Origin: Thermotogota bacterium
Lineage (GTDB): Bacteria; Thermotogota; Thermotogae; Thermotogales; DSM-5069
Direction: 5' to 3'
Length of the DNA stretch: 64,000 bases
NCBI GenBank assembly: GCA_029551145.1
Contig: JAKPGA010000069.1
Coordinates: forward strand, 44,051 to 108,050
Shown: positions 1-64,000 of the stretch, piece after piece
Layout of the letters: each line of letters opens with the position of its first letter
How positions within the stretch are numbered: the stretch's first letter is position 1
Made by a program: the position numbers and the translations under genes
The notes under the pieces: generated by a model
What the model saw: the letters and a program-made list of their open reading frames with translations, nothing else
Told to the model about the DNA's origin: nothing
Database searches by the model: none

Positions 1-2
1 CC

Positions 3-410
3 GTTCCACCACTGGCAAAGAGTGACGAATGGCTTGAAGAGAAAAGGGCTGCTTTTTGTGATTCGCTCGACGATGATTTCAACACACCGAAGGCAGTCGC
101 ATTGATCTTCGAAATGATAAACGATCTCAACAGAGCGATGGATGAAGCCAACGACGACATGGCTGTGAAAATATACCATTTGTTGAGAAGAGAGTTCTGC
201 CCTGTTTTGGGGTTATTCGAAGTGCCTTCTTGGGCAGCTAAGAACTCAATTGATGAAGTTCTCCAAATACTGATAGGTGTGCGAAATGAATTGAGATCAA
301 GAAAGGTGTACGATTTGGCAGATGAAATTCGTCTCAAATTGAGAGCAAATGGTATTGAACTTAAAGACAAACCAGAAGGGACTGATTATACATTTACCGG
401 GGAGGTGTGA
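3..410 (+). CDS. cysS: Cysteinyl-tRNA synthetase, C-terminal part (5' end outside window)
   Basis: Frame open from the window edge: PLAKSDEWLEEKRAAFCDSLDDDFNTPKAVALIFEMINDLN..., DALR/C-terminal region typical of CysRS. Confidence 0.85.
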   Translation, partial: VPPLAKSDEWLEEKRAAFCDSLDDDFNTPKAVALIFEMINDLNRAMDEANDDMAVKIYHLLRREFCPVLGLFEVPSWAAKNSIDEVLQILIGVRNELRSRKVYDLADEIRLKLRANGIELKDKPEGTDYTFTGEV

Positions 411-413
411 TCG

Positions 414-1688
414 ATGTGGGAACATGTTAAGGTAATCGATCCAGAAATTTATCAAGTGATACTTGGCGAACTGAAAAGACAGGAATATGGAATTGAACTC
501 ATAGCATCCGAGAATTTCGCTTCCGTTGCGGTAATGGAAGCAATGGGGAGTGTCCTTACCAATAAATACGCCGAGGGATATCCGTCAAAGCGTTACTACG
601 GTGGCTGCGAGTGGGTCGACATGGCTGAAGAACTTGCAAGAGAGAGGGCAAAGCAGCTCTTCAAAGTGCAATATGCCAATGTTCAGCCACATTCTGGTTC
701 ACAGGCGAACATGGCTGCTTATCTCTCCGTGGCAGAAGCTGGGGATCTGCTTATGGGAATGAGTCTCTCACACGGTGGCCACCTCACCCATGGCGCAAAT
801 GTCAATTTCTCTGGCAAATTGTTTAAAGCGATTCAGTATGGTGTGGACCCAAAAACAGAAATGATAGATTATGATCAGGTTAGGAAACTTGCATTGGAGT
901 ACAAGCCTAAGATTATAGTGGCTGGCGGTAGTGCATACTCCAGAGTGATAGATTTCAAGAGATTTCGAGAAATAGCAGACGAGGTAGGTGCATACCTCGT
1001 AGTTGATATGGCTCATTTTGCTGGCTTGGTCGCAGCAGGTATCTATCCAAATCCATGCGATTACGCGCACATCGTCACATCGACAACCCACAAGACACTC
1101 AGAGGACCACGGGGTGGTTTGATTCTCACGAACGATCAAGAAATCTATAAAGCAATCAATAAGACAGTCTTCCCAGGCACTCAGGGAGGACCGCTGATGC
1201 ACGTGATAGCAGCAAAGGCGGTGTGCTTCAAAGAAGCGTTGACACCTGCCTTTGTGGAGTATCAGAAGCAGATAGTGTTAAATGCGAAGACCCTGGCTGA
1301 AGAATTGTCAAATCTTGGATTGAGGATAGTCTCGGGTGGCACTGATACACATCTGATGCTTGTGGATCTGAATCCACTCAATGTGACAGGTAAAGCAGCG
1401 GAAAAGGCGCTCGAAAGCTGTGGTATAACTGTTAACAAAAACACCATTCCCAACGAAACGCGTTCACCTTTTGTGGCGAGCGGTATAAGGATTGGCACAC
1501 CTGCCGTCACTACCAGGGGAATGAAAGAGCCTCAGATGAAACAGATAGCACATCTCATTCTCACAGTGCTCAAGAACATAGTCGATGAAGACGGCAAAGT
1601 TCGCGAATCTGTTCAGAAAGAAGTTCAAGAGGCTGTCAAGGATATGTGCGAGCATTTCCCTCTTTATGTCAACAAGATCGAATCGTAA
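414..1688 (+). CDS. glyA: Serine hydroxymethyltransferase
   Basis: Full-length, SHMT motifs ([42 protein letters not shown]). Confidence 0.97.
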
Positions 1689-1695
1689 CATATGC

Positions 1696-1728
1696 AAGGA
1701 GCGTATCTTGATCGATACGCTCCTTTTG
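1696..1728. terminator. Rho-independent terminator between convergent glyA and hisS
   Basis: aaggagcgtatc-ttgatc-gatacgctcctt, 12-bp perfect stem with T-tract; A-tract side allows bidirectional use. Confidence 0.85.
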
Positions 1729-1744
1729 CGTTTGGATCATATAT

Positions 1745-3007
1745 TTATCGCTTTTTCAAAATATCCAAGATATAATCCACAGCGTATTTTAGTTCAACTT
1801 CAGATTGAGTCTGATTTACAAGATCCTTGACCTGTATCGTTTCCTTTGAGAGTTCATCCTCACCTATTATGACTGAAATAACTGCATTGAGTCTGTTCGC
1901 GTGCTTCAACTGCATCTTGATCGGTCGAGCATTGATGTCACAAACGGTTATGATCCCTCGTTTTCTGAGTAGATCAGCCAACTCGAGGGCTTTGGCAGTG
2001 GCTTGTTCACCAATAGGAGCTACATAGACATCACACTTTGGTACTTGTGGTATCTGCAAGCCTTCCGATTTCACAGCCAGAATAAGTCTTTCAATTCCAG
2101 CTGCAAAGCCAAGCGCGGGGAGATCAGTCCCTCCGAGCTCTTTGCACAGACCATCATACCTTCCACCACCAAGAACTGCGCTCTGTGCGCCGAGCAAATC
2201 ATGCTTCACCTCAAAGACCGTGCGAGTGTAATAGTCCAGACCTCTAACCAAGCTTGCATCTTCATCAAATGGTATGTTGAGATGTACCAAGAGATCTTTG
2301 AATCTTTCATAATGTTTTCTACATTCATCGCACAGATAATCAACGGTCTTGGGAGCCCTCTTGGCTATTTCGAGGTCCTTTTTACAGTCAAGTAGCCTCA
2401 GAATATTTGTTTGGAAACGCTTCTTGCAGTCCTCACATATTTCATCATAATGTTGACTGTAGTACTGTCTCAGAGCGTTCTTATATTCCACCCGGCAATT
2501 AGGACAGCCTATCGAATTGACGAATATTTTGTAAGAGGTCAACCCCAGAAGATCTAAGAATGACTTCGCAAACTGTACAATCTCGGCGTCTGCCGATGGT
2601 TCAGCAGATCCTATCAGCTCCACACCAAACTGATGAAACTGCCGAAGTCTGCCAGCTTGAGGCCTCTCGTACCGAAACATAGGCCCGATGTAGTAGAATC
2701 TTTGGGGCAAACCATCGTTGATCATTGAATTCTCTATAAATGCCCTTATGGTCGGAGCGGTACCTTCTGGTCTGAGTGTCAGACTTCTGCCGCCTTTATC
2801 AACAAAGGTGTACATTTCTTTTTGAACTATATCGGTCTCTTCACCAACACTGCGCGTGAAGAGTTCAGTTGACTCAAAGATCGGTGTTCTTATCTCTCCA
2901 TATCCAAACAACTGAGAGATCTGTACTGCTTTACGTTCAACGAAGCTCCAATACCAGACATCTTGCCCGTAGATATCATTTGTTCCCTTGATGCGTTCGT
3001 ATTTCAG
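1745..3007 (-). CDS. hisS: Histidyl-tRNA synthetase (apparent CTG start at 3007..3005)
   Basis: Class II motifs; N-terminal (L/M)KYERIKGTNDIYGQDVWYW lies upstream of the listed ORF start and is directly preceded by an in-frame TGA. Confidence 0.93.
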   Translation of the reverse strand: MKYERIKGTNDIYGQDVWYWSFVERKAVQISQLFGYGEIRTPIFESTELFTRSVGEETDIVQKEMYTFVDKGGRSLTLRPEGTAPTIRAFIENSMINDGLPQRFYYIGPMFRYERPQAGRLRQFHQFGVELIGSAEPSADAEIVQFAKSFLDLLGLTSYKIFVNSIGCPNCRVEYKNALRQYYSQHYDEICEDCKKRFQTNILRLLDCKKDLEIAKRAPKTVDYLCDECRKHYERFKDLLVHLNIPFDEDASLVRGLDYYTRTVFEVKHDLLGAQSAVLGGGRYDGLCKELGGTDLPALGFAAGIERLILAVKSEGLQIPQVPKCDVYVAPIGEQATAKALELADLLRKRGIITVCDINARPIKMQLKHANRLNAVISVIIGEDELSKETIQVKDLVNQTQSEVELKYAVDYILDILKKR

Positions 3008-3026
3008 AATTCAGCCCTCCTCTAAT

Positions 3027-4676
3027 TCATGATACCACAGCACCGATCTTGTTGAGTACGTTCATGCATTCTTGATTGTTTTCCAAAACTTTCATCAGTT
3101 CCTCAAAAGATTTGAACGGTCTTGCGAGTAAGATCTTCTTGGCACGTCTTTCACCAATTGTTGGAATCTGAATCAATTCTTCATAAGATGCAGTGTTCAG
3201 GTTCAGTGGATATCGAACAGCTGTTATTGATCTTGGACCATGGTCAACTACGACTACATCACCTTTAGATGCAAATTCCCCGGCTACACCAGCCAAGACA
3301 GGGTAGCTTCCCAGTTGTCTTGCGAAGGTGATCTTGCCCTCTCTGTACTCTGGATACACGTTTCGCAAAATGGATCCAACTGGAAATACTCTTCTAATCA
3401 TTGGCAAATCGATTTGCTCCCTTATTTTCTCTTTATACTTTCTGAACAGCTCGCGGTTCAATCTGAGTTTTTCCCTCTGTGAGAACCTGTACAGAGCCGT
3501 ACCTGGCTCCACTATAACCTGTCTGAGGTTTATCCTTCTCAACAGAAGACCTTTGTCCAAAATCAATTTCAGCCATTTCAAATTCTCCTCATAGGTTTGT
3601 TTTGTTTCACCGATCAATCCGAACACCAAATTGATCCCGGGAAGCAGCTTTGGGACGCCATCGATTCTTACAGTTCCAATTTGATTTACCAGCTCGACTG
3701 CCCTCAGAACCTGCTGTGGAAAGTTCATTATGTTGTTCATTTTGACCACTCTGGGATCGAAACTCTCAACTCCAAAAGATAAGACATCACCCGTTGTGTT
3801 CCAGCTAACCATCGTTTCTACGATCTTTGCGCACTCTCTTTCGTAGTTTGCTATGAAAGCAGGATTGGCATTATCGTGGTGCAAGACTTCAATCTGAGGG
3901 CATCTGGTCCAGATGGTCTTGTACAGATCCTCAAAAACCGTGGGACAGGGTTTTCCATCTATGTCGAAATAGTAAGCCAGGACATTGGCAGATCTGCCGA
4001 ATCTAAAGGCTCTACAACCATTCTTGTACAGTTCGCAGATCTCATCTATCACATCTTCCACAGGTCTTGATGTGAACTTGGGATAGAAAATGGGTTCCGC
4101 ACAAAAACTGCAATGACCCTTTCTCTCACAACCACGAGACAGTTCTATCTCACAGATCACGTTTGGATATCTTGGATGTTGCTTGATTATCGAGGCACCA
4201 AGGACAGATGCCGATCTGACGATTTTCCAATTGTTGTTCCTTTCTTGCAGATCAAAAAGGTAGTTGTAGAGATCAACGGCTATATCTGGGCTAAGTGCGT
4301 AATCTGCACCCAGCTGAAGCTCCTTTGCCTTTGTTCCACCTTTGCGTGCCTGGAAAGAAGAAAAAGGTCCACCGATCAATCGAATACTTCTCTTGCAAGT
4401 TCCAAGTATCATTTCGAGTTCATCATGTGACATTGGCTGTCCGCCGACGTAATTGCCGGGGACGGTTATCCCACCTATCACCAAGATGAGGTCAAAATGG
4501 GGCAATTCATCCCAAAGCTTTTCGGTTCGAACTTGGTCTATGGTGTAGTAAGTCACCTGGTAATTTTTCATCGCAAGGATTCCTGCGGCATAACGAACAT
4601 AGTGACTTATGTAAGGAGGTACTCCAAAAGCGGCTGGCTCATCTATATAGCCATCGAGGATGAGTGCTCTGTTCAT
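3027..4676 (-). CDS. Radical SAM protein with C-terminal TRAM-like and helix-hairpin-helix regions (COG1031-like)
   Basis: GCERKGHCSFCAEP cluster motif; C-terminal LNTASYEELIQIPTIGERRAKKIL HhH. Confidence 0.8.
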   Translation of the reverse strand: MNRALILDGYIDEPAAFGVPPYISHYVRYAAGILAMKNYQVTYYTIDQVRTEKLWDELPHFDLILVIGGITVPGNYVGGQPMSHDELEMILGTCKRSIRLIGGPFSSFQARKGGTKAKELQLGADYALSPDIAVDLYNYLFDLQERNNNWKIVRSASVLGASIIKQHPRYPNVICEIELSRGCERKGHCSFCAEPIFYPKFTSRPVEDVIDEICELYKNGCRAFRFGRSANVLAYYFDIDGKPCPTVFEDLYKTIWTRCPQIEVLHHDNANPAFIANYERECAKIVETMVSWNTTGDVLSFGVESFDPRVVKMNNIMNFPQQVLRAVELVNQIGTVRIDGVPKLLPGINLVFGLIGETKQTYEENLKWLKLILDKGLLLRRINLRQVIVEPGTALYRFSQREKLRLNRELFRKYKEKIREQIDLPMIRRVFPVGSILRNVYPEYREGKITFARQLGSYPVLAGVAGEFASKGDVVVVDHGPRSITAVRYPLNLNTASYEELIQIPTIGERRAKKILLARPFKSFEELMKVLENNQECMNVLNKIGAVVS

Positions 4677-5485
4677 TTTTCCAACAACTGTTTGATCTGT
4701 CTCAGAACCTCGTCATCCTGAGTGATTATGTATATGAAGTATCCCTGACCATTACACTGCAGCATTTTCTCATTCTGTTCCGTATTGACGTTGACTTGCT
4801 TTGAAGCGTACACTATCTTCAAAATGGAGCCAGATTTATGATTTGCCATGATCAATATGACTTGTTCCTCACCAATTCTGAGGCGTGAAATCGTGTACCA
4901 GGAAACGGTTTGCAGAATCTCTTTGATTTCGTTTGGGAAGTTAACAGTCGTTTCGCTTGCGCGGATGTTGTATTTACTTGCAATATCCTCAAATTTCTGC
5001 GAAAGGGGTTGTACATCTTCGTATACCAGCTCAGTTGTTACACCTTGGAAAACCCGTGTTATTCTTTCGGGATATCCTTTCTCATTTATTATCGCTGTGA
5101 ACAGACCAGAGGGTGAATCAACAACAACCTTGTACTTACCGTCAACCTTCTCTGTCTTTGAGATACCCGTTTGCTTCATTTGCCTGATGAAAAGGTCTTC
5201 AAGGTCGAGGATTTCGAGTGGGGATACGCGAAGATTATTTGGCTCACCCATAACAAATGAACCAGAGTGTTTCGCCCAGATCAAGACCAGAGGAGATAAA
5301 ACCTGAACGATCTTATCCTCAGGCCATCTATAAACAAGTTCAATCCTGCTCTTGTTGCTGGCACCACGCTCTGTCACAACTCTTCTTCCAAAGTAGGAGT
5401 TGGTCAAAAAAAGATCAATAAAAGACTGACATAACGCGGCTACGGTAAATGCAATGATACAGACTAATATCAGGGTTTTTCTCAT
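4673..5485 (-). CDS. Exported/anchored protein, possible RseB/MucB/LolA-like sensor
   Basis: N-terminal signal/TM segment; beta-rich; follows the anti-sigma gene in the same operon. Confidence 0.45.
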   Translation of the reverse strand: MRKTLILVCIIAFTVAALCQSFIDLFLTNSYFGRRVVTERGASNKSRIELVYRWPEDKIVQVLSPLVLIWAKHSGSFVMGEPNNLRVSPLEILDLEDLFIRQMKQTGISKTEKVDGKYKVVVDSPSGLFTAIINEKGYPERITRVFQGVTTELVYEDVQPLSQKFEDIASKYNIRASETTVNFPNEIKEILQTVSWYTISRLRIGEEQVILIMANHKSGSILKIVYASKQVNVNTEQNEKMLQCNGQGYFIYIITQDDEVLRQIKQLLEK

Positions 5486-5509
5486 TCACTTCATCGCTCC
5501 TAAGCTGGC

Positions 5510-5863
5510 TCAGAAACCATCTCCAACTAACTTAACCAAACTGAGATAATCAAAAACCTCACTTACAGAAACTTGCTGTGTTTTGGCTGTAACCGGGATC
5601 TTGACTGGCATGACATTAAACACAATGAAAAACAGTGCAGCCACAACAGATGCAGCTATCAAAAGCTCCGAGAACAGCTCTCTCTTCTTGCGGACCTTCG
5701 ACATCACTCGCTCCTCAAGGACTGCACTCGGCTTGTAGTCATATCTCGCTTTCATCACTTGCATCGTAAGAGTGTAAGTCTTGACATCTTGCTTTGTCTC
5801 TTGATCCAACTCATCTTTTCCTATCTCACCATCGAGGAATTTCTGAAAATTCTCCTCGTTCAT
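5510..5863 (-). CDS. Putative membrane-anchored anti-sigma factor
   Basis: Short acidic N-terminus, one TM helix (LLIAASVVAALFFIVFNVM), 4-bp overlap with ECF sigma gene. Confidence 0.7.
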   Translation of the reverse strand: MNEENFQKFLDGEIGKDELDQETKQDVKTYTLTMQVMKARYDYKPSAVLEERVMSKVRKKRELFSELLIAASVVAALFFIVFNVMPVKIPVTAKTQQVSVSEVFDYLSLVKLVGDGF

Positions 5864-6450
5864 CCATTCGCCTCCTCAAGTAACTTCTTGAGCCTTTTCC
5901 TTGCATAATGAAGACTGCTCTTAACGCTACCGACTGATTTATCGATTATCTGACTGATTTCCTCATAACTCAAACCATCTACATCCCTAAGTTTGATAAG
6001 CAACCTATCGTCTGCTGACAGTCTCTCTATCGCGTCCATGATCTTTTCGTAAGCTATCTCGCCGGTTGCTTGTAAGATTGTATCAGATTCTGACACTGGG
6101 TGTGGAATTGATCCTTCTTCATCTTCTGTGAAATCGGTGAGTACTTCGTTTCGCCTTTTGTATTTCGACAGATAGTCTTTGCATACATTTATTGCTATTC
6201 TATAAATCCATGTAGAAAGCTTTGAATCTCCTTTGAATCTTCTCACACCTTTGAAAACTCTTAGCATGACCTCTTGGACAACGTCATCAACATCGTCTGC
6301 TCCAAGATAAGTCCTTGCAACACTTCCTATCCTGCCAGCGTATTCTCTGTAAAGCCATCTATATGCCCAATCGTCACCGCGTCGCAATCCTCTGAGGAGT
6401 TCTTCATCTTGCATCTTTTTCCTCCTATTTTGACATTGAATGACTCTCAA
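5860..6450 (-). CDS. RNA polymerase ECF sigma factor
   Basis: Region 2 (DDVDDVVQEVMLRVFKGVRRFKGDSKLSTWIYRIAINVCKDYL) and region 4 (LSYEEISQIIDKSVGSVKSSLHYARKRLK). Confidence 0.93.
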   Translation of the reverse strand: MRVIQCQNRRKKMQDEELLRGLRRGDDWAYRWLYREYAGRIGSVARTYLGADDVDDVVQEVMLRVFKGVRRFKGDSKLSTWIYRIAINVCKDYLSKYKRRNEVLTDFTEDEEGSIPHPVSESDTILQATGEIAYEKIMDAIERLSADDRLLIKLRDVDGLSYEEISQIIDKSVGSVKSSLHYARKRLKKLLEEANG

Positions 6451-6454
6451 AAGT

Positions 6455-6958
6455 TCACTTACACATTATCTCATTCGGTTCACATTCAATTGTACCAATT
6501 TCTCTCAGTACAGCTTCTCCAATGGGATTATCAACACCTGCAAGGTAGTCAGACAGATGTAAATGCAAACATTTGACTCTTTTCAAGTCCTTTATCCCGC
6601 CGCTGCCAACTTTGTCCAATTTCTCTCTTATGTTTTCATCGTTAATAAGTCTCGCCCTTCTTTCTCTGATAACCTTGTGTGCATTCAGATATCTCTCTTT
6701 GAAGACCAGATCGCATGCGATGCGCTCTTCAAGCTTGTGAATCCATCCTTGTGACTCCAAACGTGAAACGGCTTTCACCAAATATGGGCAGGTCAACCAA
6801 TACAACGTGGGAAATGGCTTTTCATCAATCACCGGGCAACTTTGTATCAGTACGGGATAACCATATCTACACCTTCTGACGATACCAGTTATTCCCTTTG
6901 GCCAGCGACCTATTTGCTGCTTGATTGTCAGCAGATCTTCACGGCAAATGCCTTCCAA
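6455..6958 (-). CDS. DUF501 family protein
   Basis: QIGRWPKGITGIVRRCRYGYPVLIQSCP...FPTLYWLTCPYL motif. Confidence 0.75.
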   Translation of the reverse strand: MEGICREDLLTIKQQIGRWPKGITGIVRRCRYGYPVLIQSCPVIDEKPFPTLYWLTCPYLVKAVSRLESQGWIHKLEERIACDLVFKERYLNAHKVIRERRARLINDENIREKLDKVGSGGIKDLKRVKCLHLHLSDYLAGVDNPIGEAVLREIGTIECEPNEIMCK

Positions 6959-7737
6959 TTTTGCATCTCACCCTCAGACATTATCTCGAAATTCCTGCTC
7001 CGCAGGTGTCTTTTGACAACTGTTTCATCCTTGGCGGGTATTCCAGATACAATCAATGTCGAACCCGCATTTGTTACTTTGTCAACCTGATCTATCAACT
7101 CGATTATCACAGGCGTCAATATGTTTGCAACCACAAGATCGTATCGACCTGTAATGTTGCTCAACAAATCAGATAGTATTACATCTACCTTCACTCGATT
7201 CTTTTTCACAAACTCTTTGGCAACCTCAACAGCAACCGGATCATTGTCCAAAGCCGTGACCTTCCTTGCGCCAAGCTTTGCTGCAATAATTGCCAGTATG
7301 GCCGTGCCACAACCAACATCAAGAACGCTGTAAGTGTTTTTCAAGTACTGGATCAACAATCTGGCTGCAAGGAGAGTTGTGGGATGATCACCGGTTCCAA
7401 AGGCCGCCGATGGCTTCATCTTAACAACCACAGCATTCCGCAACTTCAATCTGTCTGTTGGATCCACCCAGATACCATCGGCGATCTCAAAAGGTTCAAG
7501 TTTCATATACCTGAACCAGTCATCAACGCGAGAACTTCTCTTTTCAACAAGTTCGCTGTCAGTTCTTTTCAAAAGATCTCTGACGAAGTCTTCATCTTCT
7601 GTGTATAAAATTACTCTCGTTTCATCGGTCTTATGCTCTATTGCATATGCGAAAAATCCCCTTGAAATCAACTCTTCTTTAAGATCTTCCACACAATGAC
7701 TTTTCAGATGCCATTCTGTGGTACTTTTCAGCATCAT
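6928..7737 (-). CDS. prmA: Ribosomal protein L11 methyltransferase
   Basis: KPSAAFGTGDHPTT, VLDVGCGTAILAI, VVANIL. Confidence 0.9.
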   Translation of the reverse strand: MMLKSTTEWHLKSHCVEDLKEELISRGFFAYAIEHKTDETRVILYTEDEDFVRDLLKRTDSELVEKRSSRVDDWFRYMKLEPFEIADGIWVDPTDRLKLRNAVVVKMKPSAAFGTGDHPTTLLAARLLIQYLKNTYSVLDVGCGTAILAIIAAKLGARKVTALDNDPVAVEVAKEFVKKNRVKVDVILSDLLSNITGRYDLVVANILTPVIIELIDQVDKVTNAGSTLIVSGIPAKDETVVKRHLRSRNFEIMSEGEMQNWKAFAVKIC

Positions 7738-8606
7738 GTTCTTCCTTCAAGCTCACGTCTAATGAAGTTTGGCAGTACAAAGGCAGCTTGGTGGATTTCC
7801 TCGTTGTAATACTTCAACTCCTTAGACATCTTCTGCGCATCTTCAACTCTGAAATCTTTCAGAGGATCTTTCCCTTTCGAAGCGAAAATGTACAACCAAT
7901 AACCTGAAGGGTACGTTGGAATAAAGCCTTGATATACTCGGACAACTGGGAATGCGTTACTGACTCTTCTATAGGCGATCTTGAGCCAGCCAAAATCGTA
8001 CAATGGATTTTCGGCTTCTGCTGTCATTACGCCGCCTTCTTTGAGGGCATCATAACACGACTTGTAAAAATCTTGGGTGAAAAGATGCCCGCCTTCACCG
8101 GCTGTCGGATCTGTTGAATCGATTATTATCACGTCAAATTCGTTTCGAATGCGTTTTATATATTCTGCGCCGTTCTCGAAAACAACCTCAGCTTTTTCGC
8201 TTTCAAAAGCCACACCTGTCTTCAAGTACTCTTTTGAGACTTCAACTACACGTCTGTCAATTTCACAGAGAACAGCCTTCTCAACTTGTGGGTGTCTCAG
8301 TACTTCGCGCAGAGTTCCGCCGTCACCGCCACCAACGATCAGCACTGATTTTGGATTTTCATGTGAAAACATCGCCACATGCGCGAGCATCTCATGATAC
8401 ATGAATTCGTCTACATCCGTTGTCATCGTGATGCCATCGAGTGCAAAAACTCTTCCCAGAGTTGGGTTGTCGAAGACATCTATTCTTTGATACTGAGTCT
8501 GCTCAGAATGAATCATTCGACTTATTCTCATCACAAGACCGACATCACCACCAGAAAAATAATCAAAGAACCATAGGTGCTTTCCTGGAACGACTTTTTC
8601 AAGCAC
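7734..8606 (-). CDS. speE: Spermidine/polyamine aminopropyltransferase
   Basis: [38 protein letters not shown]. Confidence 0.93.
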
Positions 8607-9018
8607 TGCATACTCCTCCCTTCACAGCCTTGTGTGGTGCAGTGGTTGGTATACCTATTGCTCTGTAATCACCACGAGTGTGCTCGAAAACTTGTGTTCT
8701 CTTTGCGTCAAAGGCCTTTTTCAAATAGTCAAAAGCCTTCCATGGATCTGTATCCTCTCCGCAGGTGAACAAGTCGATTGCGGCATAGCCATACTCAGGC
8801 CACGTGTGAATCGTTAGGTGCGATTCAGAAATGACAACTACACCGCTCACTCCGTAGGGGAGGAACCTATGGAACGAGCTACCGATTATTGTTGCTCCGG
8901 CAACAATAGCTGCATCTTTCATTTTTTGCTCAACAAGTTCTACGTCATCAAGGGCTCTTTGATCACAGTCATAAAACTCCGCAATCAAGTGTCTTCCCAA
9001 GCTTTTCTTCATTGCCAA
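8599..9018 (-). CDS. speD: S-adenosylmethionine decarboxylase proenzyme
   Basis: [24 protein letters not shown] self-processing motif. Confidence 0.95.
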
Positions 9019-9028
9019 TCCCTCCCCA

Positions 9029-9559
9029 TCAATCGATTTCTATCCACAGAACTACTGCTTCCTTTTTCTTGCTCGGATTCTTCAAAAAATGCTTTTTATC
9101 GGCACGGTAGTAAAAACAATCTCCCTGGGACAGTTTGTACCTAACATCATCGAGCCACAGGTCTACCTTGCCTTGTAATACATAGCCAAACTCATCACCT
9201 TCGTGATAGTCTTCTTCCTCTGTTTGTGCACCTGGCTTCAAAGTCACTAAAATGGGATCTATTTTCTTTGTCTCGACGTCACTCATCAACAACTGGGACG
9301 AAACCCCGTCTGGTTCATCGTAGACCGGTATTCTATCCTCTTTTCTGAAGACTACTTTTCTCTCTTCCTCCGAGAAAAACGCCTTCAAATCAGTCCCAAG
9401 AGCGCGCAAGATCTTTTCCAAAGTGTCCACAGACAAAGATGTCTTGTTACTTTCAAGCTGCGAGATAAAGCTTCTTGAAAGATCTGTACGCATTGCCAGT
9501 TCTTCTTGTGTCAACCCTCGAGACATTCTTAGCCTCTTAACCTTTTCACCCAAATCCAC
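9029..9559 (-). CDS. XRE-family HTH regulator with C-terminal cupin domain
   Basis: [37 protein letters not shown]; cupin [15 protein letters not shown] start preceded by GAGGTG. Confidence 0.88.
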
Positions 9560-9849
9560 CGAAAACACCTCAATCCATCTGTAGAAGCCATTATCCGAAC
9601 TTATGTCCAGTATACTGTTCACATTGGGTCAACTTACATAGTCATTATATGCATGTCTTGCTCGAAAAAATACTAAGAAATCTTTAAGAGTACTTTACAA
9701 AAGAGATTAAACTGGTGATACTGAACAGTTTATTCACACGTCCTGGTTCATGCACAAATCTCGTTAACTATTGTGAACATTTCGAAGATGCCAAGGTAAC
9801 TCAGGGCAGATTTCATTTTTCATGTAAAGTGTTGTATATTATTAATGCT

Positions 9850-10377
9850 ATGAATGAATTGGATTTGATCACCTACTTGCAGAAGATCGAACTGAAACAG
9901 AATATCGACAGTAGAATCTCGTGGGATGAATATTTCATGAGAATATGCTGTATTGTGAGTGAAAGGTCCACATGCGTTCATAGGAAGGTAGGAGCAGTAA
10001 TTGTCAAAGAAAACAGAATTCTTGCCACAGGCTACAATCAACCACCATCGGGATTTCCGCATTGCGACTCGATAGGCTGTATACGCGATGATTTGAAGAT
10101 ACCTTCTGGCAGAAATCAGGAAATATGCTATGGCCTACATGCCGAGCAAAACGCGCTGATGCAGGCAGCCAGATTCGGCATATCAACTAATGGAGCCACG
10201 ATATACGTAACGGCAAAACCGTGCTCGGTATGCGCGAGGCTCATAATAAATGCGGGTATACTTAGAGTAGTGTATTTTTCAGATTATCCCGATCCACTGA
10301 CAGATTATTTCTTTAGAGCATGTAACATCAAAGTTGAATTGGTCAATATCACTGGAGGTGAATCTTTTGAAGGTTGA
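9850..10377 (+). CDS. dCMP deaminase / ComEB-type deaminase
   Basis: HAEQNAL and CSVCARLIINAGI zinc motifs. Confidence 0.85.
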   Translation: MNELDLITYLQKIELKQNIDSRISWDEYFMRICCIVSERSTCVHRKVGAVIVKENRILATGYNQPPSGFPHCDSIGCIRDDLKIPSGRNQEICYGLHAEQNALMQAARFGISTNGATIYVTAKPCSVCARLIINAGILRVVYFSDYPDPLTDYFFRACNIKVELVNITGGESFEG

Positions 10378-11173
10378 AAAATTGACATCTTATCTACGTC
10401 AGGACCATTGGCCAACCATATGGTGCCCTGGATGTGGAAACGGAATAATACTGAAGGCCTTTTTGCAGGCGGTCGACAATCTTGGTATAAAACCTGAACG
10501 AATGGCTGTGGTGTCGGGTATAGGTTGTTCATCGAGAGCCACTGGCTATATAGATTTCAATACGCTACACACTTTACACGGAAGGGCTATTGCATTTGCA
10601 ACGGGTGTAAAACTCTCAAAACCAGATTTTCAGGTTGCGGTGCTCGGTGGTGACGGTGACATTCTCGCCATAGGTGGAAACCATTTCATTCACGCTTGTC
10701 GCCGCAACATAGACATCACAATAGTTGTTTTCAACAACATGATATACGGTATGACGGGTGGTCAGAATTCCCCTACCACTCCATTTGAAAAAGTCGCCTC
10801 GACAACGCCCTATGGTAATATCGAGAAACCATTTGATGTCGTTAAGATGGCCGTCGCTGCGGGTGCTACCTACGTTGCAAGGGCGACCGTTTACCATTAT
10901 CCACTATTGGTTCGCTACATATCGAAGGCCTTGAGTCACAGAGGTACGGCAGTTGTGGAAGCCGTTACAAACTGTCATACGTATTATGGGAGATACAACA
11001 GAATTGGCGATGCCCCACAGATGATCGACTATTTCAAGAAAAACAGCATCATGTTGGATAAAGCCAAGAGCATGCCTGAAGCAGAACTCAAAGATAAGAT
11101 AGTCATAGGAGAATTCCACGAAGAAGATAGACCCACCTTTCAGGATCTTTACAAAGCGGCAACATTGCATTGA
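10367..11173 (+). CDS. 2-oxoacid:ferredoxin oxidoreductase beta subunit (TPP-binding)
   Basis: WCPGCGNGIILKAF, GGDGDILAIGGNH TPP motif; TTG start after GGAGGTG. Confidence 0.9.
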   Translation: MKVEKLTSYLRQDHWPTIWCPGCGNGIILKAFLQAVDNLGIKPERMAVVSGIGCSSRATGYIDFNTLHTLHGRAIAFATGVKLSKPDFQVAVLGGDGDILAIGGNHFIHACRRNIDITIVVFNNMIYGMTGGQNSPTTPFEKVASTTPYGNIEKPFDVVKMAVAAGATYVARATVYHYPLLVRYISKALSHRGTAVVEAVTNCHTYYGRYNRIGDAPQMIDYFKKNSIMLDKAKSMPEAELKDKIVIGEFHEEDRPTFQDLYKAATLH

Positions 11174-11787
11174 AGGAGGTGCACCACTTGAGAATCAACG
11201 ACCCTTTGAGTGTGAGAGTAGCAGGAATCGGTGGTCAAGGGAATATACTCGCTGGGAAACTGCTTGCGCAGGCAGCAGTTTTCGACGGAAAATACGTAGT
11301 TCAGACACAGCTCTACGGTGCTCAAGTAAGAGGTGGTATAAGCCACTGTGACATCATAGTTTGTGATGAGTGGATAGATTTTCTCGAACCTTCTCAATTC
11401 GACATAATGTACATAATGCATCTGGATGCGCTGAAAGCATATCAGAAATTTCTAAGGCCAAATGGAGTCATCCTCATGGATTCAACGTTTGGTGAGATTT
11501 CACCACAGAGTCTCCACAGGACCAGAAAGATCCTGCTGATTCCACTTGAAAAACTCGCAATAGAGAAGTTCGAAACGCCCATTGTTAGTAACATGATAGG
11601 TCTTGGAGCTCTGGTGAAAGCCACTCAGATCGTCACGCTGAATTCTTTGATCAAATCTGTCTATGAACTGGTTTCTGAGAAGTACACGAAGATGAACATA
11701 GAGGCGATCAAATATGGCTACGAGACAACTAATAAGGAATTCAAGATCAGAGCCGAACAAAAGGTCAAAACGGTTGGCTTCGAATAA
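11170..11787 (+). CDS. 2-oxoacid:acceptor oxidoreductase gamma subunit
   Basis: RVAGIGGQGNILAGKLLAQAA ... YGAQVRGGISHCDIIV. Confidence 0.9.
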   Translation: MKEVHHLRINDPLSVRVAGIGGQGNILAGKLLAQAAVFDGKYVVQTQLYGAQVRGGISHCDIIVCDEWIDFLEPSQFDIMYIMHLDALKAYQKFLRPNGVILMDSTFGEISPQSLHRTRKILLIPLEKLAIEKFETPIVSNMIGLGALVKATQIVTLNSLIKSVYELVSEKYTKMNIEAIKYGYETTNKEFKIRAEQKVKTVGFE

Positions 11788-12232
11788 CCTTTTTGATTCT
11801 TTTAGAAACGCAGTTGTGGGCCTTGTAGAGGCCTTAAAACGTGAAAGGAATCTTAAAGTACATTTTCTCATAGGAACTGTGGTTCTTGTCAGTTCGTATT
11901 TTCTTGATATCTCGAGTGGTGAAATGCTTTGGTTAACATTTGCTGTCTTCTCTGTGATCGGCATGGAATTGATAAATACTATGGTTGAGGGAATGATGGA
12001 TGTTTACAGTGAAAATCACGATCCACGCATCAAGTTCGTCAAAGATGTTGCAGCCGGGATAGTTTTGTGGTATTCTTTATTCGCAGTGGTTGTTGGTCTT
12101 ATAGTTCTTGGGCGAGCCTTGTTCAATTGGAAAGCCGATTTGGGGAGATTTCTTGCGTTGTTGTATGTTGTTTTCTTCCCAATAATTGTTTTGGGTGGAG
12201 GGTTGAAGAGGCGTGGCAAACGCAAAGATTAG
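11774..12232 (+). CDS. dgkA: Diacylglycerol/undecaprenol kinase family
   Basis: FRNAVVGLVEALKRERNLKVHFL...EMLWLTFAVFSVIGMELINTMVEGMMD. Confidence 0.85.
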   Translation: MASNNLFDSFRNAVVGLVEALKRERNLKVHFLIGTVVLVSSYFLDISSGEMLWLTFAVFSVIGMELINTMVEGMMDVYSENHDPRIKFVKDVAAGIVLWYSLFAVVVGLIVLGRALFNWKADLGRFLALLYVVFFPIIVLGGGLKRRGKRKD

Positions 12233-13253
12233 CGTGGTGGTTGTCGATGATTCGGCTTTCATGAGAATGGTTCTCAAAGATATCATCGATAGTCAGCCAG
12301 ATATGCAGGTAGTCGGTATAGCAAAAGATGGTTTGGAGGCACTCCAGATCATTCAAGCAAAGAAACCAGATGTTGTCACGCTCGATGTGGAAATGCCCAA
12401 GATGAATGGCATAGAAACTCTGAAGAATATCATGGCGAAGTTTCCCACGCGTGTCATCATGGTGAGCAGTCTTACCGAGGAAGGTGCAGATATCACAATT
12501 ACAGCACTTTCAATAGGGGCCGTTGATTTTCTGACAAAACCTGCCGGATCTACATCTCTGAGCTTCAGAGAAGTCGCAGACATCTTGGTTCAGAAAATAA
12601 GAACCGCTTCTTCCATTGATCCATCCAGATTGATCGCAAAGTCTTCCCCATCAAAAGTTGTAGCTGGTCCGAGAAAGGTTTCTGCCTTTGAAAAAGCTAT
12701 CGTAATAGGCGCATCAACAGGAGGTCCAAGATCGCTCGATCAGATTATCCCGGCGCTGCCAAAAGATTTTCCAGCGCCTATCTTTTTAGTTCAGCACATG
12801 CCTCCCATGTTCACAAAATCTCTCGCGATGCGCTTGAATTCTCTTTCGAGTGTTCAAGTCAAAGAGGCTGAAGATTCCGAAGTTGTTAAAAAGGGTACCG
12901 TCTATGTCGCTCCAGGTGATTATCACATGGGTGTAAAGATTGAAGGCAGTGTGATCAAGATTTTGCTGGATCGATCCGAAAAGATAAACAACGTTAGACC
13001 TGCTGTTGATTTCACTCTCATGAAAGTTGCAGAGATTTACAAAGGTAACACCGTGGGAGTTATACTCACAGGCATGGGGAGAGATGGTGCGAAAGGCGCT
13101 TTCAAGGTAAAATATTATTCTGGTAAGATAATAGCTGAGGACGAGTCAACCTGTGTTGTCTATGGTATGCCAAAGGCCGTTGTGGAAGAAGGATACGCAG
13201 ATTTTGTTCTACCTGCTCACAAGATACCAGAAAAGCTTGTTGAACTTGTATAA
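12213..13253 (+). CDS. cheB: Chemotaxis response regulator protein-glutamate methylesterase
   Basis: Receiver domain VVVDDSAFMRM; GASTGGPRSLDQI, QHMPPMFTKSLA, GMGRDGAKG. Confidence 0.95.
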   Translation: MANAKISVVVVDDSAFMRMVLKDIIDSQPDMQVVGIAKDGLEALQIIQAKKPDVVTLDVEMPKMNGIETLKNIMAKFPTRVIMVSSLTEEGADITITALSIGAVDFLTKPAGSTSLSFREVADILVQKIRTASSIDPSRLIAKSSPSKVVAGPRKVSAFEKAIVIGASTGGPRSLDQIIPALPKDFPAPIFLVQHMPPMFTKSLAMRLNSLSSVQVKEAEDSEVVKKGTVYVAPGDYHMGVKIEGSVIKILLDRSEKINNVRPAVDFTLMKVAEIYKGNTVGVILTGMGRDGAKGAFKVKYYSGKIIAEDESTCVVYGMPKAVVEEGYADFVLPAHKIPEKLVELV

Positions 13254-13264
13254 AAAAAGGGGAG

Positions 13265-14092
13265 ATGAGAGTGAAAAGATTTTCTATCCTGTTTTCTCTT
13301 TTTCTTCTGTCCGTGGTGATCTTTGGGGGGTATCTAACCGTATCTTATGTGATTCAACCCGGTGATAATCTGTACGACATTGCCAAGAAGTTCAAAGTTT
13401 CTCCATCTACGATTCTTGACTGGAACAATCTGTCAAATCCGCTGAAATTAAAAACCGGACAACAAATTGTGATTCCACAACCAGAAGGTTTCATTTACAC
13501 TGTAAAACAAGGAGACAGCCTTTACACGATTGCACGTATGTTTTTCACGGTAGTCAGTGATATCATGTTAGCCAATGAATTGAGTAGCGACTTCATAAGA
13601 CCTGGTCAAAAACTGTTCATACCACAAAAGAGTGTTGGGAAAGCCTTTAATACTGAGAAGGGATATATCTGGCCGGTCTATGGAGTGATCTCCTCACCTT
13701 ATGGCTGGCGTATTCATCCGGTAACTAAGCAGATGTCGTTCCACTCCGGACTCGACATAGCGGCACCAGAAGGAACACCCATCTTTTCCTCGACTTCAGG
13801 TACGGTGTCCTTTACAGGGGAAAAGTCTGGATACGGCCTTATGGTCGAAGTGAAATCGGGCAACAATATCATTCGGTATGGTCATCTTTCAAAGATCACT
13901 GTGTACGTTGGTCAGAGAGTGGAGAGAGGCACTCTGGTGGGAAGGGTAGGGAGTACGGGTGTGAGTACAGGCCCTCATTTGCACTTTGAAGTACTTGCGA
14001 ACAGCGAGACTGTCAATCCTCTTGCTTTGCTGCCGTCCTCGAGCAAAGTCTACGTTCTAAAAGAAGGGGTGGAGGCGGCAGGTGGAGAGTGA
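13265..14092 (+). CDS. Cell-wall M23 peptidase with two LysM repeats
   Basis: Two LysM (YVIQPGDNLYDIAKKF, YTVKQGDSLYTIARMF); M23 HSGLDIAAPEGTP, GPHLHFEV. Confidence 0.93.
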   Translation: MRVKRFSILFSLFLLSVVIFGGYLTVSYVIQPGDNLYDIAKKFKVSPSTILDWNNLSNPLKLKTGQQIVIPQPEGFIYTVKQGDSLYTIARMFFTVVSDIMLANELSSDFIRPGQKLFIPQKSVGKAFNTEKGYIWPVYGVISSPYGWRIHPVTKQMSFHSGLDIAAPEGTPIFSSTSGTVSFTGEKSGYGLMVEVKSGNNIIRYGHLSKITVYVGQRVERGTLVGRVGSTGVSTGPHLHFEVLANSETVNPLALLPSSSKVYVLKEGVEAAGGE

Positions 14093-14857
14093 TCAATGTT
14101 TTTTTATCCAGTCGATCAAGTCCTTCATGAAGATCGGACCGTTTTTTTCGTCCTCGAACAGTTCGTGAAAGCTACCTTTGTACACCTTCAGAGTCTTATC
14201 TGGTGAGCTGATCAAATCAAAAAGTTGTTTTCCGCCTTCTGGAAATGTGATCGAATCTTTCTCACCAAGCGCTACAAGACAAGGGACACTTATTTTGTTT
14301 GCTTCCTTCAGAGCAACTCTTGAATTGACAAACATGTCATGAGCAAGTTTTGCGCTGATCTTTTTATGTACTAACGGATCTTTAACGTATCTTTTCACAG
14401 CATCTTTGTTTGTCGAGAGGTTATTTGGATCTATACCGTTGTCAAAGGTGAGCCTTGGTGCTACCAGTGAAAAAAAAGATGCAACAAATCTCAACAAGGA
14501 ATTGTCCTTTGACAGCCTTAAAGCAGGTGAAGTGACTACTAATCCACGCAGATTTTCTCTCAGTTCAGCATACCTGACCGCGATGAGCCCACCCAGACTG
14601 TGACCCATCAGAAAGGAATTTGGATGTGATTCAAGCAATCTATCAAGAAAGTCAAAGATCTCCTCGAAGGTTGCATGTCCTCTTTTTCCTGAGCTTTCAC
14701 CATGGCCCGGCAGATCAAAAAGGATCAAGCCATAATCTTCTTTCTGAAGAAGTTCTGAAAGCCACAGATACCTTTTTGAGTGTTCTCCCAAACCATGAAC
14801 AAGTATTACGTGCCCCTTCCTACCTTGAAACTCTTTTATCCACAACATTGTTCTCAT
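14093..14857 (-). CDS. Alpha/beta hydrolase (monoacylglycerol lipase-like)
   Basis: VHGLGEHSKRY, LMGHSLGGLIAV nucleophile elbow. Confidence 0.85.
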   Translation of the reverse strand: MRTMLWIKEFQGRKGHVILVHGLGEHSKRYLWLSELLQKEDYGLILFDLPGHGESSGKRGHATFEEIFDFLDRLLESHPNSFLMGHSLGGLIAVRYAELRENLRGLVVTSPALRLSKDNSLLRFVASFFSLVAPRLTFDNGIDPNNLSTNKDAVKRYVKDPLVHKKISAKLAHDMFVNSRVALKEANKISVPCLVALGEKDSITFPEGGKQLFDLISSPDKTLKVYKGSFHELFEDEKNGPIFMKDLIDWIKKH

Positions 14858-16979
14858 CCTCCACCAATTCAAAATCCACTTCACCAGAGATCTTGTTAGC
14901 ATTCGTTACCCTTGCTTTTATCACATCACCAATCTTGAATGTTCGCCCACTTCTTTCGCCAATCAGAATGTTCTTCTTCTCGTCGTAATTATAGTAATCA
15001 CTCAACGTAGATATATGTATCAAGCCAGATATAAGTTTGTCAGGGATTTCAACAAACAGTCCAAATCTTGCCACGTTAGTAACTACGACATCAAATACCT
15101 TGCCCATGTATCTGCTTATGTACTCGACCTTCTTTATACTGATCAAGTCCCATTCTGCCTCGTCTGCCACTCTTTCACGTTTACTGCAATGCTCTGCGAT
15201 CTTTGGAAGCAATTGTGAATACATCTCAATTTGCTCCGATTTGAACTTGCCACCCTGTTTGACGTACAGCTTCAAAAGTCTATGTACCATAAGGTCTGGG
15301 TATCTTCTGATCGGCGACGTGAAATGAGTGTAAGCAAAAGACGCGAGACCAAAATGGCCAACGTTGTAGGCAGAGTAAATCGCACGCTTCATTGAGCGCA
15401 CAAGTAATTTCTCAACGCTTGATCTCAAAGGATGATCCTTAACAGCTTCCAATACTTTTTGCAGAATGCTTGGATGAACTGTTTTGGGGAACTTTATCTT
15501 CAATCCCAGTGCCTCGACATATTCTCTGAGCTGAAGCAGAACCTCAGGATCAGGTTGTTCATGTATTCTGTAAACGAAAGGCAGTCCGGCGTTGTGAAAA
15601 ATCTCAGCTACTGTTTCATTAGCCTTTATCATGAACTCTTCGATTAGGATCTCCGCTTCACCTCTTTTGCGTGGAACTATATCAACAACGTGTCCTTTGC
15701 TGTCTGTTATCACATCAACTTCTCCACCTTCCACGTCCAGTATCGCACCTCTTCGCCTTCTGTTCTCTCTAAGGATCTTGGACAGGTCACGCATCAAATC
15801 GAGTGAATGGCATATCTTTTTTCCCAATTTCGCTTGAGCGAGTTTGTCACCTGCAAAATACTCATTCACCAGTGTATAGGTGAGACGCTTCTTACTCTTT
15901 ATCACACTCGGTGCTATTTCATAATCTATGGTGTTCCCTTCACGATCGATGGTCATCTGAACGGTAAATGTGAGTCTGTCTTCGCCTTCTACTAAGCTGC
16001 ACAAATTGTTAGACAATTTGAAAGGCAGCATCGGAATGACTTTGTCCAGTAGATAAACACTCGTACCTCTTGAAAATGCTTCTCTGTCAACTGCAGAACC
16101 TTCTTTTACATAATGAGATACATCGGCAATATGTATGGACAAGAGATATTTACTTTTGGAAAGCTTTTTGATCGAAACTGCATCGTCAAAATCCTTAGCA
16201 TCCTCGCCATCTATGGTGAACACGATCTGATCTGTGAAGTTCTTTCTGTCCTTTTTTTCCTCGTCCAATACTCTGTCTGGCAGACCTTGAATTTCTTCAA
16301 TGACTTGCGAAGGGAACTCATCTCTCAATCCATGCTTGGCTACAACACTTGGGATGTCAATTGCAGGGTCATCAATATCACCGAGTACGCTCACAATCTC
16401 AGCTTCGGGGTATCTGCCGTGGGTCGGCCATTTGGTGATCTTTGCTATCACTTTTTGTCCTGGCCTCGCACCGTGTATAGATTCCACAGGCACATAAAAA
16501 TCGTACACGATCTTTGAGTCATCTGGTACCACATAGGACAGCGATCTTTTGAGCTGAAGAACGCCGACAATCTTTTCTCTGCCACGTTCCAAAACCTTTA
16601 CCACTCTGCCCATAGGTAGGTTTCTCCATCTACCCATTATTTCAACCAATACCTTGTCACCATGGATGGCACCATTTGTACTGTCAAGGGGTACGGCTAC
16701 CTCTTTGCTGTTTTCAGTCATGACAAATGCCATGTTGCCCCTTCTTGTGAACTCTATTGTGCCAACGATCAAATCTTCACCGATCTTTCGATATCGGCCC
16801 CTGCCGTCTCTGACAATTATTCCTTCTTTGATAAACTCATTCAATACGGTCTTCACCTGTTTTCTCTGATTCTTATTCTTTACACCAAGGAGCTTGAGAA
16901 TCTCCTTTTGCGTCAATTTCACATCTTCAGCAAAAATCTGTTCCATCCTTTTCCTCAGATCAGTGGAAGATTGTGACAC
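14820..16979 (-). CDS. rnr: Ribonuclease R
   Basis: RNB domain (TIDGEDAKDFDDAVSI, FTSPIRRYPDLMVHR), C-terminal S1. Confidence 0.95.
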   Translation of the reverse strand: MSQSSTDLRKRMEQIFAEDVKLTQKEILKLLGVKNKNQRKQVKTVLNEFIKEGIIVRDGRGRYRKIGEDLIVGTIEFTRRGNMAFVMTENSKEVAVPLDSTNGAIHGDKVLVEIMGRWRNLPMGRVVKVLERGREKIVGVLQLKRSLSYVVPDDSKIVYDFYVPVESIHGARPGQKVIAKITKWPTHGRYPEAEIVSVLGDIDDPAIDIPSVVAKHGLRDEFPSQVIEEIQGLPDRVLDEEKKDRKNFTDQIVFTIDGEDAKDFDDAVSIKKLSKSKYLLSIHIADVSHYVKEGSAVDREAFSRGTSVYLLDKVIPMLPFKLSNNLCSLVEGEDRLTFTVQMTIDREGNTIDYEIAPSVIKSKKRLTYTLVNEYFAGDKLAQAKLGKKICHSLDLMRDLSKILRENRRRRGAILDVEGGEVDVITDSKGHVVDIVPRKRGEAEILIEEFMIKANETVAEIFHNAGLPFVYRIHEQPDPEVLLQLREYVEALGLKIKFPKTVHPSILQKVLEAVKDHPLRSSVEKLLVRSMKRAIYSAYNVGHFGLASFAYTHFTSPIRRYPDLMVHRLLKLYVKQGGKFKSEQIEMYSQLLPKIAEHCSKRERVADEAEWDLISIKKVEYISRYMGKVFDVVVTNVARFGLFVEIPDKLISGLIHISTLSDYYNYDEKKNILIGERSGRTFKIGDVIKARVTNANKISGEVDFELVEDENNVVDKRVSR

Positions 16980-19900
16980 AGGCCTCCCCTTTCTTTGGAT
17001 GCGTATGTTGCTTTATCAGCAAGGGCAATCAGATCTTCAGGTTCGAACACCGTATGTTCTGGGTAACCAGCTACACCAAAGCTCATCGTCACACGAAAAT
17101 CGAAGGGATTCGTTTCTATAATTTGATACAGGATTTTTTCAGCAACTCTGGCTGCATTTTCTTCATTCGTGTTCGGAAGGATCAATATGAATTCTTCTCC
17201 ACCATATCTTCCCAGTATATCGCTTGCTCTTGTACTACTTCTAAGTACAGAAGCTATGAACTTCAAAACTTCATCACCCATTCTGTGTCCATACGTGTCG
17301 TTTATCTTTTTGAAATCGTCAATATCGCACATGATGACTGAAAAATGACCACCATATCTTTTTACTCTTTCGAATTCTTCGTGCAAACGTGATGTAAAAT
17401 ACCAGCGCGTGTGTAAACCCGTTAATGGATCGGTCACGCTTCTGTGATAGATTATGATATTTTTCAACGCGTAAACAATCACTTCTTGCAGATTCAAAAC
17501 CATCTTTGTGAGTTCATATCCTGATGAGTCATCAAGATGCAACGATCTGTTGGCAACATACAAAACAACGGTAAATCCATCGTATACTTCGATTTGACTG
17601 CACAATTCGAAAGGTGTGTATGTAACCTTTGTCTGCTTTGGCACCTGATCAACGTTGAAACCAACATATTCCAATACCTTACCTCGTGAATCTTGTAACA
17701 CGAGCCCTGCTGATGATATTGGCAGAAGGTTCATCATCTTTGATACTAAAAACTCCATAGCGGTATGAATTTCATCTTGCGGATCGGTGACCTTTAGAAT
17801 ATCAAGAACGTGTTGAACAAATTCGGAATTTCTCACGGTCCTTTCCATCTGCTCTTTTATTTTGATCAAGATTTGTTTTGAATACTCGTTGGATTGCGCT
17901 TGAAGTTCATCCATCATTTTGAGTGTGTCTACTTCTGATAAGTGGTTTATTTTCCTCTCAAGCCAGAGCGCAGCGTTCAAGAATGATCTGGTTCTGTAAA
18001 TCGAAATCGCTCTTTCAGCGTAATTAACCGCCAGCGGAATAGCATTGACAGACTTGTATGCGATGGCTTGGCTCTCATAAACCTGTGCAAGAGACAAAAA
18101 GGCACCGGCTTTGATTGCGTTTGCCTCAAGCTGCTTGGTAAGCTTCAGAAAACCGTCTTTATCAATTCTCATCAAACGTTCAGCGAATATCTGACAGGTT
18201 TCTTCAGCCCAGTAAGGACTATCTCTTTTGAGAAATCTCTGCCAGGCTTCCATAAATGTGGTGTCATTTTCGGCTAAGAATAAATCTCTGAACTGTACAA
18301 ATCCAGGGTAGTTCATAGCGGGATTCTCGATGTTTTCCAATATTGTCTGTCTTGCTTTGTCAAGATCTTCTGACATAGCATATGAACAGACAATACCCCT
18401 CAGGGCTCTTTCCTCTATGCCAAGATATCTTTCAATCGAGAGTTCGCGGGTGTAATCTTCCAGTGCCTCGTCAAGTTCGCGATTGTACATGTGGAAATTC
18501 GCTTCGAGAAAATAGCTGTACGCCTCAAGCTGGAGATTGCCAGTGATCCTGACAAACTGCCTTAATCTCTCAAGGTATTGGAACATCTTATTGACATCGC
18601 CTCTATAGAGACTTGTCCAAGTCATGTTGGACAGTGCAGTCAGCGCAAGACCATCTGATCCTATCCTATGCGCAATCTCAATAACATGCTCAAACAAACC
18701 TTCTGCCTCTGCAGTTGCAGCAAGCCTTGTACCAAGTTCATTCAGAATTGAAGCCAACACATCTAAGATTCCTTCGCTCTGAGCAATTTGTCTTGCTTGA
18801 TTGAGCAGTTCCAAGTTACTGATACTCGATCTTTGAACATTCTGTGCGATCAATAAGAGAGTTCGCGATCTCAGTGCCTTGTGAAGCTTTGTGTCTCTCA
18901 GATTGCTGAGCAAGACTTCAACTTCACTGAGTAATTCCTCAGGCACTTTCTCGCCAGAAAACAACATGCGCATCATTTTACAACACAACTTTGAGAGTCT
19001 TCCGTAGTTTGTCCTGGATTCAAAAAGTTTTGTCTGTTCTTCCATTTGCTTAGCAAGAGCCATCTTCGATGCGTGTACCAGAGCACTATACCTGAGAAAA
19101 TCGTGTTTCTTGCTAAGTGTCAGCGCATACCTTTCCAACGCGTTGGAGTCTTGTTTGATCCTTAGTGCTTTGAGTTTTAGGCTGTTGAGCGCATAACTTT
19201 CTCTTCCTTCCAGAAGCCTTTCAGCTTCTTCTAATAAGGACAAAGCCGTAGAGACATCGTGGTAGTTTGCAAGTTCCTTTCTGGCAATGAGTAGGTACAA
19301 AACAATCGCAGCGATCTTTCTGCCAAGCATCTTCAAATGCCAAGCCTTCTTTACTGGATTGTGAACAATGGCTGCCAACTTATCGTGTAGTTGAAGTCTC
19401 TGATTTGGTTCTATTTGCTCATAGAGAGATTTCCAGATATCATAAACTGTGAACCTGTATCTGCCTTCTTCCCAGTAAATCAAACCGTTATCGTTCAGTT
19501 GTGTCAAGTAAAGATTGATTCTGAAGATCTCTTGAGATGCAGCTGAGCAAAGGTGGTCAAGCTCCTGTATTTCAAACCTTTCACCGAGAATTGCCAAAAG
19601 GTGCGCCCCAGATTCGACGGTTTTCGCCAAAGACGGCAGCAGAATTTGGCTGAAATCTGTTTTGTTCAGGATTTCTTGCTTGATGATCACTCCATTTTCC
19701 TCGATTTGCAACGCTTTGCTCTTGAACATTATTCTGATCAGTTCGACCACACGACCGGGCAGTCCATGACTAATTGCATGAATCCATCTGCTGAATTCTT
19801 CGACCTGTCTTTCATCTGTGGCAAGCATCGCTGATATCATCTTTTTTGTCTTGAACAGATCGAAAGGTTTCAGTTCTATCAAATGATCATAGTTGAGGGA

Positions 19901-21016
19901 TATATCTTTGTGAAAGGATGCCAAGATCAAAGTATGCCCAGAAGAAAAGTTATACTTTTGTAACTGTTCAAGGACAGCTCTCAATGATACATCTATCTCA
20001 TGAGCATCATCAACAACTATCACAACAGGAGACAGGTTGTTCAATATTTTCGCAACTCTCAGTACAGTCTCTGAAGCGCTCAACTGGGAAGACAACACTG
20101 CGCTTTCAACCCATCTCTTATCTTGCTCATCGAGTTCAGGCAGCACCTTGTCATCCACAAACTGAAGTATACCGACGGTGAGGGCCTCCAAATCCGTTGC
20201 CCAGATCACTGGTATTCCTTCATTTCTGAGTTGATCAGAAACAGCACTCAGAAGCGTTGTTTTTCCTATTCTCTGAGGTCCGTAAACGAAAATCGTTTTC
20301 ACGCCTTCTTTGTGACTGCTTATAGCCTCCAATATCTCGTTTTCTTCCAGTCTATGGATCGTCGCAACGCGCAGGCCCATCAAACCCATGGAAGAATCTA
20401 CATCGCTTAAGAAATAAGTTGCGGTGGGAAAGTGTGTTTTTCTCTTATTTGGATCTTCATTGAGAAAATTAGCTACAAACTCCTTAACTTCTCTTGTATC
20501 ACTCACAGAATCTATCAATCTACCGAACACATAAACAGTTGATGCGACCGAGATCTTTTTCTTGTTGATGAACTCCGGTGCTGCGAAAACATACCTACCC
20601 TCTGGTGAACAATCCGGGTTAATCCAGCATGGTGGAAGCATAAAAAAACTTTCAGCTTCGAGAAAGTCCTCAACCGAGATTACTGGTATTGCGATTCCTC
20701 TATGCACAAGTTCGCGAAGCAAATTCAGCAAAAACAGTACGAAATTATCTCTCTCGGCTTTGTCTTCGAGATTCACCGGCTTGCCTTCAAGATAAGGAAA
20801 ATAGATTCTCGGGATATCCCTCAGATCGTAAGCCTCTGGCACCAGAATCCCGGGATGCTTGATGCGTGAAAATGAGGCCAATAGATTGGTCAGCTCTTGC
20901 TTTTTATCACCGATAGCCTCGGGTTTCACTATTCGCAATCTCATATACGTGTCTTCGTTGACAACCAGGTGTTCATCTCCGGTATATGTTTCTCTAAGGA
21001 ATTTAACCAGTCTCAC
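16955..21016 (-). CDS. Giant signalling protein: kinase-like N-terminus, STAND-type ATPase, helical repeats, GAF-like region, GGDEF
   Basis: Walker A YGPQRIGKTTLL, Walker B VVIVVDDAHEI, C-terminal RASDILGRYGGEEFILILPN. Confidence 0.85.
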   Translation of the reverse strand: MRLVKFLRETYTGDEHLVVNEDTYMRLRIVKPEAIGDKKQELTNLLASFSRIKHPGILVPEAYDLRDIPRIYFPYLEGKPVNLEDKAERDNFVLFLLNLLRELVHRGIAIPVISVEDFLEAESFFMLPPCWINPDCSPEGRYVFAAPEFINKKKISVASTVYVFGRLIDSVSDTREVKEFVANFLNEDPNKRKTHFPTATYFLSDVDSSMGLMGLRVATIHRLEENEILEAISSHKEGVKTIFVYGPQRIGKTTLLSAVSDQLRNEGIPVIWATDLEALTVGILQFVDDKVLPELDEQDKRWVESAVLSSQLSASETVLRVAKILNNLSPVVIVVDDAHEIDVSLRAVLEQLQKYNFSSGHTLILASFHKDISLNYDHLIELKPFDLFKTKKMISAMLATDERQVEEFSRWIHAISHGLPGRVVELIRIMFKSKALQIEENGVIIKQEILNKTDFSQILLPSLAKTVESGAHLLAILGERFEIQELDHLCSAASQEIFRINLYLTQLNDNGLIYWEEGRYRFTVYDIWKSLYEQIEPNQRLQLHDKLAAIVHNPVKKAWHLKMLGRKIAAIVLYLLIARKELANYHDVSTALSLLEEAERLLEGRESYALNSLKLKALRIKQDSNALERYALTLSKKHDFLRYSALVHASKMALAKQMEEQTKLFESRTNYGRLSKLCCKMMRMLFSGEKVPEELLSEVEVLLSNLRDTKLHKALRSRTLLLIAQNVQRSSISNLELLNQARQIAQSEGILDVLASILNELGTRLAATAEAEGLFEHVIEIAHRIGSDGLALTALSNMTWTSLYRGDVNKMFQYLERLRQFVRITGNLQLEAYSYFLEANFHMYNRELDEALEDYTRELSIERYLGIEERALRGIVCSYAMSEDLDKARQTILENIENPAMNYPGFVQFRDLFLAENDTTFMEAWQRFLKRDSPYWAEETCQIFAERLMRIDKDGFLKLTKQLEANAIKAGAFLSLAQVYESQAIAYKSVNAIPLAVNYAERAISIYRTRSFLNAALWLERKINHLSEVDTLKMMDELQAQSNEYSKQILIKIKEQMERTVRNSEFVQHVLDILKVTDPQDEIHTAMEFLVSKMMNLLPISSAGLVLQDSRGKVLEYVGFNVDQVPKQTKVTYTPFELCSQIEVYDGFTVVLYVANRSLHLDDSSGYELTKMVLNLQEVIVYALKNIIIYHRSVTDPLTGLHTRWYFTSRLHEEFERVKRYGGHFSVIMCDIDDFKKINDTYGHRMGDEVLKFIASVLRSSTRASDILGRYGGEEFILILPNTNEENAARVAEKILYQIIETNPFDFRVTMSFGVAGYPEHTVFEPEDLIALADKATYASKERGGLCHNLPLI

Positions 21017-21984
21017 TTGGTTCCCCCCTGCAAAAAGTCCCTTGTGAGATTCACAACCTCGGTCAAGACACTTTCTATTTGGGCGTTCTTAAAAGAGCAT
21101 CCAGCTGCTCTTGCATGACCTCCACCACCCAGAGTTGATGCTATCTTACTCACATCCAACCAATTCTTGGATCTGAAGCTGACGTGTATCTCACCCTTAG
21201 GGAACTCGGTTACCAAGATTGCAACTTCTATGTCCTTTAATGCTCTCATTTCACCGATAAATCCTGTGCTGTCATCATCAACACAATTATGCTTAAGGTA
21301 ATCTTCGTAGCTTATCCAAGAATAAGCCATTCTATCTTCAACAGTCATATGGTTGACCATCAAACAGTATAGTCTCATCTGTTCAGGTCGTCTATTCTCA
21401 AGTATTGCAGAAGCAACAAAGTAAGGTTTGGCACCTAATTGAACAAGCTCAGCCGCATCTCTGAAAACTCTCTCACTCGTGTTGGAGAATCTGAAAAACC
21501 CAGAATCAGTTGCTATGCCAACGAGATTTGTTGTTGCAAGTTCAGCATCGTATAGAACACCAAGTGCTTTGTTAAGATCATATACCATCTGGGCAGTCGC
21601 AGCAGCCGATACATCAATCCAGTTTATATCACCAAACAAGGTATTAGTAGCGTGATGGTCTATGACGATCGTTCTATATTTTGAAAGCATGGTCTGGAAG
21701 CGACCGACTCTGTCAGGAGAAGAGCTGTCAACCACAATAATTATTTGAGGTACAAAATCGCAGAGATCTTCATAAGCCTTCAGTTCATTTACACCCGCGA
21801 AGACTTTGTAGTATTCTGGTATGGAATAATCTATCGATCCAAAACAATTCTTGCCAAGTTGCTTCAATCCCAAGGTCAATGATGTGACACTGCTTATGTC
21901 ATCTCCATCTGGCATCACGTGACCTATTACGAGTATATCCTGCGTTTGATTTATCTGTGATACTATCGACGCAATCTTGTTCAT
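21013..21984 (-). CDS. nrnA: DHH-family phosphoesterase (NrnA-like nanoRNase/pAp phosphatase)
   Basis: GHVMPDGDDISS, VIDHHATN, GGGGHARAAGCSF. Confidence 0.88.
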   Translation of the reverse strand: MNKIASIVSQINQTQDILVIGHVMPDGDDISSVTSLTLGLKQLGKNCFGSIDYSIPEYYKVFAGVNELKAYEDLCDFVPQIIIVVDSSSPDRVGRFQTMLSKYRTIVIDHHATNTLFGDINWIDVSAAATAQMVYDLNKALGVLYDAELATTNLVGIATDSGFFRFSNTSERVFRDAAELVQLGAKPYFVASAILENRRPEQMRLYCLMVNHMTVEDRMAYSWISYEDYLKHNCVDDDSTGFIGEMRALKDIEVAILVTEFPKGEIHVSFRSKNWLDVSKIASTLGGGGHARAAGCSFKNAQIESVLTEVVNLTRDFLQGGTK

Positions 21985-21986
21985 CT

Positions 21987-22577
21987 TCAGTCACCCTGGA
22001 CCCACTTAGACAGGTATTCCTTCACCTGTCTTTCGTCGTGTAAGCGCTTCGTTGAAAAATCAGAAGTGACATACATGTCTGAACCCAAATAAAGAGTTGG
22101 AGCGATATTCAAGAAAGGCGAGAATGCATTTGGGTCATAATGTACTCCGACTATCTTGCCCACGAAGAAGGTGTGATCTCCTGTTTTGCGAAAATCGATG
22201 AGTTTGCATTCATAAGCTGCGTAAGCACTCTTGAGCACAGGTGCTTTCACGTTCTTACCGTCGAACAAATCTATTTCAAACACGTTGATCTTGTCGATAT
22301 CTCTGCCGGACGTCTTACCAACAAAGGCTGCCAAACGACTCTGGTCAAACCTGAGAAAATTAACTGTGAACTCCTTAGAAACCAGTACTAAGTCGTGAGT
22401 GAATCTTTTTGGAGAAACCGATATCCCATACAATGGAGGATCATGTGAAAGCTGTGTATGCCATGCTGCAGCCATGAGATTAGTTCTTTCTTCGTATCTA
22501 CAGCAAATGATCGCAACATTTGCCGGGTAGTGAAGGTTGTACTTTTCCAAGTTTTCCACAAAGATCATCTCACTCAC
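21987..22577 (-). CDS. Flavin reductase-like FMN-binding split-barrel protein
   Basis: NLMAAAWHTQLSHDPPLYGISVSPKRFTHDLV. Confidence 0.85.
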   Translation of the reverse strand: MSEMIFVENLEKYNLHYPANVAIICCRYEERTNLMAAAWHTQLSHDPPLYGISVSPKRFTHDLVLVSKEFTVNFLRFDQSRLAAFVGKTSGRDIDKINVFEIDLFDGKNVKAPVLKSAYAAYECKLIDFRKTGDHTFFVGKIVGVHYDPNAFSPFLNIAPTLYLGSDMYVTSDFSTKRLHDERQVKEYLSKWVQGD

Positions 22578-23691
22578 CCCCAGTCACCCGTGAAAGGGTA
22601 TTTATATCGATTACTTCAGACAAAACAGCACAAGAGAAATCCATGCCCAATTTTGACATTCTCAGTCTGCCTCTATCCAAAATCAAATGAGCTGGAAACA
22701 TCCCAGCCAATCTCTGCACATCTATCGTCGGAGCAAGTTCTTTCAATTTCTCGATTTCCACACCCTCTGAGAGTCTTAACGACATGAACAGCGTCTCCCT
22801 GAGTTCATCCAAAGGTTCGTTTTCATGTGAATATTCGAACGGAAAGTGGTTGTTCTTGATTTTCTCAACATATCTGTGAAGATCCGAGACATTCACGTAT
22901 CTTCTTGATCCGATATGACCGCCTGCCGAGACCCCCACCCCTATGTAGTTGTCATTGTGCCAGTACTTCAAATTGTGCCTACATCTATAACCTGGTACAC
23001 AGAAATTGGATATCTCATACCTATCATATCCACGCCTTTCAAGTTCCTTTATGAAGATCTCATGGTGAATGGCTGTAATATCTGTATCTACATGTAATCT
23101 GTTCATGCTTTCGGAATGCGTTTCAAGGATGTAAACTGAAACATGTTTTGGTTTATAATCTTCAATGATTTCAAGATCCCTCTCGATCGTAAGATCTGTT
23201 TCCTGTGGTAATCCAACGATAAAGTCTACATTTATGTTGTCAAAGTAAGCAGACACAGTTTCATAAGTCCTTTCAAAATCAGCAACAGTATGTCTTCGCC
23301 TAACCGCTTTCAAAACAACATCATCGGCAGCTTGAAGCCCTATACTCAATCTGTTTACTCCAAGTTTCTTGAGATCTTCGGCACAAGAAGAATTTGGGTT
23401 TATTTCAACTGTGATCTCTGGATCTTTCAGATCGAAATCTCTGTGTAAAGCGCACATGACTCCACGGATATATTCAAGCGGAAGATCGCTGGGTGTACCA
23501 CCACCGATATACACAGAATCAACCTTTTGTCTGCCAAGAGTTTCAGACCACATTTCTATCTCTTTGTACAAACTGTTGAAGTAAGCTTCAAGATAAGAGA
23601 AATCTGTGTAAGAGACGAAATCACAGTATGAACATCTGCTTTTGCAGAACGGCACATGCACGTAAATCCCGAGATTCTCAGAACGAGACAC
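22570..23691 (-). CDS. hemW: Radical SAM HemW-like protein
   Basis: YVHVPFCKSRCSYCDF (CX3CX2C followed by D-F as in HemW), YIGGGTPSDLP. Confidence 0.85.
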   Translation of the reverse strand: MSRSENLGIYVHVPFCKSRCSYCDFVSYTDFSYLEAYFNSLYKEIEMWSETLGRQKVDSVYIGGGTPSDLPLEYIRGVMCALHRDFDLKDPEITVEINPNSSCAEDLKKLGVNRLSIGLQAADDVVLKAVRRRHTVADFERTYETVSAYFDNINVDFIVGLPQETDLTIERDLEIIEDYKPKHVSVYILETHSESMNRLHVDTDITAIHHEIFIKELERRGYDRYEISNFCVPGYRCRHNLKYWHNDNYIGVGVSAGGHIGSRRYVNVSDLHRYVEKIKNNHFPFEYSHENEPLDELRETLFMSLRLSEGVEIEKLKELAPTIDVQRLAGMFPAHLILDRGRLRMSKLGMDFSCAVLSEVIDINTLSRVTGGE

Positions 23692-24442
23692 TGAAGAGCA
23701 CCTGCCTACCCGTGAACAGTAGATCTCCTCTAAGGTTTGGACCGGCTATCTCTGCCCTGACACCAAAAGAAACGGAGTCGCTTTTGATTATGACGAAGGG
23801 ATCTATGAAAGTTGAAACATCCTGTATTGCCCATCGACTTCTGAAGGAGAAGAAACCAGAGAAGCCATTCATCCAGCCGGCACCCATGAAAAATCCCTCT
23901 TCGCCTGTCTGTCCAATCATATATGGGAAAAAGCCCGCAAAAAGTCCCTCATTCAATCTGTATGCCCCGATCTCTCTATTTTGAAATCTCATGTAGATTC
24001 TCGAAAAACCGGCAGATAAATCACCAATTCTTTCATAGGTACTGAAATTCAAAACGTTGTTGGCGAAGAAGAATTTCTGGTTTATCTTCCAGTTCACATA
24101 ACTTCTTGCCGGACTGACCACAAAATCAAAGCTGTATTGCCCAGGGGTTAGACCATAGATATTGGCTTCAACCCTCATTAAAGCTGTCCAAGATTGCCCG
24201 ACCGCGCCACCGACAATTAGGGATGTATCTGAACTTTTGAATCTCAAGAAACCAATCTTGGTGAAATTGGTTCTGTTGTCTTTGTAGACGAAACCTATCT
24301 GTGAATCGTTTTCACTGAGACTGATGAGTAAATTACCAATATCTACAAAGTGCTGAATTTCGTTCGATAGATTGAGCTGGATCGCTGCACAAATCGATGC
24401 CACAAATAAGATCAAGATAAGCGATACGCGTTTCAATCTCAT
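23678..24442 (-). CDS. Exported beta-rich protein, candidate outer-envelope beta-barrel
   Basis: Signal peptide; alternating hydrophobic strands; C-terminal ...[14 protein letters not shown] ending in Phe. Confidence 0.5.
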
Positions 24443-25878
24443 CCCTCCAGCAAGCGCTTAACGATTTCGTTAACCAGTTGTGGATTTGCAGATCCTCTTG
24501 TTTCCTTCATCACCTGTCCTACAAAATAACCGACGATGTTTGTCTTTCCAGACTTGTATTGTTCTACAGCCTTTGGATTCTGTTCCATTGCCCTTTTGAT
24601 TATCTGTTCTATGAGTTTTTCATCGCTAATCTGCTTCATACCCCTTTCGGATAGAACTTCGCTTGGCATCCTACCCGTTCTAAAAACTTCCGGGAAGATG
24701 TCTTTTGCCATTTTAATCGAGATTTCACCTTTTTCCATTAAAGAAAACAGTTCAAAGATATGTGCAGGTGTTATATTTATCTGTTCAGTCTCGAGCTGTT
24801 TCATTTCCCTGAGCATCTCGGTCATTATCCAGTTACTGACTTCCTTTGGTTTGTTCGTTTGTTTCACACAGGCTTCGTAAAAATCGGCTATCTCTTTGTT
24901 CATGGCGAGCACCGATGCGTCATACCTTGGTATTTTATAACGTTGGATGAACCGTTCTATTTTTTGATCAGGCAACTCGACCAACGATGATCTGATTTGT
25001 TCTATCCTATCCTTTGAAAGAATTACAGGCGGAATATCTGGTTCTGGGAAATATCTGTAGTCGCTTTCCTCTTCCTTACCTCGCATGGAGACCGTTGTTT
25101 TGGTGGACAGATCCCAGCCTCTGGTCTCTTTTTCAACATTTTGGCCATTTCTCAGGGAATCAATTATCCTCTGCTGTTCATACTCAAGGGCCTTTTCTAT
25201 GAACCTGAAGGAGTTCATATTTTTGACCTCTACTCTATTGCTTTGAATGTTGTTGGTTTCATCCACCACAGAGATGTTTGCATCACATCTCAGTGCACCC
25301 TTTTCCATGTCACCGGTGCTTACTTCCAAGTATCGCAGTATCGTCCGCAACTTCTCTACGAACGATCTTGCTTCTCTGGGTGAGGAAAGATCTGGTTCGG
25401 TAACTATCTCCACCAACGGGATACCACAACGATTCATATCCACAAAAGAATACTGTGCCTGGGTTATTGAGTCTCCCTCGTGTACCAATTTACCTGCGTC
25501 TTCTTCTATATGTAATCTTCTGATCCTGATTCTTTTTGTTTGATCATCTACGTCTATATCCAGATAACCTGATGTAGCGATGGGATAGAAGTACTGCGTG
25601 ATCTGATAGCCCTTCGGCAAGTCAGGATAGAAGTAGTTCTTTCTGTCAAATCTTGAATACTCGTGAATATCACAGTTCAAAGCAAGTGCAATCTTCACTG
25701 CGTAGTCTATCATTGACGAATTAACAATCGGTAATGCGCCAGGTTGACCTGTGCAAACTGGGCATATGGCTGTATTTGGTGGTAACTCGAATACATCTGC
25801 CTGGCACGGGCAAAAGGCCTTTGTTTTGGTCATCAACTGCACATGTATCTCGAGACCTATGACAGTTCTGTAACTCAT
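24439..25878 (-). CDS. gatB: Asp/Glu-tRNA amidotransferase subunit B
   Basis: [19 protein letters not shown]...[12 protein letters not shown]. Confidence 0.97.
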
Positions 25879-27281
25879 ATTCTCACCACCGGTAATGGGA
25901 TTCTGCCGTTGTCGTTGTATGGAGATCTTTTCTCAAAGTTCCGTGCAATTCTCAAGACTTTCCCATCGTCAAACCTCTTCCCCATTATCTGTAATCCCAC
26001 AGGCATGCCACGTGCAAACCCAAATGGTATGCTTATCGCAGGGATTCCAACAAGGTTCGCAGGAACTGTGAAGATATCCATCAGGTAATATGTCAAAGGA
26101 TCTGAAACAGATCCGATCTTAAAGGCTGGCACGGGTGAAGTTGGTGTTAGGATGGCATCAAAGCGATCAAGAATCTGGTTCACATCGCTGGACAGTATTC
26201 TCCTGACCTTGAGGGCCTTGTTGAAATATGCTTCATAGTAGGCTGCACTGAGCGTGAATGTTCCAAGAACGATTCTCCGCCTTACTTCTTCTCCAAATCC
26301 GACATTTCGAGTTTTCATGTAGGTACCTTTGAGTCCCGTCTCTTCTATTCTCAAGCCGTACTTGACGCCATCGTATCGCGCGAGGTTCGAACTTGCTTCA
26401 GCAGGTGCGATCACATAATAGGTTGCAACGGCGTATTTCATGCTTGGAATGCGCACGCGCTTGACTGATGCTCCAAGTTTCTCGGCGGTTTTTAATGCTT
26501 CTTCAAATCTTTCAGCCACTTCATTGTCGAGTTGTTCGTATTCATAGACCTCTTCGGGAACTGCAAATTTCATCTTCTCGACGCCTTCCTCGATCTGGCT
26601 AAGAAAATCCACTTTCCTTGAGACCGTAGTCGAATCAAATGGATCCTTGCCAGCGATTATTTCCATTATCAAAGCGGCATCTTTGACGGACTTTGTTATA
26701 GGTCCAACCTGATCAAGTGAAGATGCAAAGGCTATCAGCCCGTACCTCGAAACCAATCCATAAGTCGGTTTGAATCCAACTACGCCGCAGAAAGATGCTG
26801 GTTGCCTCACAGATCCCCCCGTGTCGCTTCCCAAGGAAGCAATAACTTGACCACTTGCAACTGCTGCCGCGGATCCACCACTACTACCACCCGGCACACA
26901 GTCGATGTTCCATGGATTTCGAGTTGTGAAAAAGGCAGATCTTTCGGTGCTGGAACCCATTGCGAATTCATCCATATTCGTTTTACCAACAATTGCAAAA
27001 CCATAATCTTTTAACCTCTTGACACAGGTTGCGTCATAGGGTGCTATGTAGTTCTCAAGTATTTTAGAAGCACACGTTGTCTTCAAGCCCTTCGTTGTGA
27101 TGTTGTCCTTGATTGCTATTGGAATCCCCTTGTATGGGCCATCGTTAATCTGCACTTTCTCCGCGACGCTGATGAAGCTCTTGATAAGAGGATCGGTTGA
27201 CCGTATCCTTTCAAGTGATTGCTCAATCAATTCTTCTCTATTAGAGTTCAAACAATCCTCCACTGTCATCTTTTCAAACAA
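25875..27281 (-). CDS. gatA: Asp/Glu-tRNA amidotransferase subunit A
   Basis: Amidase signature [39 protein letters not shown] start after GGGAGGA. Confidence 0.95.
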
Positions 27282-27295
27282 CTCTAACTCCTCCC

Positions 27296-28006
27296 TCACC
27301 AGTAATAGGCCTTCCTTCTTCTGAAAAATCCCCAAACCATCCCAATGACAAATCCTCCGGCATGAGCCCAGTAGGCCACCCCAGAATTCACCGCGCTGTC
27401 AGCTATTCCACTTATTATCTGAAAAACGAACCACACCAGCAGATACACACCGGCAGGTATTGCGATCAAAAATGGAAGGAAAAACGTTGGTACAAATGAA
27501 ATGACCCGGGAGTAGGGAAACAAAACATAATATGCTCCCATGACGGCAGAAATAGCACCAGATGCACCAACCATGGGTACCTGAGATCCAAGATTGAAAA
27601 GAAAGTGTACCGTCGCAGCGAGCAAGCCACTTGAAATGTAAAAGATCGCGAATCTGAAATGTCCCATATTATCTTCAACATTATCACCAAAGATTCCAAG
27701 AAACCACATGTTTCCAATCAGATGCGACCACCCTCCATGCAAAAACATGTGGGTCACGAAAGAAAGCCATTTTGGCGAATAGAGATCCAGTCCAGTTCTC
27801 AAATGCCAGATCTGACTCCAGCGCTGAGAAGTAAACCGAGCTGGCACGAGGCCAAAGTTGTAAAGAAACTGAATTAGCTCAGGTCTCGAAAGAGTTTGCT
27901 GATAAATGAAAAAAATGACATTGACCAAGATCAAAACATACACAACATAGGGTTTTCTTCTGCTCGGTATTGTGTCATATAAAGGGAACAAAGAATCACT
28001 CCTCAC
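27296..28006 (-). CDS. Rhomboid intramembrane serine protease
   Basis: GASGAISAVMG serine motif, AHAGGFVIG histidine motif, multiple TMs. Confidence 0.9.
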   Translation of the reverse strand: MRSDSLFPLYDTIPSRRKPYVVYVLILVNVIFFIYQQTLSRPELIQFLYNFGLVPARFTSQRWSQIWHLRTGLDLYSPKWLSFVTHMFLHGGWSHLIGNMWFLGIFGDNVEDNMGHFRFAIFYISSGLLAATVHFLFNLGSQVPMVGASGAISAVMGAYYVLFPYSRVISFVPTFFLPFLIAIPAGVYLLVWFVFQIISGIADSAVNSGVAYWAHAGGFVIGMVWGFFRRRKAYYW

Positions 28007-28031
28007 AGCAAAATCTCTTATTCTTTATATT

Positions 28032-29096
28032 CTAACACAAAACCTCATCAATGATTCCGGACGCCAGTACCATATCATCTTTGTAGAAGACAGCTACTTG
28101 CCCAGGTGTTATGGCAAAGATTGGTTTCTCGCTTTCCACGATTGCAAAATCATTTGTGATTGTTACTGTGCAAGGACTCTCGGGCGAATTTTTTCTCACC
28201 TTCACCGTCGAGATAAACCGATCACTCAAATCAGATAGAATGTTGAGTTTCTTAACCGAGAATTTCTTTGCGTAGACATCTTCCTCAGTTCCGACCATCA
28301 GTGCGTTTTTCTCAGCGCATATTTCAATTACATAGTTCTTCTGCCCAGTGGAAATGCCTATCTTTCTTTGACCAATTGTGTATTTCACAAGCCCTGTGTG
28401 TTCGCCTATCTTCTTTCCATTCTTGTCGACGATGGGTCCTGGCTTTATCGCGATACCATGCTCTTGAAAAAACCTTATCTGGTCTGAATCTGGGATAAAA
28501 CACAGATCCTGAGATTCATTCTTGTTGTGAACGTGTATCTTCGCTTTCTTTGCGATTTCTCGTATTTGATCCTTCGTTCTATCCCCGTTTGGGAAAACGA
28601 TTTTTCTGAGCCTTTCTCTGTCTATTGATGCCAAAAAATAGGATTGGTCTTTTTGCTTGCTAATCGCTTTATACAGCTTTCCATCAAGCACTCTTGCGTA
28701 ATGACCACTCGCTACAAGATCAACACCATCTTGAAGCATCAAGTCCATTACGTAGCCAAACTTTATCATCCGATTACAGAAATAGCAGGGATTTGGTGTT
28801 CTTCCGAGCGTGTATTCCTTCAGATAATAATCAATGATCGACTTTTTGAAAACATCTTGCAGATTCACTATTTTCAGAACAACTCCCAACTGTTTTGCTA
28901 TCATCTGAGCATCAAACGTATCAGATGGTGAGCAACACACTTTATGTTTCACCTGTCTTTCGACGTAGAACTCATCATACATCGTTTTCATGTGATATGC
29001 GATTACTTCATGTCCTTCCATCATGAGTGTATAAAGCGCAACCGCACTATCCACTCCTCCACTCAGTAGAACACCTATTCTCAGATTCTTCACCAT
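28032..29096 (-). CDS. mnmA: tRNA-specific 2-thiouridylase
   Basis: LLSGGVDSAVALY, TPNPCYFCNRMIKFG, ASGHYA, QDLCFIP. Confidence 0.95.
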   Translation of the reverse strand: MVKNLRIGVLLSGGVDSAVALYTLMMEGHEVIAYHMKTMYDEFYVERQVKHKVCCSPSDTFDAQMIAKQLGVVLKIVNLQDVFKKSIIDYYLKEYTLGRTPNPCYFCNRMIKFGYVMDLMLQDGVDLVASGHYARVLDGKLYKAISKQKDQSYFLASIDRERLRKIVFPNGDRTKDQIREIAKKAKIHVHNKNESQDLCFIPDSDQIRFFQEHGIAIKPGPIVDKNGKKIGEHTGLVKYTIGQRKIGISTGQKNYVIEICAEKNALMVGTEEDVYAKKFSVKKLNILSDLSDRFISTVKVRKNSPESPCTVTITNDFAIVESEKPIFAITPGQVAVFYKDDMVLASGIIDEVLC

Positions 29097-29173
29097 CCTT
29101 TCTTGCTTTCATATTAAATCAATTGTCAAAGTGTGGTAGAATCAATCTGCGTTCTTTAGCAAGGAGAAGATGC

Positions 29174-31186
29174 ATGAGAAAAATTGTCTTTGTTTTCCTA
29201 CTCGTTGTTTCGTTGACCTTTTCAACAAAGCTCATAGTTGTCACCGATATAGATTATCCTCCATTCACCTACATAGATCAAGATGGGAAGCTCGTCGGGA
29301 TTAGCACAAAACTGTGGGAGCTTTTCACTCAAAGAACCGGTGTCCAGGTGGAGCTGATCCCTATGAACTGGGGTGATGCTTTGCAAATGGCGCGAGAGAA
29401 AAAGGTAGATGTCATAGATCTTATTTTCGTGACCGACGAGCGAAGACAATTTTTGGATTACTCGATAGAAATCTACAAACTCACAAGCAGCATATACTAT
29501 CACGATCATTTGCCAGCTATAAGAAATCTCAAGGCTCTTACTCCTTATGTGGTCGGTGTCAAGAAAGGCGATGCACTCTATGATATTGCCAAAGCTGTAA
29601 ATCCTTCTATACAGTTCAGATTCTATGACACATACAGCGAGCTCTTCTTGGCTTTAAAGAACCATGAGATAGAAGTTCTTTTAATGGATGATGTACCTGC
29701 AGAATATTACCTGCACAGATTTGATATGGTCTACCAAGTGAAAAAATCCGAGCCTTTCACCGAAAATAGCTTGCACTGGGCTGTTCCAAAAGGAAAAGAA
29801 CAGGTTCTGAAGATATTGAACGATGGACTGCAAAAGATTTCACCAAAAGAAATAGACGAAATAGTTCATTCAATGATACCTCGTGCCGGTGTTGATCCAT
29901 CGGTAGTTGGAAGAATCCTGATCGTGTTGATGATCTTGCTTGGAATTGTGTTTTTGTTCATTGGACTGAACATCTATCTCAGAAGAATGGTGCAGAAAGC
30001 TACAAGAAAACTGGATCAGAAGAACGAAGAACTCAGAGCTTATAATGAAGAACTTGAAGCGCAGTCAGAGGAAATAAAGGCAATGAATGAGGAACTTGAA
30101 AGGGTGTTGAACGAGCTTGAAAAGACAAACGATAGATTTATCAACACACTCAACTTGATAGATGAAACCTTCAATCTACAAGAAAATGGTGAGAATTTCT
30201 TAAGGAAAGCCTTTTTACTGACGTGCGACCTGTTTCCTAATATGGATATCGGTAACATCGCATTATTTGAAAACCAAGTATGGCGAGTAGTAGAGTCTCG
30301 TGGTTTTGACAAAGAGTTGATCAACGCTTTGAAGATATCTTCTAACGAATTGTATGTGCCGGACAATGCAGTGATAGTAAGAGATATAAGATCCCTTGAT
30401 GCGAAAAAAATGCGTAAAGATGTCTTTGAGAAAATCGAAAGGATTATGCCAAAACCTTACTGTACTATGATCCTACCGATGAAAATCGGTGATAAAATCA
30501 TTGGCCAGATCGTGCTGGAAACAAAAGATGGTTCCAATAAGATCTTCACTGAACATGATCTGAAGATGGCTGAAAGTCTTGCAGAGATAGTAACTTCATT
30601 TTTCGTGATAAGGGAATATGTGACTGTGAAGGAGAAATTCAACAAAGAAGTGGTCTCAATGCTTGTCAGAACTCTTGAGTATTACGATAAATATACACAA
30701 GGACATTCTCAGCGAGTGGCAGAACTATGTAAAAAAATGGCTCAAAGATTGAATCTCTCGGAATCGGAATTGGAATTAGCTGCATTGTTACATGATGTTG
30801 GAAAGATCTATGTACCTCAGAATATTCTGAACAAGGAAGGTTATCTCAATGATGTGGAATTCGAATTCATCAAAAAGCATCCTGTCAAGGGGTATGAATT
30901 GGTCGGTTCAGTGGATGGAATGGGAAGGATCGCTAAGATCATACTTTATCACCATGAACGTTATGATGGAATGGGTTACCCAGCAGGACTGAGGGATGGA
31001 GAAATACCAATAGAATCCCAAGTGATATTCATAGCAGACAGCTTTGATGCCATGACTACCGCTCGACCATATCGAAAGATCCCCATGAGTGTTGAGAAAG
31101 CTGTAGAAGAAATCAAACGGTGCTCCGGAACGCAGTTCAATCCACAATTGGTGGAAATCTTCGTTGATGTAATTCGCGAACCATGA
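29174..31186 (+). CDS. Periplasmic SBP_bac_3 sensor - TM - coiled coil - GAF-like - HD-GYP phosphodiesterase
   Basis: SBP-like DIDYPPFTYIDQDGKLVGISTKLWELF; HD-GYP LLHDVGKI...HHERYDGMGYPAGL; ATG after aaggagaa. Confidence 0.9.
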   Translation: MRKIVFVFLLVVSLTFSTKLIVVTDIDYPPFTYIDQDGKLVGISTKLWELFTQRTGVQVELIPMNWGDALQMAREKKVDVIDLIFVTDERRQFLDYSIEIYKLTSSIYYHDHLPAIRNLKALTPYVVGVKKGDALYDIAKAVNPSIQFRFYDTYSELFLALKNHEIEVLLMDDVPAEYYLHRFDMVYQVKKSEPFTENSLHWAVPKGKEQVLKILNDGLQKISPKEIDEIVHSMIPRAGVDPSVVGRILIVLMILLGIVFLFIGLNIYLRRMVQKATRKLDQKNEELRAYNEELEAQSEEIKAMNEELERVLNELEKTNDRFINTLNLIDETFNLQENGENFLRKAFLLTCDLFPNMDIGNIALFENQVWRVVESRGFDKELINALKISSNELYVPDNAVIVRDIRSLDAKKMRKDVFEKIERIMPKPYCTMILPMKIGDKIIGQIVLETKDGSNKIFTEHDLKMAESLAEIVTSFFVIREYVTVKEKFNKEVVSMLVRTLEYYDKYTQGHSQRVAELCKKMAQRLNLSESELELAALLHDVGKIYVPQNILNKEGYLNDVEFEFIKKHPVKGYELVGSVDGMGRIAKIILYHHERYDGMGYPAGLRDGEIPIESQVIFIADSFDAMTTARPYRKIPMSVEKAVEEIKRCSGTQFNPQLVEIFVDVIREP

Positions 31187-31436
31187 GTTGAACCTGCAGC
31201 AATTTGCATTTGAACTTGAGTACAAAACAGAAAAAACTAACTTTGAGACTATTTGTTCAAAAACAAGCCAGACTGAGTGTTTATAAATCACCTTTGGGAC
31301 ATCCCTCACATTTATCCAGTATCTCCGCACTTTCTTAAGTTACCAAACTGGAACATACAGTAAATAGGTAGGTAATATCTCGGCGTTATCCTCATCGTGG
31401 AGATTGATACTTTTTTCACAATTAGGAGGTGAAACT

Positions 31437-31676
31437 ATGGCAAAGTATCAGGTTACAAAGTCAATTGATGTGCGCGGAGAAGTCTGCCCGGTACCCGATG
31501 TTGAAACAAAAAGGGCTCTGAAAGGAATGAAGAGTGGAGAAATCTTAGAAGTATGGATCGATTACCCTATGTCAAAAGAGCGAATACCAGAATCTGTGAA
31601 GCAGATGGGACACGAGGTTCTTGAAATCGAGGAAGTAGGAAAGAGCGAGTGGAAGATCTACATAAAGGTAAAATGA
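31437..31676 (+). CDS. TusA/YeeD-like sulfur carrier protein
   Basis: DVRGEVCPVPDVETKRALKGMKSGEILEVWIDYP, CPxP motif. Confidence 0.92.
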   Translation: MAKYQVTKSIDVRGEVCPVPDVETKRALKGMKSGEILEVWIDYPMSKERIPESVKQMGHEVLEIEEVGKSEWKIYIKVK

Positions 31677-31691
31677 GCGGAGGCTGATACG

Positions 31692-32687
31692 ATGGCATGG
31701 ACTGGACTTGTGATCGGTTTTGTCTTCGGCATCATTCTTCAGAAAGGTCGAGTCTGTTTCAACTCAGCTTTTAGAGATGTATTGATCTTCAAAGATAACT
31801 ATCTTATGAAACTTGCAGCTTTGGCACTCGCACTTCAGTCCATAACACTACTACTTTTTGCACAGTTTGGAGCGATACATCTGGCACCCAAGCCACTGAA
31901 TTGGATCGCCAACATCATAGGTGGCTATATCTTTGGACTTGGCATGGTTCTTGCCGGTGGATGTGCTTCTGGTGTCACGTATAGATCTGGTGAGGGTATG
32001 ACAACAGCATGGTTTGCTGCAATCTTCTATGGACTGACTGCCTATGCTACCAGCAGCGGTATTTTCTCAGGCTGGTCTAAATGGGTAAGCAAGTTCAATA
32101 TCACTATTCAGAGCACCAATCCAGTTTATGCGTCTAAGATCGGTCCAACTGTATCAACAGTTCTCAATGTAAGCCCATGGGTTGCTACTTTGGTTTTTGC
32201 TGCTCTTCTCATGTGGTATGCCTTTGGAACTAAGACAACCCAGAGACCAACGAAGTTCAATTGGGTAATTGCCGCGATTTTGATAGCGATACTTGCTCCA
32301 ATTGCTTGGTGGACAAGTGCAAAGAGCGGCAGAAATTATGGTCTTGGCATCACAGGCGGTTGGGTGAACCTGTTCTCAGTATACACTGCCAACAAACCCA
32401 TCAACTGGGAAGGCGCCGAGATTATTGGAATCATCCTTGGTGCACTGGTTTCATCTCTGGCATCCAAAGAATTCAAGTTCAGAATGCCAAAGGATCCGAA
32501 GACCTATTTACAAGTGATGGTGGGAGGCGCGCTGATGGGCTTTGGAGCGGCAACCGCTGGTGGCTGTAACATCGGTCACTTTCTCACTGGTGTACCCCAA
32601 CTTGCAATTTCTTCACTAATTGCATCCGTCTTTTTCATACTCGGGAACTGGACGATGGCTTGGTTACTCTTTGGCAAGGAGAGATGA
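31692..32687 (+). CDS. YeeE/YedE-family membrane transporter (probable thiosulfate/sulfur-compound importer)
   Basis: Multi-TM; GRVCFNSAFRD, LAGGCASG, TAGGCNIGH with Cys at residues 22, 91 and 292. Confidence 0.9.
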   Translation: MAWTGLVIGFVFGIILQKGRVCFNSAFRDVLIFKDNYLMKLAALALALQSITLLLFAQFGAIHLAPKPLNWIANIIGGYIFGLGMVLAGGCASGVTYRSGEGMTTAWFAAIFYGLTAYATSSGIFSGWSKWVSKFNITIQSTNPVYASKIGPTVSTVLNVSPWVATLVFAALLMWYAFGTKTTQRPTKFNWVIAAILIAILAPIAWWTSAKSGRNYGLGITGGWVNLFSVYTANKPINWEGAEIIGIILGALVSSLASKEFKFRMPKDPKTYLQVMVGGALMGFGAATAGGCNIGHFLTGVPQLAISSLIASVFFILGNWTMAWLLFGKER

Positions 32688-32689
32688 TG

Positions 32690-33046
32690 ATGAAAATAAC
32701 TATACAGGTCATGGTACCGCCTTACACATATGAAGATCTCGACACAGCGATCAAGATTGCCGAAGCAGCTATTGAGAAGGGACATGAAGTTAGTCTGTTC
32801 TTGTTTGCAGATTCGGTCTTGTGCATAAACAAAAATGTGAAACCTATCAGAATTGACAGGAATATACCCCAAAAACTCAAAGAAATGATTGCAGCAGGCA
32901 AGCTAAGAGTTGATATCTGTGGAATATGCATGGATTATAGGGGTGTGACAGGCGAAATGATCGTTGAAGGAGCCAAGCCCAGTGGTCTTCCAGAACTTGC
33001 GCAACTGATTTACTCCAGCGATAGGTTCATCAGTCTTATGGCTTGA
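32690..33046 (+). CDS. DsrE/TusD-like sulfurtransferase subunit
   Basis: IQVMVPPYTYEDLDTAIKIAEAAIEKGHEVSLFLFADSV; VDICGICMDYRGV cysteine motif. Confidence 0.85.
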   Translation: MKITIQVMVPPYTYEDLDTAIKIAEAAIEKGHEVSLFLFADSVLCINKNVKPIRIDRNIPQKLKEMIAAGKLRVDICGICMDYRGVTGEMIVEGAKPSGLPELAQLIYSSDRFISLMA

Positions 33047-33055
33047 GGTGAGATC

Positions 33056-33409
33056 ATGAAGAAACTCTTGTTTGTGGCATATCAATCCCCTGTTGGAAGT
33101 ATTTGGGTCAACGAAGCTTTCAGGACTGCCTTCGGGATGTACGGTGAAGACCTCGAACCTGCCGTGCTATTACTTGACGAAGCCTGTGTTGCTCTGTCAA
33201 AGAAAACAAAACCAGAGTCGCTTGGGCTTCTGCCACTCTCTATATGTCACAGATATATCAAAAACTATGGAACCCCGGTGTTCGCTGTCAAAGAAGATCT
33301 CGAACAATTCAAAGTCAAAGAGCTCGACGAGAATTTCTCGGCAAAAGTTCTGACAAAGCAGGATCTAAAAGATTTTATTCACCAATTCGATTATGTAATA
33401 TTCATGTGA
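33056..33409 (+). CDS. DsrF/TusC-like protein
   Basis: QSPVGSIWVNEAFRTAFGMYGEDLEPAVLLLDEACVAL fold; position between DsrE and DsrH homologues. Confidence 0.75.
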   Translation: MKKLLFVAYQSPVGSIWVNEAFRTAFGMYGEDLEPAVLLLDEACVALSKKTKPESLGLLPLSICHRYIKNYGTPVFAVKEDLEQFKVKELDENFSAKVLTKQDLKDFIHQFDYVIFM

Positions 33410-33419
33410 GGTGAAGTCA

Positions 33420-33689
33420 ATGGCTCTTATTCTGATTAAGTTTGGTACTAATAATCCAGCTGAAAGGTTCAAACTTGCAAATGCGTCCTCTGACGATGAC
33501 GTTGTTTTGATTCAAAATGGTATTTACTGGGCTCTGAACGATGCCAAACAGTACACAGCAGCTCGGGTTTACGCCATAAAAGAAGATTTCTTAGCACGTG
33601 GATACGACGAGCCAGATTCCAAAGTTCCTCTGATCAATTATGCACAGTTCGTTGAATTGATTGAAAAACATCCAAAAACAATTTCCTGA
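33420..33689 (+). CDS. DsrH/TusB-like protein
   Basis: MALILIKFGTNNPAERF...DDVVLIQNGIYWAL. Confidence 0.75.
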   Translation: MALILIKFGTNNPAERFKLANASSDDDVVLIQNGIYWALNDAKQYTAARVYAIKEDFLARGYDEPDSKVPLINYAQFVELIEKHPKTIS

Positions 33690-33699
33690 AAAGTTGAGT

Positions 33700-33705
33700 T
33701 ATAAT
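33700..33705 (+). promoter_or_regulatory. Possible -10 element (TATAAT) of an internal promoter for the ArsR-TusA gene
   Basis: Perfect TATAAT in the dsrH-regulator gap; no convincing -35. Confidence 0.35.
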
Positions 33706-33718
33706 TTCAGTTGAAATA

Positions 33719-33737
33719 GCCGCGGTATGCCCGCGGC
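33719..33737 (+). terminator. GC-rich hairpin upstream of the ArsR-TusA gene (terminator/attenuator or 5' UTR structure)
   Basis: gccgcgg-tatgc-ccgcggc, 7-bp all-GC stem, followed by attgctttt. Confidence 0.5.
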
Positions 33738-33756
33738 ATTGCTTTTGAGGTGAAGA

Positions 33757-34326
33757 ATGCCTGGCAAGATTGATTTGGTCGAGCTGTTCAAAATTCTTTC
33801 CAATCAAAGGCGTCTGGAGATACTGATGTTGCTTATGGATAGCTGTTTGACAGCAACTGAAATTGCCGATAAATTGAAGATCGATATTTCAACAGCCTAT
33901 CGTTATCTACTTCAGATGCAAAATTTCGGTTTGTTGAAAACCATTAAATCAAAAGACGGAGATCGTTTCGATCTTTCCACTCCACACATCTTACGCATGC
34001 TTGAAGAAGCTACGAGCGTGTTGAAGAGTTCAAAAGGACAGGTGGCTGTTGGTGGGAGATTCACTCTGTACTATCATTCTGCAAACGATTTGCCACAACC
34101 CCAGAAAGTACTGGACCTGCGAGGTGAAGTCTGTCCTGTGCCTGATCTTATAACCAAAAGAGAGCTTGAGACAATGCAACCTGGGGAGACTATACTTGTC
34201 ATTGTTGATTATCCAATTTCCAAAGAAAGAATCCCAAGCTACTGCAGACGTCTTGGGTATGATCTTTGGCTTGTAGACGCTGGAGCAGAGGCAAAAATCT
34301 ACATAAGAAAGCCCTATCAAGGCTAA
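33757..34326 (+). CDS. ArsR-type winged-HTH regulator fused to a C-terminal TusA domain
   Basis: N-term LVELFKILSNQRRLEILMLLMDSCLTATEIADKLKIDISTAYRYLLQMQNFGLLK; C-term LDLRGEVCPVPDLITKRELETMQPGETILVIVDYPISKERIPSYC. Confidence 0.9.
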   Translation: MPGKIDLVELFKILSNQRRLEILMLLMDSCLTATEIADKLKIDISTAYRYLLQMQNFGLLKTIKSKDGDRFDLSTPHILRMLEEATSVLKSSKGQVAVGGRFTLYYHSANDLPQPQKVLDLRGEVCPVPDLITKRELETMQPGETILVIVDYPISKERIPSYCRRLGYDLWLVDAGAEAKIYIRKPYQG

Positions 34327-34485
34327 CCCTACTTCGTTTTTCAACACAATGACTCGTAGTTCCTCCTGATAAAACTAATCTTTTCTTCACAGTTATGCAA
34401 ATGTTTTGTACGCTATTCTTTCTGATTTCTATCAGTCACAAGTGGTATAAAGTAAGAAAAAGGTCTCTCAGGAGGCGGTAAGAAG

Positions 34486-36204
34486 ATGAGCAGAAGTGTG
34501 ATCATCGATGGATCGGTTATATACACAAACTACAGTCAAATAATAGCCCAAAAAAAGTTTGAGCAGCTTTTGAGAGAATTCGTAGATATCCTCAAAGATA
34601 GAGGCAGCCCACTGTTGAACGCACTCAATGCCTTCAAGGTCAACAGCGATTATGATTTGCATAGATTTGCAGAATACATTCATCTGTTGACAATGAGGAA
34701 TATTAAGGAAATTACGAACATAATCTATTATGTAAATCCTAAGGAACTCGAGCGTTTCATAGAAGCTTTCTATACCTTTTGGCGCTCGAAACACAGGTTC
34801 ATGGTGCGTCACGAAAAATACGTTGAAGACTACAACAGGAGAGCAAGTATTGAATACACCATGACCATGGCAGGGGATCAGTTCAAAGCTGTTGTGAAGA
34901 ATTTGTACAGAGAGGTCATGATGAATGTTTCGAACTCATTCCCAACGGTGATGAGACAGCTCCCAAGCGGGGCACAGGTGATGTTTTTGGTTGAAGAGCC
35001 AAATGGGGAAAGATACCAAGAACATCAATGGATGCTGAAGATACCGACCGTCTGGGGAGCGATCTTCGATCCTCCTGCGATATTCTACACAAAGTCCAAT
35101 AAGAGAAAAGGAGTCTTGCCAATAATCGAAGACGCAATACTCGACAAGATATCACTCGATTCAAATGAGTGGTACAGGTTCACGATCTTTGTTGGAGATT
35201 TGCTCTTCTACAACTTTGTCCATTCTGAATACCTCGCTCATGGTGCAGGACTTGCGAACTTGTTTGAGCTTGCCACTCCAAAGGACCTAAAGCACAGAGA
35301 GCCAGACGGTATTCTCATATTTGGTTTGCCGACAAACAGGATTCCAAATTACAACGAAAAATGGCGAAACGGTGTCATATTCAAGGACAAAAATCGATAT
35401 GTTGGTGTCATACCGGCACTCGATGAGAACGACTATTTTGGATATATGAAAAAAACCACCTTGACGATTCACAATTTGATAAAGATTGATCACGGCAAAC
35501 TTCCAATCCATGATTCAATGGCAAGGATTACTCTAAAGAGTGGTAGGAGTGTTGTTGCGATGTTTGTGGGTGACAGCGGCGCAGGAAAGAGTGAGACACT
35601 CGATGCGCTCAACAGACTTGAGGAAGTAGCCCAGGTGGATACCATTATCGACGATATGGGGAGCCTGTCCATAGCAGATGGTCATGTAGTTGCTTTTGGT
35701 ACAGAAACAGGTGCTTTCGTCAGGCTCGACGATCTGCCACCTGGATTTGCTTACTCAACAATGGACAGGAGTATATTCATGAACCCAGATCAGATCAACG
35801 CACGTGTGATAGTGCCATTCAACAATTACAATGAAGTCATCACTCCAACTCACATAGATTTCTTCCTATACGCGAACAATTACACCGAAGTGAGCAATGA
35901 CCAAGAGCGCATAGTATTTTTCGAAGACGTCGAAGACGCCCTGAAGGTATTCTCAGAAGGAAAAAGAATGAGTAAAGGTACGACCTCTGAGACGGGTTTG
36001 ACTACCTCCTATTTTGCCAATCCATTTGGAGCGGTTCAAAGGCAAAAGGAACACCACAAAATAGCGGAAAGCTTCATGAAGAAGATGTTCGAAACAGGGG
36101 TAAGAGTCGGGGAAATAAGAACAATGCTCGGTGTCGAGGGCTATGAAAAAGAAGGTACGATGTTAGCAGCTAAGGCGCTTCTGAAGGTTATCGAAGAGAT
36201 GTGA
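34486..36204 (+). CDS. P-loop protein related to PEP carboxykinase/HPr kinase, function unknown
   Basis: AMFVGDSGAGKSETLDAL P-loop; DTIIDDMGSLSIADG; PEPCK-like C-terminal half. Confidence 0.6.
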   Translation: MSRSVIIDGSVIYTNYSQIIAQKKFEQLLREFVDILKDRGSPLLNALNAFKVNSDYDLHRFAEYIHLLTMRNIKEITNIIYYVNPKELERFIEAFYTFWRSKHRFMVRHEKYVEDYNRRASIEYTMTMAGDQFKAVVKNLYREVMMNVSNSFPTVMRQLPSGAQVMFLVEEPNGERYQEHQWMLKIPTVWGAIFDPPAIFYTKSNKRKGVLPIIEDAILDKISLDSNEWYRFTIFVGDLLFYNFVHSEYLAHGAGLANLFELATPKDLKHREPDGILIFGLPTNRIPNYNEKWRNGVIFKDKNRYVGVIPALDENDYFGYMKKTTLTIHNLIKIDHGKLPIHDSMARITLKSGRSVVAMFVGDSGAGKSETLDALNRLEEVAQVDTIIDDMGSLSIADGHVVAFGTETGAFVRLDDLPPGFAYSTMDRSIFMNPDQINARVIVPFNNYNEVITPTHIDFFLYANNYTEVSNDQERIVFFEDVEDALKVFSEGKRMSKGTTSETGLTTSYFANPFGAVQRQKEHHKIAESFMKKMFETGVRVGEIRTMLGVEGYEKEGTMLAAKALLKVIEEM

Positions 36205-36233
36205 ATATTCTCGATTGGCTCAACACTCACTTT

Positions 36234-36254
36234 GGCTCAGCACTGTGCTGAGCC
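36234..36254. terminator. Bidirectional terminator-like palindrome between convergent genes
   Basis: ggctcagcac-t-gtgctgagcc followed by atttt. Confidence 0.7.
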
Positions 36255-36264
36255 ATTTTCATAA

Positions 36265-36963
36265 TCATCTTGTGGAAAATCCAACCAGCAGTATGAAACA
36301 AAGTACCACAAGGCCTGCACAAAGCAGAGCAACAGTTTTCCACACAATGGTGATTGATTTCTTCCAGAAACTGTAAGCAGGCCTTGGTGTCATGATGTAT
36401 CCAAGTGCCATACCTGTCACAAACCCACCTATGTGGGCAGCGTTGTTTATTCCGCTTCCAGGAATGAAACCGTAGACTATGTTGAAGATTATCATTGGTA
36501 GAAGCGTATAACCGGTGAACTGTCTCATGAAAAATGGTGTATCACGGCGGAATCCCAGAGCAAAGAGTACTCCAACAAGACCAAAGATGGATCCACTTGC
36601 ACCAACTGATATGGCTCGGTAGTAAAGAAATTGTGTTGCCAGGTTTCCAACCACACCGGTCAGTAGATATATAAAGACGAATTTCTCGACACCATATATT
36701 GATTCTACTATGTTCCCAAAATAGAAGAGTGCATAGGAATTGAAAAGCAAATGCAAAAGGCCACCATGTACGAAAATCGCCGTGATCACTCTATACCATT
36801 CACCATTACTTACCAAAGGTCCATACTGTGCACCGAATCTTATGTACAGATATGCCTGGTTTCGCAAACTCGAAAAACTTTGAACAAAAAACATGAGAAC
36901 AACGACTATAACGTTTATCGCCAAGATGAGGTACGTTACCTTCCAATGCTTCAACGAATGCAC
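36265..36963 (-). CDS. Rhomboid intramembrane serine protease (second copy in window)
   Basis: VGASGSIFGLVG, NAAHIGGFVTG. Confidence 0.9.
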   Translation of the reverse strand: MHSLKHWKVTYLILAINVIVVVLMFFVQSFSSLRNQAYLYIRFGAQYGPLVSNGEWYRVITAIFVHGGLLHLLFNSYALFYFGNIVESIYGVEKFVFIYLLTGVVGNLATQFLYYRAISVGASGSIFGLVGVLFALGFRRDTPFFMRQFTGYTLLPMIIFNIVYGFIPGSGINNAAHIGGFVTGMALGYIMTPRPAYSFWKKSITIVWKTVALLCAGLVVLCFILLVGFSTR

Positions 36964-37249
36964 CTCCGTCTTGATTATAACCTATAAGCCAGATTCAAGG
37001 AAAAACATCAATTCAGCAATTGAAAACCATTGTTCTAAGGATTGACATAAAAGCTTTTGTTCAAGAAGATGTGATTTATTGTATGAGTTTTCGGATCATT
37101 AGCGTAAAGATTCATGAAGAACTTGCCAACTGAACGGATAGGCCATTAATTAGTACTTTAGCAGTTCATGAGTGATGGCTCAGCTGAAGAAAAGTGTTAC
37201 GTGCTTGATTAATCTCTCTAAACGCAATTTCCTCTAACTCAATGCTTTT

Positions 37250-37278
37250 TTGACAACTTGAAACATGGATGATGTAAT
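37250..37278 (+). promoter_or_regulatory. Candidate sigma-70-type promoter upstream of livK
   Basis: TTGACA - 17 nt - TGTAAT. Confidence 0.45.
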
Positions 37279-37392
37279 CGAAACTGTTGAGAAAAAAATC
37301 ACACGTTTTTGGAAAGAAAGATCCTCAAAGTCGAGGCTGTTTTAACACAAGGTACAGAGATCACACTCTTTTGTAAAGGAGGCGGTAGAAGT

Positions 37393-38637
37393 ATGAGAAA
37401 GTTGCTTGTAGTCTTCGCGGTTCTTTTGGCATTCACAGTCTTCGCAGAAGAAGTCATAAAGATCGGTGCTATTTTTCCATTGACCGGCCCTGCAGCAGCG
37501 ACAGGGGTTAAGATCAAATACGCGGTCGAAGTGGCACAAGAGATCATCAACGGTGAACATCCAGAAATTGAACTGTTGCTTGGAAAGAGCGCAGGCCTGC
37601 CAAATCTCAATGGTGCTAAGATCCAGTTTGTTTTCGCCGATCACCAGGCGAATCCGGAATTGGCCATGGCGGAAGCCGAAAGATTGATCAGGAACGAGGG
37701 AGTTGTTGCTTTGATAGGTTGTTATCACTCGTCGGCTACGAAACCAGCGAGCCAGGTAGCAGAAAAGTATGGAATACCGTTTATCGCAGGTTCTTCGAGT
37801 TCTGCCGCACTTACTGAAAGAGGGTTGCAGTGGTTCTTCAGGATAGCACCGCACGACGGGATGGAAACTGTGTTCTTCTTTGAGTACCTGAAGTATCTGA
37901 ATCAGAAATACAATGCGAATGTAAAAAAGGTGGCTGTTGTCTACATAGACAATGAATATGGAGTTCATGCCGCTCAGATGGTGAAAGAGAAGATAAAAGA
38001 CTACCAGGCCGATGGTTTCAGCATCGTCGCCGATGTGAAATATCCAGCCGGCGCAACCAACGTGGATATCGAGGTTCAAAAGATTAAAGGTGCAAAACCC
38101 GACGCCATATTCCACGCATCTTACATTGGTGACATGACCATGTTTGTCAAGAAATACAAAGAGTTCAACGTTGTACCAAAGGTTGTGCTTTCTTACTGTG
38201 GTGGTTACCAAGACCCCCAGTTCGTGATCAACCTTGGAAAGGATGCCGATTACTTCGCTGGTCCAAATGCAACCACGTCAGCATTGTTCAAGAAAATGGC
38301 AATACTCGCCAAAATCAACGAGATGTACAAGGCGAAATCAGGCGTAGATATCGACGGACCAACACTTGAAGACTTTGCTTCGGCCATCGTCATTGCTGAA
38401 GCGATAAACCTCGCTGGTTCAACCGATCCCCAAAAGGTTCTGAACGTTCTCAAGACAGGGACTTTCATGGCTCCTTACTTTGTATCTGGAAGAATAAAAT
38501 TCGGACCAGACGGTCAGAATATCTACTCTGCATCAGTTATGACTCAGATTCTCGATGGTATCTACGAGGCGGTCTGGCCTGAACAGTATCAAACCAAAGA
38601 ACCTGTCCCGCAATTCCCTGACTGGAACAAGAGGTGA
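37393..38637 (+). CDS. livK: Branched-chain amino acid-type ABC transporter substrate-binding protein
   Basis: Signal peptide then EEVIKIGAIFPLTGPAAATG. Confidence 0.88.
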   Translation: MRKLLVVFAVLLAFTVFAEEVIKIGAIFPLTGPAAATGVKIKYAVEVAQEIINGEHPEIELLLGKSAGLPNLNGAKIQFVFADHQANPELAMAEAERLIRNEGVVALIGCYHSSATKPASQVAEKYGIPFIAGSSSSAALTERGLQWFFRIAPHDGMETVFFFEYLKYLNQKYNANVKKVAVVYIDNEYGVHAAQMVKEKIKDYQADGFSIVADVKYPAGATNVDIEVQKIKGAKPDAIFHASYIGDMTMFVKKYKEFNVVPKVVLSYCGGYQDPQFVINLGKDADYFAGPNATTSALFKKMAILAKINEMYKAKSGVDIDGPTLEDFASAIVIAEAINLAGSTDPQKVLNVLKTGTFMAPYFVSGRIKFGPDGQNIYSASVMTQILDGIYEAVWPEQYQTKEPVPQFPDWNKR

Positions 38638-38640
38638 ACT

Positions 38641-38663
38641 AAGGGGGGCGAAAGCCCCCTTTT
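38641..38663 (+). terminator. Intra-operon hairpin between livK and livH
   Basis: aaggggggcGAAAgccccctttt: stem with GAAA tetraloop plus T-tract. Confidence 0.8.
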
Positions 38664-38688
38664 ACACATTTCACTGAAGAGGGGATGA

Positions 38689-39546
38689 ATGATGTTCTTA
38701 CAGGTTGTTCTCACCGGTGTACTTGTAGGCTCTGTTTATTCTCTCGTTGCCGTTGGGTTGACTCTTGTGTGGGGTTTGATGGATATCATAAACTTTGCCC
38801 ATGGTGATATGATGATGATATCCATGTACACGGTCTTCTGGCTATACACTCTTCTAAAATTCGACCCGTTCGTCTCCCTGCCGATATCCGCCGGCATCAC
38901 AGCTTTGCTTGGTATTGTGATCTATAAACTTGTCATCAAACGAGTTGTCAACGCGCCTGGTTTGATGGCATTACTCGCAACTTTTGGGTTGAGCTTGTTC
39001 ATAAGGAATTTCGCGCAGTTTCTCTGGACACCGAATTATAGGTTTGTTGGTGAATCGATCCTGTCAGGCAAAAGGATCCTCATAGCAGATATAGTCATTG
39101 GATTACCACAACTGATAGCAGCTCTGGGAAGCATTTTGATGACGTTGCTAATAGCCTTGTTCATAAAGAGAACGAAAACTGGTAAGGCTATACAGGCAAC
39201 CGCTCAGAGCAGGGATATAGCAGAGTTGATGGGTGTGAACACCGAAAAGGTCTACGCAGTAACTTTTGCACTCTCTGGTATATGCGTTGGCGTTGCTGGG
39301 ACACTTCTTTCAGGAATCTTTCCGGTCTATCCGGAAGCAGGTGCGATGTACGGATTACTTGCGTTTGTAATAGTCGCTCTTGGAGGTTTTGGGAACATCT
39401 GGGGTGCTTTCTACGCCGGTATTCTCATTGGCTTGACGGAAGCCCTTGGAGGTTTCTACTTAGGAACACAGTTCAAATACGCTTTGGCTTTTCTGATATA
39501 CCTTCTGGTCCTTCAGTTCAGGCCTAAGGGCTTATTTGGGTGGTGA
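38689..39546 (+). CDS. livH: ABC transporter permease LivH
   Basis: SLVAVGLTLVWGLMDIINFAHGD. Confidence 0.92.
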   Translation: MMFLQVVLTGVLVGSVYSLVAVGLTLVWGLMDIINFAHGDMMMISMYTVFWLYTLLKFDPFVSLPISAGITALLGIVIYKLVIKRVVNAPGLMALLATFGLSLFIRNFAQFLWTPNYRFVGESILSGKRILIADIVIGLPQLIAALGSILMTLLIALFIKRTKTGKAIQATAQSRDIAELMGVNTEKVYAVTFALSGICVGVAGTLLSGIFPVYPEAGAMYGLLAFVIVALGGFGNIWGAFYAGILIGLTEALGGFYLGTQFKYALAFLIYLLVLQFRPKGLFGW

Positions 39547-40523
39547 ACGAGATAATGAAAAATCGCATGCTTTATCTGATCTTCGCAATTATCTTGATAC
39601 TTCCCTTTGTCTTGCAAGATGTGAATTTCCAACATATCACGATAATGTTTCTAATCTTTGCTGGTCTCGGTGAAGGTTGGAATATAATCACCGGTTTCAC
39701 AGGTCAGACTTCCTTTGGCCACGCAGCCTTCTTTGGAATAGGCGCGTATACTTCAACGATAATGTTCTACAAATTTGGCATCTCACCATGGATAGGTATG
39801 ATCTTAGGTGCCCTGTTTGCCGCAGGAATATCTGCTGTTGTCAGTTACCCTTGTTTTCGTTTGAAGGGACATTACTTTGCAATAGCGACACTTGCCGTCG
39901 CAGAAATCATAAAACAACTTTTTGTGAGCTGGGATTATGTCGAAGGCGCAACTGGAATATCGATTCCCGTCAAACCCGACAGTTTTTGGATGATGCAATT
40001 TCACAAATCAAAGATACCTTACTTCCTAATTGCATACGTGCTCTTTATCGTGGCAACTCTTGTTGCCGTTGCGGTGGAGAAAAACAAAATGGGATACTAT
40101 CTGAAAGCGATACGTGAGAGTCACGAAGCCGCAGAGGCATTAGGAATAAACACGACACGATACAAACTTTATGCAATGATGATAAGTTCCGCCGTTACTG
40201 CCGTATTTGGTACACTATATGCGCAATATATCCTCTACATAGATCCGTTCATGGTTTTTGGGCTGGACATATCTATGAAAATAGTGTTATTAACGGTTCT
40301 TGGAGGTCTTGGTAGTGTCTACGGTCCAATCATTGGAGCTGCGATTTTGATACCACTTTCTGAATACACACGCGTCTTTCTTGGTGGGACAGGTAAGGGT
40401 ATAGATCTTATGATCTACGGCGCTCTGATAGTGATAGTTGCTTGTTTTGAACCCCGTGGCGTGCTTGGGCTCTTTCGAAGAACAAAAAAGAGGGGTGCAC
40501 AATATGCCAAGACCACTGCTTGA
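39540..40523 (+). CDS. livM: ABC transporter permease LivM
   Basis: GEGWNIITGFTGQTSFGHAAFFGIGAYT. Confidence 0.92.
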   Translation: MVNEIMKNRMLYLIFAIILILPFVLQDVNFQHITIMFLIFAGLGEGWNIITGFTGQTSFGHAAFFGIGAYTSTIMFYKFGISPWIGMILGALFAAGISAVVSYPCFRLKGHYFAIATLAVAEIIKQLFVSWDYVEGATGISIPVKPDSFWMMQFHKSKIPYFLIAYVLFIVATLVAVAVEKNKMGYYLKAIRESHEAAEALGINTTRYKLYAMMISSAVTAVFGTLYAQYILYIDPFMVFGLDISMKIVLLTVLGGLGSVYGPIIGAAILIPLSEYTRVFLGGTGKGIDLMIYGALIVIVACFEPRGVLGLFRRTKKRGAQYAKTTA

Positions 40524-41259
40524 AGTTCAAAACCTGACGATGAAATTCGGAAGTCTTGTTGCGAATGACGATGTTTCTTTTGTGGTGAATGAAGGAGAAA
40601 TAGTCAGTCTGATAGGTCCTAATGGTGCTGGCAAGACAACACTTTTCAACTGCATTAGCGGATTCTACAAGCCTTTTTCTGGTAAGGTCATTTTCGATGG
40701 AAAAGATATCACTGGCAAGAGTACACACCAGATCACATCCATGGGTTTGACAAGAACCTTTCAGATAGTGAAACCATTGAAAGATATGACTGTAAAGGAA
40801 AATGTCCTGACAGGCGCCTTTCTTCATGCAAACAGCAAAAGGGAAGCCGAGAATCTAACAGACCAAGTTCTACGTATGACACATCTTTGGGATAAGAAGG
40901 ATATGCTGGCTGGAAGCTTGACAATAGCCGATAAGAAAAGACTTGAAGTTGCAAGAATGCTTGCAACAAAGCCAAAGATGATTATGCTTGATGAGGCGAT
41001 GGCAGGGTTGAATAAGACAGAGATCAAGGAAGCCATGGAACTTTGCGTGAATCTGAATAAGAATGGTATGACACTTCTAATAGTGGAACACGTAATGGAA
41101 GCCATCATGCCTATCTCAAACAGGGTTGTAGTACTCAATGCTGGTAGAAAGATCGCCGAAGGTAGTCCACAGCAGATAATAAATAACGAGGAAGTCATAA
41201 AGGCCTACTTAGGGGAGAGATACTATGCTAAGAGTCGACAAATTAATGGTGGGATATGA
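40504..41259 (+). CDS. livG: ABC transporter ATP-binding protein LivG
   Basis: GPNGAGKTTLFNCISGFYKP; LTIADKKRLEVARML. Confidence 0.93.
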   Translation: MPRPLLEVQNLTMKFGSLVANDDVSFVVNEGEIVSLIGPNGAGKTTLFNCISGFYKPFSGKVIFDGKDITGKSTHQITSMGLTRTFQIVKPLKDMTVKENVLTGAFLHANSKREAENLTDQVLRMTHLWDKKDMLAGSLTIADKKRLEVARMLATKPKMIMLDEAMAGLNKTEIKEAMELCVNLNKNGMTLLIVEHVMEAIMPISNRVVVLNAGRKIAEGSPQQIINNEEVIKAYLGERYYAKSRQINGGI

Positions 41260-41932
41260 CAGCGTGCCTGTCATCTTCGATGTATCCTTCACTGTTGAAG
41301 AAGGAGAACTGATTTCAATAGTCGGTTCCAACGGTGCAGGAAAGACAACCATTCTGCGAACCATCTCAGGGCTCTTGAAACCCTTCTCTGGGACGATAGA
41401 GTTCATGGGCAAAAGGATAGACAAACTCCCAGCCCATCAGATAGTCAAACTCGGCATAGCACACGTACCAGAGGGCAGACATGTCTTTGGAAAGATGTCA
41501 GTCAGAGATAATTTGTTAATGGGCGCATACACGATAGATGATCCGAATGAAGTCAAAAGACTGCTCGATGAGATGTACGAACTGTTTCCAAAGCTTGCGG
41601 AAAGGGAAGATCAGAAAGCCGAGACAATGTCCGGTGGAGAACAACAAATGTTGGCCATTGCAAGGGCGCTGATGGCAAAGCCGAAGTTGCTTTTAGTCGA
41701 TGAGATGTCCTTGGGATTAATGCCCTTAATGGTTGACAAGGTTCTTGAAACTCTCAAAGAAGTGAATGAGAAAAAGGGTGTGACTATACTCATGGTGGAA
41801 CAAAAGGTTCAGGAAGCCCTGGAAATAGCAGACAGAGGATATATACTGCAAACGGGGAGGATTGTTGCCGAGGGAACTGGCAAAGAATTACTTGAAAGTG
41901 ACCTTGTGAAAAAAGCGTACCTTGGGATGTAG
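41225..41932 (+). CDS. livF: ABC transporter ATP-binding protein LivF
   Basis: GSNGAGKTTILRTISGLLKP; MSGGEQQMLAIARALM. Confidence 0.93.
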   Translation: MLRVDKLMVGYDSVPVIFDVSFTVEEGELISIVGSNGAGKTTILRTISGLLKPFSGTIEFMGKRIDKLPAHQIVKLGIAHVPEGRHVFGKMSVRDNLLMGAYTIDDPNEVKRLLDEMYELFPKLAEREDQKAETMSGGEQQMLAIARALMAKPKLLLVDEMSLGLMPLMVDKVLETLKEVNEKKGVTILMVEQKVQEALEIADRGYILQTGRIVAEGTGKELLESDLVKKAYLGM

Positions 41933-41967
41933 AATACGAATGTAGAATTGTGTAGGGAGGCGAGAAT

Positions 41968-43374
41968 ATGAAAGCCGATGTCGGGGTTGTTGGCCTTGCA
42001 GTGATGGGCCAAAATCTTGCTTTGAATATTGCCAGGAACGGCTACGCGGTAGCTGTTTACAACAGAACAGCAGAACGAACTAAGAAGTTCATCGAAGAAA
42101 GAGTCAAGGCAGAGAAAATTATTCCATCTTATGACATTGAACACTTTGTGGCATCCATCGAAAGACCAAGAAAAATAATACTCATGGTAAAGGCAGGTAC
42201 ACCCGTAGACGAGATGATTGAAGAATTACTTCCACACCTTGAGAAGGGTGATTTGTTGGTTGATGCAGGTAATTCTCACTACGCGGACACGAATCGAAGA
42301 CTTGAGAAGCTATCCCATCACGGAATTCTTTATCTTGGAATGGGTGTTTCCGGTGGGGAATATGGTGCACTGCATGGCCCATCGATAATGCCCGGTGGAA
42401 GTTTGGAAGCTTACAGGATGTTGCAAGATGTCTTGACGAAGATAGCTGCGAAAACAGAAGATGGACCTTGTTGCACTTATGTTGGAAATAGTTCGGCTGG
42501 TCATTTTGTCAAGATGGTACACAACGGGATTGAATACGCCATAATGCAGTCGATTGCTGAGATCTATGATATTATGAGAAAGATTCTAAGAATGAGTACC
42601 TCAGAAATTGGCCAAGTCTTCGAAGAATGGAACAAAGGTGAACTCTCTTCTTTTCTTGTGGAAATAACCTACAAAATCATGGAGTACATGGACGAAGAAA
42701 CCGGGAAACCATTGGTCGAATTGATATTGGACACTGCTGAACAAAAAGGCACGGGTAAGTGGACAGCTCAAGCAGCCCTCGATCTTGGTGTTCCAACACC
42801 TTCGTTGAACGTTGCTGTCTTCGCAAGAACCATCTCCCATTTCAAAGAACACAGAAGAGAACTGTCGAGAGTTTTTGGAGAGAAATCGAGGGTTACATCA
42901 GACAAATCACTCATCAAAGACCTTGAGAAATCACTGCTTCTCACAATGTTTCTTTCATTTTCACAGGGACTGTGGCTTATTCACGAGGCTTCAAAGGCTT
43001 ACAATTATAACATAGATCTGCCTGAAGTCTTGAGGATCTGGAAGGGTGGATGCATCATAAGAGCCAGGCTTCTAAACTATCTGGGGGCTATACTCAAAGA
43101 AAATCCAGAGAATATCAACCTGCTTGCAAGCAACAACGCAATGGACTTTGTTAAGGAAAAACTTTCTTCGGCACTGAAAGTAAGCTCAATAGCAAGGGAA
43201 TCGGGACTACCGACTCCTGTTTTGAACAGTTCAATCGACTATCTATTCAGCCTTACTGAGGAGAACCTACCCGCGAATTTGATACAGGCACAGAGAGACT
43301 TTTTTGGTGCTCACACCTTTGAACGTGTTGACAAAGAAGGTACCTTTCACGTAGAATGGCAGAAATTAGAATAA
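41968..43374 (+). CDS. gnd: 6-phosphogluconate dehydrogenase (decarboxylating)
   Basis: GLAVMGQNLALNIARNGYAVAVYNR; MGVSGGEYGALHGPSIMPGG. Confidence 0.95.
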   Translation: MKADVGVVGLAVMGQNLALNIARNGYAVAVYNRTAERTKKFIEERVKAEKIIPSYDIEHFVASIERPRKIILMVKAGTPVDEMIEELLPHLEKGDLLVDAGNSHYADTNRRLEKLSHHGILYLGMGVSGGEYGALHGPSIMPGGSLEAYRMLQDVLTKIAAKTEDGPCCTYVGNSSAGHFVKMVHNGIEYAIMQSIAEIYDIMRKILRMSTSEIGQVFEEWNKGELSSFLVEITYKIMEYMDEETGKPLVELILDTAEQKGTGKWTAQAALDLGVPTPSLNVAVFARTISHFKEHRRELSRVFGEKSRVTSDKSLIKDLEKSLLLTMFLSFSQGLWLIHEASKAYNYNIDLPEVLRIWKGGCIIRARLLNYLGAILKENPENINLLASNNAMDFVKEKLSSALKVSSIARESGLPTPVLNSSIDYLFSLTEENLPANLIQAQRDFFGAHTFERVDKEGTFHVEWQKLE

Positions 43375-43379
43375 CGAAT

Positions 43380-43405
43380 AAGGTGAGGCGATTGCCTCAC
43401 CTTTG
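43380..43405. terminator. Bidirectional terminator between gnd and FGGY kinase
   Basis: aaggtgaggc-gatt-gcctcacctt, 10-bp perfect stem. Confidence 0.85.
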
Positions 43406-43408
43406 CCC

Positions 43409-44956
43409 TTACAGTCTTTTCATCAAAGATGCCGTATTATTGTACAACTCAAGGAAAATCTCGTAGTATTTGTCATATATCTTTTTTGACTCCTGATTTG
43501 GCTCAACTGCTTGCCTAAACTTGACCCAATCTTTGATTTTCTCCGGCTTGTCAATAACTCCTGTTCCAAGTCCTACCAGAAATGCATCACCAAACGGAGC
43601 TTCCACCAAACTCGCAACTTGACGCATCTTGAAACCAGTGACATCAGCGAATATCTTCACCCAGAGATTTGATTTGGCGACACCACCGACAATCCAACAC
43701 TCATCATTGAGTCTCAATCCTGCTTTCAAACCTTCTTCCATATTGTGTCTCAAAGCATAGGCTGCGCCTTCCATCAGGGCCCTGTAAACGTGAGCTCGAG
43801 TGTGGAAAAGGCTCAAACCAAAAACAGCACCCTTGGCGAATGGATCCCAAATTGGTGATCTTTCACCCATGAAATACGGAAGCACAACTATGCCGTCACT
43901 TCCTGGTGCAATTCCCTCGGCTTCCTTATCGAACAACTGATAAGGAGATGTGTTCACTCTATCAGCTACCACAGTCTCAGATTCTCCGAATTGTTCCTTG
44001 AACCACCTTGCAAGCGCACCTGTTGTCGCCGAGCCACCGAAGGTGTAGATTCTTTCGGTGTCATATACGACATATGGATAGCTCACCAAATTGAAGGCGA
44101 GTTTGCTTCCATCGTGAACTGTACCCCAACACGTCGAAGTTCCCACCATTGCCACATGCTCGCCTTCTTCAAGAGCACCTGCCGAGAGTTGTGCAACGGG
44201 CGCATCGATACCTCCAGCTATAACCGGTGTACCTTCCAATAGTCCACAGAGTGCTGCTGCTTTGCTTGTAATCTTACCAACAATGTCTGAGGATTTCACG
44301 ATTCGTTCTGGCAGATAATCAATCGGTATGCCAAGTACCTTGCACATGTGATCAGACCAGGTGAGTTTTCTGATGTCAAACAAACCACCAATGTTTCCAG
44401 CCGAAGAGTAATCGATAGCAAGCTCGTTCGTCATTTGGTAGATCACGTAGTCCTTTGGCGTGACAAACTTGTAGATCTTTTTCCACACCTCAGGAACATT
44501 GTTCTTTATCCACATCATCTTTGGAAAGCCAAAATACGAGTCCACATAATTTCCGGTTATGCCAAATATCTCCTCTTTCGGTATATTTCTTTTGACCCAT
44601 TCTGTTTCTTGCACCGCGCGCCTGTCCATCCAGATCAAACAAGGATAGAGTGGAGTCATCTCTTTGTCAACAGGTATACCCGCACCACCAAACAGACCAC
44701 TTATGGCAATACCGGCGATCTTCTCTTTGGAGATCTTTGATTTTTCGACTACCTGTTTTACCGTCTCAAACACAGCCTTTGTCCATACATCTGGCCACTG
44801 CTCGGCCCAGTTGGGTCTTGGCTTGATGACATCGTACTCTGCCGAAGCTTCAGCTATCACTGAACCCGATTCATCCACAATCACAGTCTTTGTTCCTTGA
44901 GTGCCAATATCACTACCCATGAGATACATTTCCTGCGCCTCCCTCGCTAATGACAA
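43409..44956 (-). CDS. FGGY-family carbohydrate kinase
   Basis: GSDIGTQGTKTVIVDESG; PCLIWMDRRA; GGVAKSNLWVKIFADVTG. Confidence 0.9.
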   Translation of the reverse strand: MSLAREAQEMYLMGSDIGTQGTKTVIVDESGSVIAEASAEYDVIKPRPNWAEQWPDVWTKAVFETVKQVVEKSKISKEKIAGIAISGLFGGAGIPVDKEMTPLYPCLIWMDRRAVQETEWVKRNIPKEEIFGITGNYVDSYFGFPKMMWIKNNVPEVWKKIYKFVTPKDYVIYQMTNELAIDYSSAGNIGGLFDIRKLTWSDHMCKVLGIPIDYLPERIVKSSDIVGKITSKAAALCGLLEGTPVIAGGIDAPVAQLSAGALEEGEHVAMVGTSTCWGTVHDGSKLAFNLVSYPYVVYDTERIYTFGGSATTGALARWFKEQFGESETVVADRVNTSPYQLFDKEAEGIAPGSDGIVVLPYFMGERSPIWDPFAKGAVFGLSLFHTRAHVYRALMEGAAYALRHNMEEGLKAGLRLNDECWIVGGVAKSNLWVKIFADVTGFKMRQVASLVEAPFGDAFLVGLGTGVIDKPEKIKDWVKFRQAVEPNQESKKIYDKYYEIFLELYNNTASLMKRL

Positions 44957-46371
44957 TCGCAGTGACCTGCCGAGAAGATCTCCCAGCCCATGTATTTCTC
45001 AAGTGCTTCTTTCACTGCTTCTTTGACGAGATTCTTGTTGACAGCCACGTGATGTTCAAATCCATACTGCGTGATTATTCTCAACAACTGTCTGAGATCT
45101 GGAATATGGGCGACACCGTACCCTCCAAAGGTCTTCGGATCGTCATCGGTGAATTCTCCCTCTGCTATGACACCAACTATTGTGCCCTGTGTGTCAAAGG
45201 AAGAAAGCCTCAGGAAAGTTGCCGGCCCTTTTGCCACTTTGCCCACACACGTGCCATAAGTATTTTCTTTTCCAACTGTGCCTGCGATAATTTGTTGATA
45301 AGACATCTTACACTTATCAAAGAAACAAATCGGGAAATTGCTACAGTGGAACATGATTGCCTTTTCAGGGTCGTTGCCATAGTTGTTATTCCAGTCCATC
45401 AAAGCAGACGGTGTTCCCGATGCAAGCTGCAGAACATACATCGACAACGCACCCATGACATCCATCTCACAGGCACTTGGAATTAATGATTCGGAGAACA
45501 TGCTCATCACAGCACATGGGACAATGCCATATATTGCCTCCAAGGCTGTCCAGCACTGAAAGGCAAGAGCCTTTATCTTGTTATTTTCTACCCACATTCT
45601 CATGGCTGCAGCCAAGCGTGCCATTTTCTCCAAGGCCTGTGCCGGTATTCCCTTAGGCTTGAATGTGTTTGTGAGTTTCTCGAGCTCGCGAGTAACCTCT
45701 TTTGATTTTGAATCAAAGGCATTGGCGAGTGCTATGATTTCGGAAAGATCTATAGTTTCAACACTTATGCCATACTGTTCCAATATCTTTTCACTGAACC
45801 GCACAGTATTGAAAGCAGCCGGTCTTGCTCCAATAGCTCCTATTTTGAGGTTTTTCAACCCTTTCACTATTCTGCACACTGCCAAGAATCGCTCGAGGTC
45901 TTGTTTGAATTCATTACTCTCTGGATCCTCTACATGCAACGTCGTGTCTGAAAAGTTGATGCCGTACTGTACAAGATTGTTGCAAAGAGAGATCTTCCCA
46001 CAGAAAGAATCTCTCCTACTCTCGACGCCAAGCTTTGTGAGATCATCGGCAAAGGCGTGGACCAAGACGGGGACATTCAATCCGGAGAGTCTTAACGCAG
46101 TTGCGGCTGATCGCTCATCGCCGAAATTTGGAAGAGTCACAATAATGCCATCAATTTCGTCGGCGTGATCTTTGAATAGCTCGGCGCACTTTTCCGCGTC
46201 CTGAAGGCTTTCAACCGCTCCATATTTCGTATCCTGCGTCGAAAGCGCTATTACCTTTATCCCCATCCCTTCAAGGACGGAAATCATACGCCTGCGTCCT
46301 TCCTCCACCAACGAACCGGGGAAAAAACCTCTGTTACCAACTACCAAACCGATATTCATTTGCTTATTCAT
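44947..46371 (-). CDS. L-fucose/L-arabinose isomerase-like sugar isomerase
   Basis: Two-domain isomerase-like sequence; conserved C-terminal HVAVNKNLVKEAVKEALEKYMGWEIFSAGHCDCH. Confidence 0.75.
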   Translation of the reverse strand: MNKQMNIGLVVGNRGFFPGSLVEEGRRRMISVLEGMGIKVIALSTQDTKYGAVESLQDAEKCAELFKDHADEIDGIIVTLPNFGDERSAATALRLSGLNVPVLVHAFADDLTKLGVESRRDSFCGKISLCNNLVQYGINFSDTTLHVEDPESNEFKQDLERFLAVCRIVKGLKNLKIGAIGARPAAFNTVRFSEKILEQYGISVETIDLSEIIALANAFDSKSKEVTRELEKLTNTFKPKGIPAQALEKMARLAAAMRMWVENNKIKALAFQCWTALEAIYGIVPCAVMSMFSESLIPSACEMDVMGALSMYVLQLASGTPSALMDWNNNYGNDPEKAIMFHCSNFPICFFDKCKMSYQQIIAGTVGKENTYGTCVGKVAKGPATFLRLSSFDTQGTIVGVIAEGEFTDDDPKTFGGYGVAHIPDLRQLLRIITQYGFEHHVAVNKNLVKEAVKEALEKYMGWEIFSAGHCDCH

Positions 46372-46568
46372 TAGTAATCCCTCCTGTAGTTGTTGTTTAC
46401 TATACTCTTATCTGTTTCAAAAAGCCAATATATTCATCTTTGACAACTGTGAGCACAAATCTCCATTCCTAATATCACTAACACCTAAGTTATATTTTAA
46501 GACACAAATCATCTCAAACTTCCTTTTGAATGCTTTCAAAACAAAAAAGTTCTATCTCTGAAAAGACT

Positions 46569-48023
46569 TCAACGGTCAGTTAATTCAATTTCGACCACTG
46601 TACAGGAAAATGGTTTCATCACGATTTTGAACTCCGTACCCACAGTTACTGGTTCACTACAGATATCCACAGTATTTGGTTTATCAATAGTATTTGTTGA
46701 GCTCACGTCTGGTCCACTAAGAGTATAGGCAACTGCCTTTTTGCTTGCCAAACCTTCTATTCGAATTGGAATCGATATTTCTTCTTTCTTGTAGTTGACT
46801 ACCGTGACAAAAAGTTTCTTCCCATCTTGGGAGACTGTTGCCACTGCGTCCATGTAGGGTACATTAGAGATAGAAAACGGCATTCTGCTGAAGAACATGG
46901 TACCTGTCATATCATAAGTTTCAGTTTCCAAATGCGTTTGTACCAGTTTTTCGCCGGAGTGATTTACAATCAGTTCAAAAGCTTTGTATACCGGTGTGAG
47001 ATACAGGCCATTCTTTTCAGTGTGTATTGCGCCGAGGGCATTAACCAACTGGGCAAGATTTGCTATCGGCACGATATCGCTCATCCTCTGAAGCAGAATT
47101 AGTACGCCACAAGCGAATATTCCGTCTTTCAGGTTGTAAGGTTCTTCCAGTTTGTTGTCCATTACTCTGTGCCATACATTCCATTCGTCGAGAACAATCT
47201 TTATTCCTTTCTTGGCCACACTGCTCATATCTATCAGTTTCTTAACTCCTACGAGTCTCTCCTTGAGCAAATAGACAGTGGAAACCGTTTCATAATAGTC
47301 CTCCGAACCAGTGTAGAAGTGATAAGATATGTAATCCATGACATCGCCTGCGGTATTTAGGACCCGTAGATTCCAATCAGGATCATCACAACCGACCGCG
47401 ATAGTTTTTATAGACGGATCCAAGACCTTCATCCATTTTGCGTATTCTCTGGATTTTCTGGCATATTCATCTGCGGTCATGTGACCAACTTGCCATTCAC
47501 CGTACATTTCGTTTCCAATTCCCCAGAACTTCACGTTGTATGGTTCTGGATGACCATGTTGTCTTCGCAGTTTGGCGTAATACGTATTCCCGTTGCTGTT
47601 GCAATACTCCAACCAATGCAGCGTTTCGTCTAAATCTCCGGTGCCCATATTCGTGCACAGGTATGGTTCTGCCCCGATTTCATTGCAGTATTCAATGAAT
47701 TCATCTGTTCCAAATCTGTTGGTTTCTTCCTGTTGCCAAGCAAGATCGAATCTTGTGGGCCTTTCATCCTTAGGTCCAATACCATCTTTCCAATGATAAT
47801 TGGACACGAAATTGCCACCTGGCCACCTCAGGATAGGAACTTTGATCTTCTTGACAGCATCGAGTACATCCCTTCTGAAACCTCTCTGGTCAGAAAGAGG
47901 AGAATTCTCCTCGTATAAGCCACCATAAATGCACCTTCCAAGATGTTCTGTGAAATGTCCATAGATGTATTTGCTAATCGTCATCAGAACTTTTCTTGGG
48001 TTAACATAGATACTGAATGCCAT
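46569..48023 (-). CDS. GH51 alpha-L-arabinofuranosidase (no signal peptide)
   Basis: GRCIYGGLYEE, RWPGGNFVSNYHWKDGIGP, GIGNEMYG acid/base, VLDEWNVWH nucleophile. Confidence 0.93.
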   Translation of the reverse strand: MAFSIYVNPRKVLMTISKYIYGHFTEHLGRCIYGGLYEENSPLSDQRGFRRDVLDAVKKIKVPILRWPGGNFVSNYHWKDGIGPKDERPTRFDLAWQQEETNRFGTDEFIEYCNEIGAEPYLCTNMGTGDLDETLHWLEYCNSNGNTYYAKLRRQHGHPEPYNVKFWGIGNEMYGEWQVGHMTADEYARKSREYAKWMKVLDPSIKTIAVGCDDPDWNLRVLNTAGDVMDYISYHFYTGSEDYYETVSTVYLLKERLVGVKKLIDMSSVAKKGIKIVLDEWNVWHRVMDNKLEEPYNLKDGIFACGVLILLQRMSDIVPIANLAQLVNALGAIHTEKNGLYLTPVYKAFELIVNHSGEKLVQTHLETETYDMTGTMFFSRMPFSISNVPYMDAVATVSQDGKKLFVTVVNYKKEEISIPIRIEGLASKKAVAYTLSGPDVSSTNTIDKPNTVDICSEPVTVGTEFKIVMKPFSCTVVEIELTDR

Positions 48024-48070
48024 AATAAATCATCCCTTTCAACCGAAATTCATCGGTGTTTTCTCACCTA

Positions 48071-49036
48071 TCATTTGTAAAGCCAGCATGCAACTTCGTG
48101 CCTACCAGACCCAACCTTGATCATATTTGGTCTGGAGTTCTCGCATGTATCAGTTTTGTTGGGACATCTTGAATGAAACCTACAACCTGATGGAGGATTT
48201 ATCAAGCTAACTACCGCACCGGGTATAGGTTTTTTCTCGGTTTTGTCACCTATTCTGGGAATAGAAGAAAGGAGGAATTTAGTATATGGATGCAAAGGCT
48301 TAGAAAACACCTCGTCGACAGGACCATACTCGACGATACATCCACAATACATCACAGCCACAGAACTTGCCAAACCAGGTATCAAAGATATATCGTGCGT
48401 GATGAAAACAAAACTGATCTGCTTTGACAGATGAAGAAAACTGAGAAGCCACAAAATATCTCGCTGAGTCACAACATCAAGAGCGGATGTGGGTTCGTCA
48501 GCGATTATCATCCGAGGATTCAAAAAGGTTGCCAACGCCATTACAACTCTCTGTTTCATACCTCCCGAGAGTTCGAAAGGGTACATTCCCAAAACTTGTT
48601 CTGACAGATTAACCAATTTCAAATGATTCTCAACATCTTTGATTTCGAATGGTACGTTGTGCGATGACAGAAGGTCACGAAAGATCTGGCCCACCTTTCT
48701 TATGGGATTCAAGGCACTCAATGAGCCTTGTGGAATGTATGAAATCTTTTTCCACCATGCCTTTGGCAAGGTATTCTGAACAGGAGAAATCTCGAATTCA
48801 CTGTCATCAAAAGCATAGTGCACGCTCCCAGAGACTATCGATAGCACAGGATCTAAAGCTCCGTATAGCACCTTGGCGAGAGTGGTTTTTCCACACCCTG
48901 ATTCACCCACTATAGCCAGAAAATCATGTTCCTCTATCTCAAAAGACACGCCATCTACAGCTCTAATGTTCTTGGGAAGTCCATTCTGTTCAACCGTATA
49001 GTATGCTCTCAGATCATTCACTCTCATATGAGTCAT
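48071..49036 (-). CDS. Opp/Dpp-family ABC transporter ATP-binding protein
   Basis: GESGCGKTTLAKVL, LSGGMKQRVVMALA, C-terminal GCRFHSRCPNKTDTC. Confidence 0.93.
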   Translation of the reverse strand: MTHMRVNDLRAYYTVEQNGLPKNIRAVDGVSFEIEEHDFLAIVGESGCGKTTLAKVLYGALDPVLSIVSGSVHYAFDDSEFEISPVQNTLPKAWWKKISYIPQGSLSALNPIRKVGQIFRDLLSSHNVPFEIKDVENHLKLVNLSEQVLGMYPFELSGGMKQRVVMALATFLNPRMIIADEPTSALDVVTQRDILWLLSFLHLSKQISFVFITHDISLIPGLASSVAVMYCGCIVEYGPVDEVFSKPLHPYTKFLLSSIPRIGDKTEKKPIPGAVVSLINPPSGCRFHSRCPNKTDTCENSRPNMIKVGSGRHEVACWLYK

Positions 49037-49908
49037 CGGCTGACCTCCCCAGCATTAACAGTTCTCAAACGTGGATTTATGAAAGATGTGATACTGGTGA
49101 AAAGGAGATACAGAGAGGTGAAAAGCAGAACGATAAAGATTATCGGGAACAATATCCACCACCACGCACCGGTAACCATTGCCTGTTGCTGTATAGCCCA
49201 ATAGGTTACAGTTCCCATGGTTGGAATATCCAGAGGTGATAATCCCAGAATAGATAGAGTTATCTCCAAACCCAGGGACCAGAGCATGTTGTTTATCGTA
49301 GTCGCAAGTACGATAGGCAATATATGAGGAAAATACTCGGAGAAGATCAAGCCAAAAATGCCCCTTCCGGAAAACACAGCGGTCACAGTGTATTTTTGCT
49401 CTCTCAAACTCAGCACCTGGGATCTTATCAACCTTGCATCCCAAGGCCAACCAAACAATGCCAGAACTATTGCCAACGTGGAAAAGCTCATGCTGCGTGC
49501 GATAAGGCGCAAGAAAACCAGTATGGGAAAGATTGGAAGAACAACAAATGTATCACAGAAAAGCATCAATGCATTATCAACCAGCCCCCCACCTTTGTAT
49601 CCAGCAATCACACCTATGACTATCGCCAATACGCGAGACAAAAGCGCAACTTCCAGACCGAATATCAACGAATTCTTCAAGGCAAAGGTAAGCAACCAGA
49701 AAAGGTCTTGGCCTCTGCCGTTTGTTCCAAAGAAATGTTTTAAGGAAGGAGGACGACTTATGGGTGCATAGTAACTTGAACGGGGGTCATAAGGTGAAAA
49801 AAAAGACAGTACTACAAAAGCCAGCAGAAATGCGAGCGTAATTATGGCAAACCTGAATCTCATATCATTTTTGAACATCTTCTTGAAAGCGTTTATAAAC
49901 GAATTCAT
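49033..49908 (-). CDS. Opp/Dpp-family ABC transporter permease (DppC-like)
   Basis: FGTNGRGQDLFWLL; multi-TM. Confidence 0.9.
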   Translation of the reverse strand: MNSFINAFKKMFKNDMRFRFAIITLAFLLAFVVLSFFSPYDPRSSYYAPISRPPSLKHFFGTNGRGQDLFWLLTFALKNSLIFGLEVALLSRVLAIVIGVIAGYKGGGLVDNALMLFCDTFVVLPIFPILVFLRLIARSMSFSTLAIVLALFGWPWDARLIRSQVLSLREQKYTVTAVFSGRGIFGLIFSEYFPHILPIVLATTINNMLWSLGLEITLSILGLSPLDIPTMGTVTYWAIQQQAMVTGAWWWILFPIIFIVLLFTSLYLLFTSITSFINPRLRTVNAGEVSR

Positions 49909-49944
49909 CCTGTTTGATCTCCTTCCTGTCGGAACAATTTCTTT

Positions 49945-50973
49945 TCACCCAGATACGTATTGAATTCTGGGGTCAATGAAGGGCAACAAAAGATCAACGA
50001 ACAAGGTTGCAAAGGCTACAGCTACGATCGAAAACAAAGTCGTTCCCATCACCAAGTTGTAGTCTGACTGCATTATGGCTGTATAAATCAAAGTCCCTAA
50101 GCCGGGATAATTGAAGACAATTTCGGTTATTATCGTGCCGTTGAAAATAAATCCGAGTTGCAGAGCTAATCCCGTTAATTGCGCAGGCATGGCAAGCCTT
50201 ATGACATAGCTTCTGAGTATGATTGAGTCTCTCAGTCCCATCTGATGTGCAAAAGTCACAAAATACTCGCTTGTAATGTTCGATACAAGGTTCCGCATAT
50301 TCAAAAACCATGCTCCTATGCCAATAATTATCAGTGAGAGTGCCGGTAGAAAACCGTATTTTACAACGCTCTTGACAAAAGTCCAACTCAACGTTGGTGT
50401 TAATCCAATCTGGTATGCACCGCCCGTTGGAAACCAATGCAGCACGTAGGCAAACAGTATCAACAGTAATAAAGCGAGAATATAGTACGGGATAGGTCTC
50501 ACAGCGTTGGAGATTATTTCGAGAACTCGCACCCACAATCCTTTGTTTCTGTAACCAGCAATTCCACCAAGAACCGTTCCGAAAACCCAAGATATCAGTG
50601 CCGTCAGTGCAAGTAATCCAACGGTCCACGGGAGGGATCGAGCTATAAGCGTCATAACAGGCGTTGGGAAGGATGCGAAAGAAGGTCCTAAGTTCCCTTT
50701 CAACAATTCTTTCCAAAACGTTGTGTACTGTTTCAAAAGCGATCCTTCCAGACCATACAGTTTCAGCAGCGCCTGTTTCATTTTCTCAATGCTATCGGCT
50801 GGCAGGTAAGCCCCCGACATCTGCAACCGCCTGATTGCCATTTCTGCAGGATTTGCACCCGGAACCAGCCGAGGAATCAAAAAGATAATCGAGACGCCTA
50901 TGAAGATGACGAGCAAACTTATTAGCAATCTTGTTATGAAGTACCTTACAATGAATCTCAGAAAATCTTTCAC
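49945..50973 (-). CDS. Opp/Dpp-family ABC transporter permease (DppB-like)
   Basis: RYFITRLLISLLVIFIGVSIIFLIPRLVPG; FNYPGLGTLIYTAIMQSDY. Confidence 0.9.
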   Translation of the reverse strand: MKDFLRFIVRYFITRLLISLLVIFIGVSIIFLIPRLVPGANPAEMAIRRLQMSGAYLPADSIEKMKQALLKLYGLEGSLLKQYTTFWKELLKGNLGPSFASFPTPVMTLIARSLPWTVGLLALTALISWVFGTVLGGIAGYRNKGLWVRVLEIISNAVRPIPYYILALLLLILFAYVLHWFPTGGAYQIGLTPTLSWTFVKSVVKYGFLPALSLIIIGIGAWFLNMRNLVSNITSEYFVTFAHQMGLRDSIILRSYVIRLAMPAQLTGLALQLGFIFNGTIITEIVFNYPGLGTLIYTAIMQSDYNLVMGTTLFSIVAVAFATLFVDLLLPFIDPRIQYVSG

Positions 50974-51045
50974 ACAATCTCCTCCCGTGGACTTTTAAGG
51001 AGTTACCAATTATCTAATCACAGTTTAGCGATGCAGTTCTCATGG

Positions 51046-52959
51046 TCACTTTCTTCCAGTTGGTTGCAGCTTTATGAACATGAATCTCGTATTTCCCCAG
51101 TTTGGTACAGGATCTGTGTAAGGATCTTGTGCCGTTGGATAGCCAGTCCAATAGTATCCGTCGCAAACTGTGAACACGTTATATGAAAAGACAGGAATTA
51201 TGGGCATGTCTTCTACACAGGTTTTTATGTATTCCAAGCCCAGATCGATCATTTTATCAGTGTCCTTGAAGAAGTCTGTCTGTCTCAACGCATCTATGAT
51301 TTTGTCGATTTTCTCGCTCTTATACCTCATTGGGTTCTTGGCGACAACGGTCTGACCGGTTGGTCTGTAATAATCGGAATGCCAGGACTCGAGGAACCAG
51401 AACAGATCAGGATGTCCACCCCACGTTTCGATACACCATGCCCAGTAGATCGTATCCTTATCTTCTCCGTAATTCATCCTTGTCCACAGCATTGAAGATT
51501 CTACTGCTTCTATTTGGGCATCTATTCCGAATTTCCGCCACTGCTCAGCAACTGCAGCTGCTGCTCTCGTCATGACAGATCTGGTTGCAGCCTCACAGAG
51601 TATGGAGATCTTCCATGGTTTACCGTCTGGCAACAACCACTTTCCTTTTTCTTTCTTGAACCCTACACTCTTCAGAAGCTTTTCAGCTACATCGGGTGAA
51701 TACTTCCACCAACCGTAACCGACCATCTTCCTGATCTCTGCGGGATCGTCCGGCACTTTATAACCATAGGCATACTTGACCGCATCAGCTATCTTTGTTG
51801 GTATCGTTGGATCGTATGGTTTGAATGTCTCAGAACCAATCTTGATTGTAAAGTCTTTTAGCCATGGTTCTATCTTGTCAAAATACCACTCCGGGTCTTT
51901 ACCTGTTGGTGGAACGTGAATTGGTGATATTGTCGCGCAACCATTGTAGGATTGCAGCACAACTTGGACGATATCGATGGCGAGCGTCAGAGCCCAGCGA
52001 ACTTCTTTCAAATTGTATGGGAATTGTTCGTGATTCATGATCAGAGACGGCAAAGTAGGATCTGGATGTGCCCATGGCCAACCATCGAACCAGGTGACAC
52101 AGTATGGGTTATTTTGATGCAGAGTTATTGCTCCCTCGGGTGGTAAGTCGTGGATTATATCAAGTTGATGTGCCATCTGATCCATAACCTTTTTCTCGGG
52201 AGACGCGAGACCTTTGTACAAAACGAATTTTGGACCAGGTTTCTTGCCGAATGCAACGCCAAGATCTGACCTTTCCCAATCCTGTCTCAGTTCCCATAAG
52301 AACCAGTAACCGTTTGGATCGTATGACTTCAAGACATATGGGCCAGTTCCCACTGGTGGATAAAACTCGTATGCAACGGGATCTTCAACTTTTTCAAAGA
52401 TATGCTTTGGCATGATATAACATGCAGACCATCTCACAGTAAAGATCGTATGAAACCTTCCGTTTGGCTTAACAAGTTTGAACACAACAGTATAATCGTC
52501 GACCTTTTTCACTTCCTGAACATTGACCTGCATGTACGCGCCCCATGTCATCTCGGGGTGATTCTTCAAGGTTTCAACGGTGAATATTAAATCATCTGCC
52601 GTAAATGGTACTCCGTCGCTCCAATAGATCCCTTTTCTCAATTTCACCGTCATCTCAGTCTTGTTGTCATTATACAAAGGTGCATCAGCCGCCAACAGAT
52701 TGATCCATGGTTCCCCTTCAATACCAGCATCGGGGTCGATGTACCACAGGGCTCCCAAGCACAGTTGCTGAATACCTGTCGACCAACTTGAAACTCCGCC
52801 TCCCCAGAGATTAAACCTGGTAGGATTCAGAGAACGTCCAGTTGGATCCTCAATGATGATAACTTCATTACGAGGAACACCAGGAAGAACTTCTTCTGCA
52901 AAACCGATTATCCCCGCGATTGTCAGAACTACCAGAACTACCCACTTGAGATACCTCAT
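51046..52959 (-). CDS. Family 5 extracellular solute-binding protein
   Basis: Signal peptide; LRKGIYWSDGVPFTADDLIFTVE. Confidence 0.92.
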   Translation of the reverse strand: MRYLKWVVLVVLTIAGIIGFAEEVLPGVPRNEVIIIEDPTGRSLNPTRFNLWGGGVSSWSTGIQQLCLGALWYIDPDAGIEGEPWINLLAADAPLYNDNKTEMTVKLRKGIYWSDGVPFTADDLIFTVETLKNHPEMTWGAYMQVNVQEVKKVDDYTVVFKLVKPNGRFHTIFTVRWSACYIMPKHIFEKVEDPVAYEFYPPVGTGPYVLKSYDPNGYWFLWELRQDWERSDLGVAFGKKPGPKFVLYKGLASPEKKVMDQMAHQLDIIHDLPPEGAITLHQNNPYCVTWFDGWPWAHPDPTLPSLIMNHEQFPYNLKEVRWALTLAIDIVQVVLQSYNGCATISPIHVPPTGKDPEWYFDKIEPWLKDFTIKIGSETFKPYDPTIPTKIADAVKYAYGYKVPDDPAEIRKMVGYGWWKYSPDVAEKLLKSVGFKKEKGKWLLPDGKPWKISILCEAATRSVMTRAAAAVAEQWRKFGIDAQIEAVESSMLWTRMNYGEDKDTIYWAWCIETWGGHPDLFWFLESWHSDYYRPTGQTVVAKNPMRYKSEKIDKIIDALRQTDFFKDTDKMIDLGLEYIKTCVEDMPIIPVFSYNVFTVCDGYYWTGYPTAQDPYTDPVPNWGNTRFMFIKLQPTGRK

Positions 52960-52983
52960 ACCTACATCCCTCCCTTAGAAAGG

Positions 52984-53949
52984 TTATTGATAAAGCCAGC
53001 ACCTAACTGCAACGCCATCAGCTGTGATGTTAGGTGGGGCCTCTTTTTCACATATGCCTTTCTTGTGGGAACATCTGAAAACGAACTTGCAGAGATCTTC
53101 TGAGTATTCTGGTGAAGATTCCACACCTCGACTAACCGGGCCGGGCATTTTCTGTCTTGCTGTGTCCAGTAAATCAGGAACAGATTCTTTCAGTAATTTC
53201 GTATAGGGATGCAATGGAGATGTCAGAACCTTGTCTGCTGGTCCCGATTCAACGATGCTGCCCTTGAGAATCACCGCTATATAGTCACTTATGTAATAAG
53301 CGGTGGCAAGGTCATGAGTTATGTAAAAAACATGAAGTAGTCTTTCATCACGCAGTTTTCGGAAAAGATTCAGGATCGATATTCTCAAAGAAACATCCAG
53401 CATCGAAACAGGTTCATCGGCCACAAGGATTTTGGGATTCACCAATAGAGACCTGGCTATCGACAATCTTTGCAACTGTCCACCGGACAGTTCGTGTGGA
53501 TACCTTCCTTTGATGTCTTCAACTGTCAAGCCAACTGAGCCAAGGGATTCTTCAAGCAAAGAGTAGTTGCCAACCTTTTTCCCAGAGTTTGCTATTTTCT
53601 TTAGCATTATTTGGAAGTATCCCTCTAATTTCTTCAAAGGGTTGAACGTTTCAAAAGGATCTTGGAAGACGGGTTGAATCTGCTTTATGAACTCCGATCT
53701 CGGGTAACTCTCTATGTTCCTACCCATGAACCAAATGGTACCCTTGGTCGGCTTGATAATTCGCAATAGAAGGTTTGCGATCGTGGTCTTTCCGCTGCCA
53801 CTCTCTCCGACTAACGTAAAAACAATAGGATCGCTCTCTATTTTGAAATTCGCATCCCAGACAGCGTGTATTTTATTTGTTGAGAAAAGATGTCCAAGGC
53901 GAAAGGTCTTGTGTACTCCCTCAAAGTGCAGTAGAACATTACTCACCAC
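52984..53949 (-). CDS. Opp/Dpp-family ABC transporter ATP-binding protein (OppF-like), GTG start
   Basis: GESGSGKTTIANLLLR, LSGGQLQRLSIARSL. Confidence 0.92.
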   Translation of the reverse strand: MVSNVLLHFEGVHKTFRLGHLFSTNKIHAVWDANFKIESDPIVFTLVGESGSGKTTIANLLLRIIKPTKGTIWFMGRNIESYPRSEFIKQIQPVFQDPFETFNPLKKLEGYFQIMLKKIANSGKKVGNYSLLEESLGSVGLTVEDIKGRYPHELSGGQLQRLSIARSLLVNPKILVADEPVSMLDVSLRISILNLFRKLRDERLLHVFYITHDLATAYYISDYIAVILKGSIVESGPADKVLTSPLHPYTKLLKESVPDLLDTARQKMPGPVSRGVESSPEYSEDLCKFVFRCSHKKGICEKEAPPNITADGVAVRCWLYQ

Positions 53950-53966
53950 TGAATGCCCCCCATTTG

Positions 53967-53982
53967 CAACATACGTACATAT
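53967..53982 (-). promoter_or_regulatory. Partial AraR-like operator
   Basis: Minus strand ATATGTACGTATGTTG; 10/16 to ATTTGTACGTACAAAT, core TACGTA intact. Confidence 0.35.
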
Positions 53983-54053
53983 CATCAGATGCGCAAGAAG
54001 GAAAAGCCTGCAAAAAATCATGAATCACGAAATTGCGTGTAATAGTTTCACCT

Positions 54054-54069
54054 ATTTGTACATACATAT
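54054..54069 (-). promoter_or_regulatory. AraR-like operator upstream of oppF-oppA-oppB-oppC-oppD-GH51 operon
   Basis: ATTTGTACATACATAT; 14/16 to the B. subtilis-type AraR box ATTTGTACGTACAAAT. Confidence 0.55.
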
Positions 54070-54750
54070 ATCCACTTATATAAATACGCCTCAGCAACCA
54101 GCACAGTCAAGTTCAGAAGAAAGTCGTTATTCACAAACGCAAGCGCATAATCCAATGAAAATGCCGAATACTCAAATTCTCGTTTGTTTTCTCTGTTTTT
54201 CTCCTTATTTTGTATCGAGTTAACAAAACCAACGGCAAGACTAATCACTCTCAGATCTCTTTGTACATCTGCTTTCGATGTACAGAAAAAGTGGAATATG
54301 CCAAAAACGGTATTGATCATTTTGATCACTTGTGCTCGTAACAATCGCAGAATAATTTGCTTTGCTCTTACTTACGATTTGGTCTATCGAGTGCGGTCAA
54401 ATCGGCAGAGACATCTTAGATTCTTTCGAAATTCGCAAGCTGATTTCTCAGATCATCAGCATTGAAAATATGTGTGTCGACTCTAATGATATCAATTGGT
54501 GCCTGTTGATCTATCAATACGAGCAAGTCAGTTGTTTCTCAAACAACTCCGCTCGCACAAGTTTCCAGCATTTGAAATATCATCATTCCTAAGGTCACAA
54601 GTACCAACCTTAAATGGTACGATGATACTGGTCAGTACACAAAAACAGGTACAGCGTACAGCAACCACAATCTTTCAGCTATGTACACACACAATTCATG
54701 TGCCGACAAAATTACCTACACGTAGTAAGAAGCTGAGAAGTCATCTTTTC
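54070..54750 (-). pseudogene. Possible remnants of a GntR/LacI (AraR-like) regulator
   Basis: Frame-broken minus-strand fragments: LLSFLLRVGNFVGT, MMIFQMLETCASGVV, LLVLIDQQAPIDIIRVDTHIFNADDLRNQLANFERI; no intact ORF. Confidence 0.3.
54081..54110 (-). promoter_or_regulatory. Candidate promoter for the Opp-GH51 operon
   Basis: Minus strand TTGACT - 18 nt - TATTTA, immediately upstream of the operator at 54054. Confidence 0.4.
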
Positions 54751-54766
54751 ATAGGTACGTACATAT
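54751..54766. promoter_or_regulatory. AraR-like operator
   Basis: ATAGGTACGTACATAT; 13/16 to ATTTGTACGTACAAAT. Confidence 0.5.
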
Positions 54767-54903
54767 TATGAGAACAAAAATCAGTCTCCCAACTATTCAC
54801 CGTCATTTTTGTTTATCACTATCACACAAAAAGAATTTGAACACTTTCGCACTTTCCTGGATTTTTTTCGTTCTTCTGCATCCCACTCAAGATTTATATA
54901 GTC

Positions 54904-55800
54904 TTAGCCACCTATTTTCACTTTCAGCCCATTCATTTGTAACTTGTTCTTGATTCTGAGCACGGCTTCATCAAGATCTTTAGTAATGGCATTTCTTGTT
55001 TTTTTCCACAGCGCTTCATATTTCTCTGAGACATCGTGGTAAGGTAGTAGATTCACTTCGATATCGTCGTTCAGAGATTTTAGGAATACTATGAATTCAT
55101 CAGTATCACTCTTTGAATCGTTAACACCTGGTATCACGGGTATACGGATTATTACATGCTTTTTCTTTGAGATCAGCGATCTCAGGTTTTCCTTTATGAT
55201 GTCGTTCTCTACACCCGTATTCTCTTTATGCTTTGCTCTATCAACCATCTTTAGGTCGTACAAAAACAAATCAACGTAAGGAAGAATCTTTTCCAGATCT
55301 TCCTTCGTCGTGTAACCAGAGGTATCGATGGCAACATGAATTTGGTGTGATTTGATTTTCGGGAGAACTTGCAACAGGAAATCAGTTTGAAGAAGTGGCT
55401 CACCTCCAGAGAAGGTGACGCCACCATCAGACTGATCAAAGTACATCATATCCTTTTCGATTTCCCTAAAGATATCCTCCTCTTCTACCCATTTTCCAAC
55501 TACTTTCAATGCAGTTGTTGGACATATTTGCGCACATTTGCCACAGAAAGTACAACGAGTTCTGTCGAGCATTAACCTATCTTCATCAAAGGATAGGGCC
55601 CGGTTTGGGCAAATATCGACACATGATTGGCAGTGAATACATTTGTATCTTGTCCACATGAGTTCAACCGATGGGCATATGCCTTCCGGATTATGACACC
55701 ACCAGCAAGATAAGGGGCAGCCTTTCATGAAGATCGTTGTTCTTATCCCGGGACCGTCATGGATGGCAAACCTCTGTATGTTGAATATCAATCCTGACAT
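54904..55800 (-). CDS. Glycyl-radical enzyme activating enzyme (radical SAM)
   Basis: GPGIRTTIFMKGCPLSCWWCHNPEG plus two 4Fe-4S ferredoxin motifs. Confidence 0.93.
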   Translation of the reverse strand: MSGLIFNIQRFAIHDGPGIRTTIFMKGCPLSCWWCHNPEGICPSVELMWTRYKCIHCQSCVDICPNRALSFDEDRLMLDRTRCTFCGKCAQICPTTALKVVGKWVEEEDIFREIEKDMMYFDQSDGGVTFSGGEPLLQTDFLLQVLPKIKSHQIHVAIDTSGYTTKEDLEKILPYVDLFLYDLKMVDRAKHKENTGVENDIIKENLRSLISKKKHVIIRIPVIPGVNDSKSDTDEFIVFLKSLNDDIEVNLLPYHDVSEKYEALWKKTRNAITKDLDEAVLRIKNKLQMNGLKVKIGG

Positions 55801-55801
55801 A

Positions 55802-58222
55802 TCAAAATTCTCCCTGTTCCGTTCTGGCGACTATCTCATCCTGCAGTCCCTTTGGAAGACTTACAAAATAATCACTGTACCCAGCTACACGCACCATCAA
55901 ATCTTCAAAATCTGTTGGTCGCTTTTGAGCTTCTCTTAGCAGTTCAGATGAAACCACATTGAATTGTACATGATGACCGCCCATTCTGAAATAGGTTCTT
56001 ATCAACTTACCGAGCTTTTCCAGATTGTCTTTCTTCTTAACCAAATCTGGTGTGAGTTTTTGATTCAACAATGCTCCACCCGTTTTGTCCCAATCGCACT
56101 TGCAAACAGACCTAAAGACTGCTGCGATACCCTTTCTGTCAGCACCTTGAACGGGTGAGATACCTTCTGAAACAGGCATACCAGCCTTTCTGCCATCGGG
56201 TGTTGCACCCGTAACACTCCCAAAATAGACATGGACCGTTGTCGGCAAGAAATAGCATCTTCTCGATGCCTTTCTGACAGGTGTGACAGGGTAGGATTCA
56301 ACCATCAGAACGATTTGATCGACAAGTTTTTTGGCGATGCTGTCAGCATAATCGTCGTCATTACCAAACTTCGGAGTTTTGTTCAGAAATACTTGTCTCA
56401 TATATTCATAGCCTTCAAAGTTTGACTTGAGTGCCTTCATGAGATCGGGGTAACTGAACATCTGTTTGTCAAACACGTTCCACTTTATCGATGCGAGGCA
56501 GTCAGATACCGTGCCAAAACCTACTAATTGGATATATTGTGTGTTGTAACGCGTTCCACCTGCGTTGTAATCTTTTGCATTTTCTACACAATCTTCAATC
56601 CATAAGGACAGAAATGGAACTGGTAGGTACTTGGCATAGAGAGTTTCAATTACATCGTTACCTCTCATCTTAATATCCAGAAAGTGCTTCAATTGTTTCA
56701 CAAACGAGTCGCACAGTTCTTCAAAATTCGCCGGTTCCTTTGTCTCGATTCCTATACGCTTGCCTGTTCTGGGATCAAAACCGCAGTTCAGGGTTATTTC
56801 AAGTATCTTAGGTAAGTTCAAATAGCCAGTCAAAATGTAGGCTTCTTTCCCAAGCGCACCTGTCTCAACGCAACCACTTACTCCTGATTCCCTGGCATCT
56901 TCGAGGGTTTTCCCTTGGCGTAGCATCCTGAGAATGATCCTGTCGTAATTGAACAACGGAGGCTCGCCAAAACCAGGCGAAAGAACCTGCAGAGCCTTTA
57001 CAAGGAACTCATCCGGATTCTTATCGCTCAGCAGCACCGCGGTGTTGGGTTGCAGCGTTCTCATTTCGTCAAGCACTTCAAGTATCAGATAAGATAGATC
57101 GTTAACCGCATTGGACCCATCGGTTTTCAGACCGCCTATGTTGATCTTTGAGAAGTCGTTGTATGTGAAACTTTCTTCTGCCGTTATCTTCACCTTTGGT
57201 ACCGAGGGTTGATTGTTGAATTTGAGCCAAAAAGCCTGAAGCAGTTCTTTGGCTTTCTCCCGTGTAAGTCTACCTGAAGCCATATCTGTGCAGAAAAATT
57301 TGTAAATATGCTGGTCTAATCTCCCTGGAGTGAAAGAGTCCCATGGATTTGTCTCGTAAGTTATTCCAACGTGAATGAACCAGTAATGTTGAAGTGCTTC
57401 CCAAAAGGTTTCAGGTGCATGAGCGGGCACTTTTTCACAGATCTTGGCCATTTCTATGAGTTCCTTCTTTCTTTCATCATCTGTCTCGTTGTCAGCAAGA
57501 TCTCTGAGTTTCTGAGAATATCGATTGGCATATATCAATATGGCATCAGCAGCTATGTTCATCGCTTTGAGTTCCTCACATTTCTCAAAATATTCTGGAT
57601 CTGAAACGGATAATTTCTGCATCTGCTCTCTTATTTTCTGTTTTATATCGAGCACGCCAGTTTTGAAAATCTTGCCACCACCAGAGGTGTGGCCTGGTGC
57701 TCTCTGCTCCATAAACTCTGTCCAAATTCCTGCTTCATATGCGTCTTTCCAATCTTGAGACATGTTTTCAAAGATCAGATCTCTCATAGCCTGTCCCTGC
57801 CAGAATGGGATAACTTCCTTTTCATACGTGCTGCGGGTTTCATCGTCAACTTGAAATGGCATGTTTTTCCTTGTTGCCAGCGTCTGAAGATCCTCCAAAG
57901 TATGAACACATATCTCTGGATAAGTCGGGACTTCCTTTGGTCCAGTTCCTCTAATGCCTACTATGAGCTGCCCTTCTTCTACGGGAAGCGTGCAGTTTTC
58001 CATTACGTACTTGAAGGCCAGGGCACGCAAGACAGGATAAGAGACATTTTTCGGTGCTTTGTATTTGTAGAAATCTGTTATCAATTTTGCACGCTCAACG
58101 GATATCCTTTCCTTGGATTTGATACTTTCTTCTCTTAGTCTTTTTATTCGATCGTTTATGGGTTTCACACTCGAACGTCTTTGTTCAATTTCTTCATAGA
58201 TTCTTGTTTCCAAATAAATCAC
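55802..58222 (-). CDS. Glycyl radical enzyme, non-PFL subfamily; candidate trans-4-hydroxyproline dehydratase (HypD)-like
   Basis: C-terminal RVAGYSDYF glycyl-radical motif; GCVETGALGKEAYILTG active-site Cys-x-Glu. Confidence 0.85.
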   Translation of the reverse strand: MIYLETRIYEEIEQRRSSVKPINDRIKRLREESIKSKERISVERAKLITDFYKYKAPKNVSYPVLRALAFKYVMENCTLPVEEGQLIVGIRGTGPKEVPTYPEICVHTLEDLQTLATRKNMPFQVDDETRSTYEKEVIPFWQGQAMRDLIFENMSQDWKDAYEAGIWTEFMEQRAPGHTSGGGKIFKTGVLDIKQKIREQMQKLSVSDPEYFEKCEELKAMNIAADAILIYANRYSQKLRDLADNETDDERKKELIEMAKICEKVPAHAPETFWEALQHYWFIHVGITYETNPWDSFTPGRLDQHIYKFFCTDMASGRLTREKAKELLQAFWLKFNNQPSVPKVKITAEESFTYNDFSKINIGGLKTDGSNAVNDLSYLILEVLDEMRTLQPNTAVLLSDKNPDEFLVKALQVLSPGFGEPPLFNYDRIILRMLRQGKTLEDARESGVSGCVETGALGKEAYILTGYLNLPKILEITLNCGFDPRTGKRIGIETKEPANFEELCDSFVKQLKHFLDIKMRGNDVIETLYAKYLPVPFLSLWIEDCVENAKDYNAGGTRYNTQYIQLVGFGTVSDCLASIKWNVFDKQMFSYPDLMKALKSNFEGYEYMRQVFLNKTPKFGNDDDYADSIAKKLVDQIVLMVESYPVTPVRKASRRCYFLPTTVHVYFGSVTGATPDGRKAGMPVSEGISPVQGADRKGIAAVFRSVCKCDWDKTGGALLNQKLTPDLVKKKDNLEKLGKLIRTYFRMGGHHVQFNVVSSELLREAQKRPTDFEDLMVRVAGYSDYFVSLPKGLQDEIVARTEQGEF

Positions 58223-58238
58223 CTCCGCGCAGGAATTT

Positions 58239-59324
58239 TCAAAGTGCGATAAGTTCCTCAGTTAGTGCTGTGATTTTCTCAAAACAGCGATCTCGTACGA
58301 TCACGTCATTCTCTATCCGTATGCCGAACTTTCCGGGAATATAGATGCCCGGTTCAACTGTTATTACTGCCCCTGATGGTAAAGGTTCATCAAAGATTGG
58401 TCCCATTCTCGGCGATTCGTGAACCTCAAGACCTATTCCATGGCCCAAACCGTACTTAAAACAGTATTCAGCGTATTTACTCTGGAGAATGACCTGTCTT
58501 GCCACCTGATCCACATGCCTTGCAATCACTCCGGCTGCACCTTCATTTGTTGCCTTCTCAAGAGATTCTCTTACAAGATCATAGCACTCGATGATTTCCT
58601 CTGTGGGCTTCCCCAGAAGCGCCATTCTTGTTATATCACAACAGTAACCATCGATTCGAGCACCGAAATCAAACAAGATCAGTTCGCCGTTCTGTATCTT
58701 TTTCTCTGTGGGTTTCACATGAGGTTTAGAAGTACTTGCCCCAGATCCAATTAGAGTCTCAAAGCCCACTTGAGCTCCAAGTTTCTTGATTCTATATTCC
58801 AACTCAGCACATATCTCAATTTCCGAGACACCATCTTTTACACAAGAAAGCGTTTCCATAAAAGCTTGTTCGGCGATTCTACTGGCTTTACGTATTTTAT
58901 CAATCTCTTCTTCCGATTTCGTCGATCGCATCTTGTAAAGTGTCTGATCAATTGGAACAAACCTGACGTTGAGCATCTTGCTCAGTTCGTCGTAAGTCTT
59001 AAAGTCAAGCCTCTCAGCCTCAAAACCTACAACTTGCGCTGATAGCTCTTTCAAAAAGTTTACCACTGTGTTTGCGAGCCGACCTGTTGTATGTCTCACC
59101 AAGATAAAATCCGTTTCCTGTTCAGCTTGTTCGAAATATCTGGAATCGGTGATTATATAATTGGATTTATCATGGATTATCAGGATGCTACAAGAGCCTC
59201 GAAAACCTGACAAATAAAAGGTGTTGGCGGTTGATGAACTTTCATAGTTCCAAATCATTACTGTATCTACATCTTTACAAACAGAAGATCTAACAGCTTC
59301 CATCAGTTCTTGTGTCCTGTTCAT
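58239..59324 (-). CDS. M24-family Xaa-Pro peptidase
   Basis: Metal ligands in FDFGARIDGYCCDITR, GHGIGLEVHE, VEPGIYIPG, RIENDVIV; creatinase-like N-domain. Confidence 0.92.
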   Translation of the reverse strand: MNRTQELMEAVRSSVCKDVDTVMIWNYESSSTANTFYLSGFRGSCSILIIHDKSNYIITDSRYFEQAEQETDFILVRHTTGRLANTVVNFLKELSAQVVGFEAERLDFKTYDELSKMLNVRFVPIDQTLYKMRSTKSEEEIDKIRKASRIAEQAFMETLSCVKDGVSEIEICAELEYRIKKLGAQVGFETLIGSGASTSKPHVKPTEKKIQNGELILFDFGARIDGYCCDITRMALLGKPTEEIIECYDLVRESLEKATNEGAAGVIARHVDQVARQVILQSKYAEYCFKYGLGHGIGLEVHESPRMGPIFDEPLPSGAVITVEPGIYIPGKFGIRIENDVIVRDRCFEKITALTEELIAL

Positions 59325-59338
59325 ATGTGTTCTCCCTT

Positions 59339-61231
59339 CTACACCAATCTTATCCATACGACCATCGGTCCCGCATCTCTGTTTGCCCATAGGCAATATG
59401 GAATGAGTGTAAATTCGACAGGCTTATCGGCCTCTATTTTGCTAACTGGCACGTAAAGTTTGCCTTTCCAATAGTCCATATCGTAGGCAAATCCCTTACC
59501 ATGGATCGAAGTCACTGCACCAAGAGCATCAATGTTCCCGTATTTAGTCTCCAGTTCTGGCTGCTCATAATTTACCCTCAAGGCACGAACCTCGAAATTG
59601 TTATCAGCAGCTTCTGCACAATACACAACTGGGCCTCTCTTAACAGCAGCTCTGCCTCTGTTTTCTTCTACAAAAGGATGACTTCGAACCAGTTCAACTG
59701 GCATTGAGAAAGATAGATCCACTGAATCACCTGTTTTCCATATTCTTCTCAGTTCAACGTAACCATTCTTTGGCTTAACATGTACACTCTCACCGTTCAA
59801 TCTAACTGAGAAATCTTCAGTCCAACCTGGTATTCTCAAAAAGACTGATATTTCTTCTGTGGGGTCACATCTGTCAAAATGAATTCTCACTTCCTCAGAC
59901 CAGGGATAATCCGTTTCCATAGTTATTCGTAGGTGCCCAAAACGCGTATTGAAATCCGCTTTACTTTCTTCATAAAAGTTCACGAACACCTTCGACTCAT
60001 CCTTTGCCAGTGAATATATGTACCCGGGTAGGGAAGTGATGAGCCTTGCTATATTCGGTGGGCAACAGGCGCACTCAAACCATTCTTTTCTTCTGTGTGT
60101 GCCATCACTTTCCAGTGGATTGTCGTAGAAATAATGCCTTCCATCCAAAGAAATGCCTGAGAGCAACCCGTTGTAAAGCACCTGCTCCATCGTATCTACG
60201 TATTTACCATCAGCGGTTGCCAAGAACATCCTGTAATTCCACATAAAGCTTGCGATTGCCGCACAGGTCTCTGTATATGCTCTTTTGTTTGGCAGTTCGT
60301 ATTCTTTACCAAAAGCCTCCCACTCGGATCGAGAGCCACACCCGCCTGTGATGTGCATCTTCTTTTGCACAAGATCGTTCCAAAGTCTTTCAAGGGCTTT
60401 CCAGAGGTCTTTAGCACCTGTCTCAAGATAAACATCAGCGGCACCGCAGCATAAATACAGCATTCTGACCGCATGCCCAGCAAGTTCGTCGAGTTCGACA
60501 AAAGGTTTGTGATCGACAAAATACTCTGGTGTTATACCTGGGTATTTCGAACTGCTTGCGTAACCTTTTCCCCGCGCACGCACAAAATAATCTGCGAGCT
60601 TCAGGTATCTTGAATCTCCTGTTTCTCTGTACAATTCAACAAGTGCCATCTCAACCTCGGGATGACCATCGAGTTCTGGTCTTTTGTTCGGTCCAAAAAC
60701 GCTATCTATGTGATCGGCAAATCTTCTTGCCACTTCAAACAAAGTGTCCTCGCCGGTTAGTCTTTTATTTGCAATCGCCGCTTGAATTAGGTGACCAGCA
60801 CAATACATTTCATGAGACCAACCAAGATCTGTCCACCTTTCGCTTTTTTTGTCCTTCGGATAATAACTGTCGATATAGCCATCGTCATCCTGTGCAGCCT
60901 TGATCTCCTGAATGGCAAACTTGAGAGCTTGTCTGAGTTTTTCATTTGCTTTTGTTGCAAGAAGAAAGGAAACTGCTTCAGCCCATTTGTGAACATCGGT
61001 ATCATTGAAACGAAAACCTTGGAAAGATCCCTTCTTCTTACCGGATGCAAATCTCAGGTTATCCATCCGTCCTGTTTTTTCCAAAAGATCATACATCGTT
61101 GCAAGTGTTACTCGATCTGCCCTTTCAAGATAATCCCCTAAAAAACCAAAGATTCGAACACTGGATATTTCCACGCCTTTCAAGACTGCAAAAGGACTTC
61201 TCTGCACATCAACGGGTAATCTTTCACCCAT
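59339..61231 (-). CDS. GH127 beta-L-arabinofuranosidase-like (DUF1680)
   Basis: TETCA and ECACCPPNIARL Zn/Cys active-site motifs. Confidence 0.9.
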   Translation of the reverse strand: MGERLPVDVQRSPFAVLKGVEISSVRIFGFLGDYLERADRVTLATMYDLLEKTGRMDNLRFASGKKKGSFQGFRFNDTDVHKWAEAVSFLLATKANEKLRQALKFAIQEIKAAQDDDGYIDSYYPKDKKSERWTDLGWSHEMYCAGHLIQAAIANKRLTGEDTLFEVARRFADHIDSVFGPNKRPELDGHPEVEMALVELYRETGDSRYLKLADYFVRARGKGYASSSKYPGITPEYFVDHKPFVELDELAGHAVRMLYLCCGAADVYLETGAKDLWKALERLWNDLVQKKMHITGGCGSRSEWEAFGKEYELPNKRAYTETCAAIASFMWNYRMFLATADGKYVDTMEQVLYNGLLSGISLDGRHYFYDNPLESDGTHRRKEWFECACCPPNIARLITSLPGYIYSLAKDESKVFVNFYEESKADFNTRFGHLRITMETDYPWSEEVRIHFDRCDPTEEISVFLRIPGWTEDFSVRLNGESVHVKPKNGYVELRRIWKTGDSVDLSFSMPVELVRSHPFVEENRGRAAVKRGPVVYCAEAADNNFEVRALRVNYEQPELETKYGNIDALGAVTSIHGKGFAYDMDYWKGKLYVPVSKIEADKPVEFTLIPYCLWANRDAGPMVVWIRLV

Positions 61232-61254
61232 CTTTCTTACCTCCCTTCAATCGA

Positions 61255-62103
61255 TCACTTCATACCTGTCATGACAATGCCGCGTTGGAAATAATTCTGC
61301 CCTATGAAATAAATAACAATCGGAGGAATCATAATCACCGAAGATGCTGCCATCAAAAGGTTCCATTTCGTGCTGTAAGCCCCTCGAAATATAGTCAATC
61401 CGACAGCCAAAGTATATTTTTTCGCATCATTCAGGTAAATAATGGGTCCCATCAGGTCTCCCCAAACACCAAGAAAAGTGAATACAGCTACGGTTATAAG
61501 TGCAGGTTTAGACAAAGGTACAACGATCTTCCATAAGACTTGCCATGGTGTTGCTCCATCAAGATAAGCAGCCTCATCAAGTTCGATTGGCAGACCCGCG
61601 AAAAATTGTCTGAGCATGAAAATGTAATAAGCACTACCACCGAACCAAGCTGGGACCGTCAATGGTAGGTAAGTATTTACAAAACCAAGTGATTTCCAAA
61701 GAATGAAGGTTGGGATTAGCGTAACGGCATACGGTATCATCAAAGAAGTCAAGATTATGAAGAACAAAAGATCTCTGCCACGCCAACGAAGTCTGGAAAA
61801 TGCAAATGCAGCCATTGGTGCAGTTAATAGCGTACCAGCCTCGACAAACACCAATACAATCAGTGTGTTGAAAAGATATCTGAAAAACGGCATAGCAGTC
61901 AAAGCTTGAGGATAGTTCTGCCAGCGAAATGGTTTTGGGATCCACTCCAGTGGCATCCTGAAAATCTGACCAGTAGACATCAATGAACTTCTAACCAGCC
62001 ACAAAAAAGGCATGAGATATATTACCGATCCCAGAACCAACACGATGAATGTAACAGTCTTTCCTGTTAGAAAAGTTGTCCTCCTTCCTCCAAGACTTGC
62101 CAC
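61255..62103 (-). CDS. Carbohydrate ABC transporter permease (MalG-like)
   Basis: EAAYLDGATPWQVLWKIVVPLSKPAL EAA loop. Confidence 0.93.
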   Translation of the reverse strand: MASLGGRRTTFLTGKTVTFIVLVLGSVIYLMPFLWLVRSSLMSTGQIFRMPLEWIPKPFRWQNYPQALTAMPFFRYLFNTLIVLVFVEAGTLLTAPMAAFAFSRLRWRGRDLLFFIILTSLMIPYAVTLIPTFILWKSLGFVNTYLPLTVPAWFGGSAYYIFMLRQFFAGLPIELDEAAYLDGATPWQVLWKIVVPLSKPALITVAVFTFLGVWGDLMGPIIYLNDAKKYTLAVGLTIFRGAYSTKWNLLMAASSVIMIPPIVIYFIGQNYFQRGIVMTGMK

Positions 62104-62121
62104 TTTTTACACCTCCAGGAA

Positions 62122-63003
62122 TTATTTTCTCAGTGCTTCGTAATAAACCCAGTACCGTGATGTCCTAAATATGATGACGGTTAAGCATATAATTATCGCG
62201 AAGATTATCACCGACAAAGCGCATGCGTACCCCATTTTTCCATACTGAAATCCTGTGAGAAAGATATAGTACGTGTAGAACATACTTGAGTAATTCGGAC
62301 CACCGCTGGTCATAATATATGCCTGTGTAAATCCACCTTGCAATGCACCTATAACACCCATGAGCAGGTTGAAGAATATGGTAGGTGTCATCATGGGTAT
62401 GGTCACGTGACACAATTTGTGCCACCAGGTTGCGCCGTCAAGCATGGCTGCCTCGTAAAGATATTCTGGTATTCCCTGTAGTCCAGCAAGGAAAATCGTT
62501 ATTGTGTAACCTATGGTCCAGGTACTCATCACAATAAAGGCTGGTATCACTTGTTTCTCATCGTATATCCATCTGAGTGCCGGCAATCCTATCGATTTGA
62601 AAATATGGTTCAATAAGCCAAACTGTGGGTGGTACAGCGTCAACCAAACCATTGCGACCGCAACAGATGGTGTGATCGATGGTATAAAGAAGAATGTTCT
62701 AAACAGTGATCTTCCAGGGACTTTCACATTCAACAGTAGTGCCCAGAAAAAACTAACAAGCAAGCCAGCGACTACACTTCCAATGGCGTAATAGAAAGTT
62801 ACGAAAAGCGACTTTTTGAATATGAAGTCATTGAAGAGTTTTGCGTAGTTTTCCCATCCTATCCATTGAGGTTTACCTGCGAGTGACCAGTTCGTGAAAC
62901 TCATAAAAATCGCCGCGATTGTTGGACCCAAGACCCACAAAAAGTATCCAACAATTCCAGGAAGAGCAAGCATAATACCCCATTTTGTCTCGAATTTCTT
63001 CAA
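62122..63003 (-). CDS. Carbohydrate ABC transporter permease (MalF-like)
   Basis: YEAAMLDGATWWHKLCHVTIPMMTPTIFFN. Confidence 0.93.
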   Translation of the reverse strand: MKKFETKWGIMLALPGIVGYFLWVLGPTIAAIFMSFTNWSLAGKPQWIGWENYAKLFNDFIFKKSLFVTFYYAIGSVVAGLLVSFFWALLLNVKVPGRSLFRTFFFIPSITPSVAVAMVWLTLYHPQFGLLNHIFKSIGLPALRWIYDEKQVIPAFIVMSTWTIGYTITIFLAGLQGIPEYLYEAAMLDGATWWHKLCHVTIPMMTPTIFFNLLMGVIGALQGGFTQAYIMTSGGPNYSSMFYTYYIFLTGFQYGKMGYACALSVIIFAIIICLTVIIFRTSRYWVYYEALRK

Positions 63004-63078
63004 AGGACTTCACACTCCTTGTATGAAATGAGAGGGGGCAATGACTCTCCCCCTCTGATCAAGTTGTGATGAAAATGA

Positions 63079-64000
63079 TCATTTGTCGTATCTTCCAGCC
63101 AAGAGCGGTTTAATCTTGGCAGCAGCTTCTTTACAGACCTTTGATATATCCTCTTGACCGTAGAATATCCTACTCATTTCCTGGACAACAATTGTATTTA
63201 TCTCTGCAACATTCTTTAGATAGGCATTAGGATATGGTTTTGCATACCCATAGTAGTTGACAACGGCTTCCTTATACTCTTTGGGATGTACCTGCGGGTT
63301 CAACCATTTGTTGATGTATTCCTCTTTTGTGTACCAGTCAAGCGTTGTAGGTTGCCACAGACCGCTTCTGATCACTTCCACGACTTGATCTGGGTTTTCA
63401 ATGAACTTGTAGAATTCCCAAGCAGCTTGCAACACCTCAGGGTCATTCTTAACTGCATCTTTGAATATTCCAATGGGAGCACCTTCCACACCAGTCACCG
63501 GATTCTTCATGTACGGCAATGGTGCTACACCAAATCTCATGCCCTCTTCTTTGGCGATTTGAGCGGCTTCCTGCATTGCCCACTGACCGTCAAGGACCAT
63601 TGCAACCTGCCCTGTTTGCAGCGCAACATTCAAGCTTGGGAAGGCATCGGCTGCCGCAGGGGCTATCGCAGCGTAGTCCTTGTAGATCAGGTTGTATATC
63701 TTTTGAATTGCTTCAATGGTTGCTGGCGAATCAAGCATCACCTGTTGCCCGTTTTCGTCTACTATGTCTCCCCCGTTGGACCAGAGCAGAGGGTACAAAA
63801 CCCATGGACTCGTTCCCCCACCACCGATTGCTGCTCCGTACTGCACGATGTTCTTGGCGTCAAATCCTGGGTCGCCTGGTCTTCTGCCTTTGTTATCAAA
63901 TGTCAGTTTCTTTGCAGTCTCAACAAACTTATCCCAGGTCCATTCTTCTGGTTTTGTTGGAGGATATGGCACCTTTGCCTTGTCGAACAAATCTTTGTTG
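63079..64000 (-). CDS. Carbohydrate ABC transporter substrate-binding protein (5' end outside window)
   Basis: TKPEEWTWDKFVETAKKL...VALQTGQVAMVLDGQWAMQEAAQIAKEE; frame open to window edge. Confidence 0.9.
   Translation of the reverse strand, partial: NKDLFDKAKVPYPPTKPEEWTWDKFVETAKKLTFDNKGRRPGDPGFDAKNIVQYGAAIGGGGTSPWVLYPLLWSNGGDIVDENGQQVMLDSPATIEAIQKIYNLIYKDYAAIAPAAADAFPSLNVALQTGQVAMVLDGQWAMQEAAQIAKEEGMRFGVAPLPYMKNPVTGVEGAPIGIFKDAVKNDPEVLQAAWEFYKFIENPDQVVEVIRSGLWQPTTLDWYTKEEYINKWLNPQVHPKEYKEAVVNYYGYAKPYPNAYLKNVAEINTIVVQEMSRIFYGQEDISKVCKEAAAKIKPLLAGRYDK

Follow-up and report, generated by a model that had tools for sequence, protein, structure and literature searches.

Dithiol sensors of the ArsR family have two conserved cysteines in their winged-helix domain (PMC12423496), and how sulfur reaches the known sulfane-sulfur sensors of this family is an open question (PMC11582611). 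In Hyphomicrobium the YeeE-like protein SoxT1B signals to the ArsR-type repressor SoxR, with TusA discussed as a possible link (PMC11582611). In regards to thiosulfate import itself, the TsuA-TsuB structure from Spirochaeta thermophila places the TsuB cysteine at the TsuA interface; Cys17 of TsuB reacts with thiosulfate, and in simulation the modified TsuB leaves TsuA (PMC11073785). Thiosulfate reduction is an important trait in Thermotogota. In Thermotoga maritima it is cytoplasmic, and the yeeE (tsuA) gene, which belongs to one transcription unit with dsrE and tusA homologues, is up 42.6-fold with thiosulfate but only slightly with sulfur (PMC9431562). No regulator of this induction is named in that publication.

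We analyzed a 64,000 nucleotide stretch of DNA from a Thermotogota bacterium (hereafter the window), in which tusA, tsuA, dsrE, dsrF and dsrH are followed on the same strand by a gene coding for an ArsR-TusA fusion:

31437 to 31676, + strand: tusA, TsuB-type carrier (PF01206, 88.6 bits; T. maritima ortholog TM0983/1JDQ)
31692 to 32687, + strand: tsuA/yeeE thiosulfate transporter (NF052577, 581 bits, cut-off 400)
32684 to 33046, + strand: dsrE/tusD-like gene (PF02635, 87.7 bits)
33056 to 33409, + strand: dsrF/tusC-like gene (TIGR03010/NF001238 under cut-off; kept in the operon across relatives)
33420 to 33689, + strand: dsrH/tusB-like gene (TIGR03011, 62.1 bits, cut-off 49.2)
33757 to 34326, + strand: ArsR-TusA fusion, predicted regulator (ORF, Pfam, homologues, AlphaFold2, Foldseek)
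33757 to 34032, + strand: winged-helix domain of the fusion, residues 1-92 (HTH_5; SmtB/CzrA fold)
34105 to 34311, + strand: TusA/TsuB-type domain of the fusion, residues 117-185 (PF01206; DYPISKERI signature)
34132 to 34134, + strand: Cys126 codon (CPxP), kept in 35/35 homologues

The next gene downstream (34486-36204) codes for a PEPCK-like ATPase with a weak Pfam match, and a PEPCK-like ATPase with 92% identity also follows the fusion in genome G002. Rhomboid protease-like ORFs flank the operon region, one at 27296-28006 (judged by eye) and one at 36265-36963 (confirmed by Pfam).

An ArsR winged helix joined to a full TusA domain

The fusion protein, P0001, is encoded by an ORF that occupies exactly 33757-34326 on the + strand and is 189 amino acids long. 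Residues 17-61 match the Pfam HTH_5/ArsR model (PF01022) at 30.1 bits, above the cut-off of 22, while residues 117-185 match the Pfam TusA model (PF01206) at 72.9 bits, above the cut-off of 28.6 and along the whole model (1-70 of 70). The NCBI HTH_metalloreg model gave 31 bits, under its cut-off of 55. The sequence-only reading had placed an ArsR helix-turn-helix (HTH) and a full TusA domain with the motif RGEVCPVPD in one ORF, and this is confirmed: both Pfam cut-offs are passed and the motif is present, with Cys126 as the cysteine of its CPxP. The likeness it had noted to the stand-alone TusA of the operon is also real, with 51% identity over residues 114-184, and these two are the only TusA domains found in the source genome.

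An AlphaFold2 model of P0001, built on an 11-sequence alignment, has a mean pLDDT of 83.5 and a pTM of 0.75, with two confident domains joined by a disordered linker at residues 96-107 (pLDDT <50). Foldseek matched the first half to SmtB/CzrA, with a TM-score by target of 0.78-0.85 for most chains and an rmsd of ~1 A for several, and the second half to TusA/TsuB. Among PDB entries, HlyU is the closest to the HTH.

Residue counts are from 35 full-length Thermotogota fusions. All 35 have the CPxP motif and SxERI, and the invariant residues are Cys126, Pro127, Pro129, Asp120, Gly123, Asp151, Ser155, Glu157, Arg158 and Ile159. Cys126 is the sole invariant cysteine; Cys30 of the HTH is present in 19/35, while the remaining 16 have Tyr, Asn, Phe or His at this position. 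In an alignment with HlyU the first HlyU sensing cysteine falls on P0001 residue 24, and the second, by what we take to be the HlyU numbering, falls on residue 90. None of the 35 fusions has a cysteine at residue 24 or 90, which puts the fusion outside the dithiol-sensor group by the defining feature of that group, although it may serve a similar purpose. We also saw no CxC metal site. Dithiol or metal-type ArsR sensing was rejected for want of a conserved cysteine pair. Taken by itself, the conservation of Cys126 could also stem from a need for it in the structure or in docking.

The fusion accompanies the thiosulfate-import operon in Thermotogota

At least 22 homologues of the fusion were found among the first 61 genomes searched, and with the phylum-wide search the number rose to ~39 of 104 genomes, with contig ends truncating a few. 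Operon and fusion occur together in 37 of the 104 (two cut by contig ends), the operon occurs without the fusion in four (G031, G037, G052 and G064), the fusion stands beside operon remnants only in two (G088 and G093), and the remaining genomes have neither. Eight genera hold both species with operon plus fusion and species with neither, indicating that the two were gained or lost together. The fusion is the last operon gene in Thermotogaceae and in Mesotoga/Kosmotogaceae, is convergent behind the operon in G015, G041 and G042, lies on the opposite strand ~1.5-1.8 kb past dsrH in Thermosipho/Marinitoga-like genomes, is the first gene in G013 and G033, and is on a different contig from the operon in G094. 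That the association persists while gene order varies argues for function over hitch-hiking.

T. maritima MSB8 (G021) carries the fusion in the same gene order, with an operon TusA identical to TM0983 in PDB 1JDQ. The fusion gene, located just after dsrH, is probably TM0978, a locus number that we take from gene order; TM0978 is listed as hypothetical (PMC4331810).

A scan of 85,488 species genomes, limited to the search pattern DYP[LI]S[KAG]ERI, returned full-length fusions in Thermotogota only, with stand-alone TusA as the matches elsewhere. No fusion was found in 14 genomes of other groups that have the same operon, nor was one found outside Thermotogota in the plasmids searched, and the open-licence literature, which is the literature that we searched, yielded no described ArsR-TusA fusion.

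Several loci are in decay or have been extended. In G088 a deletion removed tsuA and left an in-frame junction between the beginning of tusA and the last part of dsrE (L140 8183-8617), with the fusion and the promoter motif M1 described below kept despite this loss. Operon decay is also seen in G077 and G093 (L156 6755-7435; L141 762-3439). In G077 operon and fusion decay jointly, a single deletion having brought the beginning of tsuA up against the TusA portion of the fusion gene. In G093 a dsrH remnant is all that is left of the operon, and the fusion there has DCP rather than DYP. The tsuA of G010 is in two frames, from a frameshift or a sequencing error (L034 992-1962). In several lineages the operon extends into genes for a GcvH-like lipoyl protein and a dihydrolipoamide dehydrogenase-like flavoprotein (L140 5671-7420; L058 1805-3601; L157 7948-9749; L055 7830-9553), neighbours which suggest that sulfur from the relay goes into a step based on lipoate.

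The fused domain is no recent duplicate and bears the signature of a TsuA-adjacent TusA

A tree of TusA domains places 29/31 fused domains in one clade with support of 99/99, apart from all operon TusAs, so that a recent duplication of the operon TusA as the origin of the fused domain is rejected. The fused domains of G013 and G033 fall outside the main fusion clade, and this pair could represent a second fusion or a long-branch effect, with a single origin also possible.

DYP[LI]S[KAG]ERI is exact in 32/35 fusions and DYPxSxERI is present in 33/35, with one DYE and one DCP as the variants. The same pattern marks 57 loci without a full fusion, which span Chloroflexota to Lokiarchaeota and include a few Thermotogota; in 56 of these tsuA lies directly downstream of the signature-bearing tusA, and the remaining locus is at a contig end. 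Judged by this motif, the fused domain bears the signature that marks a TsuA-adjacent TusA. The NCBI TsuB/YeeD model NF041048, with a cut-off of 147.5, was reached neither by P0001 (15.3 bits) nor by the operon TusA (42.6 bits). In many Lokiarchaeota and further archaeal genomes the TusA of a tusA-tsuA-dsrE-like cluster bears this signature too (L084, L087-L128).

The tusA promoter carries a candidate operator and a Rex-type operator

Alignment of the tusA upstream regions revealed two conserved islands, M1 and M2, besides the ribosome site:

31339 to 31354, + strand: M1, GTTACCAAACTGGAAC, candidate operator for the ArsR-TusA fusion (phylum-wide conservation; cross-validated matrix search)
31387 to 31392, + strand: putative -10 (TATCCT; conserved TAnnnT, inferred from sequence)
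31404 to 31421, + strand: M2, TTGATACTTTTTTCACAA, Rex-type (NADH/NAD+) operator (same type as the TM0201 Rex operator)

M1 is a 16-bp motif with the consensus TTWACCAANYNGTAAY and TTAC...GTAA arms, and is also present in T. maritima MSB8. A matrix trained on Thermotogaceae/Thermotoga found M1 in 18/21 other fusion genomes, each with p<0.04, and a reverse-trained matrix found it in all 12 genomes, where p-values are per genome against dinucleotide shuffles and close relatives are not independent. M1 was not significant in G049, G101 and G103, although the fusion is present there. Genome-wide M1 counts are at chance level, so that the motif is specific to the tusA promoter. In the four fusion-less operons M1 was undetectable (p 0.16 to 0.92), bar a weak match at the wrong position in G052 (p 0.04) that was gone with the second matrix. 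M1 therefore tracks the fusion gene and M2 does not, and this together with promoter specificity makes M1 the best candidate operator of the fusion. M1 lies within 31200-31437, one of the two regions that the sequence-only reading had proposed for binding tests. The co-loss of M1 and fusion amounts to two independent losses (genera g12 and g22), and with fusion-less operons in two genera only, loss of M1 could be drift.

M2 lies just upstream of the tusA ribosome site, is conserved in most of the phylum, and is found with 0-2 mismatches in most genomes, with G003 as an exception. The T. maritima TM0201 operator in the Rex crystal structure is ATTTGAGAAATTTATCACAAAA (PMC8836258), and the 18 bases at its core recur exactly in G021 next to a hydrogenase-like gene. 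Other genomic copies of M2 precede rex, hydrogenase, bcd-etf and ADH genes, functions that were judged by eye apart from rex, which was confirmed by Pfam, and a Rex N-terminal domain is present in 18/18 genomes tested. The thiosulfate-import operon is therefore probably under NADH/NAD+ control. M2 as the operator of the fusion was rejected since it is a Rex site that persists in the fusion-less operons of G052 and G064.

A terminator-like hairpin precedes the fusion gene

The sequence-only reading had also proposed 33690-33757 as a binding region of the regulator. This region holds no conserved candidate site, and a 14-nt palindrome there, ATTTCAGTTGAAAT, was rejected as an operator given that relatives do not conserve it. 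What is conserved is a hairpin:

33719 to 33737, + strand: terminator-like hairpin in the gap between dsrH and the fusion gene, 7 G-C pairs then ATTGCTTTT

Relatives have stems of unrelated sequence at the equivalent gap. The folding energy of the region is not unusual relative to shuffles, and the case for the hairpin is made by its position and by the differing stems across lineages. If the hairpin terminates only part of the transcripts, the regulator would be made in smaller amounts than the relay proteins. A TAWAAT-like box often lies 5' of the hairpin, so the fusion regulator may also have its own promoter.

A proposed sulfur input to the operon and its alternatives

Our main reading, to which we give a probability of about 0.6, is that the fusion senses thiosulfate-derived sulfur through loading of Cys126 and, jointly with Rex, switches the operon. 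As a one-component sulfur sensor for the thiosulfate-import operon, the dimeric ArsR winged helix would bind M1 in the tusA promoter, and the TsuB-type domain would take thiosulfate or sulfane sulfur on Cys126, either from TsuA, TusA or DsrEFH or directly from thiosulfate. With Cys126 loaded the protein would bind DNA differently, and tusA-tsuA-dsrEFH would be switched on as thiosulfate comes in. Rex at M2 would add a redox condition, being released at high NADH, and the operon would be fully on with high NADH and thiosulfate present, which would suit a cell that needs an electron sink and has one at hand. What we infer from sequence and models is that the protein binds M1, that Cys126 is loaded, that the two domains are coupled, and which sign the control has. 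The earlier idea of a sulfur-sensing regulator of its own relay is partly sustained by the ArsR fold, the invariant carrier cysteine, the lack of a conserved HTH cysteine, linkage to the operon, M1 in the tusA promoter and the published thiosulfate induction; the site sought at 33690-33757 fell away. As routes of sensing, persulfidation by the relay, a direct reaction with thiosulfate and docking on the transporter are all compatible with the sequence.

The alternative that fares best is that the sulfur-loaded fusion is an activator that binds M1 upstream of a promoter with no recognisable -35 and recruits RNA polymerase, a prospect that we put somewhat short of even. The conserved TAnnnT is ~45-50 nt downstream of the M1 start in both Thermotogaceae and Mesotoga/Kosmotogaceae, even as the distance from M1 to the ATG differs by ~70 nt between them, and no -35-like hexamer was seen by eye in the tusA promoter. 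If TAnnnT is the -10, M1 would sit near -50, and this position with no visible -35 fits an activator, or a repressor that acts upstream. HlyU, the nearest PDB relative of the HTH, is named a transcription activator; however, repression is the usual mode of sulfur-sensing ArsR proteins, and the -10 is a putative one. The sequence-only reading had called the protein an ArsR-type repressor: the ArsR fold stands by Pfam and Foldseek, whereas repression was assumed, and with M1 upstream of the putative -10 activation fits equally.

Less likely is a role for the transporter, in which the fused TsuB domain would occupy the cytoplasmic side of TsuA as the usual partner does, the regulator would read the loading state of TsuA through its retention at the membrane or its release, and modification of Cys126 would weaken docking; as a joint claim we regard this as doubtful. 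The TsuA-partner signature speaks for it, as do the TsuB cysteine at the TsuA interface and the departure of modified TsuB in simulation (PMC11073785) and the use of the YeeE-like SoxT1B as signal transducer for the repressor SoxR (PMC11582611). On the other hand, stand-alone TusA would compete for TsuA, and G088 retains fusion and M1 without tsuA, although its deletion may be recent. A further speculative form of this, also with odds of about one in four, is that a regulator with a paralogue of TsuA's partner docks in that partner's place, samples the thiosulfate flux at the exit of the importer, and signals to the promoter by way of Cys126 loading.

M1, which lies upstream of the putative -10, could also belong to another factor. 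That it is the site of an unrelated regulator, with the fusion acting elsewhere, we consider improbable. Co-occurrence is the sole link of M1 to the fusion, and in most genomes with a separately transcribed fusion gene M1 is missing from the promoter of that gene. Yet the motif is operon-specific and was lost with the fusion while the Rex-type site stayed in G052 and G064, and a weak M1-like site with 3 mismatches lies upstream of the unlinked fusion gene of G094. Least probable is an ordinary redox or metal-type ArsR whose TusA domain is not the sensor, being either a relic or part of an enzyme for sulfur delivery. In its favour, Cys30 is present in 19 of the 35 fusions, so that some lineages could use a Cys30-Cys126 disulfide. 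Against it, Cys126 is the sole invariant cysteine, Cys30 is replaced in 16 of the 35, CxC was not seen, and all copies tested have a full and conserved TusA domain.

Returning to the reading of a Cys126-loaded sensor, the observation is stronger than first stated: the regulators form a conserved family with a sulfur carrier as the probable sensor domain, an operator can be predicted for them, and their likely target is known from publication to be inducible. The fusion is a candidate for the unnamed regulator behind the T. maritima thiosulfate response, and with M2 it suggests a double gate of redox (Rex) plus sulfur. Because the carrier is built into the regulator, the question of sulfur delivery becomes testable in one protein.

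Comparison with known systems

SqrR, BigR, YgaV, HlyU, SoxR and sHdrR share with the fusion the ArsR winged-helix fold and the regulation of sulfur genes, and SoxR, like the fusion, is also tied to a YeeE-like protein. These regulators sense via two winged-helix cysteines, whereas the sole invariant cysteine of the fusion is in the added TusA domain. The Ochrobactrum tritici regulator ChrB reportedly has a rhodanese domain mentioned in connection with it. ChrB is thus likewise a regulator discussed with a sulfurtransferase-type domain, which makes it a lead, but the rhodanese fold is not TusA and the response is to chromate.

TsuB/YeeD shares with the fused domain the CPxP cysteine, DYPxSxERI and encoding with tsuA; the difference is that the fused domain sits in a DNA-binding protein, with a separate TusA that can serve the transporter. 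The operon also shares a Rex-type operator with the Rex regulon of Thermotogales, but Rex leaves thiosulfate-specific induction unexplained, and M1 with the fusion would add the sulfur input. Finally, relative to SoxT1B, TusA and SoxR of Hyphomicrobium, the Thermotogota fusion would merge the last two steps in one chain.
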